Positions 1 to 43,403 of a DNA stretch of 43,403 nt are shown piece after piece; position 1 is the first letter of the stretch, and each line of letters begins with the position of its first letter. Source of the stretch: Spirochaetota bacterium (GTDB taxonomy: Bacteria > Spirochaetota > Spirochaetia > Treponematales > UBA12059); contig JAHIWG010000031.1 in the NCBI GenBank assembly GCA_018816345.1, positions 1 to 43,403 of the forward strand, read 5' to 3'. The notes below the pieces were generated by a model. The model had not been told where the DNA came from. It ran no database searches and saw only the letters and a list, made by a program, of their open reading frames with translations. Both the position numbers and the translations under genes were made by a program.

Positions 1-59
1 CCGCCGGGCCGACCGAGTCGGAGCCCGCTCCCGCGCCGATAGAGGAGGCCGCCCCGTGA
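1..59 (+). CDS. C-terminal end of an upstream gene (partial)
   Basis: An open frame runs in from the left edge (first whole codon at base 3) and ends at TGA 57-59. The visible tail is rich in Ala, Pro and Glu and carries no recognisable domain. Its stop overlaps the GTG start of lptB in a GTGA arrangement, so the two are probably translationally coupled. In many Gram-negative bacteria the gene directly before lptB is lptA or lptC, which makes an LptA/OstA-like protein a reasonable guess, but nothing in these 18 residues proves it. Confidence 0.6.
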   Translation, partial: AGPTESEPAPAPIEEAAP

Positions 60-922
60 TAGAGCCGGACGAGGAAGAGGACGGGATCGTCGACGAGTCG
101 GGCGAGCCGATAGTCCTAGAGGAAGACGGCGGGGCCGAGGAGCCCGGAGGGACCGACGGGCCCGGCGAGGCCGCCGATGCCGAAGCGGGATTCTCGTCCC
201 ACGTGCTCGAGGCCCGGAGCCTCCATAAGCGCTTCGGGAGGAAGGTCGCCGTGCGGAGCGTCGGGTTCTCGATGAGGACGGGCCAGGTGACGGGCCTCCT
301 GGGCCCCAACGGCGCCGGCAAGACCACGGTATTCTACATGATCGTCGGGTTCCTGCGGCCGAACGGCGGTACGGTGTCGCTCGACCATCACCTCCTGTCC
401 GCCCTGCCCATGTATAAGCGGGCGAGGCTGGGCATCGCGTACCTGCCCCAGGAACCGTCGGTGTTCAGGAAGATGACCGTGGAGCAGAACGTCCGCGCCA
501 TCCTCGAGACGCGGCCCGACCTCGATTCCCGTTCCAGGAAGGTCGCCCTAGACGCCCTCCTGGAGGAATTCGGCATCTCGTCGCTGCGAAGGCAATACGC
601 CTATACCCTGTCCGGAGGGGAGCGCCGCCGCACCGAGATAGCGCGCGCCCTGGCCATCAAGCCTAAGTTCCTCCTCCTGGACGAGCCCTTCGCCGGGATA
701 GACCCCATAGCGGTCCACGAGATAAAGAGCATCGTCAGGCGGCTCTCGAGCAAGGGCATAGGCGTGCTCATAACGGACCATAACGTCCGGGACACCCTCG
801 AGATCACCCACGAGGCCCATATCATCAACAAAGGCGAGATACTCGTCTCCGGGAACCGCGAGACCATACTTGAATCGGAGCTGGCAAGACAGATATACTT
901 GGGCGAGACGTTCCGAATGTAG
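56..922 (+). CDS. lptB: LPS export ABC transporter ATP-binding protein LptB
   Basis: Cytoplasmic ATPase of the LptBFG complex that extracts lipopolysaccharide-like lipid from the inner membrane. The 288-aa product has Walker A GPNGAGKT (residues 83-90), a Q-loop region (LPQEPSVFRKMTVEQN), the signature LSGGERRR, Walker B LLLDEPFAGIDP and the H-loop TDHN. The wording around these motifs (FRKMTVEQN, FAGIDP, ITDHNVRDTLE) is typical of LptB rather than other ABC ATPases. The family is usually about 240 residues; here an acidic, low-complexity extension of about 48 residues precedes the ABC domain. The GTG start overlaps the preceding stop (GTGA), and no better start lies before the conserved domain, so the extension appears to be translated. 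Confidence 0.92.
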   Translation: MIEPDEEEDGIVDESGEPIVLEEDGGAEEPGGTDGPGEAADAEAGFSSHVLEARSLHKRFGRKVAVRSVGFSMRTGQVTGLLGPNGAGKTTVFYMIVGFLRPNGGTVSLDHHLLSALPMYKRARLGIAYLPQEPSVFRKMTVEQNVRAILETRPDLDSRSRKVALDALLEEFGISSLRRQYAYTLSGGERRRTEIARALAIKPKFLLLDEPFAGIDPIAVHEIKSIVRRLSSKGIGVLITDHNVRDTLEITHEAHIINKGEILVSGNRETILESELARQIYLGETFRM

Positions 923-968
923 AGTCCTCGCGCTCCGGGGCAGGTCCCGGCGGCATTTCGCGCTAAAC

Positions 969-997
969 TTGACGGCGCGGAACGGTCGTGCTACAGT
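969..997 (+). promoter_or_regulatory. Sigma-70 promoter of the TatD-family gene
   Basis: TTGACG at 969-974 and TACAGT at 992-997 are separated by 17 bp. The predicted transcription start near 1004 leaves a leader of about 43 nt before the ATG at 1047. This places the promoter inside the upstream-extended reading frame and supports the later start for the gene. Confidence 0.65.
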
Positions 998-1046
998 CGT
1001 CGTACCCATTACGGGCTCCATCATCACTAATCCCAACGGAAGACAG

Positions 1047-1823
1047 ATGCGATACTTCGACACTCATGCCCATATCGGGCTTATTTACGATGATCCTATA
1101 GAGCAATTGCTAGCCTGCCAGCAGGCTAAGCAGTACGGCGTCCAGAAGATCGTCAGCATTTGCAACAGCCTCATCGATTTCTTCCAGGTATACGAAAACC
1201 TGAAGACGTCCGAGCACGTATACCACGCCGCGGGCGTATCGCCCTCGGAGGTGGCGTCTCCCGGCAAGGACTGGCGCGCGAGGCTCGACGAGGCGCTCAA
1301 GATGGCGCGGGTCATCGCCGTAGGAGAGATCGGCCTCGACTATTTCCATCGCTACGGCGATAAGGATAGCCAGATCGAGCTCTTCATCGACCAGCTGGAC
1401 ATAGCCGCGCGCCACGACCTGCCCGTCATCATCCATAACAGGGAGGCGGGCAAGGACGTCCTGGACGTGCTTCGCGACCGCCTGCCCCCGGCCGGCGGCG
1501 TGCTCCACTGCTACTCGGAGAACGCCGAGTACGCGATGCGCGCCCTCGACCTGAACCTGTATTTCTCGTTCGCGGGCAACCTGACGTACCGCAACGCCAA
1601 GAACCTGCACGAGACGGTACGGGTCCTGCCGCTGGACAGGATACTCGTGGAGTCCGAGGCCCCGTTCATGGTGCCGTCGAAGTACAGGGGAAAGCGCAAC
1701 AAGCCGGAATTCCTCCCGGCGACCGTAGACGACCTGGCGATGCTCCTCGACCTGCCCATCGAGGAGGTGGCGGAGGCTACGTACCAGAACGCCTGCAGGC
1801 TGTTCAGGGTCTCTGGCGAGTAA
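1047..1823 (+). CDS. TatD-family metal-dependent hydrolase
   Basis: A 258-aa TIM-barrel metallo-hydrolase of the TatD/YcfH family, cytoplasmic, whose members are nucleases or deoxyribonuclease-like phosphodiesterases. Visible metal-site motifs are the N-terminal DTHAHI (HxH), VGEIGLDYF, the His in VIIHNREAGKD, the His in VLHCYSEN, and ESEAPFMVP near the C-terminus. The last motif is usually ETDAPFL, so the normally metal-binding Asp is Glu here. The reading frame is open back to 870, but that stretch overlaps lptB and contains a promoter; ATG 1047 places the family's DTH motif right at the N-terminus. It is a single-gene unit ending at a strong terminator. Confidence 0.85.
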   Translation: MRYFDTHAHIGLIYDDPIEQLLACQQAKQYGVQKIVSICNSLIDFFQVYENLKTSEHVYHAAGVSPSEVASPGKDWRARLDEALKMARVIAVGEIGLDYFHRYGDKDSQIELFIDQLDIAARHDLPVIIHNREAGKDVLDVLRDRLPPAGGVLHCYSENAEYAMRALDLNLYFSFAGNLTYRNAKNLHETVRVLPLDRILVESEAPFMVPSKYRGKRNKPEFLPATVDDLAMLLDLPIEEVAEATYQNACRLFRVSGE

Positions 1824-1852
1824 GGCCCCGTCCCCGGCATAAGCGACCGCGC

Positions 1853-1882
1853 GGGCGCCCGAGTCATCGGGCGCCCTTTTTT
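1853..1882 (+). terminator. Rho-independent terminator after the TatD-family gene
   Basis: A perfect 10-bp GC-rich stem (1853-1862 with 1867-1876, loop GTCA) is followed by six T residues at 1877-1882. Confidence 0.93.
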
Positions 1883-1908
1883 AATCTGCGATATACCTTG
1901 GAGAAGCG

Positions 1909-2922
1909 ATGAACCTTCACGTCCCGGTACGAATCGGAAGCTTCCAGGCGCGCGGCAACCTCTTCCTCGCGCCCGTGGCCGGCTATTCCGACGCGGCCTT
2001 CCGTTCCGTCTGCGCCGACCAGGGCTGCGACCTCGCGTTCACCGAGATGGTAAGCTCCGAGGCCCTTACCCGCGGCCATCTCAAGACCGAGGTCCTCCTC
2101 GCGCGAGAGGACAACGAGCCGGACTACGCCGTCCAGCTCTTCGGCTCCGACCCTGGCGTCATGGCGCGGGCCGCCGAGATCGTAGCCGAGCGGTGGAAGC
2201 CCGCCGTCATAGACGTCAATTGCGGGTGTCCCGTTCCCAAGATAGTCAAGGCCGGCTCCGGCTCGGCCCTGATGCGGGACCCCGGCAGGATACGGGCCAT
2301 CGTCGCGGCCATGAGCGCGGCCGTAGACGTTCCCGTGACGGTAAAGATAAGGCTGGGATGGGACGACTCGTCGATAAACTACCTCGAGGCGGCCGCGGCC
2401 GCCGTGGAGGGCGGCGCGGCCGCCGTGACGCTGCACGCCCGCACGAGGGAGCGGGGCTACGCGGGCACGGCGGATAGGCCGGCGTTCTACCGGCTCGCCG
2501 CCGCCGTCCCGGTGCCCGTGTTCGCGTCGGGCGACCTGTTCTCGGCGGCGGCCGCGGTAGACATACTCTCCGGGGGCTCCGAGGGAGCGCCGGCGGTAGC
2601 AGGCGTGATGTTCGCGAGGGGCGCCATGGGAGACCCGTTCATTTTCGCGAGGGCGCGCGCCGCCCTCGAGGGACTGCCCGAGCCGGCCATAGGCGATTCC
2701 GCCAGGCTCGCGGCCGCGCGCAGGCACCTGGAGCTGTCCCTGCGCCATTACGGGGAGCGCACGGCCTGCGTCGAATTCAGGAAGCAGGCCTGCGCCTACC
2801 TCAAGGGAATGCAGGGCGGAGCCGAGCTGCGCAGGCGGGCCGTAGCGTGCTCGACGGCCGAAGACTACGCGGGCTTCTTCGACGCGTGGGAACGGGCGAT
2901 CCCCGGCGGCGGCGTCAGTTAG
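1909..2922 (+). CDS. dusB: tRNA-dihydrouridine synthase, DusB/NifR3 type
   Basis: A 337-aa FMN-dependent enzyme that reduces uridines in the tRNA D-loop. It has the start pattern FLAPVAGYSDAAFR, the catalytic-cysteine motif NCGCPVPKIVKAGSGSALM, the FMN-site sequence VTVKIRLGWDD and the TLHARTRERGYAGTADR segment, all diagnostic of the NifR3/DusB branch. A GGAGAAG ribosome-binding site sits just before ATG 1909. The 3' end overlaps the convergent lipoprotein gene by 8 bp, and there is no terminator between them. Confidence 0.93.
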   Translation: MNLHVPVRIGSFQARGNLFLAPVAGYSDAAFRSVCADQGCDLAFTEMVSSEALTRGHLKTEVLLAREDNEPDYAVQLFGSDPGVMARAAEIVAERWKPAVIDVNCGCPVPKIVKAGSGSALMRDPGRIRAIVAAMSAAVDVPVTVKIRLGWDDSSINYLEAAAAAVEGGAAAVTLHARTRERGYAGTADRPAFYRLAAAVPVPVFASGDLFSAAAAVDILSGGSEGAPAVAGVMFARGAMGDPFIFARARAALEGLPEPAIGDSARLAAARRHLELSLRHYGERTACVEFRKQACAYLKGMQGGAELRRRAVACSTAEDYAGFFDAWERAIPGGGVS

Positions 2923-4183
2923 TGGAGCGGCGCTTTAGCCAGGCCTGGACGCGGGCCTCGAGGTCGGCGTTAGGGTCCGGCAAGGGACTCGGGCCCGTCG
3001 CCTCGAGCAGGAACGGCAGCACTATAGAGCGCTTGATATCCGGCCACGTCGCCGGCAGGACGTTGGGCGCCTTGAGGTAATGGGCGGGCGGCATCTTCCC
3101 GAGCAGGGACGGGTAGTACAGCGGGAACAGCTTCTCGTTAACCGAGCGTATGGCGGAGAAGCCGCCGGCTACGCCGAATGACGATTCCATGGACCGGTAG
3201 CGCCTGGCCTCGTCGAGCACGGCGCGCTGGGTCTCCTCAGTATAGAACCACTTGAGGAACGCCTCGGCGGCCTGCCTGCCCTTGCCCTTCCTGCAGATGC
3301 CGGCGTAAACGATATCCTCGCCTACTGGCACGGATCCGTCCTTGGAGAGCCATCGGAACGATAGCGACGCCCGCCTCTCCTCGGAGACGACGAAGTAGTC
3401 GGCGGAGTCCATCGACGCGTAGCCGATGCGGCCTTCCTCGACCGACTTATAGCCAGGCAGGTAAAGGTACTTGAACTGGAACTCGTCTTCCTTGAGGGCC
3501 GACCCGTTGGCTCGCTCCGACCAGGCGCGAATATACGACAGGCCCTCCTCGAGCCCGGAGCGGCTCCACTTGAGCGGGGCTCCCTCCTTGAAGCCGGCTC
3601 CTAGAAGTTCCATGGCTGAGTAGAGGAAGTCCGGGGACCAGCGCGGGCCGAAGCCCATGTTAGTGAACGAGGTCTTGCCCGGGACGTTGAGCGCGGCCCC
3701 TTTCTCCTCGAGCGCGGCCAGGTCGAGCACGAAGCCGTCGCTCATGGCGGATTCCAGCTTCTTGTCGAAGACGACCAGCGGCAGGTTGAACGACACGGGG
3801 AGGAGGAGCTGCCTGCCCTCGACGTTGCCGAGCTCCAGGAGGCCCGGATAGAACGAGCTGGGGTTGATGACCAGTTCCGAGAATAGCTGGTCCAGGGCCT
3901 GGAAGCTCGAGCGGGACTGGGAGTTCTTGAGGTATCGCCCTATGACCAGGGCGGGTTTCTCCTCCATGGAGGGCAGGGCCTCGGCCAAGGACTCGTCGTA
4001 CGCGACGTTTATCCTGTACCTGCCTTGCGATACGTTGAACGCGGCGGCGTAGAGGGCCATCTGCGGGACGTCGGTCCTGAGCTCGGCCACGGGCGGCTCG
4101 AAGAGGCCGCATGACGCGAGGGAGGCGCATAGCGCCATAGCGACGGCACGGACCGTCGACGAGATAGCAGTCGCTCTACTCAT
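2915..4183 (-). CDS. Extracellular solute-binding lipoprotein
   Basis: A 422-aa protein with an N-terminal signal peptide ending in a lipobox (LASC, Cys25), so it is probably lipid-anchored in the periplasm or outer surface. The rest resembles family 1-type ABC solute-binding proteins: a RQLLLPVSFNLPLVVFDKKL segment typical of the ligand cleft, a C-terminal KGKGRQAAEAFLKWFYTEETQRAVLDEA helix region, and the usual length of 400-450 residues. No permease or ATPase genes are adjacent, so the ligand cannot be inferred. The ATG lies only 6 nt from a -10 box, suggesting a leaderless message. Confidence 0.75.
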   Translation of the reverse strand: MSRATAISSTVRAVAMALCASLASCGLFEPPVAELRTDVPQMALYAAAFNVSQGRYRINVAYDESLAEALPSMEEKPALVIGRYLKNSQSRSSFQALDQLFSELVINPSSFYPGLLELGNVEGRQLLLPVSFNLPLVVFDKKLESAMSDGFVLDLAALEEKGAALNVPGKTSFTNMGFGPRWSPDFLYSAMELLGAGFKEGAPLKWSRSGLEEGLSYIRAWSERANGSALKEDEFQFKYLYLPGYKSVEEGRIGYASMDSADYFVVSEERRASLSFRWLSKDGSVPVGEDIVYAGICRKGKGRQAAEAFLKWFYTEETQRAVLDEARRYRSMESSFGVAGGFSAIRSVNEKLFPLYYPSLLGKMPPAHYLKAPNVLPATWPDIKRSIVLPFLLEATGPSPLPDPNADLEARVQAWLKRRSTN

Positions 4184-4189
4184 GGTCGA

Positions 4190-4218
4190 AGACTAGCTTA
4201 AAGCATCGGCTTGCTCAA
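4190..4218 (-). promoter_or_regulatory. Promoter of the lipoprotein gene, leaderless geometry
   Basis: On the minus strand TTGAGC (plus 4213-4218) and TAGTCT (plus 4190-4195) are 17 bp apart. The -10 box is followed by 6 nt and then the ATG (4183-4181), so transcription should begin at or beside the start codon. A 7-bp stem-loop (4206-4212 with 4217-4223) overlaps the -35 and could be an operator. Confidence 0.6.
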
Positions 4219-4266
4219 GCCGAGCGGAAGCCTCGTTTCCTTATGGCGCCGATCGTCTTTAACTTG

Positions 4267-4272
4267 TATACT
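4267..4272 (+). promoter_or_regulatory. Probable -10 box of the 4279 gene
   Basis: TATACT lies 6 nt before ATG 4279. No convincing -35 is present at the right spacing. The position matches the leaderless geometry seen at several other genes in this window. Confidence 0.4.
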
Positions 4273-4278
4273 GAGTCC

Positions 4279-4755
4279 ATGCAGATAAAGACACCTGAAG
4301 TGTACTCGATGATAGAGGCGATCGGGCACCACTATAAGACGAATATATCGAACCGCTTTACCAGGGGGGCTCTCTCCCTGCTCGTGCTCGATAACGCCAC
4401 GTGGAACCAGATAGAGGAGTTGACCGAGAAGACGGATAACTACCGCTATCAGGGCTACCACCTGGACGAGCTGTACGGGCTTATCCTCGCGATGGCCAGG
4501 TTCGTCTCCGCCGCGCGCAAGCAGGGAACGCAGACGCTCCGGTACGGTAGCGTCGACAAGCTCAGTTCCCAGGACCGGGTGCTTAGGGAAATGGTCGTCA
4601 ATAATTTCTCGTCCAATCTCAATATCCTGGCGGATTCCGTGAACAAGCTCTACGTCAAGGTCGTGGAGATAGACAAGGCGAATTCGGCCGGCCGGCAGCC
4701 CGTCTACGCGAGGTTCCCCGAGCTCGGCGAGCTTGGGCGCTACCTCGTAGGCTAG
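4279..4755 (+). CDS. Conserved-looking protein of unknown function
   Basis: I do not recognise this 158-aa protein. It is predicted soluble and mostly helical, with many charged residues, no signal peptide and no cysteine cluster. It starts MQIKTPEVYSMIEAIG. The frame is open back to an ATG at 4243, but a -10 box (TATACT 4267-4272) lies between, so ATG 4279 is preferred. It stands alone between a divergent lipoprotein gene and the tRNA block, with its own promoter. Codon use matches its neighbours, so it is likely a resident gene. Confidence 0.65.
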   Translation: MQIKTPEVYSMIEAIGHHYKTNISNRFTRGALSLLVLDNATWNQIEELTEKTDNYRYQGYHLDELYGLILAMARFVSAARKQGTQTLRYGSVDKLSSQDRVLREMVVNNFSSNLNILADSVNKLYVKVVEIDKANSAGRQPVYARFPELGELGRYLVG

Positions 4756-4794
4756 CGGGGAGCCGATTTTCCCCTTCCGAGAGCCTCGCGTACC

Positions 4795-4823
4795 TTGACA
4801 TTCGCGCCCTACTTATTTAGTAT
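4795..4823 (+). promoter_or_regulatory. Strong promoter of the tRNA-Ser block
   Basis: TTGACA (4795-4800), 17-bp spacer, TAGTAT (4818-4823). The predicted start near 4830 is about 9 nt before the first tRNA. This is among the closest matches to the sigma-70 consensus in the window. Confidence 0.8.
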
Positions 4824-4838
4824 TCGGTGCCTTGAGTT

Positions 4839-4923
4839 GGAGCGGTGTCCGAGCGGTTTAAGGAGGCGGTCTTGAAAACCGTTGTGCCGTAAGGCACCGG
4901 GGGTTCGAATCCCCCCTGCTCCG
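4839..4923 (+). tRNA. tRNA-Ser (anticodon UGA)
   Basis: An 85-nt class II tRNA. The acceptor stem GGAGCGG pairs with CTGCTCC and the discriminator is G. The anticodon loop CTTGAAA places TGA at 4873-4875. It has a long variable arm and a standard T-arm (GGTTCGAATC). CCA is not encoded. It is not followed by the repeat element found after the other three serine tRNAs; only 31 nt separate it from the next tRNA. Confidence 0.97.
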
Positions 4924-4954
4924 TTGGATGCCGGCTCGTTCCGGTCAATCGTTT

Positions 4955-5042
4955 GGAGAGGTGCGAGAGTGGCCGAATCGGGCTCCCTGCTAAGGAGTTG
5001 TGCCTCTCAAGGGCACCGGGGGTTCGAATCCCCCCCTCTCCG
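4955..5042 (+). tRNA. tRNA-Ser (anticodon GCU)
   Basis: An 88-nt class II tRNA. Acceptor GGAGAGG pairs with CCTCTCC, the discriminator is G, and the loop CTGCTAA gives anticodon GCT at 4989-4991. The T-arm and acceptor 3' half (from 5025) plus 10 nt of downstream sequence are repeated exactly at 5210-5237. Confidence 0.97.
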
Positions 5043-5237
5043 TATCTGATTTAGCGTTCTGACAAGGGTTTTTGTTGTTCGTAGTTGATGTTGCGAGGGG
5101 GGGATTCGAACCGAGCCCCTGCCGACCAACGGGAGGAATAGGCGCCAGGGATGGCGCCGAAAAGGGGCGAGGCGGGTTCCTGACGCGAGCGGGACGCGAG
5201 CGAAGACACCGAATCCCCCCCTCTCCGTATCTGATTT
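5025..5237 (+). repeat. 28-bp direct repeat of the tRNA-Ser(GCU) 3' end flanking element copy A
   Basis: Positions 5025-5052 and 5210-5237 are identical over 28 bp: the T-loop/T-stem 3' side, the acceptor 3' strand, the discriminator and 10 nt of trailer. The offset is 185 bp. The layout resembles attL/attR-type repeats at tRNA 3' ends or a tandem duplication, but there is no integrase gene between or near the repeats. Confidence 0.9.
5095..5223 (+). repeat. tRNA-Ser-linked structured element, copy A
   Basis: A 129-bp element with perfect 14-bp terminal inverted repeats (5095-5108 and 5210-5223). The right arm is a copy of the tRNA-Ser(GCU) T-arm/acceptor 3' side. Inside are a stem GCCCCT/AGGGGC (5115-5120 with 5163-5168) and a hairpin GGCGCCA/TGGCGCC (5141-5147 with 5152-5158). 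The second internal hairpin of copies B and C is replaced here by a direct repeat (GACGCGAGCG twice). It carries no believable protein-coding frame. Confidence 0.85.
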
Positions 5238-5268
5238 GGGCTTACGAGGCCGGCGGTCTTTTATATAT

Positions 5269-5342
5269 GAGGTTATAGCTCAGCTGGATAGAGCGTCAGA
5301 TTGCGGATCTGAAGGTCGGAGGTTCGAATCCTCTTAGCCTCA
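5269..5342 (+). tRNA. tRNA-Arg (anticodon GCG as read)
   Basis: A 74-nt class I tRNA. Acceptor GAGGTTA pairs with TAGCCTC (one G-T) and the discriminator is A. The anticodon stem TCAGA/TCTGA closes the loop TTGCGGA, with anticodon GCG at 5303-5305. CCA is not encoded. Bacteria usually read CGN codons with an ACG (inosine) tRNA, so a GCG anticodon is unusual. The structure is otherwise canonical. No element follows it; the next tRNA begins 9 nt later. Confidence 0.9.
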
Positions 5343-5351
5343 CTAGTTTTT

Positions 5352-5438
5352 GGAGAGATGCGAGAGTGGTTGAATCGGACGGTCTCGAAAACCGCTGAAC
5401 CCGTAAGGGTTCCGGGGGTTCGAATCCCCCTCTCTCCG
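5352..5438 (+). tRNA. tRNA-Ser (anticodon CGA)
   Basis: An 87-nt class II tRNA. Acceptor GGAGAGA pairs with TCTCTCC, the discriminator is G, and the loop CTCGAAA gives anticodon CGA at 5386-5388. Its 3' end (5421-5440) recurs with two mismatches at 5610-5629, 189 bp downstream, at the right end of element copy B. Confidence 0.97.
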
Positions 5439-5493
5439 TTGTGTTCCAGGCGACTGCATAGCTGGTAACAGATGGCAGTTTTCTTTCCGTTAC

Positions 5494-5623
5494 GAGAGGG
5501 GGATTCGAACCGAGTCCCTCGCCGACCAACGGGAGGAAGAGGCGCCGGGATGGCGCCGGAAGAGGGACGAGGCGGGTCGACGAAGCGCGTAGGACGCGCG
5601 CGAGGAGACCGACTTCCCCTCTC
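5494..5623 (+). repeat. tRNA-Ser-linked structured element, copy B
   Basis: A 130-bp copy differing from copy C at only about four positions. The left arm (5494-5507) is antisense to the upstream tRNA-Ser(CGA) 3' end. The right arm (5610-5623) has two mismatches to the inverted repeat (CGACTTCCCC in place of CGAATCCCCC). Internal stems are GTCCCTC/GAGGGAC, a GGCGCC hairpin and a GCGCGT/ACGCGC hairpin. It is separated from tRNA-Ser(CGA) by a 55-nt spacer and followed directly by a terminator. Confidence 0.85.
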
Positions 5624-5635
5624 TCCGTTCTAATA

Positions 5636-5660
5636 GGCCGCCCTCGCAGGCGGTTTTTTT
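5636..5660 (+). terminator. Rho-independent terminator after element copy B
   Basis: Stem CCGCC/GGCGG (5638-5642 with 5649-5653, extendable by G-T pairs), loop CTCGCA, then seven T residues (5654-5660). It ends the first part of the tRNA block, so tRNA-Ser(GGA) probably has a separate promoter. Confidence 0.9.
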
Positions 5661-5690
5661 AAAAACGTCCCTGAAGTCTTGTAGTCCTTT

Positions 5691-5776
5691 GGAGAGATGT
5701 CCGAGTGGTTTAAGGTCCACGCTTGGAAAGCGTGCGTGCTCACAAGGCACCGGGGGTTCGAATCCCCCTCTCTCCG
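5691..5776 (+). tRNA. tRNA-Ser (anticodon GGA)
   Basis: An 86-nt class II tRNA. Acceptor GGAGAGA pairs with TCTCTCC, the discriminator is G, and anticodon stem CACGC/GCGTG encloses a loop with anticodon GGA at 5725-5727. With UGA, GCU and CGA it completes the bacterial serine isoacceptor set within 940 bp. Its 3' end begins the 102-bp repeat described separately. Confidence 0.97.
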
Positions 5777-5830
5777 TCGTAATTCACGGCTACCGATGAT
5801 AAAATCAGGCAGCCGTTGTCGTTTCCGTTA

Positions 5831-5962
5831 AGAGAGGGGGATTCGAAACGAGTCCCTCGCCGACCAACGGGAGGAAGAGGCGCCAGGATGGCGCCGGAAG
5901 AGGGACGAGGCGGGTCGACGAAGCGCGTAGGACGCGCGCGAGGAGACCGAATCCCCCTCTCT
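5831..5962 (+). repeat. tRNA-Ser-linked structured element, copy C
   Basis: The most regular copy. It has 15-bp perfect terminal inverted repeats (5831-5845 with 5948-5962), an inner stem GTCCCTC/GAGGGAC (5852-5858 with 5900-5906), a hairpin GGCGCCA/TGGCGCC (5879-5885 with 5889-5895, loop GGA) and a hairpin GCGCGT/ACGCGC (5923-5928 with 5932-5937, loop AGG). CGACC near 5861 could also pair with GGTCG near 5913, which would make a pseudoknot with the inner stem. Confidence 0.85.
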
Positions 5963-6019
5963 CCGTCGTAATTCACGGCTACCGATGATAAAATCAGGCA
6001 GCCGTTATCGTTTCCGTTA

Positions 6020-6049
6020 AGAGAGGGGGATTCGAAACGAGTCCCTCGC
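6020..6049 (+). repeat. Element copy D, left end only
   Basis: The left arm and following 15 nt match copy C, and the match stops at 6049 where the SRP RNA stem starts. There is no internal region or right arm. Confidence 0.85.
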
Positions 6050-6172
6050 TTCGAGCGCTGGTAGCCAGGCCCTACGCTAGCGCCCGCCGCCTAACTCCGC
6101 CAGGTCCGGAAGGAAGCAACGGTAAGCGGAGGGGCGTTGTGCCGTAGTCAGCCTGGCTACGAGCGCTCGAGG
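6049..6172 (+). ncRNA. ffs: Signal recognition particle RNA (4.5S type)
   Basis: A roughly 124-nt hairpin RNA. The ends pair over about 22 bp (6049-6070 with 6151-6172, few mismatches), and the apical part has the conserved Ffh-binding sequence GTCCGGAAGGAAGCA (around 6104-6118) followed by the matching GCGGAG side. A short T run follows the 3' end. The RNA binds Ffh in co-translational targeting. The order tRNA-Ser, SRP RNA, dnaX, ybaB, recR is also known in Bacillus. I see no clear promoter immediately upstream, where the sequence is the repeat, so it may be transcribed with tRNA-Ser(GGA). Confidence 0.93.
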
Positions 6173-6186
6173 TTTTCTTAGTAGTC

Positions 6187-6215
6187 TTGCCTCGCGCAAT
6201 CCTCCGTGCTATCCT
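6187..6215 (+). promoter_or_regulatory. Promoter of dnaX, leaderless geometry
   Basis: TTGCCT (6187-6192), 17-bp spacer, TATCCT (6210-6215), then 7 nt to ATG 6223. The TTG that could be taken as an upstream start codon at 6187 is the -35 box. Confidence 0.65.
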
Positions 6216-6222
6216 GCCCGGC

Positions 6223-8031
6223 ATGCCCTACGAGATAACAGCCACGCGCAAGCGCCCCCAGACATTCGACGATCTGGCAGGGCAGGACTTCGTGTCCACG
6301 ACGCTCCGAGCATCGATTGCGAGCGGCCGGATAGCCCACGCCTACCTGTTCTCGGGCCCTCGCGGCTGCGGTAAGACGAGTACGGCGAGGATCCTAGCCA
6401 GGTCGCTCAACTGCGAGCGCGGGCCTACCGATAAGCCCTGCGGCGTCTGCGACTCGTGCGTCTCGATAGCCCGGGGCTCGTCCCTCGACGTGATCGAGAT
6501 AGACGGAGCCTCTAATACGTCCGTCGAGAACGTCAGGCAAATCAAGGACGAGGTGCTGTTCCCCCCTAACTCGTCCAAGTACAAGATATATATAATCGAC
6601 GAAGTGCATATGCTCTCGAATAGCGCCTTCAACGCGCTCCTTAAGACTATAGAGGAGCCGCCGCCCTATATCGTCTTCATGTTCGCGACGACGGAGCTGC
6701 ACAAGGTCCCGGCTACCATCAAGAGCAGGTGCCAGCAGTTCAACTTCAGGCTGTTCGCGCTCGACGTGATCCGCGATCTCCTGCGGAGCGCCGCGGCCGA
6801 CCTCGGCATAGAGGCTGACGACGACGCGCTCCTGTGGATAGCCCGCGAGGCTACGGGGTCGATGCGCGACGCCTATACGCTCTTCGACCAGGTGGCCTCG
6901 TTCTCCGAGGGGCGCATCACCGCGGCGAAGATACGGGATAAGCTTGGCCTGGTCGGCAGCGAGCGGATGGGCGCGCTCATGGGCCTCTGCGTGGCCGGGG
7001 ACAGGAAAGGCGCGCTGGAGACGCTGGACGCTATCCTGGGTTCCGGGGTCTCCGTGGAGCAGTTCGCCTCGGACGCCGTGTCGTACGCCCGCTCGCTCCT
7101 CTTCATAGCGAGCGGCGTGGAGAAGGAGGCCTTGTTGGGCGCGGCTCTCTCGTCATTCCCGCCCGAGCTCGTCTCGGGCCTCGACGCGCCTAGGCTTGAG
7201 CGTATGATAGCCGGACTCTTCGACCTGTACCGGGATATGCGCTATAGCGTCAATCCGCGATGGGAACTGGAGCTAGCCGTCTCAAGGCTGTGCGCCATAC
7301 GCGATTACGTGTCCCCCGCGGAGCTCTCGAGGACCATACGGGCTATGAAGTCCGCCATCGCGGACGGGCGAGCCCCTGGCGCAGCTTCCGTCGGGGCCGC
7401 TCTGAGGCAGGCCTCCGGGGAGGTTCCCTCGAGCCAGGCGGAACGGCCCGAGCCCGTCGTCTCGCGAGAAGGCGTCGGGACGGGAGCCGGGATGGCCGCC
7501 GCTATGGGCGCGGCTGGCGAGGCCGAGCCCGCCTCGGAGCCCGCCGTTCCCGCGGGCGAGACCGCGCGGGCCATAGCCGCCGGCGTAGAGGGTCCCGACG
7601 AGCTAGACCTCTCGGCGCTCAGGTCCGCGGCGCTCGGGGCGGTCGGCAAGAACCGCGTCGTCCTGTCCACCTGCCTGGAGCGCTCGGGCCGATGGTCGAT
7701 AGAAGGCGAGAAGCTCGTCATTCCCTGCCAGAACGGGTACGACGCCGGCGCGGTGCTCGCCGACGCGGGGCTGCTGGCCAAGAAGATACTCGAGATATCC
7801 GGGCGGTCGCTGAGGATAGAGCCGAGGGCCGCCGAGGCGGCGCCTCGCCAGGCCCCCGCGCCCAAGAACGACGACGGGGACGATCCCGACGACGGGGACG
7901 ACGGGCCGGCCGACCCGGTCGGCATCGTCGAGAAGGTTTTCAGGGGCAGGCGCGTCGGAGAGGCTCGCCGAGCCGACGATCGAGCGGAATCCAGCGGCGG
8001 CTACGCCGCCGACGCTGAACGGAGCGAATAA
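6223..8031 (+). CDS. dnaX: DNA polymerase III subunits gamma and tau
   Basis: A 602-aa clamp-loader ATPase. After the typical N-terminus (ATRKRPQTFDDLAGQDFV) come the P-loop GPRGCGKTST, a zinc-binding module with CGVCDSC, EIDGASN, the Walker B/DExx sequence IIDEVHML, KTIEEPP and the sensor region ATTELHKVPATIKSRCQQF. The C-terminal part is Ala/Pro/Glu-rich followed by a small conserved domain (about residues 475-535) and an acidic tail, as expected for a tau extension. I did not find a clear A-rich frameshift site. The stop overlaps the ybaB start (TAATG), so the genes are coupled. Confidence 0.95.
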   Translation: MPYEITATRKRPQTFDDLAGQDFVSTTLRASIASGRIAHAYLFSGPRGCGKTSTARILARSLNCERGPTDKPCGVCDSCVSIARGSSLDVIEIDGASNTSVENVRQIKDEVLFPPNSSKYKIYIIDEVHMLSNSAFNALLKTIEEPPPYIVFMFATTELHKVPATIKSRCQQFNFRLFALDVIRDLLRSAAADLGIEADDDALLWIAREATGSMRDAYTLFDQVASFSEGRITAAKIRDKLGLVGSERMGALMGLCVAGDRKGALETLDAILGSGVSVEQFASDAVSYARSLLFIASGVEKEALLGAALSSFPPELVSGLDAPRLERMIAGLFDLYRDMRYSVNPRWELELAVSRLCAIRDYVSPAELSRTIRAMKSAIADGRAPGAASVGAALRQASGEVPSSQAERPEPVVSREGVGTGAGMAAAMGAAGEAEPASEPAVPAGETARAIAAGVEGPDELDLSALRSAALGAVGKNRVVLSTCLERSGRWSIEGEKLVIPCQNGYDAGAVLADAGLLAKKILEISGRSLRIEPRAAEAAPRQAPAPKNDDGDDPDDGDDGPADPVGIVEKVFRGRRVGEARRADDRAESSGGYAADAERSE

Positions 8032-8345
8032 TGGACTTGAACGACGTGATGAAGATGCTGAAGGATCCCCAGGCGTTGCAGAAGCAGGCGTTGGAGGCTC
8101 AGGCGAGGATGGCCTCATTGAGCGCCGTGGGCTCGGCGGGCGGCGGCATGGTCAAGATGACGCTGAACGGGGCCATGGACCTGTTGAGCGTCGAGATAGC
8201 GCCCGAGGCGATAGATCCAAACGACCCCGCGATGCTCCAGGACTTGATCAAGGCCGCGCATAACGACGCCGCCTATCGCGTGAAGGAGGCCATGCAGGCC
8301 GACGTCGCGAGGTCGATGGGGTCGATTCCGGGGTTCAACGCTTGA
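8031..8345 (+). CDS. YbaB/EbfC family nucleoid-associated protein
   Basis: A 104-aa protein, the usual family size. It has an N-terminal helix (MKMLKDPQALQKQALEAQARM) and a central KMTLNGAMDLLSVEIAPEAIDPNDPAMLQDLIKAAHNDA segment typical of YbaB/EbfC. Family members form dimers that bind DNA and affect nucleoid structure. Its place between dnaX and recR is the standard one, with a 1-nt overlap upstream and a 4-nt overlap (TTGA) downstream. Confidence 0.93.
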   Translation: MDLNDVMKMLKDPQALQKQALEAQARMASLSAVGSAGGGMVKMTLNGAMDLLSVEIAPEAIDPNDPAMLQDLIKAAHNDAAYRVKEAMQADVARSMGSIPGFNA

Positions 8346-8929
8346 AGGCGCTCGAGGAGCTCGTCGGCATCCTCTCGCGGCTACCCGGGATAGGCCGGAA
8401 GAGCGCCGCGCGGATAGCCTTCCATATCCTCAAGTCCGACGACCAATACGTCGCCCTGCTCTCGGAGCGCATCGGCGCGCTGAAGGACAGGGTGAGGTTC
8501 TGCTCGATCTGCGGTTCCTATACCGAGGACGAGCCCTGCGACGTCTGCAGCTCGCCCGTGCGCGACCGAGGCCTGATCTGCGTCGTGGAACAGGCCCAGG
8601 ACGTGCTTACCATCGAGGCTTCAAGGGAGTATCGCGGGCTGTACCACGTCCTGGGCGCCCTCATATCGCCCCTGGACGGCATCGGCCCCGAAGCGCTGAG
8701 GCTGGACCGGCTCGTCGCGAGGGTGAGCGACCTGGGAGCGGCCGAGGTGGTCATAGCCACCAACCCGACGGTCGAGGGCGATACCACCGCCTTGTACGTG
8801 AAGAAGGTCCTTGAAGGAACCGGCGCCCGTGTCACGAGGCTCGCGACGGGGATTCCAGTGGGCGGAGACCTCGAGTACGCTGACAAGCTGACCTTGGCCC
8901 GATCGTTCCGCGGCCGCGTGGCCCTCTAG
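8342..8929 (+). CDS. recR: Recombination mediator protein RecR
   Basis: A 195-aa partner of RecO/RecF in loading RecA at gaps. It has an N-terminal helix-hairpin-helix (LPGIGRKSAARIAFHIL), a zinc finger CSICGSYTEDEPCDVC, a Toprim domain (ICVVEQAQDVLTIEASREYRGLYHVLGALISPLDGIGP) and the C-terminal ATNPTVEGDTTALYV and TRLATGIPVGGDLEYADKLTL segments. It starts with TTG overlapping the ybaB stop. Its TAG stop shares the palindrome CTAG (8926-8929) with the stop of the convergent gene. Confidence 0.95.
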   Translation: MKALEELVGILSRLPGIGRKSAARIAFHILKSDDQYVALLSERIGALKDRVRFCSICGSYTEDEPCDVCSSPVRDRGLICVVEQAQDVLTIEASREYRGLYHVLGALISPLDGIGPEALRLDRLVARVSDLGAAEVVIATNPTVEGDTTALYVKKVLEGTGARVTRLATGIPVGGDLEYADKLTLARSFRGRVAL

Positions 8930-10518
8930 GCCTCGATCTTCCTATAGCAGGCCTCGATGATGCCGTCGAGGCTCTCGAGCTCGAAGCCCAGCTCCCGCAC
9001 TGTGGACCTATGCTCGGACGTGGACCAGTCCATGTACGCGTTGGCGTAATTGCGCTCCATGAAGTCGTATACGACGTTCTCGGCCCGGTTGGGATCGTCG
9101 CGGAATACTCCGCCGTGCTTCACCCGGTTCTTTTGCAGCTCGGCCCTGATATGGGCCCTGACCCTCGACAGGAATATCTCTTTATAGACGTCGTAGGCCC
9201 TTCCCGAGAGGCGCTTGATCCTGTCGCTGATCGATCCGGCGGCGCGCAGCTCCGGAACGCGCTCCTCGCGCCGTTTATCCTTACGCGTCTCGTAGGCTAG
9301 CGGCGAGGACTTCGGCGCTAGCGATAGCCGCCGCGGGCCCGGTCCCGATCCATCCCGGGGCTTAGGCTTCGCCGTCGCGGGTCTAGCCGGCGTAATCGGA
9401 GCGGCGGCGCGCCTAGGCGAGGGCGCGCGTCTAGGCGAAGGCGCGCGGGTAGGCTCAGGCGCGCTCGCGGGCGTGCGAGCCTGAGCTGGTCGCGCCGCCT
9501 CGGAGACTGCCTGAGCGGCCACGGCCCGCGCTGAGGCCGCCTGCGCCGAGGCGGCCTGCGAGACCTGGCCGTATAGGCCGGCCTTGATCCTGCGCCACGC
9601 GACCTGCATGTAGATATCGCCTTGCACCGTATAGCTGTAGCGCGTCGCGATGGTCGTACCTACCATCGTCAGTATATCGTCGTCCTGGTACCTCTTGGCG
9701 CGCCCGGTCTTGATGGCCTTGAGCACCTCGTAGTTCTTCGTCCCGTACTTCTTCGAATAGAGCCAGACGATGCGCTCGAAGGCGGGGTCGTCGGCGCGTA
9801 GCCAGTACTTGTGGCAGTACGCCAGGACGATGTCCTCGTCGCGCTCTATCCCCGCGGGTATCTCGATGCGCCTGACGTCGGATTCGTCGAATTCTATCTT
9901 GGCGAGGTCGAAGAAATTCTTCTTCTCGTCCTCCCGCGCCCGGCGGCTCTTGGACTCCTCCTCGGCCAGGCTGGCCGCTATGAAGTCGGCGGGCGCGTCC
10001 TCGTCTATGGACGCCTGGTCGTAGAATTCGCTGAGGAGGAAGGCGGCGCGCTCAGTCTCCGCCTTGCGGTGGCCGAGCAGCTTGGCGTAGTCGGCGTAGG
10101 TCCAGGCCATGCGGCGGGCCTCGTCGGAGTCGTCGGGAAGGAGCCGGGCGACGCGCTCGACGGCCTTGAGCACGGCGTAGGTATCCCTCATCGGCACGCC
10201 GGAGAGGGGCGCCACCACGGCGTCTATATTAGCCTTGAGCCTATCGACTATCTCGTCGGCGCGCTCGTGGAGGAGCCCGCGGAGGAAGTCCGGGAAGGCG
10301 GGGGACCTGGTCCTGTAGAGCTTGAGGAGGACTATGCGCTTCTCGTCGTCGGGATACCTCGGCCTGAGGCGCGACCTATAGATAGCCAGGGCGTCGAGCA
10401 TCCTGCCGGCTGCCCGTAGGTCGAAGTAGCGTTCTATGTCCGGGTCGCCCCCGTATCGGAGCTCCGGGAAGACGCGCTCGAGTATGGCCTCGCGGACGTC
10501 GCTGGATCTGGCTTCCAT
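8926..10518 (-). CDS. Large protein of unknown function with Ala/Pro-rich linker
   Basis: I do not recognise this 530-aa protein. Residues 1-310 are charged and helical, rich in Arg, Asp and Glu, without signal peptide or membrane segments. Residues about 315-415 form an Ala/Pro/Ser/Arg-rich linker with the repeat PSPRRA. The C-terminal domain of about 110 residues (from SISDRIKRLSGRAYDVYKE) is again helical. The layout (two globular parts and a flexible basic linker) suggests a scaffold or nucleic-acid-associated role, but that is a guess. The start is fixed by a strong promoter whose -10 lies 9 nt upstream. Its stop overlaps that of recR. Confidence 0.7.
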   Translation of the reverse strand: MEARSSDVREAILERVFPELRYGGDPDIERYFDLRAAGRMLDALAIYRSRLRPRYPDDEKRIVLLKLYRTRSPAFPDFLRGLLHERADEIVDRLKANIDAVVAPLSGVPMRDTYAVLKAVERVARLLPDDSDEARRMAWTYADYAKLLGHRKAETERAAFLLSEFYDQASIDEDAPADFIAASLAEEESKSRRAREDEKKNFFDLAKIEFDESDVRRIEIPAGIERDEDIVLAYCHKYWLRADDPAFERIVWLYSKKYGTKNYEVLKAIKTGRAKRYQDDDILTMVGTTIATRYSYTVQGDIYMQVAWRRIKAGLYGQVSQAASAQAASARAVAAQAVSEAARPAQARTPASAPEPTRAPSPRRAPSPRRAAAPITPARPATAKPKPRDGSGPGPRRLSLAPKSSPLAYETRKDKRREERVPELRAAGSISDRIKRLSGRAYDVYKEIFLSRVRAHIRAELQKNRVKHGGVFRDDPNRAENVVYDFMERNYANAYMDWSTSEHRSTVRELGFELESLDGIIEACYRKIEA

Positions 10519-10527
10519 TGCGTCGGC

Positions 10528-10556
10528 ATTATATGCGCGCCGTTGCCGCGATTCAA
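10528..10556 (-). promoter_or_regulatory. Promoter of the 530-aa gene, near-leaderless
   Basis: On the minus strand TTGAAT (plus 10551-10556), 17-bp spacer, consensus TATAAT (plus 10528-10533), then 9 nt to the ATG at 10518. Predicted leader 0-3 nt. Confidence 0.75.
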
Positions 10557-10566
10557 GCCGGGGGAT

Positions 10567-10600
10567 AAAAGGAGGGACCGCCCTCCAGGAGGGCGGTCCC
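10567..10600 (-). terminator. Rho-independent terminator of flaB
   Basis: An almost perfect palindrome (10574-10586 with 10588-10600, up to 13 bp) is followed on the minus strand by TCCTTTTATCC. It lies 24 bp beyond the flaB stop. Confidence 0.85.
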
Positions 10601-10623
10601 CGTCACGTCCGCGCGGCCACGGC

Positions 10624-11484
10624 CTACTGGAGGAGCTGAAGGACCTGCTGGGTCTTCTGGTTGGCCTGGGCGAGCATGGCGTTGCCGGCCTGCGAGAGGA
10701 TCTGGTTCTTGGTGAACTCGACCATCTCCGTGGCCATATCCGCGTCGCGGATGCGGCTCTCGGCGGCTTGGAGGTTCTCCGCGCCGATGTCGATGCCGCG
10801 AACCGCGTGCTCGAGCCTGTTCTGGTAGGCTCCCAGGTCTGCGCGCTGCTTGTTTACCTGCTTGAGGGCCGCGTCGAGCGTCCCGATGGACCTGTTGGCA
10901 TTGTCCGGGCTGGCCAATGACAGGACGGTATCGTCTCCGACGTTCTTTACGCCGAGGGCCTTGGCGGTCATCGTGCCTATGTAGACGCGTTCCCGCTGGT
11001 CCATGTTGGCGCCGATGTGGAACCACATCGAGCCGGTGACGATATTCTCGCCGCCTTCGCGGGCGAAACGTCCGGTGAGGACGTTCATGCCGTTGAACTG
11101 GGCGTGGCTCGCGATGCGGTCTATCTCATCGACGAGCTGGGAGACTTCCACCTGGATCTGCATGCGGTCCTCGGCGGTATAGATGCCGTTGGAGGACTGC
11201 ACAGCGAGCTCGCGGAGGCGCTGGATTATGTCCTGCGTCTCCTGGAGGTAGCCTTCCGTGCTCTGGATGAACGAGATGCCGTTGGCCGCGTTCTTGGAGG
11301 CCTGGTTCAAGCCCCTGATCTGCGACCGCATCTTCTCCGATACCGCGAGTCCGGAAGCGTCGTCGCCGGCGCGGTTGATCCGCAGTCCGGAGGCGAGCTT
11401 CTCCATATTCTTCTCGACGCTGCCGTTCGTGACCCCTAGAGAGCGATTGGCGAACATCGCACTAAGGTTGTGATTGATGATCAT
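10624..11484 (-). CDS. flaB: Periplasmic flagellin core protein FlaB
   Basis: A 286-aa core flagellin of the periplasmic filament. It begins [17 protein letters not shown] and ends [25 protein letters not shown], with conserved D0/D1 helices ([32 protein letters not shown]) and a short central region, the typical size and form of spirochaete FlaB. There is no signal peptide, as expected for flagellins exported by the type III apparatus. A strong AAGGAGAT site precedes the ATG. Transcription is probably from the sigma-28 promoter at 11680-11706. This gene is the best taxonomic marker in the window. Confidence 0.96.
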
Positions 11485-11672
11485 AACCTGATCTCCTTTC
11501 CATAGAAGCGACGGCCTACGGCCGCCTCGGCATCCTTGCCGAAATGCATGTGACGATATCTCCGGTACGCTGCTCCGGGCCGCACCCGTGAACGTGAACC
11601 GAATAGTCTCGCCCGGGAACGGCGTTCGGCGATCGCGCGTTCGCTTCGCATCCGTCCCCCGGCGGGCCTACA
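11485..11672 (-). other. Long structured leader of flaB
   Basis: About 188 nt separate the predicted sigma-28 start from the flaB ATG. On this stretch I see small hairpins, including GGCC-TAC-GGCC near 11519-11530 and TCGGCA/TGCCGA near 11527-11542, and several GGA triplets, two of them at the Shine-Dalgarno region. CsrA-type control of flagellin leaders is known in other bacteria; whether it applies here is untested. No believable small protein is encoded. Confidence 0.45.
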
Positions 11673-11679
11673 CTAATAG

Positions 11680-11706
11680 CTATCGGCGTACGGCGCGCGG
11701 GCTTTA
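11680..11706 (-). promoter_or_regulatory. Sigma-28 (FliA) promoter of flaB
   Basis: Minus strand TAAA (plus 11703-11706), exactly 15 nt, then GCCGATAG (plus 11680-11687). The flagellar sigma-28 consensus is TAAA-N15-GCCGATAA, so only the last base differs. Confidence 0.85.
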
Positions 11707-11777
11707 GCGCGTAATGAGCGTTACGCGGGCAAGGCGCGGGGGCCCGCCGGCGCATAGCCGGCCCGGCCCGGTTTAGC

Positions 11778-11807
11778 TTGTCCGCGCGGCTAGCGACGTG
11801 CTAGACT
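11778..11807 (+). promoter_or_regulatory. Promoter of the DRTGG gene set
   Basis: TTGTCC (11778-11783), 18-bp spacer, TAGACT (11802-11807). Predicted start near 11814, leader about 32 nt with a G-rich ribosome-binding site before ATG 11846. It is divergent from the flaB promoter; a 6-bp inverted repeat GCGTAA/TTACGC lies between them near 11709-11726. Confidence 0.55.
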
Positions 11808-11845
11808 GGGGCGGGCGCCGATCCGGCGCCGATGGGGGGATCTGG

Positions 11846-12205
11846 ATGAAGGTTCGCGATATCGTCACCACGCTCGACGGGGTCCTGCTTACCGGCGAGG
11901 GCTTGCTCGACGTTGATATCCAAGCCGCGTGCGGGGCGGACCTCATGAGCGACGTCATGGCCTTCGTGAAGGAGAACGTCGTCCTCCTCACCGGGCTCGT
12001 GAACCCGCAGTCCATTCGCACCGCGGACCTTATGGATATCCGCGTCGTGGTCTACGTCAGGGGCAAGACGCCGCCCAAGGACATGGTCGCCGAGGCGGAG
12101 CGGAACGGCATGGCCGTCATCGCCACGAGATACTCGATGTTCCTGGCCTGCGGCCGTCTCTACGAGGCCGGCCTCCGCGGCGGCGGGACGCGCGAGCCGC
12201 GATAG
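11846..12205 (+). CDS. DRTGG-domain protein
   Basis: A 119-aa soluble protein resembling the DRTGG domain found beside FeFe-hydrogenase and phosphotransacetylase genes (KVRDIVTTLDGVLLTGEG at the N-terminus, DLMSDVMAFVKENVVLLTGLVNPQSIRTADLMDIRVVVYVRGK in the middle). The biochemical role of this domain is not established; it is thought to be regulatory or ligand-binding. It is the first gene of a three-gene set with an anti-sigma-like ATPase and an iron-sulfur protein. ATG 11846 is preferred to the upstream GTG/TTG codons because the promoter overlaps them. Confidence 0.8.
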   Translation: MKVRDIVTTLDGVLLTGEGLLDVDIQAACGADLMSDVMAFVKENVVLLTGLVNPQSIRTADLMDIRVVVYVRGKTPPKDMVAEAERNGMAVIATRYSMFLACGRLYEAGLRGGGTREPR

Positions 12206-12211
12206 GCCGGG

Positions 12212-12646
12212 ATGAAGCTCCGTTACGACGTGCCCGGCGACGATCTATCCCTCGCGGGCAAGGCGAGCGCCGAGGTCAAGCGCGCGCTCGGCCGGCTCGG
12301 GGTTGATCCCGGGGCCATCAAGCGCGCCGCCGTCTCGATGTACGAGGCGGAGATCAACATGGTCATACACGGCGGCGGGGGCGTGGCCACCGCGGAGCTG
12401 AGCCCCGAGCGAGTGGTCGTCGTCATGGAGGATTCCGGCCCCGGCATCCCCGACCTCGACCTGGCCATGCAGGAGGGCTACTCGACGGCCCCCGAGTGGA
12501 TACGCGAGATGGGCTTCGGGGCGGGCATGGGCCTGCCCAACATGAAGCGCAACGCCGACGAGCTCCGCATCGAGTCGGAGGTCGGCAGGGGAACGAAGGT
12601 CACCATCGTCGTCGCCTTCGGCGCCGCGGGGGGGGCCGAGGCTTGA
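12212..12646 (+). CDS. RsbW-like ATP-binding protein
   Basis: A 144-aa stand-alone GHKL ATPase domain of the anti-sigma/serine kinase type. An N-box-like sequence YEAEINMVIHGGGG, a G1-type motif VVMEDSGPGIPDLDLAMQEGYST and a G2-type motif GFGAGMGLPNMKRNADELRIES are visible. Proteins of this kind commonly sit between a DRTGG protein and a hydrogenase-like iron-sulfur protein. There is no sigma factor or anti-sigma antagonist adjacent. It begins 6 nt after the DRTGG gene and its stop overlaps the TTG of the next gene. Confidence 0.85.
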   Translation: MKLRYDVPGDDLSLAGKASAEVKRALGRLGVDPGAIKRAAVSMYEAEINMVIHGGGGVATAELSPERVVVVMEDSGPGIPDLDLAMQEGYSTAPEWIREMGFGAGMGLPNMKRNADELRIESEVGRGTKVTIVVAFGAAGGAEA

Positions 12647-13953
12647 ACGGCCCCAGCTTCCATTCCGTCACGCTCGATCCCGCCAAGTGCAAGGGCTGCA
12701 CGACGTGCATACGCTTCTGCCCTACCGAGGCCATCCGGGTCAGGAAGGGCAGGGCCTACATCATAGACGAGCGCTGCATCGATTGCGGCGAGTGCATTCG
12801 GACCTGCCCCAATAACGCTAAGAAAGCCGTCTCGGACCCGCTCTCGGCCATCGAGCGCTTCGCCGTGCGCGTGGCCCTGCCCGCCCCGACCCTGTACGGC
12901 CAGTTCGACGAGCGTTTCTCCGTCGACCGAATCCTCTGCGGGCTCCTGGACCTGGGCTTCACCGACGTCTTCGAGGTAGCCGAGGCCGCGGAGGCGGTGG
13001 CGAGCGAGACGGCCGGATGGATCGCCGCCGCCGGCGACGGCGGCCCGTGGATATCGTCGGCCTGCCCCGCCGTGGTCAAGCTCCTGCAGGTCAGGTTCCC
13101 TAGCCTCCTCGACAGGCTCGCTCCCGTGATCTCGCCGATGGAGGCCGCCGCCAGGATCGTCAAGGAGCGGCTGTATCCGGGGCGGGCCGACGTCGGCGTG
13201 TTCTTCATCTCCCCGTGCGCGGGCAAGGTGACGGTCTCCAGGGTCCCGCAGGGCTTGTCGGAGTCGGCCGTGGACGGCGTCATCTCCATCAAGGATATCT
13301 ATCTGCCCCTGCGGAACGCGCTGCCCGGCGTCGAGGAGCGGCCTATCGCCAGGGCGAGCGGACGAGGCGTGGCCTGGGCCCACATCGACGGCGAGAGCGA
13401 CGCCGTGGGCGTGCCGAGGGCTATAAGCGTGTCCGGTATCGCCGACGTCATCGGCGTCTTCGAGGCCTTGGAGAACGGCAAGCTGAAGGACGTCGCGTTC
13501 ATCGAGGCCCTGGCCTGCCCGGCGGGCTGCGTCGGCGGTCCGTTGACGGTGGAGAACCCCTATATCGCGCGAGCCAGGCTCAAGGCGCTGGAGCGTCGGT
13601 CCGGCGAGGGGACGGACCGGCGGAACCCCGTCGGCGAGATCCAGGGCGGGGCGCCCGGCATAGGGCTCGGGTTCGAGGAACCGGTGAAGGCGCGCTCGGG
13701 ACTGCGGCTGGCGCCCGATATGCTCAAGGCGATGATACTGCTCGAGGAGACCGAGCTGATAGGCGAGACCCTTCCCGGGCTCGATTGCGGCTCGTGCGGC
13801 GCGCCGACCTGCCGCGCCTTCGCCGAGGACGTCGCCAAGGGCGACGCGCTGATTACCGACTGCATTTTCAAGCTCAGGGAGAACGTGAGGAAGCTGGCCG
13901 AGGAGCTTATCAATATGGAGCGGCTGCAGCCGCCGGGGCTCGATAAGGACTGA
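12643..13953 (+). CDS. FeFe-hydrogenase-like iron-sulfur protein (HydS type, probably non-classical)
   Basis: A 436-aa protein. An N-terminal 2x[4Fe-4S] ferredoxin domain (CKGCTTCIRFCP, CIDCGECIRTCP) is followed by a domain related to the FeFe-hydrogenase large subunit. Its H-cluster-type cysteines are ISSACP, ISPCAGK and EALACPAGCVGGP, in the positions of the classical TSCCP, MPCxxK and MACPGGCxxGGG motifs but altered. Residues about 385-415 form a further cysteine cluster, DCGSCGAPTCRAFAEDVAKG. Such proteins are usually found in hydrogenase operons as sensory or electron-relay subunits. Here no NuoE/NuoF-like or classical HydA gene follows. The start is TTG 12643, overlapping the preceding stop. 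Confidence 0.8.
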   Translation: MNGPSFHSVTLDPAKCKGCTTCIRFCPTEAIRVRKGRAYIIDERCIDCGECIRTCPNNAKKAVSDPLSAIERFAVRVALPAPTLYGQFDERFSVDRILCGLLDLGFTDVFEVAEAAEAVASETAGWIAAAGDGGPWISSACPAVVKLLQVRFPSLLDRLAPVISPMEAAARIVKERLYPGRADVGVFFISPCAGKVTVSRVPQGLSESAVDGVISIKDIYLPLRNALPGVEERPIARASGRGVAWAHIDGESDAVGVPRAISVSGIADVIGVFEALENGKLKDVAFIEALACPAGCVGGPLTVENPYIARARLKALERRSGEGTDRRNPVGEIQGGAPGIGLGFEEPVKARSGLRLAPDMLKAMILLEETELIGETLPGLDCGSCGAPTCRAFAEDVAKGDALITDCIFKLRENVRKLAEELINMERLQPPGLDKD

Positions 13954-13990
13954 GCGGGAAATGGACCGGGCGGGCCGGGCTATCGAGGCC

Positions 13991-14284
13991 TTAGGCCCCC
14001 GAAATGCGCCGCGCCTCTGCCGTGGCCTCGGCGAGGGGCCGTTCCCGCACGAACGAGTAGAGGAGCCGGTAGCCGTCCTTGACCTTACGCTTGAATACCT
14101 GGCGAACCTTCGTATCCACCTCTGACAGGGTCTCGAAACCGTATATCTTCTCGCGCTCCCGGCCCTCGCCGGCGCGCCACGCTACGGTAAGGGCGAAGCG
14201 CGCCGTGAGGAGCGGCTGCCTGTCGTGGATGGTATAGTACCTTATGGAGCCGTCGGCACCCGGTTTGTACAGCGTAATGATCAT
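13991..14284 (-). CDS. Small WGR-like domain protein
   Basis: A 97-aa protein resembling a single WGR domain: it begins IITLYKPGADGSIRYYTIHD, has a core LTVAWRAGEGREREKIYGFETLSEVDTKVRQVFKRKVKDGYRLLYSF, and the family's W-G-R is W-R-A here. WGR domains bind nucleic acid ends in PARPs and occur alone in many bacteria with unknown function. The frame is open to 14434, but a promoter with the right geometry ends 7 nt before ATG 14284, and conserved sequence starts there. It is convergent with the hydrogenase-like gene and divergent from the glycosidase gene. Confidence 0.6.
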   Translation of the reverse strand: MIITLYKPGADGSIRYYTIHDRQPLLTARFALTVAWRAGEGREREKIYGFETLSEVDTKVRQVFKRKVKDGYRLLYSFVRERPLAEATAEARRISGA

Positions 14285-14291
14285 CAGCCAG

Positions 14292-14320
14292 ATTATCGGC
14301 AGGAAGGCTCCGGGGCTCAA
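14292..14320 (-). promoter_or_regulatory. Promoter of the WGR-like gene, leaderless geometry
   Basis: Minus strand TTGAGC (plus 14315-14320), 17-bp spacer, GATAAT (plus 14292-14297), then 7 nt to ATG 14284. Confidence 0.6.
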
Positions 14321-14383
14321 GTGGGGGCCGCGGCTTTTATCGACGCTGCCGTTAGAATTACGTAAAATTCGGTATAGAATAAT

Positions 14384-14412
14384 TTGACAAAAGGACACGC
14401 GGCGATTATATT
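14384..14412 (+). promoter_or_regulatory. Consensus sigma-70 promoter of the glycosidase gene
   Basis: TTGACA (14384-14389), 17-bp spacer, TATATT (14407-14412), in a locally AT-rich stretch (about 14340-14460). Predicted start near 14419, leader about 40 nt. Confidence 0.85.
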
Positions 14413-14459
14413 CTATCTCTGCCTCTTTTTTCATTTCTCTTGAAAAGACTTGAAATGCT

Positions 14460-15932
14460 TTGCGTTTCTTGACTAATTACGCAAAGGCGATATCGGGAGT
14501 TTTACCCTTGAATAAACGGGATTTTCCGCGAATACACTTCTACGACCAAGACTTCGTCGATATCTATGACCGAACCTGGGCGTGGATAGCGGATTATTGG
14601 ACAAACTCCGGTACCGACAGCGGCATCGGGGGCGGGAAGTTCTTCTTCTATCCTCCCGAGCGTAGGCTCGATCAGCTCGAGCAATCGTTCGCCTCGTTCT
14701 TCCTCGTCTATTCCAATAGGATATATTCCGCGTCCAACGGGCTCGACGCCCTGTACTCCAAGCAGGAGGAGAACGGCGCGATACGCTGGATGTACGAGAT
14801 AGACTCCGGCGCCGCCGTCTTGCCCCCGGAGAACCCCGAGGGAGTGAGCCTGCCCTTGTTCGCGTGGGCTGAGTACAACCTCTACCACAAGAGCGCCAAT
14901 AAGAAGCGCGTCAAGGAGGTCATGCCCGTCCTCCAGCGCTACTACGCGTGGCTCGAGGCGACCTTCAAGCGCCCGAACGGCCTCTTCGAGGTACCCGTCG
15001 CCGCTACCGGGATGGCTAACTCGCCCAGGGACGGCGCCTGCTACCTCGTGGATTTCAACGCGGCGATGGCCGTGAACGCGCTCTACATGTCGGCGCTAGG
15101 CGATATCCTCAACGACAAGGAAATCGGCTTCCAGTACAAGCGCAATTACTTCTCCCTGAAGACCAGGATTAACAACTTCATGTGGAACGCCGACGACGGC
15201 TTCTACTACGACGTCGACGCGGCCGAGCGCCAGGTCCGCAATAAGACCATCGGCGGCTTCTGGCCCCTGCTCGCGGAGATACCTAACGAGGAGAGGGCCG
15301 AGGCCATCATCGCCCACCTGACCGATCCCGCGACGTTCGGAACGGAGAACCCCTTCCCGTCGCTGGCGGTTGACTGCGAGCATTACGATAAGCGCGGCCT
15401 CGGCTACAAGGGAGCGGTACTCCCGCAGTTTACCTACATGGTGATCAAGGGGCTCGAGAAGTATAACCAGTGGGAGCTGGCGCGCGACTGCGCCATCCGC
15501 CACCTGTACTTCATGCTTGATTCGGCCCATCAGAACGGCGAGCATAGGCAGACGCTCTGGGAGGCGTACCAGCCGCAGAACGAGGGCAAGGCGATCTGGC
15601 CCGATAGGGCGGATTGGCCGCGGGCGCAGTACCTGGGCTTCTCCGGCCTCGCGACCGTCGCGCTGATGATAGAGAACATCGTGGGCCTATCCGTGTCCCT
15701 GCCGCGCAAGACCGTCGACTGGATCATCCCCAACCTCGAGATCATGGGCATCGAGAACCTGAGCCTCAAGCGTAACATGGTGACTATCCTGTCGAATAAG
15801 AGCGGCCGCGGCTGGGAGATCCATATGGAATCCGAGAAGCTGTACTACTTCACGATTAACGTCATAGGAAAGAAGAAGAAGACGCTTCCCATCCCGTCCG
15901 GCAAGTGCTCGATGCTGATCGACAAGATATAG
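14460..15932 (+). CDS. GH63/GH37-like (alpha/alpha)6 glycosidase
   Basis: A 490-aa protein, probably cytoplasmic since no signal peptide is visible. The sequence has the look of trehalase/GH63-type glycosidases such as mannosylglycerate or glucosylglycerate hydrolases: YPPERRLDQLEQSFASFFLVYSN, GVSLPLFAWAEY, FNAAMAVNALYMSALG, FMWNADDGFYYDVD, NKTIGGFWPLLA, QTLWEAYQPQNEG and WPRAQYLGFSGLATVALMIENIVGL. The segment that in relatives reads GMDNSPR, with the Asp as general acid, is GMANSPR here (about residue 185). Substrate is unknown. The start is uncertain: TTG 14460 is given; TTG 14469 is an alternative, and no good ribosome site is visible. A strong promoter precedes it and a terminator follows. 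Confidence 0.75.
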   Translation: MRFLTNYAKAISGVLPLNKRDFPRIHFYDQDFVDIYDRTWAWIADYWTNSGTDSGIGGGKFFFYPPERRLDQLEQSFASFFLVYSNRIYSASNGLDALYSKQEENGAIRWMYEIDSGAAVLPPENPEGVSLPLFAWAEYNLYHKSANKKRVKEVMPVLQRYYAWLEATFKRPNGLFEVPVAATGMANSPRDGACYLVDFNAAMAVNALYMSALGDILNDKEIGFQYKRNYFSLKTRINNFMWNADDGFYYDVDAAERQVRNKTIGGFWPLLAEIPNEERAEAIIAHLTDPATFGTENPFPSLAVDCEHYDKRGLGYKGAVLPQFTYMVIKGLEKYNQWELARDCAIRHLYFMLDSAHQNGEHRQTLWEAYQPQNEGKAIWPDRADWPRAQYLGFSGLATVALMIENIVGLSVSLPRKTVDWIIPNLEIMGIENLSLKRNMVTILSNKSGRGWEIHMESEKLYYFTINVIGKKKKTLPIPSGKCSMLIDKI

Positions 15933-15967
15933 CCGACGCCCGACCAGCCCGATACGATACTAATAGG

Positions 15968-15993
15968 AAAGCCGCCCCGAGAGGCGGCTTTTC
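15968..15993. terminator. Bidirectional terminator between convergent genes
   Basis: Stem AAAGCCGCC/GGCGGCTTT (15968-15976 with 15983-15991, loop CCGAGA) with A residues on one side and T residues on the other. It serves the glycosidase gene from the left and possibly the LiaF-like gene from the right. Confidence 0.85.
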
Positions 15994-16011
15994 TCGTATA
16001 GCGCTCGTACG

Positions 16012-16644
16012 CTAATCCATCGCGCGGACGGTCACCGATCCCATCATCGCGAAGCCCGATATCTCTACCCAGGTGGGAGCGCCCAGTATCTGCTGGTCGA
16101 CCTCGCGGCCGGCCCGGCTCTCGCCCATGAAGGCGAAGGCGTTGAGGCGGACGGGGAGGCCCCTGGGCACGATGACCTTCGTCTCCCCCATCAGGGTGAA
16201 CGCCTCGATGCGGATAGGCCCGGGGGGCAGGTCGGCGTCCCGCAGGTCGAGCTTGGTCGAGCCCATGACGGTGAACGAGGACACGCGATCGCTGGATAGC
16301 CAGTTCCCGGTAAGGTTCCTGTCGCCCATCACGCACCCCGTCGTCATGGGCGCGGCCCCGACCAGCGAGTTGTCGGTACGGTTCCTCGCTCCGGTCCGGG
16401 GCTCCTGGGCCCTTCCGCGCTCGCGGCGGCCTTCGGCGCCCTTGACGGCCGGGAGGTCGAAGGAAAGCCGTTCCAGCTCTTCTATCCTCGTCGCGGCCGT
16501 CGCGGCCGTCGCGCGTCGCTCGTACTCGTCCATGGTTATCGCGTCCGACGCGAAGGCCGCGGTTAGCCTGTCTATAGCGTCTTGCCTGACTGATTCGATG
16601 CCCCGGTATCGGTCGTCCTTGGGCTGGCCTTGGTATGCGGTCAT
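16012..16644 (-). CDS. DUF1707/LiaF-like cell-envelope stress protein
   Basis: A 210-aa soluble protein with two parts. The N-terminal 50 residues (VRQDAIDRLTAAFASDAITMDEYERRATAATAATRIEELERLSFDLP) match the DUF1707/SHOCT-like helical domain. The C-terminal part is a beta-helix-like repeat of the LiaF type with recurring MG(S/E) turns (VMGSTKLDLRDADLPPGPIRIEAFTLMGETKVIVPRGLPVRLNAFAFMGESRA). LiaF-like proteins modulate envelope stress signalling, but no LiaRS-like two-component genes are adjacent. ATG 16644 is chosen because a GGAGGGAAGA ribosome site precedes it; an ATG at 16656 lies upstream of that site. Confidence 0.75.
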   Translation of the reverse strand: MTAYQGQPKDDRYRGIESVRQDAIDRLTAAFASDAITMDEYERRATAATAATRIEELERLSFDLPAVKGAEGRRERGRAQEPRTGARNRTDNSLVGAAPMTTGCVMGDRNLTGNWLSSDRVSSFTVMGSTKLDLRDADLPPGPIRIEAFTLMGETKVIVPRGLPVRLNAFAFMGESRAGREVDQQILGAPTWVEISGFAMMGSVTVRAMD

Positions 16645-16735
16645 TCTTCCCTCCATGATCGGCTTCGTATCGGACCCGATGCGGCGTCCCGTCCCCGTAC
16701 CCGTTCGGCGTAAGGGCTACGATCCTAATCCTATA

Positions 16736-16843
16736 ATATCGCCGAATACGAGACCTTCGGCAAGTGCGGAGCGTTTTTTCTTTAACATGACATTTGGTTC
16801 ATATAGATATTTATTGCTTGACAAATGTCATCTTCGGCGATAT
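16736..16843. repeat. Nested perfect inverted repeats upstream of maoC
   Basis: An outer pair ATATCGCCGA/TCGGCGATAT (16736-16745 with 16834-16843) encloses an inner pair ATGACATTTG/CAAATGTCAT (16787-16796 with 16822-16831). The inner right arm overlaps a TTGACA box. The 348-bp gap between the LiaF-like and maoC genes is AT-rich for this genome and holds no gene. The repeats could be operators or form a cruciform. Confidence 0.75.
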
Positions 16844-16846
16844 CGT
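16818..16846 (+). promoter_or_regulatory. Possible promoter of maoC overlapping an inverted repeat
   Basis: TTGACA (16818-16823), 17-bp spacer, TATCGT (16841-16846). The -35 overlaps the inner inverted repeat and the -10 overlaps the outer one, a layout consistent with repressor control. The leader would be about 140 nt. Confidence 0.45.
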
Positions 16847-16992
16847 CCTTTCGTATCGTTCCGCGCACGAATCGACCCTTCGCTCGAATCGGGCACAAAA
16901 AAAACACGACGCAGCTCCTCTAAAAGACAGTCGCGCCGCAATACGACCGAGCCGTCGGAGCCCGGTATCCAGTCACTAGTAAGGAGTCATGC

Positions 16993-17424
16993 ATGAGCGA
17001 CGATCTGCACGGCTATTTCTTCGAAGAGCTCGAGGCGGGCATGTCCGCCTCCTTCGCGAAGACCGTCACCGAGGCCGACATCGCGGCCTTCGCCGGCCTT
17101 TCCGGGGATTTCAATCCGGTCCACGTGAACGAGGAGTTCGCCAAGACGACCATGTTCAAGGGGCGCATCGCGCACGGAATGCTCTCCGCCGCCTTCATCT
17201 CCACCGTCCTAGGCATGAGGATGCCCGGCCCCGGATGCATCTACGTCTCGCAGGCGCTTAAGTTCAAGGCTCCCGTACGCATCGGCGATACCGTCGCCGC
17301 TCGCGTCGAGGTCGTCGGAAAGGTTCCGGAGAAGAAATTCGTCACGTTCAAGACGACCTGCTCGGTGGGCGAGAAAATCGTGGTAGACGGCGAAGCGACC
17401 ATCCTCGTTCCTTCTCGCCCGTAG
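16993..17424 (+). CDS. MaoC-like (R)-specific enoyl-CoA hydratase
   Basis: A 143-aa hot-dog fold protein of the MaoC/PhaJ type. The hydratase 2 motif GLSGDFNPVHVNEEFAKTTMFKGRIAHGML contains the expected catalytic Asp and His. The family hydrates trans-2-enoyl-CoA to (R)-3-hydroxyacyl-CoA. An AAGGAGT site precedes ATG 16993. It is the first of a run of acyl-CoA genes on this strand but is separated from kal by 87 bp and from its own promoter by a long leader. Confidence 0.88.
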   Translation: MSDDLHGYFFEELEAGMSASFAKTVTEADIAAFAGLSGDFNPVHVNEEFAKTTMFKGRIAHGMLSAAFISTVLGMRMPGPGCIYVSQALKFKAPVRIGDTVAARVEVVGKVPEKKFVTFKTTCSVGEKIVVDGEATILVPSRP

Positions 17425-17477
17425 TGGTGAGAGGTGATTCACGAGTACAGTATCCTGTTTCAGGAATCTGGGTTATT

Positions 17478-17492
17478 CTAGTCGTCGACTAG
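17478..17492. repeat. Palindrome before kal
   Basis: CTAGTCG-T-CGACTAG is a perfect 7-bp inverted repeat, 20 bp before ATG 17512. A smaller repeat TCCTG-TTT-CAGGA lies near 17450-17464. They may form an operator or a 5' mRNA hairpin just upstream of the ribosome site AAGGAGG. Confidence 0.6.
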
Positions 17493-17511
17493 TAATCAAG
17501 GAGGTAGACCT

Positions 17512-17904
17512 ATGGTACAGGCGATGATCAGGTTGAGGATGGGCGCGCACGACGCGCATTACGGCGGCGAGCTCGTGGACGGCGCGAAGATGCTGCAGCT
17601 GTTCGGCGACGTGGCTACCGAGCTGCTCATCCGTAACGACGGCGACGAAGGGCTGTTCGCGGGCTACGAGAAGGTCGAGTTCCTCGCACCCGTATTCGCG
17701 GGCGATTACATCGAGGCCTCCGGCGAGATCGTCAACGTAGGCAACTCCTCGCGCAAGATGAGCTTCGAGGCCAGGAAGGTGATAGCCCCCAGGAAGGACC
17801 TAAGCGACTCCGCCGCCGACCTCCTCTCCGAGCCCGTCGTCGTCTGCAGGGCGACGGGTACCTGCGTCGTGCCGAAGGATAAGCAGAGGAAGAAAGCGCT
17901 CTAA
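17512..17904 (+). CDS. kal: 3-aminobutyryl-CoA ammonia-lyase
   Basis: A 130-aa hot-dog fold protein. The sequence [71 protein letters not shown] is what I know from Kal of lysine-fermenting anaerobes. Kal removes ammonia from L-3-aminobutyryl-CoA to give crotonyl-CoA, the substrate of the butyryl-CoA dehydrogenase encoded downstream. Other genes of the lysine pathway (kamA, kamDE, kdd, kce) are not in this window. AAGGAGG precedes the ATG. Confidence 0.85.
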
Positions 17905-17932
17905 TAAGATACATAGTATCGATATAAAAAGC

Positions 17933-17962
17933 TTGACAATGGCAACGATCCGGAATTACATT
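17933..17962 (+). promoter_or_regulatory. Promoter of the crt-hbd-bcd-etfBA operon
   Basis: TTGACA (17933-17938), 18-bp spacer, TACATT (17957-17962), predicted leader about 28 nt. A GATAC-ATA-GTATC inverted repeat (17908-17920) lies 12 bp upstream of the -35 and could bind a regulator. Confidence 0.7.
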
Positions 17963-17996
17963 CGGGAGGGCCGATACCCGAGGCACGGAGGCATGG

Positions 17997-18776
17997 ATGG
18001 CATTCGAGAATTTCGTCGTCGTCGTGGAGGAGCGGATAGCGCTCGTCACGATAAATCGCCCGCAGGCGCTTAACGCGCTGTCCCGGGCCGTGCTCGAGGA
18101 ACTGGACGAGGCGCTCGACCAGATCGAGTCGTCGTCAGGCGTCGACGCCGTCATACTGACGGGCGAGGGCAAGGCCTTCGTGGCCGGGGCCGATATCGCC
18201 GAGATGCGCGGCATGAGCGCGGAGGAGGGCAGGGCCTTCGGGGTCCTCGGGTCGCGCGTCTTCAGGCGCATCGAGCGGTTCCGCATACCGGTGATAGCCG
18301 CCGTCAACGGGTTCGCGCTCGGCGGCGGCTGCGAGCTGGCCATGGCCTGCGATATCAGGATAGCCAGCGACAAGGCTAAGTTCGGCCAGCCCGAGGTCGG
18401 GCTAGGCATTATTCCAGGCTTCTCCGGCACGCAGCGCCTGCCTCGTATCGTAGGCGCGTCAAAGGCCAAGGAGCTTATTTTCACCGGCGACATGATAAAG
18501 GCGGACGAGGCGCTCGCCATCGGCCTCGTATCCAAGGTCGTCCCGCCCGAGGAGCTCCTGCCGGCGTGCAGGGCGCTAGCGGCGAAGATAGGCAAGAACG
18601 CCTCTGGAGCCGTCGCCTACGCCAAGGCCGCCGTGAACCGCGGCCTGGAGACGGACATCGAGACGGGAATGGAGCTGGAACAGAATCTCTTCGGCCTATG
18701 CTTCGCTAGCGCCGACCAGAAGGAGGGCATGGGCGCCTTCATCGAGAAGAGGCCCGCGTCCTTCGTAGGAAAATAG
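17997..18776 (+). CDS. crt: 3-hydroxybutyryl-CoA dehydratase (crotonase)
   Basis: A 259-aa enoyl-CoA hydratase family enzyme that converts (S)-3-hydroxybutyryl-CoA to crotonyl-CoA. It shows the oxyanion-hole region [15 protein letters not shown], the [11 protein letters not shown] segment and [19 protein letters not shown], with the two catalytic Glu positions in the last two. The length is typical. A GGAGG site lies just before the ATG. First gene of the operon, followed 29 bp later by hbd. Confidence 0.93.
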
Positions 18777-18805
18777 GCCCGATCGTCGAGCCAAGGAGGA
18801 GCGAA

Positions 18806-19651
18806 ATGAAGGTAATGGTACTAGGAGCCGGGACCATGGGCTCGGGGATCGCCCAGGCGTTCGCCCAGTCCGGTTTCGAGGTGATAGTCAGGGACCTGGA
18901 GCAGGCCTACGTCGACAAGGGCCTCGCTGGCATAGGCAAGAGCCTCGACCGCATAGCTGCCAAGGGCGGCATGACCGAGGACGAGAAGAAGGCCGCGCTC
19001 GGCCGGGTGACCGGCACGACCGACATCGGCCTGGCCGCAGGCGTCGACCTCGTCGTGGAGGCCGCCGTAGAGAACATGGCCATCAAGAAGAAGGTCTTCG
19101 CCGAGCTGGACTCCGTGTGCAAGCCCGGGGCCATACTCGCGACCAACACGTCGTCGCTGTCCATCACCGAGATCGCCGCCGCGACCGGCAGGCCCGACAA
19201 GGTGATAGGCATGCACTTCTTCAACCCGGTACCGATGATGAGGCTCGTAGAGGTAATAAAGGGCCTCGCGACCTCCGAGGAGACGAAGGCGACCATCACG
19301 GATCTGTGCGCCAAGCTGGGCAAGACTCCCGTCGAGGTGAACGAGGCCCCCGGCTTCGTGGTCAACAGGATCCTCGTCCCCATGATCAACGAGGCCATCG
19401 GCATACTCGCCGACGGGGTGGCGAGCGCCAAGGACATCGACGAGGCTATGAAGCTGGGCGCCAACCACCCGATAGGGCCGCTCGCCCTGGCGGACCTGAT
19501 AGGCAACGACGTCAACCTCGCCATCATGGAGACGCTCTACTCGGAATTCGGCGACCCTAAGTACCGTCCGCATCCGCTACTGCGGAAGATGGCGCGCGCC
19601 GGCCTGCTCGGAAGGAAATCGGGCAAGGGTTTCTTCGACTACTCGAAATAG
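18806..19651 (+). CDS. hbd: 3-hydroxybutyryl-CoA dehydrogenase
   Basis: A 281-aa NAD(P)-dependent enzyme reducing acetoacetyl-CoA to (S)-3-hydroxybutyryl-CoA. The Rossmann motif is [13 protein letters not shown]; other marks are [13 protein letters not shown], the catalytic-His segment [16 protein letters not shown], and the C-terminal [16 protein letters not shown] and [14 protein letters not shown] strong AAGGAGGA precedes it. Second gene of the operon. Confidence 0.95.
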
Positions 19652-19655
19652 AAGC

Positions 19656-19688
19656 GGATAGCCGCGTCCGTGGGGGGCGCGGCTATCC
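19656..19688 (+). other. Intercistronic hairpin between hbd and bcd
   Basis: A perfect 11-bp stem (19656-19666 with 19678-19688) with an 11-nt G-rich loop and no T run. It is probably an mRNA processing or stability element rather than a terminator, since bcd-etfBA follow in the same direction without an obvious new promoter. Confidence 0.6.
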
Positions 19689-19732
19689 AGAAATCAACCA
19701 CGAGCCCAACGACTCGAAATTAGAGGATACCA

Positions 19733-20872
19733 ATGGATTTTCAGACTGACAAGGAGCATTCGCTGCTCCAGACGATGCTCAAGGACTTCGCGGAGACGGA
19801 GGTCAAGCCGCTCGCGAAGGAAGTCGACGAGAAGGAGGCCTTCCCCGTCGAGACCGTCAAGAAGATGGCGCGCTTCGGCATGATGGGCATGCCCTTCCCC
19901 AAGGAAGTGGGCGGGGCCGGCGGCGATAACCTAGGCTACGTCATGGCCGTAGAGGCCATGTCGAAGGTATGCGGGACTACGGGCGTGATACTTTCCGCCC
20001 ACACCTCGCTCTGCGCCGCGCCCATCTACGAGTACGGCACGCCCGAGCAGAAGCAGAAGTACCTGCCCGCCCTCGCCAGGGGGGAGAAGCTCGGGGCCTT
20101 CGGGCTTACCGAGCCCAACGCGGGAACCGACGCCGCCGGCCAGCAGACGACCGCCGTGCTCGACGGAGACCACTACGTCCTCAACGGCTCCAAGCTGTTC
20201 ATCACCAACGCCGGCTACGCCGACGTCTATATAGTCTTCGCGATGACCGACCGCTCCAAGGGAACGCGCGGCATCTCCGCGTTCATAGTCGAGAGCGACA
20301 TGCCCGGCTTCTCCATAGGCAAGAAGGAAGAGAAGATGGGCATACGCGGCTCCTCGACCTGCGAGCTCATCTTCGAGAACGTCAAGGTGCCCGCGGCCAA
20401 CCTCCTCGGGAAGGAGGGCGGCGGCTTCGGCATAGCGATGAAGACGCTGGACGGCGGGCGCATAGGCATAGCGGCGCAGGCCCTCGGCCTCGCCCAGGGC
20501 GCGATCGACGAGACCGTGGCCTACGTCAAGGAGCGCAAGCAGTTCGGGAAGAGCATAGCCCAGTTCCAGAACACCCAGTTCCAGCTCGCCGACATGCAGG
20601 CCAAGACCGACGCCGCGAGGCTCTTAGTCTACAAGGCCGCGTGCAACAAGGACGCTAGGCTCCCCTACTCGGTAGAGGCGGCGACCGCGAAGCTGTTCGC
20701 CTCCGAGACCGCCATGGAGGTGACCACGAAGGCCGTTCAGCTCCACGGCGGCTACGGCTACACCCGCGAGTACCCGGTGGAGCGCATGATGCGCGACGCC
20801 AAGATCACCGAGATATACGAGGGCACCTCCGAGGTCCAGCGCATGGTCATCTCGGCGACGATGCTGAAGTAA
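19733..20872 (+). CDS. bcd: Butyryl-CoA dehydrogenase
   Basis: A 379-aa FAD acyl-CoA dehydrogenase reducing crotonyl-CoA to butyryl-CoA. Visible are GAFGLTEPNAGTDA, LFITNAGYADVYIVFA, MGIRGSSTCELIFENVKVP, RIGIAAQALG, KLFASETAMEVTTKAVQLHGGYGYTREYPVERMMRDAKI and the catalytic-Glu motif YEGTSEVQRMVIS. The placement directly before etfB-etfA is that of clostridial Bcd/Etf complexes, which can bifurcate electrons to ferredoxin; whether this one does cannot be told from sequence alone. Confidence 0.95.
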   Translation: MDFQTDKEHSLLQTMLKDFAETEVKPLAKEVDEKEAFPVETVKKMARFGMMGMPFPKEVGGAGGDNLGYVMAVEAMSKVCGTTGVILSAHTSLCAAPIYEYGTPEQKQKYLPALARGEKLGAFGLTEPNAGTDAAGQQTTAVLDGDHYVLNGSKLFITNAGYADVYIVFAMTDRSKGTRGISAFIVESDMPGFSIGKKEEKMGIRGSSTCELIFENVKVPAANLLGKEGGGFGIAMKTLDGGRIGIAAQALGLAQGAIDETVAYVKERKQFGKSIAQFQNTQFQLADMQAKTDAARLLVYKAACNKDARLPYSVEAATAKLFASETAMEVTTKAVQLHGGYGYTREYPVERMMRDAKITEIYEGTSEVQRMVISATMLK

Positions 20873-20906
20873 CCGGCCCGGCCGGCATAGAGAAGGAACG
20901 AACGCG

Positions 20907-21686
20907 ATGAACATAGTAGTGTGCATGAAGCAGGTCCCCGATACCACGGAGGTCAAGATCGACCCCGTCACCGGGACCCTGATACGGGAAGGCATCCCGA
21001 GCATCATCAACCCCGACGACAAGAGCGGGCTCGAGGCCGCCCTCGTGCTCAAGGAGAGGGTCGGCGCCAAGGTGACCGTCCTGTCCATGGGGCCGCCCCA
21101 GGCCGACCTCGCGCTGCGCGAGGCCCTGGCGATGGGAGCCGACGAGGCCGTGCTCCTGTCTGACCGCGCCTTCGGCGGGGCAGACACCTGGGCCACGTCG
21201 ACGACAATAGCGGCCGCCCTCAGGAAGCTCGGCTTCGACCTAATCATCTGCGGCCGCCAGGCCATCGACGGCGATACCGCCCAGGTCGGGCCCCAGATAG
21301 CGGAGCACCTGAGCCTGCCCCAGGTCAGCTACGTCAGCGAGCTGGAGCTGGCCGGGGACTCGGTCGTCGTCAAGAGGACGTTCGAGGACGGATACCAGCG
21401 GATCAAGGTCAAGCTGCCCTGCCTCCTTACGACCCTCAAGGACATGAACAGCCCGCGCTACATGTCGGTCGCCGGCATATTCGACGCGTACAAGAAGGAC
21501 GTCCAGGTATGGGGCCTCGCCGACATCGTGGTCGACGAGGCGAACATAGGCCTCAAGGGCTCGCCTACCCGGGTCAAGAAATCCTTCACCAAGGGCGCCA
21601 AGTCGGCCGGCAAGGTCTACGAGGTCGATCCCAAGGAAGGCGCCAGGATAATCGTCGAGGCGCTCAAAGAGAAGTTCGTCATCTAA
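20907..21686 (+). CDS. etfB: Electron transfer flavoprotein, beta subunit
   Basis: A 259-aa protein with the EtfB N-terminus (NIVVCMKQVPDTTEVKIDPVTGTLIREGIPSIINPDDKSGLEAAL), the nucleotide-binding GRQAIDGDTAQVGPQIAEHL and the typical LPCLLTTLKDMNSPRYMSVAGI segment. It pairs with EtfA to pass electrons to or from Bcd. It follows bcd by 34 bp. Confidence 0.95.
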   Translation: MNIVVCMKQVPDTTEVKIDPVTGTLIREGIPSIINPDDKSGLEAALVLKERVGAKVTVLSMGPPQADLALREALAMGADEAVLLSDRAFGGADTWATSTTIAAALRKLGFDLIICGRQAIDGDTAQVGPQIAEHLSLPQVSYVSELELAGDSVVVKRTFEDGYQRIKVKLPCLLTTLKDMNSPRYMSVAGIFDAYKKDVQVWGLADIVVDEANIGLKGSPTRVKKSFTKGAKSAGKVYEVDPKEGARIIVEALKEKFVI

Positions 21687-21713
21687 GGCGAGCGGCATAC
21701 AGGAGTAAACGAA

Positions 21714-22727
21714 ATGAACATATCCGAATACAAGGGCGTGATGGTCTTCGCCGAGCAGCGCTCGGGCCAGGTCCAGAAGATAGCGTACGAGCTCCTTGGC
21801 GTCGGGCGCCGCATCGCCGACACGCTCGGAGAGCCCCTGGTGGCACTCCTCGTCGGGTCCGGCGTCACCGACGCGCAGGCGAAGGACCTGATAGCCCAGG
21901 GCGCCGACGAGGTGCTGATCGCCGACGACCCCGCCCTCGCCGTCTATATGACCGAGCCCTACGCCAAGGCCATGACGCTCGCCATAGAGACGCGCAAGCC
22001 CGGAATAGTCTTCACCGGAGCCACGACCATCGGGCGCGACCTGGCGCCCCGCGTCTCCGCCCGCGTGAGGACGGGCCTGACGGCCGACTGCACCGGCCTC
22101 GAGGTCGAGGACGGCACGCGCAACCTCCTTATGACCAGGCCGGCCTTCGGCGGCAACATCATGGCTACCATCATCTGCCCGGAGCATCGTCCCCAGATGT
22201 CCACGGTGCGCCCCGGCGTCATGCGCAAGCTGGAGCGCGACGATTCCAGGACCGGTACGGTCAAGCGCCTCGGGCTCAAGATCGAGGCCGCCGACAAGAA
22301 CGTCGAGATCCTCGAGGCCGTCGTCGAGAAGGCCGCCAAGAAGAGCATAGAGGAGGCTTCCGTGCTCGTCTCCGGCGGGCGCGGACTCGGGACCCCGGAG
22401 AATTTCGAGAAGCTAAACGGCGTCGCCGCCGAGCTGGGCGGGCTCGTCTCGGCCTCCCGCGCCGTCGTCGACGCGGGCTGGGTAGGCCAGGACAGGCAGG
22501 TCGGCCAGACCGGCAAGACGGTCAGGCCCGACGTCTACATCGCCTGCGGCATCTCCGGCATGATCCAGCATATAGCCGGCATGGAGGACTCCGAGTTCAT
22601 AGTGGCCGTCAACAAGAACGCGGGCGCGCCCATCTTCGAGTACTCCGACATCGGCATCGTCACGGACGTGAACAAGCTGGTCCCCGCCCTGGTCGAGGAG
22701 CTGCGGGCCGTAAAGGCCGCCGGCTAA
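21714..22727 (+). CDS. etfA: Electron transfer flavoprotein, alpha subunit
   Basis: A 337-aa protein. Its C-terminal FAD-binding domain carries LVSGGRGLGTPENFEKLNGVAAELGG, SRAVVDAGWVGQDRQVGQTGKTVRPDVYIACGISGMIQHIAGM and NKNAGAPIFEYSDIGIVTDVNKLVPAL, all diagnostic of EtfA. The N-terminal third holds the small domain (YKGVMVFAEQRSGQVQKIAYELLGVGRRIADTL). Last gene of the operon; two strong hairpins follow. Confidence 0.95.
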   Translation: MNISEYKGVMVFAEQRSGQVQKIAYELLGVGRRIADTLGEPLVALLVGSGVTDAQAKDLIAQGADEVLIADDPALAVYMTEPYAKAMTLAIETRKPGIVFTGATTIGRDLAPRVSARVRTGLTADCTGLEVEDGTRNLLMTRPAFGGNIMATIICPEHRPQMSTVRPGVMRKLERDDSRTGTVKRLGLKIEAADKNVEILEAVVEKAAKKSIEEASVLVSGGRGLGTPENFEKLNGVAAELGGLVSASRAVVDAGWVGQDRQVGQTGKTVRPDVYIACGISGMIQHIAGMEDSEFIVAVNKNAGAPIFEYSDIGIVTDVNKLVPALVEELRAVKAAG

Positions 22728-22732
22728 CCGGC

Positions 22733-22799
22733 GTACCGGCCGGCCTTCCTGCCGGCCGGTACGTATAACGGCCGCTCGGGAGCGATCCCGGGCGGCCGT
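22733..22799. terminator. Two GC-rich hairpins ending the butyryl-CoA operon
   Basis: The first is a perfect 12-bp stem (22733-22744 with 22751-22762). The second is a 14-bp stem with one G-T pair and a GCGA tetraloop (22768-22781 with 22786-22799). Neither has a T run. They lie between convergent genes and probably end or protect the transcripts. Confidence 0.55.
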
Positions 22800-22805
22800 C
22801 CCGTC

Positions 22806-23729
22806 CTACGCCTTCTCCCACGCCCGCGAGCGGAGGCTCATCGAGAAGCCTATGCGCCGATAGAAGTCCTGCTTCGAGCCTACGAAGGCCCGCTCCGCGC
22901 CGAGACCCGAGGCCCTGCGCAGTCCTTCCATCACCACGGCCCGGCCCAGTCCCATCCGTCGGTACTCGGGGCGCGTGCACACGGGTTCGAGGAAGGCCGC
23001 GCGATTGCGGTCGTCGAGCCACACGATGCAGCACGACGCGTACTCGCCGCCCGGAGAGACCGTCGCGAGGTCGAGCTCCGGCCGGTAATCGGGAGCCTTC
23101 CTGACCTCCGCGTACTCGGCGACGCTCATCCATTCCCGCGGGTCCGCATGGCCGAATCCGAGTCCCTGGACCTTGCACCGCTCCGCGGGGTCCATGTCCT
23201 CGGCCATCGACGCGAGGCCGAAGCCTTCGGGGAGGCTGGCGGAGGGCGCCGTCCCGATGGCTAGATCGGCCCAGCAGGAAGAGCGCTCGGGGTTCGCGAC
23301 GAATCCCCGCCCGCCGAGCGCGGCTAGCAGGGCGTCGTCGCGATCGTAGGCGTAGATCGAGCGCGCCGCCCCGGCCGGCTTCGGCAGCGTCTCCGCGTAG
23401 TCGAGCATCTCGTCGAGGAGAGCGTCGTAGCCGGGCCTTCGCTGCACGAAGAATTCCCCGTCCGGCTCGGGCGATTCCACGTTGACTACGCCCGCGATTT
23501 CCCCGTTCCCGTCCTCCCATATCCTTATGGAGCCCTCGAAGAACTCGATGTTCCTAGCCGTCCCCGCGGGGTCGCCTTCCCTGAACACGCTCGGATGGAA
23601 GCGAGCCCAGTTCCATCGCTCGATTCCCCAGTTCAACGGCTCCCCGAAGGCGTAGAAGGTCTCCTTGAGGAAGTCGCGGACGCGGATGAAGTCTTCGGCC
23701 GGCCTGTATCGGCGCATGGCTGTTCTCAT
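22806..23729 (-). CDS. GNAT-family N-acetyltransferase
   Basis: A 307-aa protein. The C-terminal half has the acetyl-CoA-binding pattern AAFLEPVCTRPEYRRMGLGRAVVMEGLRRASGLG followed by AFVGSKQDFYRRIGFSMS, a clear GNAT domain. The N-terminal half (about residues 1-150) resembles a second, degenerate GNAT fold, a common two-domain layout. Substrate unknown. An AAGAGG site precedes the ATG. Confidence 0.82.
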   Translation of the reverse strand: MRTAMRRYRPAEDFIRVRDFLKETFYAFGEPLNWGIERWNWARFHPSVFREGDPAGTARNIEFFEGSIRIWEDGNGEIAGVVNVESPEPDGEFFVQRRPGYDALLDEMLDYAETLPKPAGAARSIYAYDRDDALLAALGGRGFVANPERSSCWADLAIGTAPSASLPEGFGLASMAEDMDPAERCKVQGLGFGHADPREWMSVAEYAEVRKAPDYRPELDLATVSPGGEYASCCIVWLDDRNRAAFLEPVCTRPEYRRMGLGRAVVMEGLRRASGLGAERAFVGSKQDFYRRIGFSMSLRSRAWEKA

Positions 23730-23798
23730 GGCGGCACCTCTTAAGGGCCAGTATAGCCGCCGGGCCCGCCGCCCTCGATATACATTTCAATTAGGAAT

Positions 23799-23829
23799 AA
23801 AAAAAGGCCCTCTCGCCGCGAGAGGGCCT
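23799..23829 (-). terminator. Terminator of the permease gene
   Basis: Stem of 11 bp (23805-23815 with 23819-23829) followed on the minus strand by seven T residues and ATTCC, 21 bp past the permease stop. Confidence 0.92.
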
Positions 23830-23849
23830 CGGACGACGCCGGTCCGGCC

Positions 23850-25124
23850 CTAGCGCCAGACGAACCAGACGAAGAGTCCCGCCGCCGCGGTCGTCAGCAC
23901 GGTGAAGGGCCCCGCGACCTTGACCCAGTCGCTAAACTTGAGCACCGTGCCGCGCTTCTTGAGTATGCCTACCGCGACGACGTTCGCGGAGGCGCCGAAG
24001 GGCGTGAGGTTGCCGCCGATGCACGAGCCTATGAGCAGGCCGAACATGTACAGCTCGGGCCGGAGGCCCAGCCCCGAGGCTAGCTCGGCCGCCACCGGCA
24101 GCATCACGATGATGTACGGCACGTTGTCGATGAAGCCGGAGAGCAGGACCGAGACGGCGATTATGACTATGTAGCCGGTCGCGACGCTGTCGCCGACGAA
24201 TCGGCCGAGGGCGAGGGACATGTCCTCGAGGAGGCCGGTCTCCGAGATGGCCCCTACGACCACGAAGATGCCGACGAGGAATAGGATTGTCTCCCAGTCC
24301 AGGCCCTTGACGAGCCGCCAGACCTCCGAGCGCGACTCCCTCATGACGAGTCGGTACCAGGCGAGCCCGACGAGGCCGAGCGCGAAGACGTAGCCGCCGG
24401 AGAGCAGCGAGAAGCCCTCGAACAGGAACGAGATGACCGCGAGGCCGGCTATGAGCGAGACGAGGAGCGCCGTGGGGAACCAGGTCCTCACCGGCTCGGC
24501 CGGCAGGTCCATCTTCTGGTTCTTCATCCCGCGGTAGAAGAAATAGAAGAATACGGCGCCTACCAGCATGCCCGCCTGCACGGCGAAGAATACCGAGAGC
24601 TTCCCGTCCTTGACGAAGAAGTCGTTGAACGAGTAGCCGGCGAAGCCCGCGAATATCATCGAGGGCGGGTCGCCTACCAGGGTAGCGGTGCCCTGGAGGT
24701 TCGACATGACCGCGATGCCCATGAGGAAGTACCGTACGTCGACCTTCATCTTGTCGCTCAGCGCCAGCGCGATGGGCGCCATGACGAGCAGGGTCGCGAC
24801 GTTCTCGACGAAGGCGGAGAGGAGGCCAGTCATGACCAGTATGAACACGACCGCCCAGCCCAGGTTCGGGGCCTTGACGACGATCTTGTCGGCGAGGCGG
24901 GCCGGGGCCCTGGAATAGATGAACAGGTCGGCTATCACGAGGCTGCCTACGTAGATGAGCAGCACGTTCCAGTTGATCAGCTCGCCAAAGATCTTAGCGG
25001 GCGAAACGACGCCGAGCAGCCCCACGACGAGGGCCGCGCCGAGCGTGAACCACGCCTTCTTGTGCGGGAACGCGATGACGAGGCCGTACATGACGACGGC
25101 TAGGCCCAGTATCAAGTATTTCAT
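23850..25124 (-). CDS. ArsB/NhaD-type (SLC13-like) membrane permease
   Basis: A 424-aa integral membrane protein with about 10-12 hydrophobic segments. Two related halves each carry an ion-transporter-superfamily signature: SAFVENVATLLVMAPIALAL with MGIAVMSNLQGTATLVGDPPSMI, and SGFIDNVPYIIVMLPVAAEL with GSCIGGNLTPFGASANVVAVGI. This pattern is shared by ArsB arsenite pumps, NhaD Na+/H+ antiporters and citrate-type carriers, so the substrate cannot be fixed by sequence. The leader contains an apparent yybP-ykoY riboswitch with terminator, suggesting a role in manganese or general metal homeostasis. AGGAG precedes the ATG. Confidence 0.8.
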   Translation of the reverse strand: MKYLILGLAVVMYGLVIAFPHKKAWFTLGAALVVGLLGVVSPAKIFGELINWNVLLIYVGSLVIADLFIYSRAPARLADKIVVKAPNLGWAVVFILVMTGLLSAFVENVATLLVMAPIALALSDKMKVDVRYFLMGIAVMSNLQGTATLVGDPPSMIFAGFAGYSFNDFFVKDGKLSVFFAVQAGMLVGAVFFYFFYRGMKNQKMDLPAEPVRTWFPTALLVSLIAGLAVISFLFEGFSLLSGGYVFALGLVGLAWYRLVMRESRSEVWRLVKGLDWETILFLVGIFVVVGAISETGLLEDMSLALGRFVGDSVATGYIVIIAVSVLLSGFIDNVPYIIVMLPVAAELASGLGLRPELYMFGLLIGSCIGGNLTPFGASANVVAVGILKKRGTVLKFSDWVKVAGPFTVLTTAAAGLFVWFVWR

Positions 25125-25162
25125 CAGAGATGCTCCTTCGCGGCCGAGAGGCCGCTACAATG

Positions 25163-25212
25163 AAAAAGACCTTTCGCATGGGTCCGGTTTACGGGCGCAT
25201 GCGAAAGGTCTT
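25163..25212 (-). terminator. Riboswitch-controlled attenuator of the permease gene
   Basis: A perfect 15-bp stem (plus 25198-25212 with 25166-25180, 17-nt loop) is followed on the minus strand by TTTTTCATT, 38 nt before the permease ATG. Its first arm contains the 3' strand of the aptamer P1 helix (plus 25202-25208), so P1 and the terminator cannot form together. Confidence 0.85.
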
Positions 25213-25316
25213 GTTTCCGTCCGGGCCCATGGCGAGGCCTCGGCGGCCGTCCGACCAGGCTAACCCGTTTTAGGGCGCCGGCTGTTGATCCGGACGATGC
25301 AACTACTCCCCTCTCG
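25202..25316 (-). promoter_or_regulatory. yybP-ykoY (Mn2+-sensing) riboswitch aptamer
   Basis: Read on the minus strand. P1 CGAGAGG (plus 25310-25316) pairs with CCTTTCG (plus 25202-25208). It is followed by the hallmark GGGGAGTAG (plus 25303-25311) and closed by AAGACC (plus 25207-25212). P2 CGTCCGG (plus 25290-25296) pairs with CCGGACG (plus 25218-25224), and an ATCAACAGCC segment leads into P3/P4-like stems. These are conserved features of the yybP-ykoY family, which binds Mn2+. The overlap with the terminator implies an ON switch: ligand stabilises P1 and blocks termination. Identification is by eye from motif knowledge. Confidence 0.8.
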
Positions 25317-25327
25317 ATACCGCGGAG

Positions 25328-25356
25328 AGGATACGCCGGAGCGGTCCGGTGGTCAA
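25328..25356 (-). promoter_or_regulatory. Promoter of the riboswitch-permease unit
   Basis: Minus strand TTGACC (plus 25351-25356), 17-bp spacer, TATCCT (plus 25328-25333). The predicted start near 25321 is about 5 nt before the aptamer. The -35 overlaps the stop codon of the methyltransferase gene. Confidence 0.7.
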
Positions 25357-26348
25357 GTGGACTGGCGCTCGGAGAAGGAGCCGCCCTCGTAGCCCTGGAT
25401 GCGCGCTCCCTCCTCGGCTAGCTCCAGGCGCCGTAGCGCCAGGGCGCAATAGGACGGGGAACGCTCTATGCCGACGAAGCGGCGCCCGAGCTTCTTCGCG
25501 GCGACCGCGGTTGTGCCGGAGCCCAGGAACGGATCGAGGACCAGGTCGCCGGGCGCGGAGCTGGCCAGCAGTATGCGGGCGATCAGCTTCTCGGGCTTCT
25601 GCGTTGGGTGGTCGGTGTTCTCGGGCATCGACCAGAACGGCACCGTCATGTCCTCCCATAGGTTAGAGGCTCCGGTAAGCCGCCACCGGCCCGTCTCGTC
25701 CTCGGTCCAGTCCTTGGGTGCGCCGTCCCGCCGGTAGGGCGCCACGACCCGCTTGCGCAGGCGGACGGCGTCCGCGTCGAAGCGGTAGTCGCGGCCGACC
25801 GTGGCGAACCAGACGTCCTCGGAGGCGTTCTTCCAGTTCGACGCGGACGACCGGCCCTTGTCCCGCTTCCAGGTGATCCTGTTCCTGACCACGAGGCGCT
25901 CGGCTAGGGCGAGGTAGACGGCCGAGGAGGAGCGCCAGTCCGAGCAGACGTAGACCGAGGCGGTCGGCTTGAGCGAGGCGAGTACGGAGCCCAGCCAGGC
26001 CCGGGTATATTCTAGGTACGCCTCGTGGCCCATGGGCGCGAAGCGCTCCCCGTCGAAGTCCTTGGGAAGGTCGTAGGGCGGGTCGGCGACGAGGAGGTCT
26101 ACGCTCGAGGGCGGCAGCAGAGGGCCTATCTCGGACGAGTCCCCGAGGAAGACCGCGTCGACGGCGTCTCCCGGCCTCATCCGGCCGTCCGGCGCCGGCG
26201 TCATCTCCGACGGATCGCGCGCCATGGCGGCGTACCGGGCCTCCTCGAGGGGCGATAGCCGTATGGTCCTGTTCCGCGGAGCGCCGGATCGCTCCCTGTA
26301 GTCCGCCTCGTCCGGGCCGTCGCTTAAAAGATCCATGGGCGGTATCAT
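25353..26348 (-). CDS. Site-specific DNA methyltransferase, beta class (N6-adenine or N4-cytosine)
   Basis: A 331-aa protein with the catalytic motif DPPYDLP near residue 90 and the AdoMet-binding motif DPFLGSGTTAVAAKKLGRRFVGIE near the C-terminus, that is motif IV before motif I, the beta-class order. The HPTQKPEKLIARILLASSAPGDLVLDPF segment is typical. No restriction gene or specificity subunit is adjacent, so it is a solitary methyltransferase with unknown target. The start is uncertain between ATG 26348 and ATG 26336; no ribosome site is evident. Confidence 0.85.
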   Translation of the reverse strand: MIPPMDLLSDGPDEADYRERSGAPRNRTIRLSPLEEARYAAMARDPSEMTPAPDGRMRPGDAVDAVFLGDSSEIGPLLPPSSVDLLVADPPYDLPKDFDGERFAPMGHEAYLEYTRAWLGSVLASLKPTASVYVCSDWRSSSAVYLALAERLVVRNRITWKRDKGRSSASNWKNASEDVWFATVGRDYRFDADAVRLRKRVVAPYRRDGAPKDWTEDETGRWRLTGASNLWEDMTVPFWSMPENTDHPTQKPEKLIARILLASSAPGDLVLDPFLGSGTTAVAAKKLGRRFVGIERSPSYCALALRRLELAEEGARIQGYEGGSFSERQST

Positions 26349-26396
26349 GCGCGGCCGCCCCGAGGGCGGTCAATACCGATTGCCCCCCCGTTTTCC

Positions 26397-26425
26397 TTGC
26401 CGCGCGGGCCGGGCCTTCGTACACT
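26397..26425 (+). promoter_or_regulatory. Promoter of the nitroreductase gene, leaderless geometry
   Basis: TTGCCG (26397-26402), 17-bp spacer, TACACT (26420-26425), then 6 nt to ATG 26432. Confidence 0.6.
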
Positions 26426-26431
26426 AGGATC

Positions 26432-27289
26432 ATGAACATAGCGATAGAAACCATAGACTCCAGGACCTCGGTCCGATCCTATTCCGGGCTCGCCCTCGAC
26501 TCCGCGGATCGTAGGCTGCTAGAGAGGGCCATGGCCGAAGCGGGGCCCTGTCCCTTCGGCACGCAACCCCGTTTCGTCCTCGTCGAGCCGGAGGCGGTCG
26601 GCGAGGTCGCGTCGGGCCGAATAGGCACCTACGGGGTGATCAAGAACGCGCCCGCCTTCGTCATCGGGGCGACCCGGTCGGCGCCGTTCGCGTTCGCGGA
26701 CTACGGATACGCCCTCGAGGGCGTCATGCTCGCCGCGGCCGCCGCGGGGCTAGGCACGTGCTGGCTGGGCGGCACCTTCGACAGGGCCGGGGTAGCCTCG
26801 GCCCTGCGCCTCGGGGACGGAGAGATCGTGCCGGCGGTGACGCCCGTGGGCGACCCGGCGGAGCGCAGGTCGTTCGTAGACTCGGCCATGCGCGCCCTGG
26901 CCGGGTCGAAGAAGCGCAAGGGCTGGTCAGAGCTGTTCTTCGACGGAACCTGGGACCGGCCTCTCTCGGAGGCGGACGCGGGGCCGTGGGCCCGAGCGCT
27001 CGGCGCGGTCAGGTCCGGGCCCTCGGCCTCTAACAAGCAGCCTTGGAGGATAGTACGCACGGGCCCGGGGACCGGCCCTCTTTTCCATCTATTCCTCGAC
27101 GAGGACAGGGGCTATAACAACGCCATACGAGGGGTCAGGATCCAGGAGATAGATATCGGCGTAGCCATGCGGCATTTCGAGGCGGCCGCGCGTTCCTTAG
27201 GGCTTCCCGGGGCCTGGACGAGGCTCGAGGACGCGCCCGTCGCGTACGACGATCCTCTCTCGTACTACTCGAGCTGGATATCTGGCTAA
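26432..27289 (+). CDS. Nitroreductase-family protein
   Basis: A 285-aa FMN-dependent nitroreductase-fold protein. The N-terminal SRTSVRSYSG is the usual flavin-site start, DYGYALEGVMLAAAAAGLGTCWLGG is the central dimer/FMN segment, and EIVPAVTPVGDPAERRSFVD precedes a C-terminal half with SGPSASNKQPWRIVR, a second family motif. Proteins with this order resemble the TM nitroreductase-like group; substrates are unknown. Single gene with its own promoter, probably leaderless. Confidence 0.8.
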   Translation: MNIAIETIDSRTSVRSYSGLALDSADRRLLERAMAEAGPCPFGTQPRFVLVEPEAVGEVASGRIGTYGVIKNAPAFVIGATRSAPFAFADYGYALEGVMLAAAAAGLGTCWLGGTFDRAGVASALRLGDGEIVPAVTPVGDPAERRSFVDSAMRALAGSKKRKGWSELFFDGTWDRPLSEADAGPWARALGAVRSGPSASNKQPWRIVRTGPGTGPLFHLFLDEDRGYNNAIRGVRIQEIDIGVAMRHFEAAARSLGLPGAWTRLEDAPVAYDDPLSYYSSWISG

Positions 27290-27302
27290 TCATTGTTAGA
27301 AT

Positions 27303-27331
27303 TTGCCCTGGCGCCGGGTAAGGGCTATATT
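27303..27331 (+). promoter_or_regulatory. Promoter of the ferritin gene
   Basis: TTGCCC (27303-27308), 17-bp spacer, TATATT (27326-27331). Predicted leader about 57 nt. I saw no convincing Fur or PerR box. Confidence 0.65.
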
Positions 27332-27394
27332 TCAATCGTGGCCTGGCCGAGTCGGCCGTGGGCCGCTAAGCACGATCGAAACGAGGAGAGACGC

Positions 27395-27925
27395 ATGATT
27401 TCCAAGAAAATAGTTGACAGGATCAACCTTCAGATCAACCGCGAGATGTATTCCGCCTACCTGTACATGGCCATGTCGGCCAAGCTAGGCGACGACGGCT
27501 ATAAGGGCATCGCGACGTGGATGATGACTCAGTACCACGAGGAGATGTTCCACGCGATGAAATTCTTCGCCTACCTCCAGAGCCAGGGGGCCATGCCGAA
27601 GATAGACAAAATTGACGCCCCGACCGTCAAGGCGAAGACGGTCAAGGAGATATTCGAGGCTACGCTCGAGCATGAGAAGTACGTGACGGCCTCGATCCGC
27701 GAGCTCCTGGAGCTGGCGCTCGCCGAGAAGGACTACGCGACCGAGAACCTCGTGCGCTGGTACGTCAACGAGCAGGTCGAGGAGGAGCAGAACGCCGTCG
27801 ACATCATCCAGAAGATAGACCTGATAGGCGAGAACAAGCAGGGGCTGTTCATGCTCAACGCCGAGCTCGCCGCGCGGACGCCGACCATACCGCTCGACTA
27901 CACCGCGCCCTTCCCCGCCGTATAG
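27395..27925 (+). CDS. Non-haem ferritin
   Basis: A 176-aa iron-storage protein that oxidises and stores iron in a 24-mer shell. Ferroxidase ligands are visible in NREMYSAYLYMAMSA (Glu17 region), QYHEEMFHAMKFFAYL (Glu and His), TLEHEKYVTASI and NEQVEEEQNAVDI. Length is typical of bacterial FtnA. GAGGAGA precedes ATG 27395; the frame is open upstream to 27293 but that part covers the promoter. Confidence 0.94.
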   Translation: MISKKIVDRINLQINREMYSAYLYMAMSAKLGDDGYKGIATWMMTQYHEEMFHAMKFFAYLQSQGAMPKIDKIDAPTVKAKTVKEIFEATLEHEKYVTASIRELLELALAEKDYATENLVRWYVNEQVEEEQNAVDIIQKIDLIGENKQGLFMLNAELAARTPTIPLDYTAPFPAV

Positions 27926-28005
27926 GCCCCGCCTATACGCCGTCCGCTTCCGCCGCGCCGGCGATACCGCCAGGCGCGGCTCATCAACGCTTCCTGGAGG
28001 GCCCG

Positions 28006-29244
28006 ATGTGCGACACGTTCTACCTGCCTAGCGATAGCGGCGTATTCTTCGGCAAGAACTCCGACCGTAACGCCGCCGAGCCGCAGGCCTTGCGGCTCGT
28101 GCCGCCCAGGAAGGCCTCGAACCGCGTTAGGGTCGGGCCGCGCGAATTCGACCTGAACGACGCCGGCCACGCCATGGCTATTTCGTGCCCGACGTGGATG
28201 CCCGGCGCTGAGATGGGGTTGAACGGGGCAGGGGTCGCCATAGGCAACGAGGCGGTGTTCAGCCGCTTCAAGGCCGCGCCAGGCGGGATACTGGGCATGG
28301 ACTTCGTCAGGGCCGCCCTGGCGTCCTCGTCGACGGCCCAGGAGGCGCTCGAGACGCTGATAGCCCTGACGGAGCGCTACGACCAGGGAGGCAACGGAGC
28401 CTTCAAGGGTAGGATGGTGTATAATAACTCCTACCTGATAGCCGGCCCCGACGGGGCGTTCGTGCTCGAGACGGCGGCCAAGCGCTGGGCCTGGAAGCCG
28501 GCCCAGGGGCCTACCGCCGTATCGAACTCGTACTCCATACTCGAGGACTACAAGCGCCTGGACGCCGATACGAGGAAGTCCATATCGCCGGTCAACGAGC
28601 GCATGGCCTGCCTCGACGAGGCCGACGCCGGTCGCCTGGGCGAGAAGGGCTCGTGGAAGGCCTATGTCGAGGATAGGTTCCTGTCCCGGTTCTCGGCGGG
28701 TGACGCGAGGCGCAGGGCCGTCGAGGGCTTGCTCGGCGCGGCGGCCATGGCCGGCGGCAGGGCCTCGGCCTTGGCCGTGCTCAGGGCCCACGCGGCCATC
28801 GACCCGGAGAGGCCCGGCCGGCCGCGCAACGTATGCGACCACGACAGGGACGTTATGGGCAATCCGACTACGGCGTCTATGCTCGTAGAATACCGGGCCT
28901 CCGGGGCCGTGCTCTGGTTCACCGGGGCTTCCTACGCCTGCACCAATGTCTTTAAGCCTATCCTGCTGTCCGGCGGAGAATTCACGCCGCTGTGGAACGC
29001 GTACGACTATGCGGAGGGTTCCGCGGCGGGGGAGGCGTACTGGCGCTCGAGGAGGGATTCGGCCAAGCGCGCGAGGCGAAATCCGCGGATAGCCGAAGAC
29101 CGGTCCTCCCAGCTGACCGCCGCCCAGGCCAAGGTATCCGAGGTCGTGGACGGCCTGCCCGAGGCACCGTCCCCCGCCCAGCTCGCCGCGGCCTCGGAAC
29201 GGATAGCGCTCGTCTTAGCCGATTGGGACGCGCTGAGGATATAG
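28006..29244 (+). CDS. C69/secernin-like Ntn-hydrolase
   Basis: A 412-aa protein. It starts MCDTF, so Cys2 would be exposed as the N-terminal nucleophile after removal of Met, as in dipeptidase A (C69) and secernins. Supporting segments are GVFFGKNSDRNAAEPQ, HAMAISCPTWMPGAEMGLNGAGVAIGNEAVFS, GNGAFKGRMVYNNSYLIAGPDGAFVLETAAKRWAWK and CDHDRDVMGNPTTASMLVEY. The likely activity is amide hydrolysis on small peptides or acyl amides. A GGAGGG ribosome site precedes the ATG. It stands alone between ferritin and convergent genes. Confidence 0.8.
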   Translation: MCDTFYLPSDSGVFFGKNSDRNAAEPQALRLVPPRKASNRVRVGPREFDLNDAGHAMAISCPTWMPGAEMGLNGAGVAIGNEAVFSRFKAAPGGILGMDFVRAALASSSTAQEALETLIALTERYDQGGNGAFKGRMVYNNSYLIAGPDGAFVLETAAKRWAWKPAQGPTAVSNSYSILEDYKRLDADTRKSISPVNERMACLDEADAGRLGEKGSWKAYVEDRFLSRFSAGDARRRAVEGLLGAAAMAGGRASALAVLRAHAAIDPERPGRPRNVCDHDRDVMGNPTTASMLVEYRASGAVLWFTGASYACTNVFKPILLSGGEFTPLWNAYDYAEGSAAGEAYWRSRRDSAKRARRNPRIAEDRSSQLTAAQAKVSEVVDGLPEAPSPAQLAAASERIALVLADWDALRI

Positions 29245-29256
29245 GCGCGTCGCGCC

Positions 29257-30126
29257 TTAGCGCGGCTCGCGGGGAACGCGAAGCTCCACCGCGGCGCCGG
29301 ATTCGTTGCGTATGGATAGCCGTCCCCTGAGCTGGTCCGCTAGCGCTTCCATGAGCGTTAGCCCGATTCCTGTCTTGTTTATCGATCCGCTCTCGTCGTC
29401 GATATCGGGGAAGCCCCTGCCGTCGTCGCGTATGCCCACGACGAGGCCGTCGCCGTCGCCTCGTATAGTTATCGTTACGGATACCGGCTTGAGGGCTTCG
29501 CCCCCGGCGTGCTTCGCCGAGTTCGAGCAGGCCTCCGCGATTATTATGCCTATAGGGACGGCCTCGTCGGCGGATAGGCGGCTATCGTCCCCGTCCCCGC
29601 GTATCGAGGCCGTTCCGGGAGCGAGGCTGCCTTGCAGCGCGTCCGCCAGCCGCTCCGCGAAGCTCCTGGCCGATAGCGTCGACATATCGGGAGACGACGT
29701 TACCAGCTCGTGCACTAGCGCCATGGACCGGACCTTCTGCTCAATCTCCATGTAGCCGCCCCGTTCTCGGCCGTGGAGGTGCAAGAGGCTGATTATGACC
29801 TGGAGGTTGTTCTTGACTCTATGGTTTATCTCGCGTAGTAGGGCGTCCTTCTCCTTGAGCGCCGCCGTCGTGTCGCGTTCCCGCTCCGATTGGGCCGCGA
29901 CGAGCCGCTCGAGCTGGCGCTTCGAGAAGAAGAACAGCAGCGTCGACGTCGCCGCGACGAAGAAGAAGCCCTTCGCGGTCTGGAAGCCCGCGAGATGGGC
30001 GTAATCCTCCGCGAGCGCGGCCGCCGCTCTGTCCGAGAAGGCGATCCACGCGAACGACACGGCCGCGTATATGCCGGCCACGCGCAAGGCGGAGTGCAGT
30101 ATCTTCCGGTGGAAGTCCTTTGCCAT
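29257..30126 (-). CDS. Membrane histidine kinase, HisKA_2 type
   Basis: A 289-aa sensor kinase. Two hydrophobic segments (about residues 14-30 and 52-68) flank a very short periplasmic loop. A coiled stretch leads to the H-box LREINHRVKNNLQVIISLLHLH (His102), typical of the HisKA_2/PdtaS-like group, followed by a HATPase domain (AEACSNSAKHAGG, GIRDDGRGFPDID, KTGIGLTLMEALADQL). No response regulator gene is adjacent. ATG 30126 is preferred; a -10 TATGCT lies 6 nt before it, and the open frame upstream to 30258 overlaps the next gene. Confidence 0.85.
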   Translation of the reverse strand: MAKDFHRKILHSALRVAGIYAAVSFAWIAFSDRAAAALAEDYAHLAGFQTAKGFFFVAATSTLLFFFSKRQLERLVAAQSERERDTTAALKEKDALLREINHRVKNNLQVIISLLHLHGRERGGYMEIEQKVRSMALVHELVTSSPDMSTLSARSFAERLADALQGSLAPGTASIRGDGDDSRLSADEAVPIGIIIAEACSNSAKHAGGEALKPVSVTITIRGDGDGLVVGIRDDGRGFPDIDDESGSINKTGIGLTLMEALADQLRGRLSIRNESGAAVELRVPREPR

Positions 30127-30132
30127 TCCATA

Positions 30133-30138
30133 AGCATA
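30133..30138 (-). promoter_or_regulatory. Probable -10 box of the histidine kinase gene
   Basis: Minus strand TATGCT, 6 nt before ATG 30126. The -35 region is weak. Geometry matches the other leaderless promoters. Confidence 0.4.
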
Positions 30139-30169
30139 ACGCAAGCGACGGTATCCCGCGAGCCGATAG

Positions 30170-31363
30170 CTAGGCGAATCGTATCGAGTCGCAGCCGTTG
30201 AACGAGGCGAAGGAGGCGAGCTCCGCCGCGAGGCCGGAATCGAATTCGTCCCGTTCATCCGGGCCCGCGGCCGCGCTCGACCGCTTGACGACGAGGGTCC
30301 GCGTCTTCCTGTCGGCGGAGCAGTCGAGGAGGCCGGCGGGCTTTCCTTTCCAGATGACCGGTAGGGCGAAGTAGCCGAATTTCCTCTTCGCCGCCGGTAC
30401 GTAGCATTCCAGCGTATAGTCGAGCCCGATGAGGCGGCGAGCGCGCTTCCTGTCGATGACGTAGTTATCGAACGGCGACAGTATGCGGACAGGCCGTCCG
30501 TCCGGACCGAGGCCCCCGCCCGGGGCCTCGCCGGGCGCCGCGGCCTCGAGCGCTGCCGGGGCGGCCCACTGGGCGCGCTTCTCGTCGCCCTCTACCCCGA
30601 CCCTTACGAGGCGGCCCGAGTCGACCGCCCGCTCGAGCGCTGCCCCTATTCCAGCGAGCCCGTCCTTGCGCAAATAGGCGACGTCGGCCTCCGCGAAGAT
30701 CCCGTAGGCCCGGGAAGCCCGGTCGACGTACCAGTCGCCCATCTCCTCGTCGCTCGGGAACCGCGCGTCTATGCCTGGCGGCAGTACGCGCTCGGCGAGG
30801 TCGTATAGCTTCTGGAAGCCTGGCCTGGAGGCGACGAGCAGGGTCCCCGACATGAAGAGGAACTCCAAGGCGGCCTTCGCGGGCTTCCAGTCCCACCAGG
30901 GGCCCCGAGGCCCGTCTCCCCCGGCGAAGTCGGCCGAGCGGAGGGGACCCTCGGACCTGATCCTCTCCAGCACCCCCTGGACGACGCGCGGCTCGGTCGG
31001 GAACCAATCATGGCCGGTCTCCGCGACGCGCTTCATGCGCGGCAGGCAGTAGCGGTAGTCGCCGATGGGCAGGTACGCCGCGGCGTGGGCCCAGTACTCG
31101 AAGGCGCGCCTCGGCTCCGCCTCGAGGGCCGGCAGGCAAGGCGGGCGGTACCGGCCGTCGCCGCTCCAGAGGACGTGGTGGTGGGCTCGCTCCACGACCG
31201 AGATAGTATCGATCTGGACGTAGCCGAGCCGCTCGAGGGTCCCGTAGGCGGTATCGGCGGCCTCCCCCCCGGGGCCCGGCGAAGGGAAGCGGGCGCGATA
31301 GGCTATCCCGATCGCTTCTTCCCGGCTTAACGACAGGGCGCCGACCGCGACCGCAGAGCTCAT
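30170..31363 (-). CDS. YcaQ-like winged-helix DNA glycosylase
   Basis: A 397-aa protein of the HTH_42/YcaQ family, whose studied members remove alkylated bases and unhook DNA interstrand crosslinks. The N-terminal winged-helix part has LGYVQIDTISVVERAHHHVLW, including the Q-x-D motif (residues 50-52) associated with catalysis, and EYWAHAAAYLPIGDYRY. The C-terminal part contains SPFDNYVIDRKRARRLIGLDYTLECYVPAAKRKFGYFALPVIWKGKPAGLLDCSADRKTRTL, also typical. Its ATG overlaps the stop of the macro-domain gene (ATGA), so the two are coupled. Confidence 0.85.
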   Translation of the reverse strand: MSSAVAVGALSLSREEAIGIAYRARFPSPGPGGEAADTAYGTLERLGYVQIDTISVVERAHHHVLWSGDGRYRPPCLPALEAEPRRAFEYWAHAAAYLPIGDYRYCLPRMKRVAETGHDWFPTEPRVVQGVLERIRSEGPLRSADFAGGDGPRGPWWDWKPAKAALEFLFMSGTLLVASRPGFQKLYDLAERVLPPGIDARFPSDEEMGDWYVDRASRAYGIFAEADVAYLRKDGLAGIGAALERAVDSGRLVRVGVEGDEKRAQWAAPAALEAAAPGEAPGGGLGPDGRPVRILSPFDNYVIDRKRARRLIGLDYTLECYVPAAKRKFGYFALPVIWKGKPAGLLDCSADRKTRTLVVKRSSAAAGPDERDEFDSGLAAELASFASFNGCDSIRFA

Positions 31364-31938
31364 ACGGGCTCCTCGGGGCCGTGCGGCCCGCTTCCGGCGA
31401 CGGCCGACGCGAAGGCGTCGGCGTCTGCGCGGGAGAAGAATACTAGCCAGGCCGTCTCGGGCACCGATTCGGCCGATAGGTACTCCGAAATCGTCCCGAA
31501 GGCGACGAGCGCGGCCGCCGCCTTCGGGTATCCGTAGACGCCCGTCGATATAGCCGGGAAGGCGACTCGGCCCCAGCCGCGACAGGTAGCTATCTTCAGC
31601 GATTCCCTATACGCCGACGCGAGGAGCCCCGCCTCGCCGGACGCGCCGCCGCGCCATATCGGGCCTACCGTATGTATGACGCCCCGTACCGGGAGCCTTC
31701 CCGCCTCCGTCGCGGCGGCGCGTCCGGCCGGCAGGCCGTCCTTCCAGGGGCCGGCTCGGAGGCGCCTGCACGCTTCGGCGAGCTCGGGTTCCGCCGCCCG
31801 ATGGATGGCGCCGTCGACGCCTCCTCCGCCCGCCAAGGCGGAATTCGCCGCGTTCACGACGGCGTCTCCCTCGAATCCGGTGATATCGCCGATAGCGACG
31901 ACGATGCGCCCGTTCATATAGCTCAGGATCGTTTCCAT
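31360..31938 (-). CDS. Macro-domain (ADP-ribose-binding) protein
   Basis: A 192-aa macro domain. GDITGFEGDAVVNAANSALAGGGGVDGAIHRAA and the later AFPAISTGVYGYPKAAAALVAFGTI segments are the two ADP-ribose-site loops of the MacroD/YmdB-like type, which bind or hydrolyse ADP-ribose derivatives such as O-acetyl-ADP-ribose or ADP-ribosylated Asp/Glu. ATG 31938 is chosen; a TATACT box is 7 nt upstream. It is coupled to the YcaQ-like gene. Confidence 0.9.
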   Translation of the reverse strand: METILSYMNGRIVVAIGDITGFEGDAVVNAANSALAGGGGVDGAIHRAAEPELAEACRRLRAGPWKDGLPAGRAAATEAGRLPVRGVIHTVGPIWRGGASGEAGLLASAYRESLKIATCRGWGRVAFPAISTGVYGYPKAAAALVAFGTISEYLSAESVPETAWLVFFSRADADAFASAVAGSGPHGPEEPV

Positions 31939-31945
31939 TCCGCGT

Positions 31946-31951
31946 AGTATA
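31946..31951 (-). promoter_or_regulatory. Probable -10 box of the macro-domain gene
   Basis: Minus strand TATACT, 7 nt before ATG 31938, with a weak -35. The frame upstream to 32010 would cover this box. Confidence 0.45.
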
Positions 31952-32038
31952 CTATCTAACCGGCGGCTCGTGCTGGGGGAGCGTCGCCCGCCCGCGGGCG
32001 ACATCCCCAATCGCGTCGAGGGAGAGGGAGGCGGGCCA

Positions 32039-32827
32039 ATGTTCCTGGAAGACGGTAGCTATCCCTGTATCGAGCCCGGCGACGATTTCCTGGAGTGCGC
32101 GGAGATAATCGCCGCCGAGCGCGAGGAGGAGTTCGCCTTCTTTCCTTATATTGACGCCGACGCCGTCGAGGCGGCCGCCTTGGCCAGGTTCATGCCCATG
32201 GGGCTTACCCTGGAGGTAGGGGGCGGATCGCGCGATCTCTTCCTGCCAAAGCTGCATATGGAGCGTTGCCTCCTCGATCCTAGGGGCGTGAGGGTCACGA
32301 GGACGGCCAGGCGAGAATCGAAGGCCTACTCGATAAGCTTTAACAGGGCGTTCCATAGGGTGCTGGCGTCGTGCGCCTCGGCCCACGGTACGGAGTGGCT
32401 CGTCCCTGACCTCGTCGGCGCGTTCGCTACCCTCCATGAACAGCGCGCTATACGCAGAGTCGCTTTCGTATCGACCGAGCTGTGGCGGGTCGATGAAAGC
32501 CGAGAGGACCTGGTCGCGGGCGAGATAGGATACCTGATAGGGAGTTCGTACGCGAGCCTGACGGGATATACGACCGTCTCGGGCGCCGGCACCGTGCAGC
32601 TGGCGGCGCTGGGATGCATGCTCGCGGCGTGCGGGATCCGCGTCTGGGACCTCGGCATGGATATGGAGTATAAACGTAGGCTAGGGGGCCGCGCCCTGAG
32701 GCGGGGGCGGTTCATGCCTATCCTGGCGCGGGCGTACGCCGATACGAGCGCGTCGGCGGGGCTGCATTTCCTATCGGAATCGCTATTGATACCCGCCCGG
32801 GAGAGCATCGACGCGCCGCGCTCGTAG
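32039..32827 (+). CDS. Leucyl/phenylalanyl-tRNA-protein transferase-like protein
   Basis: A 262-aa protein with the domain order of Aat, which adds Leu or Phe to N-terminal basic residues of proteins for degradation. NRAFHRVLASCASAHGTEWLVPDLVGAFATLHEQRAIRRV aligns by eye with the Aat GTWITPDM region, and VAGEIGYLIGSSYASLTGYTTVSGAGTVQLAALGCMLAACGIRVWDLGMDMEYKRRLGGRALRRGRFM with the GVALG...FGESMFS...RLIDCQ...HLASLGAREIPRAEF region. Several usual residues (FGESMFS, Cys-Gln) are replaced, so the activity may differ. ATG 32039 follows a GGGAGG site. Confidence 0.65.
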   Translation: MFLEDGSYPCIEPGDDFLECAEIIAAEREEEFAFFPYIDADAVEAAALARFMPMGLTLEVGGGSRDLFLPKLHMERCLLDPRGVRVTRTARRESKAYSISFNRAFHRVLASCASAHGTEWLVPDLVGAFATLHEQRAIRRVAFVSTELWRVDESREDLVAGEIGYLIGSSYASLTGYTTVSGAGTVQLAALGCMLAACGIRVWDLGMDMEYKRRLGGRALRRGRFMPILARAYADTSASAGLHFLSESLLIPARESIDAPRS

Positions 32828-32863
32828 CCGGCGGGTAGTATCATCGCGCGTATCTACGCGGGC

Positions 32864-32892
32864 TTGCGGTCGCGAGTGTAACGGTAGATAAT
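32864..32892 (+). promoter_or_regulatory. Promoter of the NfeD-SPFH operon
   Basis: TTGCGG (32864-32869), 17-bp spacer, GATAAT (32887-32892). The predicted start near 32899 leaves only a few nucleotides before ATG 32903. Confidence 0.55.
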
Positions 32893-32902
32893 ACGAGGTA
32901 GC

Positions 32903-33640
32903 ATGAATAGTCTGTTTATTCTCTATTCGGCGCTCGCCGTATTCGGCGTCGGCGTCACGATCGTGGACCTGTTCGGCGTCTTCGAGCACGCCGGCTCTGA
33001 AGCCGACGGCGGCGACAGCGCTTCCGACGGGGCGGACTCGGCATCCGACGACGCCTTCTCTAGCGGCGACGACGCTTCTGGCGGCGAGGACGCTGGCGGC
33101 GAGGACGCTGGCGATGCGGACTCCGGCGGTGAAACGGACGGCGGCCACGACGCGGCTACCGGGCACGACGATACCGCGGTCGCCCAGCATGGCGGAGCGC
33201 GAGGCTCCTACGTCGCTTCGGCCGATACCGGAACGCGCCTGGTCGCCAAGGCCATAGGCGCGCTCAGGCTGGGCGTCTATTTCTCGCTCGGGGCGGGGCC
33301 CACGGGACTGTTCGCCGTCTTCACGGGCGTCGGACCGGGGGCGAGCCTCGCGTGGAGCGCCGGCGCCGGCGTCTTCATAGCCGCGCTGGCCCGCGCGCTC
33401 CGCTCGCTCGTCCGCAAGGACCTGGACTCGTCGATAAAGCCCGAGGAATTCATCATGGACGAGGCGACCATAATCGTGCCCGTCGGGGCCGGGGCCATGG
33501 GCAAGGCCGTAGTCCGCCGCTACGGCAGGGAGACCGAGCTGTACGTACGCTCTAGGGAGCCGGGGAAGGAATTCCCCAAGGGAAGCGCGGTGCGCATAGT
33601 CGATTTCGACGACGACTGCTATTGGGTAGAGTCGCCGTAG
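32903..33640 (+). CDS. NfeD/YuaF-like membrane protein with acidic loop
   Basis: A 245-aa protein. A hydrophobic N-terminus (about residues 3-27) is followed by an Asp/Gly/Ser-rich acidic low-complexity stretch (about residues 31-95), then two more hydrophobic segments (about 120-165), and a C-terminal OB-fold-like domain (EATIIVPVGAGAMGKAVVRRYGRETELYVRS...FPKGSAVRIVDFDDDCYWVE) of the NfeD type. NfeD-like proteins are encoded beside flotillins and act with them in membrane microdomains. The next gene is a flotillin-like gene 32 bp away. The Asp-rich insert is not typical of the family. Confidence 0.78.
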   Translation: MNSLFILYSALAVFGVGVTIVDLFGVFEHAGSEADGGDSASDGADSASDDAFSSGDDASGGEDAGGEDAGDADSGGETDGGHDAATGHDDTAVAQHGGARGSYVASADTGTRLVAKAIGALRLGVYFSLGAGPTGLFAVFTGVGPGASLAWSAGAGVFIAALARALRSLVRKDLDSSIKPEEFIMDEATIIVPVGAGAMGKAVVRRYGRETELYVRSREPGKEFPKGSAVRIVDFDDDCYWVESP

Positions 33641-33672
33641 TACGTAATTCAATAAGGGGAGGGAACGCGCGT

Positions 33673-35013
33673 ATGCTACGTGAGCTTTTTTCGAACGCCC
33701 AGGGCTTCATCTTCGGGGGGCTGGGCATCGTAGCCTTCATCGCCCTCGTGGGGCTGCTCAAGGCTACCATCCGGGTAGCGTCGCCGGACAGGATACTCGT
33801 GGTCACGGGCAGGAAGACGAAGCACCACGGCCGCGACTTCGGCTTCGCGGTCGATCGCGGCCGGACGATAGTCGTGCCGTATTTCCAGGCCGTCGGGACG
33901 CTTGACCTCGGCGTCTTCCCCATCAGCGTCCGCGTGGAGGGCGTGAACAGCGCAAACGGGATCACCATGGGCGCCGACGCGACGGCCTGCGTCTGCATCG
34001 ACGACGACGACGAGGCTATGCTCTATAGCGCCGTGGAACGCCTGATGGGCAAGGACGTCAAGCAGATCCACGAGCAGATACAGCAGACGCTCGTAGGGAA
34101 CTTCCGCGGCGCGCTCAACAAGGCCACGCCCCTCCAGGCTATAGGCATGGAGGACGTGAATAACGACGACGGCCAGACGAACGCCGACCTCGGGGAGCGG
34201 GCCCAGTTCCGCGCCGAGCTCCTGGCGGATATCAACTCGGACCTGCGGTCGTTCGGCATGAAGGTCGTCTCCGTATCCCTGCAGAAGATATGGGACACGT
34301 CCAACTACATAGCGAACCTCGCGCAGAAGACCCTGGCCGAGAAGCGCCGCGCCGTCGAGATAGAGGAGTCCCGGCTGCGGGCGATAGCCGACCAGGCCGA
34401 GAGCGACGCGCGCAAGCGCATCGAGGTGTCCAGGAGCCAGGCCGACGAGGCTATCATCGCCGCCAGGCAGGAGCTCGAGGTATACCGCCGCGAGTCCGCC
34501 GGCCTCATCGAGGGCGCGAAGCTGACCGCGGACCAGTCCATAGCCGAGGCGAGGAACTCGGGCGAGTCGTCGGTGCAGGCCCAGCTCGTCGAGCTCCAGA
34601 AGCTCAAGAACCAGTCGTCGGTGACGCTCGTCGCCGCCGCCCGCGAGGAGGAGGCGCGCATCGTGGCCGAGGGCGACCGCGAGGCCGTCTCCATCAGGCA
34701 ATCCGCGAGGAACGAGCTCCTCAAGTCCAAGGCCGAGCTCCTGGCGGCCTACGGCGACGACGCCTCGAGCGTCATGTTCCTCCAGCAGAAGCTGCCCGCG
34801 CTCTTCAGCGCGTACATGGCTGCTATCGAGAATGGCACCGTGGATAATTTCGTCGTCATGAACGACGACGAGGGCTTCTCCGGCGCGGTCAACCGCGGGC
34901 CGCGGGCCTTCGCGGACTTCCTGCGCACGTTCTCCGACGCGTTCGGCGTCGACGTACGATCCCTGGCGATGCCGGAACCGGCCGCCGCCGCTCCTGAAGG
35001 AGGCGTCCGATGA
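33673..35013 (+). CDS. Flotillin-like SPFH protein 1
   Basis: A 446-aa membrane-anchored protein. One N-terminal hydrophobic segment (about residues 10-32) precedes the SPFH domain (about 35-215, including SPDRILVVTGRKTKHHGRDF and GNFRGALNKATPLQAIGMEDVNNDDG). A long Ala/Glu/Arg-rich coiled coil (about 220-365) and a C-terminal domain ending in an Ala/Pro tail follow. Flotillins oligomerise on membranes and organise microdomains. A GGGAGGG site precedes ATG 33673, and the stop overlaps the next ATG (ATGA). Confidence 0.85.
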   Translation: MLRELFSNAQGFIFGGLGIVAFIALVGLLKATIRVASPDRILVVTGRKTKHHGRDFGFAVDRGRTIVVPYFQAVGTLDLGVFPISVRVEGVNSANGITMGADATACVCIDDDDEAMLYSAVERLMGKDVKQIHEQIQQTLVGNFRGALNKATPLQAIGMEDVNNDDGQTNADLGERAQFRAELLADINSDLRSFGMKVVSVSLQKIWDTSNYIANLAQKTLAEKRRAVEIEESRLRAIADQAESDARKRIEVSRSQADEAIIAARQELEVYRRESAGLIEGAKLTADQSIAEARNSGESSVQAQLVELQKLKNQSSVTLVAAAREEEARIVAEGDREAVSIRQSARNELLKSKAELLAAYGDDASSVMFLQQKLPALFSAYMAAIENGTVDNFVVMNDDEGFSGAVNRGPRAFADFLRTFSDAFGVDVRSLAMPEPAAAAPEGGVR

Positions 35014-36281
35014 TGGCGTTCATAGCGGTACTGGGCGGGCTCGTCGGCGTGACGATCCTCATCCAGCTAATCACCAACATGAAGATAGTGGGCGGCAACG
35101 AGCTGGGCGTCGTTACCGGCTCAGGCGGGGCCAAGGGCTTCCGGACGCTTTCGGGCGGGCGGGCCTTCATAATCCCTCTCCTCCAGCGCTTCAGCAAGTT
35201 CGACCTGACCCCTATCACGATAGAGGTCGTCGTCGACTCGGCCATCGCCGCCGGCATAGTGCCGCTCAACGTCAAGGCGACCGTCTCGTTCGCCATCGCT
35301 AGCAACGACGCCGGGCGGTCCCACGCCGTGACGCGCATCCTTGACCTGGCGTCGAACAGGGACAACCTGACCAAGATAGCCGGCGACATCATCGAGGGGC
35401 ACCTGCGCGACTCCATCGCCAGCATGACGCCGGAGCAGGTGATGAAGGACAAGGACATCCTGGTCGCCAAGATGATAAACGTCTGCAAGAACGACCTGGA
35501 GAACATCGGGCTCGAGATCACGACGATGAACATCGCGGACGTCGACGACCATCGCCTGCCCGGCGTCGAGGAGCCCGACCTGTATATCGCGCTATTGAAG
35601 CGTATCCAGTCGGCCAACGCCGAGACCAAGGCGAGGCAGGCCCAGGCCGAGGCCAAGGCGGCGAGCGCCGAGCAGGCGGAGGCGCGCAGGGCCGAGACCG
35701 AGGTGAAGAACCTCAATAACGAGCTCGAGCGGCTCAGGGCCGAGGTCAGGGTCCGCCTGGCCCAGGAAGCCCAGAGGCAGAAGGTGGGCGTAGAGCAGGA
35801 GTCGGCGAACGCCCGCGCCCGGGTCTCGGGCATTAAGGCCGAGCTCGAGGCCGAGAAGCAGAATATCGAGATGCTCAAGAACCGCTACAAGGCCGAGATA
35901 GCCACTCCCGCCGTCGCCGAGAAGGAGCGATCGATCCTCGAGGCCAAGGCCGAGGTGTCGGGCTGGAGGGAAGTGGCCAGGGCGGAGATAGAGCAGCTCG
36001 CCGTCACGCTCAAGACGATGCAGACCGCGGGCGGCGAGGCCAGGCGGGCGTGGGTGCTGGATAACTTCGAGAAGCTGTTCGGGCCGTTCGCCGCGACGCT
36101 CGGCAGCTATCCCGCCGACCACGTATCGGTCGTGACCGGGTCCGGGGGGGACCGCGAGCCTATCTCGGCCATACACCCGAACGCTGTCGCGTCCGCCAGG
36201 AACGATATCGTCGCGGCCTCGCTGGAAGGCATGACGCGTCCCCAGGCGCGCAAGGGCGGCCTCGTGGATCAGGGAAAGTAG
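35010..36281 (+). CDS. Flotillin-like SPFH protein 2
   Basis: A 423-aa second SPFH protein, coupled to the first by a 4-bp overlap. One N-terminal membrane segment (about residues 2-23), an SPFH domain (NELGVVTGSGGAKGFRTLSGGRAFIIPLLQRFSKFDLTPITIEV, GIVPLNVKATVSFAIAS, IEGHLRDSIASMTPEQVMKDKD), then a coiled coil rich in Ala, Glu and Arg (about 205-325) with the flotillin-like turn KAEIATPAVAEKE. This one resembles classical flotillins more than protein 1 does. The pair probably forms a hetero-oligomer. Confidence 0.87.
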   Translation: MMAFIAVLGGLVGVTILIQLITNMKIVGGNELGVVTGSGGAKGFRTLSGGRAFIIPLLQRFSKFDLTPITIEVVVDSAIAAGIVPLNVKATVSFAIASNDAGRSHAVTRILDLASNRDNLTKIAGDIIEGHLRDSIASMTPEQVMKDKDILVAKMINVCKNDLENIGLEITTMNIADVDDHRLPGVEEPDLYIALLKRIQSANAETKARQAQAEAKAASAEQAEARRAETEVKNLNNELERLRAEVRVRLAQEAQRQKVGVEQESANARARVSGIKAELEAEKQNIEMLKNRYKAEIATPAVAEKERSILEAKAEVSGWREVARAEIEQLAVTLKTMQTAGGEARRAWVLDNFEKLFGPFAATLGSYPADHVSVVTGSGGDREPISAIHPNAVASARNDIVAASLEGMTRPQARKGGLVDQGK

Positions 36282-36295
36282 TATCGGTCCGTGTC

Positions 36296-36328
36296 GCCCG
36301 GCGCGCCTCTTCGAGGGGCGCCGGGCCC
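36296..36328. terminator. GC hairpin between convergent SPFH2 and GGDEF genes
   Basis: A long stem GCCCGGCG...CGCCGGGC with a one-base bulge and a TTCG tetraloop lies in the 64-bp gap. No T run is present; it may stop or protect both transcripts. Confidence 0.5.
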
Positions 36329-36345
36329 AGGGGGCAGCGCCGGGC

Positions 36346-37905
36346 CTATGCGCGGGGCTGCTTCCTGGCCGCGGCCGCCTTGACCGCGCGGGCGACGGGC
36401 TTATCCGCGTACATGCGCTTGTCGGCCGTCGACAGGAGGTCCTCCAGGTCCAGGTGGATTGGCCCGGGCGAGCCTACGAAGCCGAAGGACGCGGAAATCC
36501 TTACCGTATCCTCGCCGCTGGAGAACGTCGCGGCGTTCACGACGCGACGGATCTTCTCCACCGCCGCCTCCGCGCCCGCCTCGTCGCACTCGGGGAACAC
36601 GAACGCGAACTCGTCTCCGCCGGTCCTGCCTACGATGTCGCAGGAGCGCAGCGCGTCGACGCATAGCCGCGCCGCCAGGCGCAGGGCGTCGTCTCCCGCC
36701 CGGTGCCCGTAGAGGTCGTTTATCCCCTTGAAGCCGTTCATGTCCATGACCGCGAAGCCTATGGCCCGTCCGTGCCTCCGCGCTCGCTCCAGCTCTATTC
36801 CCGCCAGCTCGTAGAAATGCCGGCGGTTGGCGATGCGCGTCAGCTCGTCCAACGAAGCCAGCTCCCGGAGCCGTTCCTGCAGGAGCTCCCGCTCCGTGAC
36901 GTCGTGGAGCATGAGCAGCACGCCGAGCTTGCGCCCGTCCTTGTCGAGCACGCGAGACCGGTGCGTCTCGAAAAATCGTTCGTCTCCGTTCGCGGCGGCG
37001 AGCGCGATGGTGTCTCGGCCGTCTCCGCGGGATAGCGCGGAGAACAGGCTCGGTCGGCTCTCGCTAAGGGCGGCGAACGTGAGCCCGGGCGCCTTCGCGG
37101 AGATCATAGGAAAGAGGGCGGCCGCGGCCCTGTTATAGTCGACTATGGCCCCGCCTTCGCCTATGACTACGGCCGCCTCTCGCATATGCTCGAATACGGA
37201 GTCTCGGGCGATATGGCGCAGGTCGAAGAGGCGGTACTTGAAGAACCCGGCCGAGAAGAATGCCCCGCTTACCGCGAAGGCTACGGGCGTCATGTCGATG
37301 GAGGCGGGGGATAGCCCCAGGGCGTAGACGGCGTTCGCTGCGATGGGCACGAGGGTACCTGCGAGCATGAATCTCGCCTGGGCCCGCCTCGTCGCGTTGC
37401 CGTATCGAATAGCCTTGGCGAAGACTACGATACCGTAGAGGAAGATCCCGTACGAGTACGCCAGGTGCACGAAATACCAGGGGCCGCGCTCGAAGCCGAG
37501 GATAGCCAGGCCGTCGAGAGCGGTGATAGACGGGGAGATGTACAGTAGCTCGTTGCCGGGCGCCGTGACCGCTATGGCTACGGTTAAGGCGGGGATTATC
37601 GCGACCAGCCACGCGAGCCGGGCGGGGGCCTGCTCCGCCCCCTTGAAATCGCGTATCACGAAGAACATCGAGATCGTCAGGCCCGCCACCCCGAGATACT
37701 CCACGGGGATGCATAGGAATACGCCCGCGAGATCCGATTGCAGCAGCTCGGCGGTATAGGCCGCGGCGAAGATAGCGGCGCTGGCGAACAGCGTAGCCAG
37801 CGAGTAATACCGGCCCTTGGATCTAGCCCGCAGGAAAGCCGAGACGCCGAGGAAAACGCTCACGACGATAGAGGCCGCGAGCATGGCCAGGATAATCGGT
37901 TTCAT
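36346..37905 (-). CDS. Seven-TM, PAS and GGDEF diguanylate cyclase
   Basis: A 519-aa membrane protein. Seven hydrophobic segments span about residues 4-225 (histidine-kinase-N-terminal 7TM type), a PAS domain covers about 235-340, and a GGDEF domain covers about 348-500. The active-site motif GGDEF is intact (residues 429-433), and an inhibitory-site motif RSCD (420-423) sits five residues before it, so the enzyme should make c-di-GMP and be subject to product inhibition. A GAGGAGGGG site precedes the ATG. Confidence 0.9.
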   Translation of the reverse strand: MKPIILAMLAASIVVSVFLGVSAFLRARSKGRYYSLATLFASAAIFAAAYTAELLQSDLAGVFLCIPVEYLGVAGLTISMFFVIRDFKGAEQAPARLAWLVAIIPALTVAIAVTAPGNELLYISPSITALDGLAILGFERGPWYFVHLAYSYGIFLYGIVVFAKAIRYGNATRRAQARFMLAGTLVPIAANAVYALGLSPASIDMTPVAFAVSGAFFSAGFFKYRLFDLRHIARDSVFEHMREAAVVIGEGGAIVDYNRAAAALFPMISAKAPGLTFAALSESRPSLFSALSRGDGRDTIALAAANGDERFFETHRSRVLDKDGRKLGVLLMLHDVTERELLQERLRELASLDELTRIANRRHFYELAGIELERARRHGRAIGFAVMDMNGFKGINDLYGHRAGDDALRLAARLCVDALRSCDIVGRTGGDEFAFVFPECDEAGAEAAVEKIRRVVNAATFSSGEDTVRISASFGFVGSPGPIHLDLEDLLSTADKRMYADKPVARAVKAAAARKQPRA

Positions 37906-37930
37906 AGTCTCTTTTCACTTCCCCTCCTCT

Positions 37931-37959
37931 AGGATAGGGCTACCGGGGCGTAGCCGCAA
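37931..37959 (-). promoter_or_regulatory. Promoter of the GGDEF gene
   Basis: Minus strand TTGCGG (plus 37954-37959), 17-bp spacer, TATCCT (plus 37931-37936). Predicted leader about 19 nt containing the ribosome site. Confidence 0.6.
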
Positions 37960-37971
37960 GGCTAAATCGCG

Positions 37972-38907
37972 CTAGAAACGATACGTAAACCTGCCCGAAA
38001 TGGATGAAGCGCCGGAATTGGAGAATTCCGCCTTCTTGAAGCCGTACAGCACGTCGTCGTCTATGGTGGAGTAGCCGGAGCCGGACTCGATATGGACCGC
38101 CTCTAGGGAGGGCTTCCCGTCGGGCCCCGGGGCCGAGACCTTGAATAGCACGACGACCGGCCTCAGGCTCTTACCGTCCTTATAGTCGGCCTTCTTGACG
38201 TCGTACCCGGCGTCCTCGAGCATTATCCATATGGTCGGGCGAATATCGTAGTCGGGTTGAGCGTTGCGCTTTAGCCGCCAGGTATCGCCGGCTTGGACGT
38301 AGTGCGACGCGAAAACCTTCTTGCGGGCTTCGGCGGTACCCGATAGGCCCGCCTGATCCGGGATCCTGTCGTACAGCGAGCCGGGTATATCGTAGGGTAC
38401 CGGCATGAAGAGCCAGATCGGGACGTAGAAGCTGCGGCCGACGACGCCCGAGCCGGAGATGAACGTCATGTCGTACGAGTTGCCGCTCTCGGAGCCTCGT
38501 ATCACCACGGGAGCCGGGGCCGGGGGGAGCGAGCTCTCAGGGGACGGCGCAGGCACGGAAGGCGTCGGCTTTGGGGCCTTCGCGGGCACGGAGGGGGCCG
38601 GCGTCGGCGTCGGCTTAATAGGGACGATCGGGGCGGGGCTTTCCGGCTTCGTCTCGGGGATGGCCGCGGTCTCCGGCGATACCGGCGCCGGTTGTTCCGG
38701 CACGGGGCGGGCGGCGTCGGCGCCGTCAGCGGAGCCGAGGCGGACCACGATGGGCCCCGAGTAGTCGGCTAGGTCGTCGATATAGAATAGCGACAGGACG
38801 GCGGCGACGGCGAAGGCGACGAGGTAGGCGCCGAGGGCCGCCGCCCACGATACGACTGCCCGCTTCCGTTGCCTGGCGCGAAGCCATTCGTCGCGGGCTG
38901 CCGTCAT
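37972..38907 (-). CDS. TonB-like energy transducer
   Basis: A 311-aa protein with one N-terminal membrane anchor (about residues 18-43), a Pro/Ala/Ser/Thr-rich periplasm-spanning region (about 62-135) and a C-terminal domain ending YGFKKAEFSNSGASSISGRFTYRF, as in TonB proteins. The C-terminal domain has a longer first half (about 145-230) than classical TonB. Its ATG overlaps the exbD stop by 4 bp, and it is the last gene of exbB-exbD-tonB. The proteins use the proton gradient to energise outer-membrane receptors. Confidence 0.85.
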   Translation of the reverse strand: MTAARDEWLRARQRKRAVVSWAAALGAYLVAFAVAAVLSLFYIDDLADYSGPIVVRLGSADGADAARPVPEQPAPVSPETAAIPETKPESPAPIVPIKPTPTPAPSVPAKAPKPTPSVPAPSPESSLPPAPAPVVIRGSESGNSYDMTFISGSGVVGRSFYVPIWLFMPVPYDIPGSLYDRIPDQAGLSGTAEARKKVFASHYVQAGDTWRLKRNAQPDYDIRPTIWIMLEDAGYDVKKADYKDGKSLRPVVVLFKVSAPGPDGKPSLEAVHIESGSGYSTIDDDVLYGFKKAEFSNSGASSISGRFTYRF

Positions 38908-39323
38908 GGCGAATCCTCGCCGGCGGGCCTCGTGGAGAGCCCTACCGAATCGACGCCGTTCTTCTTGAGCGAGTCGAGCAGCGTTACCACGAGCTGGTAG
39001 GGCGCGTCCGCGCCGGCCTCGAGCACGGCCTGCACGTCCGAGGCCGACCTGCCCTCGAGCTCGGCCCTCACGACCGCCTCGGCGCCGACCGCGGTAGTCC
39101 TCGTCTTGTTGACGTATACCTCGTCCTCGGAGACCGCCACAACGGTGAGCTCGGTTATGGTAATAGAGGTCGCGGTCCCTGAGTCCGGCAGGATGAGCTC
39201 GATGCCGGGCGCAGTCTTGAACGTGCTCGAGATCATGAAGAAGATGACGAGCTGGAAGACGACGTCGATGAGCGGCGTCAGGTCCACGTTGATCTGAGGC
39301 TTGAGCCTTCGTTCTATCGTCAT
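38904..39323 (-). CDS. exbD: ExbD/TolR biopolymer transport protein
   Basis: A 139-aa protein with one membrane segment carrying the conserved Asp of the proton path (NVDLTPLIDVVFQLVIFFMISSTF) and a periplasmic domain (GIELILPDSGTATSITITELTVVAVSEDEVYVNKTRT). The size and order fit ExbD. Overlaps both neighbours by 4 bp. Confidence 0.93.
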   Translation of the reverse strand: MTIERRLKPQINVDLTPLIDVVFQLVIFFMISSTFKTAPGIELILPDSGTATSITITELTVVAVSEDEVYVNKTRTTAVGAEAVVRAELEGRSASDVQAVLEAGADAPYQLVVTLLDSLKKNGVDSVGLSTRPAGEDSP

Positions 39324-39991
39324 GCGTCGGCTCCGCGGCTAGGCTCGTCCTTCGCGGCCGTCGCGGCCGAGGCGAGCACTCTTCGTTTGCCGGAGTTGAT
39401 CATGAGGACCAGCGCGGTGACTTGGTTCTCCATCTTGAGGAGTATGAGGTTGACCTTGGTCACGAGCAGGTTGTAGAAGATGACGGCGGGTACCGCGACG
39501 ACTATGCCGGCGACCGTGGTGATGAGCGCCTCCGAGACTCCCTTGGCGAGGATGGAGGGATCGGCGACCGAGCCGAAGCGCCCGAGCACGCCGAACGCCT
39601 TCATGGTGCCGGTGACCGTCCCGAGCAAGCCGAGGAGGGGAGCAATGTGGGCGATGGTGCCTAGCGCGGAGACGTTGCGCTCCAGCCTCGGGACCTCCTG
39701 GGCCGCGGCGTCCTTGAGCACCTCTTTCTGGGCCGCTTCCGGGTACGACCGGTACTCGAGGCCGACCTTGATGAGGGCCGATAGCGGCGACTCGTTATTG
39801 TCGCAGATAGAGAGGGCCTCCTCGAAATGCCCCTTCTCGACGGACGCCTTCACCCGCTGGAACAGCTTATCCTCGTCCGTCTTGATGCTCCTGAAGTACA
39901 GGACGCGCTCGATGATGATGGCCAGTCCTACGACCGACAGCGCCATGATTACCCAAAGAACGATACCGCCCTTAGCGATGAATTCGAGCAT
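39320..39991 (-). CDS. exbB: ExbB/TolQ/MotA-family proton channel protein
   Basis: A 223-aa protein with three membrane segments: an N-terminal one (GGIVLWVIMALSVVGLAIIIERVLYF) and a pair in the second half (IAHIAPLLGLLGTVTGTMKAF and ALITTVAGIVVAVPAVIFYNLLV), with the family Thr/Pro residues. It forms the stator with ExbD. GGAGG precedes the ATG. A TATGAT -10 is visible about 20 bp upstream of the site with a poor -35. Confidence 0.93.
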   Translation of the reverse strand: MLEFIAKGGIVLWVIMALSVVGLAIIIERVLYFRSIKTDEDKLFQRVKASVEKGHFEEALSICDNNESPLSALIKVGLEYRSYPEAAQKEVLKDAAAQEVPRLERNVSALGTIAHIAPLLGLLGTVTGTMKAFGVLGRFGSVADPSILAKGVSEALITTVAGIVVAVPAVIFYNLLVTKVNLILLKMENQVTALVLMINSGKRRVLASAATAAKDEPSRGADA

Positions 39992-40205
39992 GCGAGCCTC
40001 CGTGCGTTAGTATCATATCGGTGCGATAGCGACTTATAACAAGCGGCCGCCCGCTATAGATACTATCGCGGATCCGTCGGCGCGTGAAGCGAATCGGGGC
40101 AAAAAGAGGCGATCGAAGGCGGAAAAAACCTGATTATGCCGGGAAAGCCGATAGGCGACGGCGGGAGGGCGGCTTTCCGGCCGTCCTTCCGCCTGCCCCG
40201 CCGGA
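39992..40205. other. Intergenic region between exbB and cheA
   Basis: No gene seen. It contains the probable exbB promoter (minus-strand TATGAT near 40013-40018) and, nearer cheA, an inverted repeat GGAAAGCCG/CGGCTTTCC (40142-40150 with 40170-40178). On the minus strand a run of six T residues follows the repeat about 13 nt later (plus 40123-40128). This may be the cheA operon terminator, though the gap before the T run is longer than usual. Confidence 0.45.
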
Positions 40206-42275
40206 TCAAGCTCCCTTATGGGACCTGGCCAGCGCGGCGACGTCGAGGATAAGCGCTATCCCGCCGTCCGCCAGGATGGCCGCTCCCGAGACGCCGGTGG
40301 CGTATCGGGCTATCTCGCCTATCGGCTTGATGACCGTCTGGTATCCGCCTATGACCTGGTCGAAGCCTATGGCTAGCTTCGAGTCGAAGACGCTTACGAT
40401 CACGACTTCCTCGCGGGTCGGGGCGGCCTCGTCCTCGCCGAACATGTCGCGGGAGGAAACGTACGGTATGAAGTCCTTGCCCCGTACGATGAGGCGCTCC
40501 GGGTTCTGCGGCCTCTCCCGCTCGAAGCACGAGTCTACGGAGGAGAGCGGGATGACGAAGTTCCTCTTGCCCGAGCGGACGAGGAACCCGTCGATGATGG
40601 CCAGGGTCAGCGGTATGTCGAGGTAGAATTCGGTGCCCTTGCCGAGCTGCGAGTGCACGGTCAGGGTGCCGCCCAGCTGGTCTATCGCCGTCTTCACCAC
40701 GTCGAGCCCGACTCCCCGGCCCGAGACGTTGGAGACGACGTCGGCCGTGGAGAAGCCGGGCTTGAAGATCAGCTGGTCTATCTCCTCCTCGGTCAGCCTC
40801 GCGTCGGCGGAGACGAGGCCCCGGTCAACCGCCTTCTTGAATATCTTGTCCCTGTCGAGGCCCTTGCCGTCGTCGCACACGCTTATGCGGACGAAGGCCC
40901 CGGCGTGCTGGGCCTTCATCGTTATGGTGCCGGAGGCAGGCTTGCCGAGCCGCGCCCGATCCGCGGTCCGCTCGAGCCCGTGGTCCGCCGCGTTCCTTAC
41001 GAGGTGGACGAGGGGGTCGTTCAGGACGTCGATGACGGACTTGTCTATCTCCGTCTCGCCGCCTTCCAGCTTAAGCTCCAGTTCCTTCTCGAGGTTCTTG
41101 GAGAGGTCCCTGGCAAGGCGCTTGAATTTCGCGAATAGCGAGTCCACTGGAACGAGGCGTAGCTCCATCGACGTCGCCCGAAGCTCCCCGGCCAGGCGCT
41201 TCACGTAGTCGCTGATGCCGTGCAGGTGCCGATCGCTCGAGTCCTTGACCGTCTGCGATAGCTGGGCCTGGACCGTCACGAGCTCGCCTACCAGGTTTAG
41301 GAGGCCGTCGAGCTTATCCGAGCGTATGCGTATGGTCTTCTTCTCGCTCTCCTCCCGGGCCGCCTGGACGACGTTGCGCGCGTGCTGCTGCTCGAACAAC
41401 GCGTCCTCGACGACTTTCTTGGGCGTTCCGAGCTCCTTGACCAGGATCTCCCCGATGGGGCGCTGGCGGGAGAGGGCCGTATCGATATCGACCTCGGGAA
41501 GGCGGCGGGCGGCGAGTATCTCGCCTAGCTTGCGTACCTCGTCGCCGTCCAGGACGTCATCGTGGTTTATTTCCTCGACGCTTATCTCGGAGGTCCCTTC
41601 CTCGAAGATGAAGACGTCCGTGACGGCGCTCCTCTGCATCGACGTGGTCAGGAGCACGTTCCACGCGAGGTAGCACGACTCTGGGTCCAGCTCCGTTAGC
41701 GGCGGGACGTCTCCGCAGTCGCACCTGACGCTGGCCTCCCCGAGTTCCCTGAGCTCGCGGACCAGCGCCTCGGGCTTGACGCCGCGATGGTATACGTCGG
41801 CGGAGGGCTTATACCTGATACGGAAGGTCTTGAAGCCGCTGGCCGTGAAACTCTTTATGCTCTTAGGGGCGGAGGGCGGCGCGGCCGGGGCCGCCGGCTT
41901 GGCCGTCTTCCCCGAGAGGGCCGCGAGGGTGGCGACGAGGTCCTCGCGCTCCTCCGAGGACGCCGTCTCCGGAGCGTCGAGCAGGGCGCGTATATGGTCG
42001 CGCGACCGGAGCACCGCGTCCGATAGCTCCGGCGTCGCGGGTAGGGCCGCGCTCCTGAAATAGTCTAGCGCGGCCTCTACCTCGTGCGCGAAAGCGCCTA
42101 CTGCCTCGAAGCCGAACATGGAAGCCGAGCCCTTTATTGAATGGAGCGCCCTGAACGCGGCGTTCATCGTCTCGATGTTGGCCGGATTCTTCTCGAGCTC
42201 CAGTAATTGGTCCTCGAGCCCGTCGAGTAGCTCGTGCGCCTCGTCGAGGAACGTCTCTATGAGCTTGTCGTTCAT
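40206..42275 (-). CDS. cheA: Chemotaxis histidine kinase CheA
   Basis: A 689-aa kinase. The N-terminal Hpt domain has the phosphorylated His in ALHSIKGSASMFGF (His45). A long P2-like region (about 130-310) follows, then the dimerisation domain (KTIRIRSDKLDGLLNLVGELV), the ATPase domain (PLVHLVRNAADHGLE, DDGKGLD, GRGVGLDVVKTAI) and a C-terminal CheW-like domain (residues about 545-685). ATG 42275 has a GGAGG site and overlaps the STAS gene stop (ATGA). It phosphorylates CheY and CheB, which are not in this window. Confidence 0.95.
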   Translation of the reverse strand: MNDKLIETFLDEAHELLDGLEDQLLELEKNPANIETMNAAFRALHSIKGSASMFGFEAVGAFAHEVEAALDYFRSAALPATPELSDAVLRSRDHIRALLDAPETASSEEREDLVATLAALSGKTAKPAAPAAPPSAPKSIKSFTASGFKTFRIRYKPSADVYHRGVKPEALVRELRELGEASVRCDCGDVPPLTELDPESCYLAWNVLLTTSMQRSAVTDVFIFEEGTSEISVEEINHDDVLDGDEVRKLGEILAARRLPEVDIDTALSRQRPIGEILVKELGTPKKVVEDALFEQQHARNVVQAAREESEKKTIRIRSDKLDGLLNLVGELVTVQAQLSQTVKDSSDRHLHGISDYVKRLAGELRATSMELRLVPVDSLFAKFKRLARDLSKNLEKELELKLEGGETEIDKSVIDVLNDPLVHLVRNAADHGLERTADRARLGKPASGTITMKAQHAGAFVRISVCDDGKGLDRDKIFKKAVDRGLVSADARLTEEEIDQLIFKPGFSTADVVSNVSGRGVGLDVVKTAIDQLGGTLTVHSQLGKGTEFYLDIPLTLAIIDGFLVRSGKRNFVIPLSSVDSCFERERPQNPERLIVRGKDFIPYVSSRDMFGEDEAAPTREEVVIVSVFDSKLAIGFDQVIGGYQTVIKPIGEIARYATGVSGAAILADGGIALILDVAALARSHKGA

Positions 42276-42598
42276 TTCTTGGCCTCCGGAGTCTTGGTCC
42301 CGATCCGGCGGACGACCGCGCAGGACTCGCCGCCGCCGTCGCAGCACAGCATGGATCGCATCGACCGGTCCTCGTCGTCGCCCTTTATGGCGCCCGTCAA
42401 GCCCTTGGCCGCGGCCTCGGCCTTGAACGATATGATAAGCTGGGCGAGCGACGAGTCGGCCCGCTTGGTGCGGCTGATATCGAGGACTATCGAGGAGCCC
42501 TTGCCCGCCTTATCCATGGCGGCGACTAGCTCCGCCTTTATCGACGAGATAGCGGCGATCCCCGCGTCTTCCGGCGCTTGCACGGTTATATCAAGCAC
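42272..42598 (-). CDS. STAS-domain protein
   Basis: A 108-aa protein with a STAS-like pattern: GSSIVLDISRTKRADSSLAQLIISFKAEAAAKG matches the region around the phosphorylatable Ser of anti-sigma antagonists (here DSS). Its position between cheW and cheA suggests a role in modulating the chemotaxis array, as proposed for small STAS proteins in other che operons. It overlaps both neighbours (8 bp with cheW, 4 bp with cheA). Confidence 0.75.
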   Translation of the reverse strand: MLDITVQAPEDAGIAAISSIKAELVAAMDKAGKGSSIVLDISRTKRADSSLAQLIISFKAEAAAKGLTGAIKGDDEDRSMRSMLCCDGGGESCAVVRRIGTKTPEAKK

Positions 42599-43127
42599 GG
42601 CGCCCTCCTTCGCCCCCCGAGAACAGCGACTCTTTCGACGCCAGTTCCTTGAGGCTTATGATCGAGTGCCTCGTGTCCCCGACGAAGCAGAATCCCTCGA
42701 AGAATTTGGAGGCGTTCTCGGGAAGGAAATCTGGGACCGACGAGATCTCGGAATCCTCCAGGTTGATTACCTTGCCGATCTTATCCGCCTGTAGGCCTAT
42801 GAACGGGAGCAGCGTCCCGTTCTCCACCTCGAAGATGACGATGCCGCCTTCCTCGTCGTTCTCCTCTTCTCGCGAGGCGGGGTTATGCTCGGAGTCGGGC
42901 TTATTTACGTTCTTGGCTATTCGAATATCGTCGACCTTCGTTCTCTGGAGGGTCTCGCGAGGATCGAATACGGGAACGACGTTGCCCCTGACGTTAGTCA
43001 AGCCGGTCACGATCGTAGACCCGTGCGGCAGGGGCGTAATCATCTGCGGGTCCAGGACGGAGTTCACGTGCTCGACGAGCACTCCGTACCGACGACCGTC
43101 AAGCTCGAACGTCAAGTATTGACGCAT
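42591..43127 (-). CDS. cheW: Chemotaxis coupling protein CheW
   Basis: A 178-aa coupling protein between receptors and CheA. It contains YLTFELDGRRYGVLVEHVNSVLD, VTGLTNVRGNVVPVFDPRE and a C-terminal GFCFVGDTRHSIISLKEL, with a middle insert (about residues 68-95) rich in Asn, Glu and Asp that lengthens it relative to the usual 150-165 residues. ATG 43127 is 7 nt after a GGAGG site; an ATG at 43133 is too close to it. Confidence 0.92.
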   Translation of the reverse strand: MRQYLTFELDGRRYGVLVEHVNSVLDPQMITPLPHGSTIVTGLTNVRGNVVPVFDPRETLQRTKVDDIRIAKNVNKPDSEHNPASREEENDEEGGIVIFEVENGTLLPFIGLQADKIGKVINLEDSEISSVPDFLPENASKFFEGFCFVGDTRHSIISLKELASKESLFSGGEGGRRA

Positions 43128-43148
43128 ATGCATCCCTCCATACGTACT

Positions 43149-43403
43149 CTAGGCTAGCATCTTAGGGACGGAACGGTCGGAGCCGCCCGCCCCGTCATCG
43201 TTTATCTTAAAGAACGCGACGGCGTCCCTGAGCTTGCCGGCCTGGGCGGCGAGCTCCTCGGTGGTGCCCGCGACCATCGTCGCCTGGCTGGCTATCTCCT
43301 CGCTCGTCGCGCTGAACTCCTCGGAGATGGACGCGTTCTGCTGTATCACCGTGTCCAGCTGGGCTATGGCCTGGTTTATCTGCTGGGTGCCAGTGTCCTG
43401 CTC
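43149..43403 (-). CDS. Methyl-accepting chemotaxis protein, C-terminal part
   Basis: A partial gene running off the right edge. The 84 visible residues carry the MCP signalling-domain end: GTQQINQAIAQLDTVIQQNASISEEFSATSEEIASQATMVAGTTEELAAQAGKLRDAVAFFKI. Gln-Gln/Glu-Glu pairs in the helix are typical methylation-type positions. It precedes cheW by 22 bp and is probably in the same operon. The ligand-binding part lies outside the window. Confidence 0.92.
   Translation of the reverse strand, partial: EQDTGTQQINQAIAQLDTVIQQNASISEEFSATSEEIASQATMVAGTTEELAAQAGKLRDAVAFFKINDDGAGGSDRSVPKMLA

Follow-up and report, generated by a model that had tools for sequence, protein, structure and literature searches.

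A spirochaete-wide variant of RtT-type repeats following tRNA and tmRNA genes

The tRNA-Ser array and its elements

The window, by which we mean the whole 43,403-nucleotide stretch analysed, corresponds to contig C9 in a draft genome assembly totalling 3.80 Mb. According to ARAGORN and Rfam, it carries tRNA genes in the order Ser(TGA), Ser(GCT), Arg(GCG), Ser(CGA) and Ser(GGA). This array is bounded by an unassigned 170-aa ORF on one side and by an SRP RNA–dnaX–ybaB–recR block on the other, the SRP RNA gene (6063–6161; RF00169, 69.7 bits) being a neighbour outside the elements. All parts of the array listed below lie on the + strand. Three full elements occur 3′ of tRNA-Ser(GCT), tRNA-Ser(CGA) and tRNA-Ser(GGA), respectively, and a truncated fourth copy closes the array. 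A first-pass annotation had placed the elements at 5095–5223, 5494–5623 and 5831–5962, with the truncated copy ending at 6049, and all of these coordinates were verified. Its description of each element as an antisense copy followed by a sense copy of the 3′ end of its own tRNA, the latter lying 185 or 189 bp past the same tRNA bases, was likewise borne out: the measured direct-repeat periods were 185, 189 and 189 bp, and the sense copies began exactly at tRNA base C56 (5025/5210, 5421/5610 and 5759/5948).

Element 1 follows tRNA-Ser(GCT) (4954–5043; ARAGORN, Rfam), whose C56 is at 5025. It comprises a spacer (5044–5094), which the analogous empty site at tRNA-Ser(TGA), described below, suggests to be part of the insertion; a left arm antisense to the T-arm and part of the acceptor (5095–5112; inverted repeat I2, 18/18); a folded core (5113–5209), supported by folding and by a covariance model score of 124.9 bits, this locus being itself part of the model; and a right arm (5210–5237) comprising the sense tRNA copy from C56 and 9 nt of flank. 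By sequence identity, this right arm equals 5025–5052, a duplication of 28 bp. Element 2 follows tRNA-Ser(CGA) (5351–5439; ARAGORN; C56 at 5421) and has an antisense left arm (5494–5511; inverted repeat I3, 18/18), a core (5512–5609) recognized by folding and the covariance model, and a right arm (5610–5628) that, by sequence comparison, copies the tRNA from C56 with two changes. Element 3 follows tRNA-Ser(GGA) (5690–5778; ARAGORN; C56 at 5759), with its left arm at 5831–5847 (inverted repeat I8, 17/17) and its core, recognized in the same manner, at 5848–5947. Its right arm (5948–5966) is also the onset of a truncated tandem unit 4, the remainder of which (5967–6049) consists of a spacer, a left arm (6020–6036) and the first 13 nt of a core. 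The corresponding 102-bp duplication (direct repeat D2) extends into this truncated copy and is 99% identical to 5759–5860. Compared with dinucleotide shuffles, the window's elements folded with z-scores of −4.2 to −6.2 as RNA and −3.6 to −6.2 as DNA.

Distribution and linkage to tRNA genes

We built a covariance model, R1, from 19 Ser-type elements and used it in searches that were blind to tRNA position. Within the order, R1 matched in 113 of 197 genomes; among the good genomes the figure was 84 of 144, and by genus 52 of 75. In a phylum-wide sample, its matches extended to additional orders of that class and to one more genome. An exact pattern of the core, searched against 84,980 species, matched only termite-gut Treponema MAGs, which makes such a treponeme the probable source of the window. 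Carriage by phages or plasmids was considered and rejected: the window's element had no match there, and pattern hits on viral contigs had no model match.

Within the window's own genome, the same build occurs 3′ of tRNA-Ala(CGC), tRNA-Ala(GGC), two tRNA-Met genes, tRNA-Leu(CAG), tRNA-Leu(GAG) and tmRNA, each time with arms derived from its own tRNA, and a remnant lies at tRNA-Glu(CTC). Among 185 distinct copies in fetched loci, which are biased to strong matches and are not random genome samples, 149 had a tRNA or tmRNA gene on the same strand within 700 nt whose 3′ end was copied at the right arm. These 149 copies span 28 tRNA species, tmRNA included. The link to tRNA that had been noted in the array thus held in a position-blind search, while its apparent specificity for Ser did not. 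The 36 other copies comprised 14 with a decayed right arm, 3 with degenerate arms, 13 with a tRNA-like tail in which no tRNA was called, 4 at edges and 2 others; nearly all failures of the strict tRNA test are due to contig edges or decay. One of the two others (L192:1019–1145), located behind tRNA-Leu(CAG), has a core in reverse orientation relative to the two arms, as though the inverted arms had recombined and flipped it.

Anatomy of the unit

Across copies, the unit of ∼180 bp opens with the duplicated 3′ end of the host tRNA, from C56 to N73; this is followed by a spacer, the antisense T-arm or left arm, and a folded core of ∼100 nt. The direct repeat began at C56, in the T-loop, in 92 of 104 first-of-array copies. 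It extended to the last acceptor base (N72) or further in 97 of 104, fading at variable lengths past N73. The distance from C56 to C56 was 137–224 nt (median 181). The left arm continued as antisense beyond T54 in 80 of 82 copies, and its 3′-ward coverage was either the T-stem alone or almost all of the tRNA 3′ side. Both arms were specific to their host: the left arm was the exact antisense of bases 56–65 of its own tRNA in 64% of cases versus 0.52% for other tRNAs, and the right arm equalled bases 56–73 of its own tRNA in 66% versus 0 of 14262 comparisons with other tRNAs.

The spacer often resembles a strong terminator; the spacers of the window's own Ser units do not. Tandem arrays are common, and the right arm, terminator and left arm together form a single long palindrome. 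In the array behind tRNA-Thr of G194 (L119), the terminator hairpin differs from one tandem unit to the next but is perfect in each, as though hairpins had been swapped in their entirety.

Two functional readings of the parts were rejected. A retro-element primer-binding site does not fit, as the left arms that were inspected lack a complement to a CCA end. A CsrA sponge acting through AGGA loops does not fit either, the loops being variable. Indeed, the GGA/AGG-type loops first taken for a trait of the element gave way to ACGA, ATGGA and others among relatives.

Further repeats occur at some of these loci. Several genomes have another palindromic repeat, of the form CCGAGCAGTGCGCAGGAY..GGGG..CCCC or similar, which is located after the right arm in L007, L008 and L133 and inside the core in L050 and L061. 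In L005, L006, L008, the downstream copy of L184, and L191, the antisense arm is followed by another type of core, in which a GTAnCG-hairpin precedes AATAnAATTCCTnGCG. This second core type suggests that these tRNA ends are shared by at least two families of elements.

Relationship to the RtT repeats of enterobacteria

The first-pass annotation knew of no described family that fitted. As far as Rfam models are concerned this was correct. Searched with the whole window, Rfam returned nothing above gathering score except tRNA and SRP, and at E 5 only sub-threshold tRNA-like matches. The covariance model of RF00391, the RtT repeats of E. coli and Salmonella (the 178-bp tyrT repeats, rttR), had no match in the window at E 5 and matched in 0 of 19 spirochaete genomes at E 1. 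In anatomy, by contrast, the enterobacterial RtT repeats proved to be the same. At tyrTV of E. coli K-12 (RF00391, RtT), tRNA-Tyr is followed by a spacer, the antisense sequence GGGGAAGGAT 60 nt downstream, a folded core and a sense copy of A58–A76, with a period of 178. The pattern, with arms from the respective tRNA, recurs at tRNA-Pro of Salmonella and E. coli and at E. coli serX (two tandem units, 181 bp); cases at Arg and Lys tRNAs of enterobacteria are shorter and weaker.

RtT units of 168–181 bp stand behind tRNA-Tyr, tRNA-Pro and tRNA-Ser with a direct copy of the 3′ end, a build with a period of about 170–190 bp that the spirochaete units share. Their antisense T-stem arm lies 51–60 nt downstream and pairs with the sense copy to close the folded core. 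Terminator-like spacers, tandem arrays and arms matching the host tRNA are likewise common to both. The RtT core contains a CGAGC-loop-GCGAG hairpin with tandem GA, and the spirochaete cores have tandem GA as well; the presence of this motif in RtT has been described (PMC7657543). The two sets differ in the onset of the direct copy, which for RtT is A58/T59 and for the spirochaete elements C56; the RtT copy also takes in the CCA, which is encoded. RtT has been found at far fewer tRNA species and is annotated as RNA. The core sequences are too divergent for RF00391 to match the spirochaete elements, and R1 does not match RtT.

A second model, R2, was built from 63 more diverse spirochaete copies and was blind to enterobacteria. 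In 28 kb of enteric DNA, R2 ranked the RtT units first and in register, with marginal E values of 7.5e-4 to 0.01, a rough calibration at loci chosen for RtT. We regard the spirochaete elements as being of the same kind as RtT, with no claim to membership of RF00391. Judged from sequence and structure, common descent of the two is likely, though not proven.

The annotation given to RtT in E. coli reads ‘sRNA, processed from tyrT transcript’; PGAP gives the label of processing from tyrT to a copy at tRNA-Pro too. The number of RtT units varies, with five annotated in a row at tRNA-Tyr of E. coli strain 214-4 (L269) and two at serX of K-12 (L267). The literature consulted, mostly open-access, contained no account of RtT or of spirochaete tRNA-linked repeats as mobile DNA.

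Conservation of the structure as DNA or RNA

The fold of the element is strongly conserved by covariation. Of its 34 pairs, 33 had changed on both sides, and the covariation score was 0.644, as compared to 0.167 for shuffled and about 0.06–0.08 for slid controls. Selection on RNA is expected to make G-U pairs far commoner than A-C. Outside the arms, G-U made up 2.0% and A-C 1.2% of element pairs, and positions that switch between GC and AT had 29 G-U versus 35 A-C intermediates. In the tRNAs of the same loci, G-U made up 5.7–10.4% of pairs, and switching positions had 342 G-U versus 3 A-C. ARAGORN disfavours A-C pairs; this biases the A-C count of the tRNAs, whereas the element's low share of G-U is unaffected. 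Because a model guided the alignments, they lean toward its structure, but not against G-U. In the second helix, tandem G-A mismatches (GA/AG) alternate with Watson-Crick pairs. Tandem G-A is stable on the + strand; the opposite strand would have C-T mismatches.

Strong covariation without RNA-type wobble suggests that the structure is conserved at the DNA level. We infer a hairpin of + strand DNA, or hairpins kept perfect by DNA-templated repair. The low G-U content could stem from hairpin-templated repair rather than from a function of single-stranded DNA.

These data bear on the view that the element is a structured RNA, in which read-through from the tRNA is processed into an RtT-type sRNA and the fold is kept for a function of that RNA. 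The annotation of E. coli RtT as an sRNA from the tyrT transcript agrees with it, as do the location of the stable tandem G-A pairs on the + strand and RNA folding far better than that of shuffles. It is weakened by the missing wobble signature, G-U being no commoner than A-C at switching positions, and by the strong terminators that often separate tRNA and element. Nor is there an evident RNA reason why the boundary should fall exactly at C56, or why the arms should match the host at each of 28 tRNA species. We consider this explanation unlikely. The regulatory RNA entertained in the first-pass annotation loses ground on the same two points, wobble and intervening terminators at many loci, and the termination module that it also proposed leaves the conserved core unexplained.

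Occupied and empty sites, and kinship of cores

Comparison of relatives at the same tRNA yielded one clean occupied/empty pair. At tRNA-Ser(TGA), G005 has an element and G003, of the same genus, has none. The G005 unit is flanked by two copies of CGAATCCCCCCTGCTCCGTCGGACGCT, a repeat of 27 bp, where G003 has one. The pair reflects either a precise gain or a precise loss, and a loss could have occurred by direct-repeat recombination. Only Ser(TGA) serves as an empty site because the other candidates are islands or an apparent deletion. The seemingly empty tRNA-Ala(CGC) sites of G005 and G007 hold integrase islands, the element of G007 being displaced past an att copy. At tRNA-Val(TAC), what seems to be an integrase island occupies the site in the window's own genome, and the G003 site has the look of a deletion. 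The two islands of G007 have different tyrosine integrases (L212:1721–2977; L254:1625–2866), with Pfam matches to the full ORFs, and begin at copies of the tRNA-Ala(CGC) 3′ end that are 80 kb apart; its RtT-type element is on another contig (L247), past a further att copy.

A nearest-neighbour analysis of cores gave mixed results. The closest relative was at the same isoacceptor in 38 of 148 cases, versus ∼12 expected by chance. For most copies at tRNAs other than Ser, the closest core was at a different tRNA in a different genome, and in G031 the cores at tRNA-Leu(CAA) and tRNA-Met are 88% identical within one genome. This kinship, as read from the cores, suggests mostly inheritance or re-insertion at the same tRNA, with occasional switches. 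Elements at tRNA-Gln and tRNA-Met are common to several genera, and given this sharing, present mobility may be low.

A purely passive origin would dispense with dedicated movement: units in tandem would result from slippage, the antisense arm from synthesis that folds back at the terminator hairpin, and the continued match of arms and stems from palindrome repair. Such an origin accommodates the right arm–terminator–left arm palindrome, as well as stems that change as perfect Watson-Crick blocks and the one core inverted between its arms. That cores at 28 tRNA species, spread over dozens of genera, are shared and can be aligned rules out repeated de novo origin, and cores 88% identical at two different tRNAs of one genome also speak against it. 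We regard a passive origin as distinctly improbable.

Candidate mobilisers and other known systems

The elements could in principle be integron-like cassettes, attC-type folded sites put into tRNA genes by an integron integrase. An integron integrase is encoded in the window's own genome (G000:C102:1041–1982; TIGR02249, 436 bits) and, over the cut-off, in 15 of 38 relatives, and a hairpin with a target copy resembles attC folding: both are two-armed folded single strands occurring in tandem copies. The elements differ in having neither attC core boxes nor cassette genes and in not requiring the integrase. RYYYAAC/GTTRRRY boxes were found in 0 of 185 copies on either strand. The integrase did not exceed the cut-off in the element-rich G034, nor in G018 and G004, whereas the T. 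denticola-like G024 and G027 have the integrase but no elements. Among the explanations considered, this one has the least credence.

Movement as REP-like elements by a Y1 (TnpA-REP/IS200) transposase is scarcely more credible. Y1 enzymes act on single-strand hairpins, and one is present in 92 of 197 genomes of the order. REP/BIME sequences with TnpA-REP (RAYT) are described as short, non-coding palindromic sequences presumed to be mobilised in trans (PMC8266576), a likeness to the present elements. REPs, by contrast, are scattered between genes, whereas element copies are confined to tRNA and tmRNA genes, and a Y1 protein is absent from several carriers: the window's own genome, G003, G004, G016, G018, G039 and the complete G031. 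Since carriers exist without each, the integron integrase and Y1/RAYT were rejected as obligatory mobilisers.

Tyrosine-integrase islands and their mobilisable forms that lack an integrase (CIMEs) also use tRNA 3′ ends and have direct 3′-end repeats on both sides; in the same genus, such islands occupy tRNA-Ala(CGC) and tRNA-Val(TAC), which elements use too. Islands differ in spanning tens of kb, in encoding an integrase and in sharing sequence from the anticodon loop on, whereas the elements are gene-less, begin at C56, and add an antisense arm and a folded core.

Discussion

The elements in the window represent a new variant, present across spirochaetes, of the RtT kind, which is itself poorly understood. 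On balance, we favour, as somewhat more probable than improbable, a gene-less, non-autonomous hairpin DNA element of RtT type that is specific for tRNA and tmRNA 3′ ends and mobile through a putative enzyme. Such an element would insert between T55 and C56 of the T-loop, leaving an intact tRNA and, downstream of it, a duplicate of the tRNA 3′ end as the right arm. The + strand would fold as single-stranded DNA, with left and right arms pairing to rebuild a T-arm-like duplex, and a putative trans-acting enzyme would cut or recombine at T55/C56. In spreading, the element would usually target the same tRNA; a change to a different one would be rare and would be followed by re-matching of the arms through hairpin-templated repair. 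Of the mobile element at tRNA-Ser 3′ ends that had been proposed from the window, the non-autonomous character and the targeting of tRNA 3′ ends are thus best supported, and the restriction to Ser is superseded by 28 tRNA/tmRNA species.

A wider proposal, which we put forward tentatively and hold to be less likely than not, is that the RtT-type repeats of enterobacteria and spirochaetes make up a single, ancient class of mobile DNA, moving in folded single-stranded form and inserting into the T-loop of tRNA and tmRNA genes. The antisense arm, matched to the target, would then be a guide rewritten whenever the host tRNA changes, and the E. coli ‘RtT sRNA’ mainly a by-product.

A genome survey of stem-loop families threw out tRNA-related clusters (PMC2267715), which may be one reason why the element was missed. 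Through the 28 spirochaete tRNA/tmRNA species, the tyrT repeats and RtT ‘RNA’ of E. coli, long an oddity of a few tRNA operons, become a class, with hundreds of natural variants with a precise boundary now at hand. This makes it possible to test whether DNA or RNA is the conserved object, how arms are re-fitted to different tRNAs, and which enzyme may cut the T-loop.
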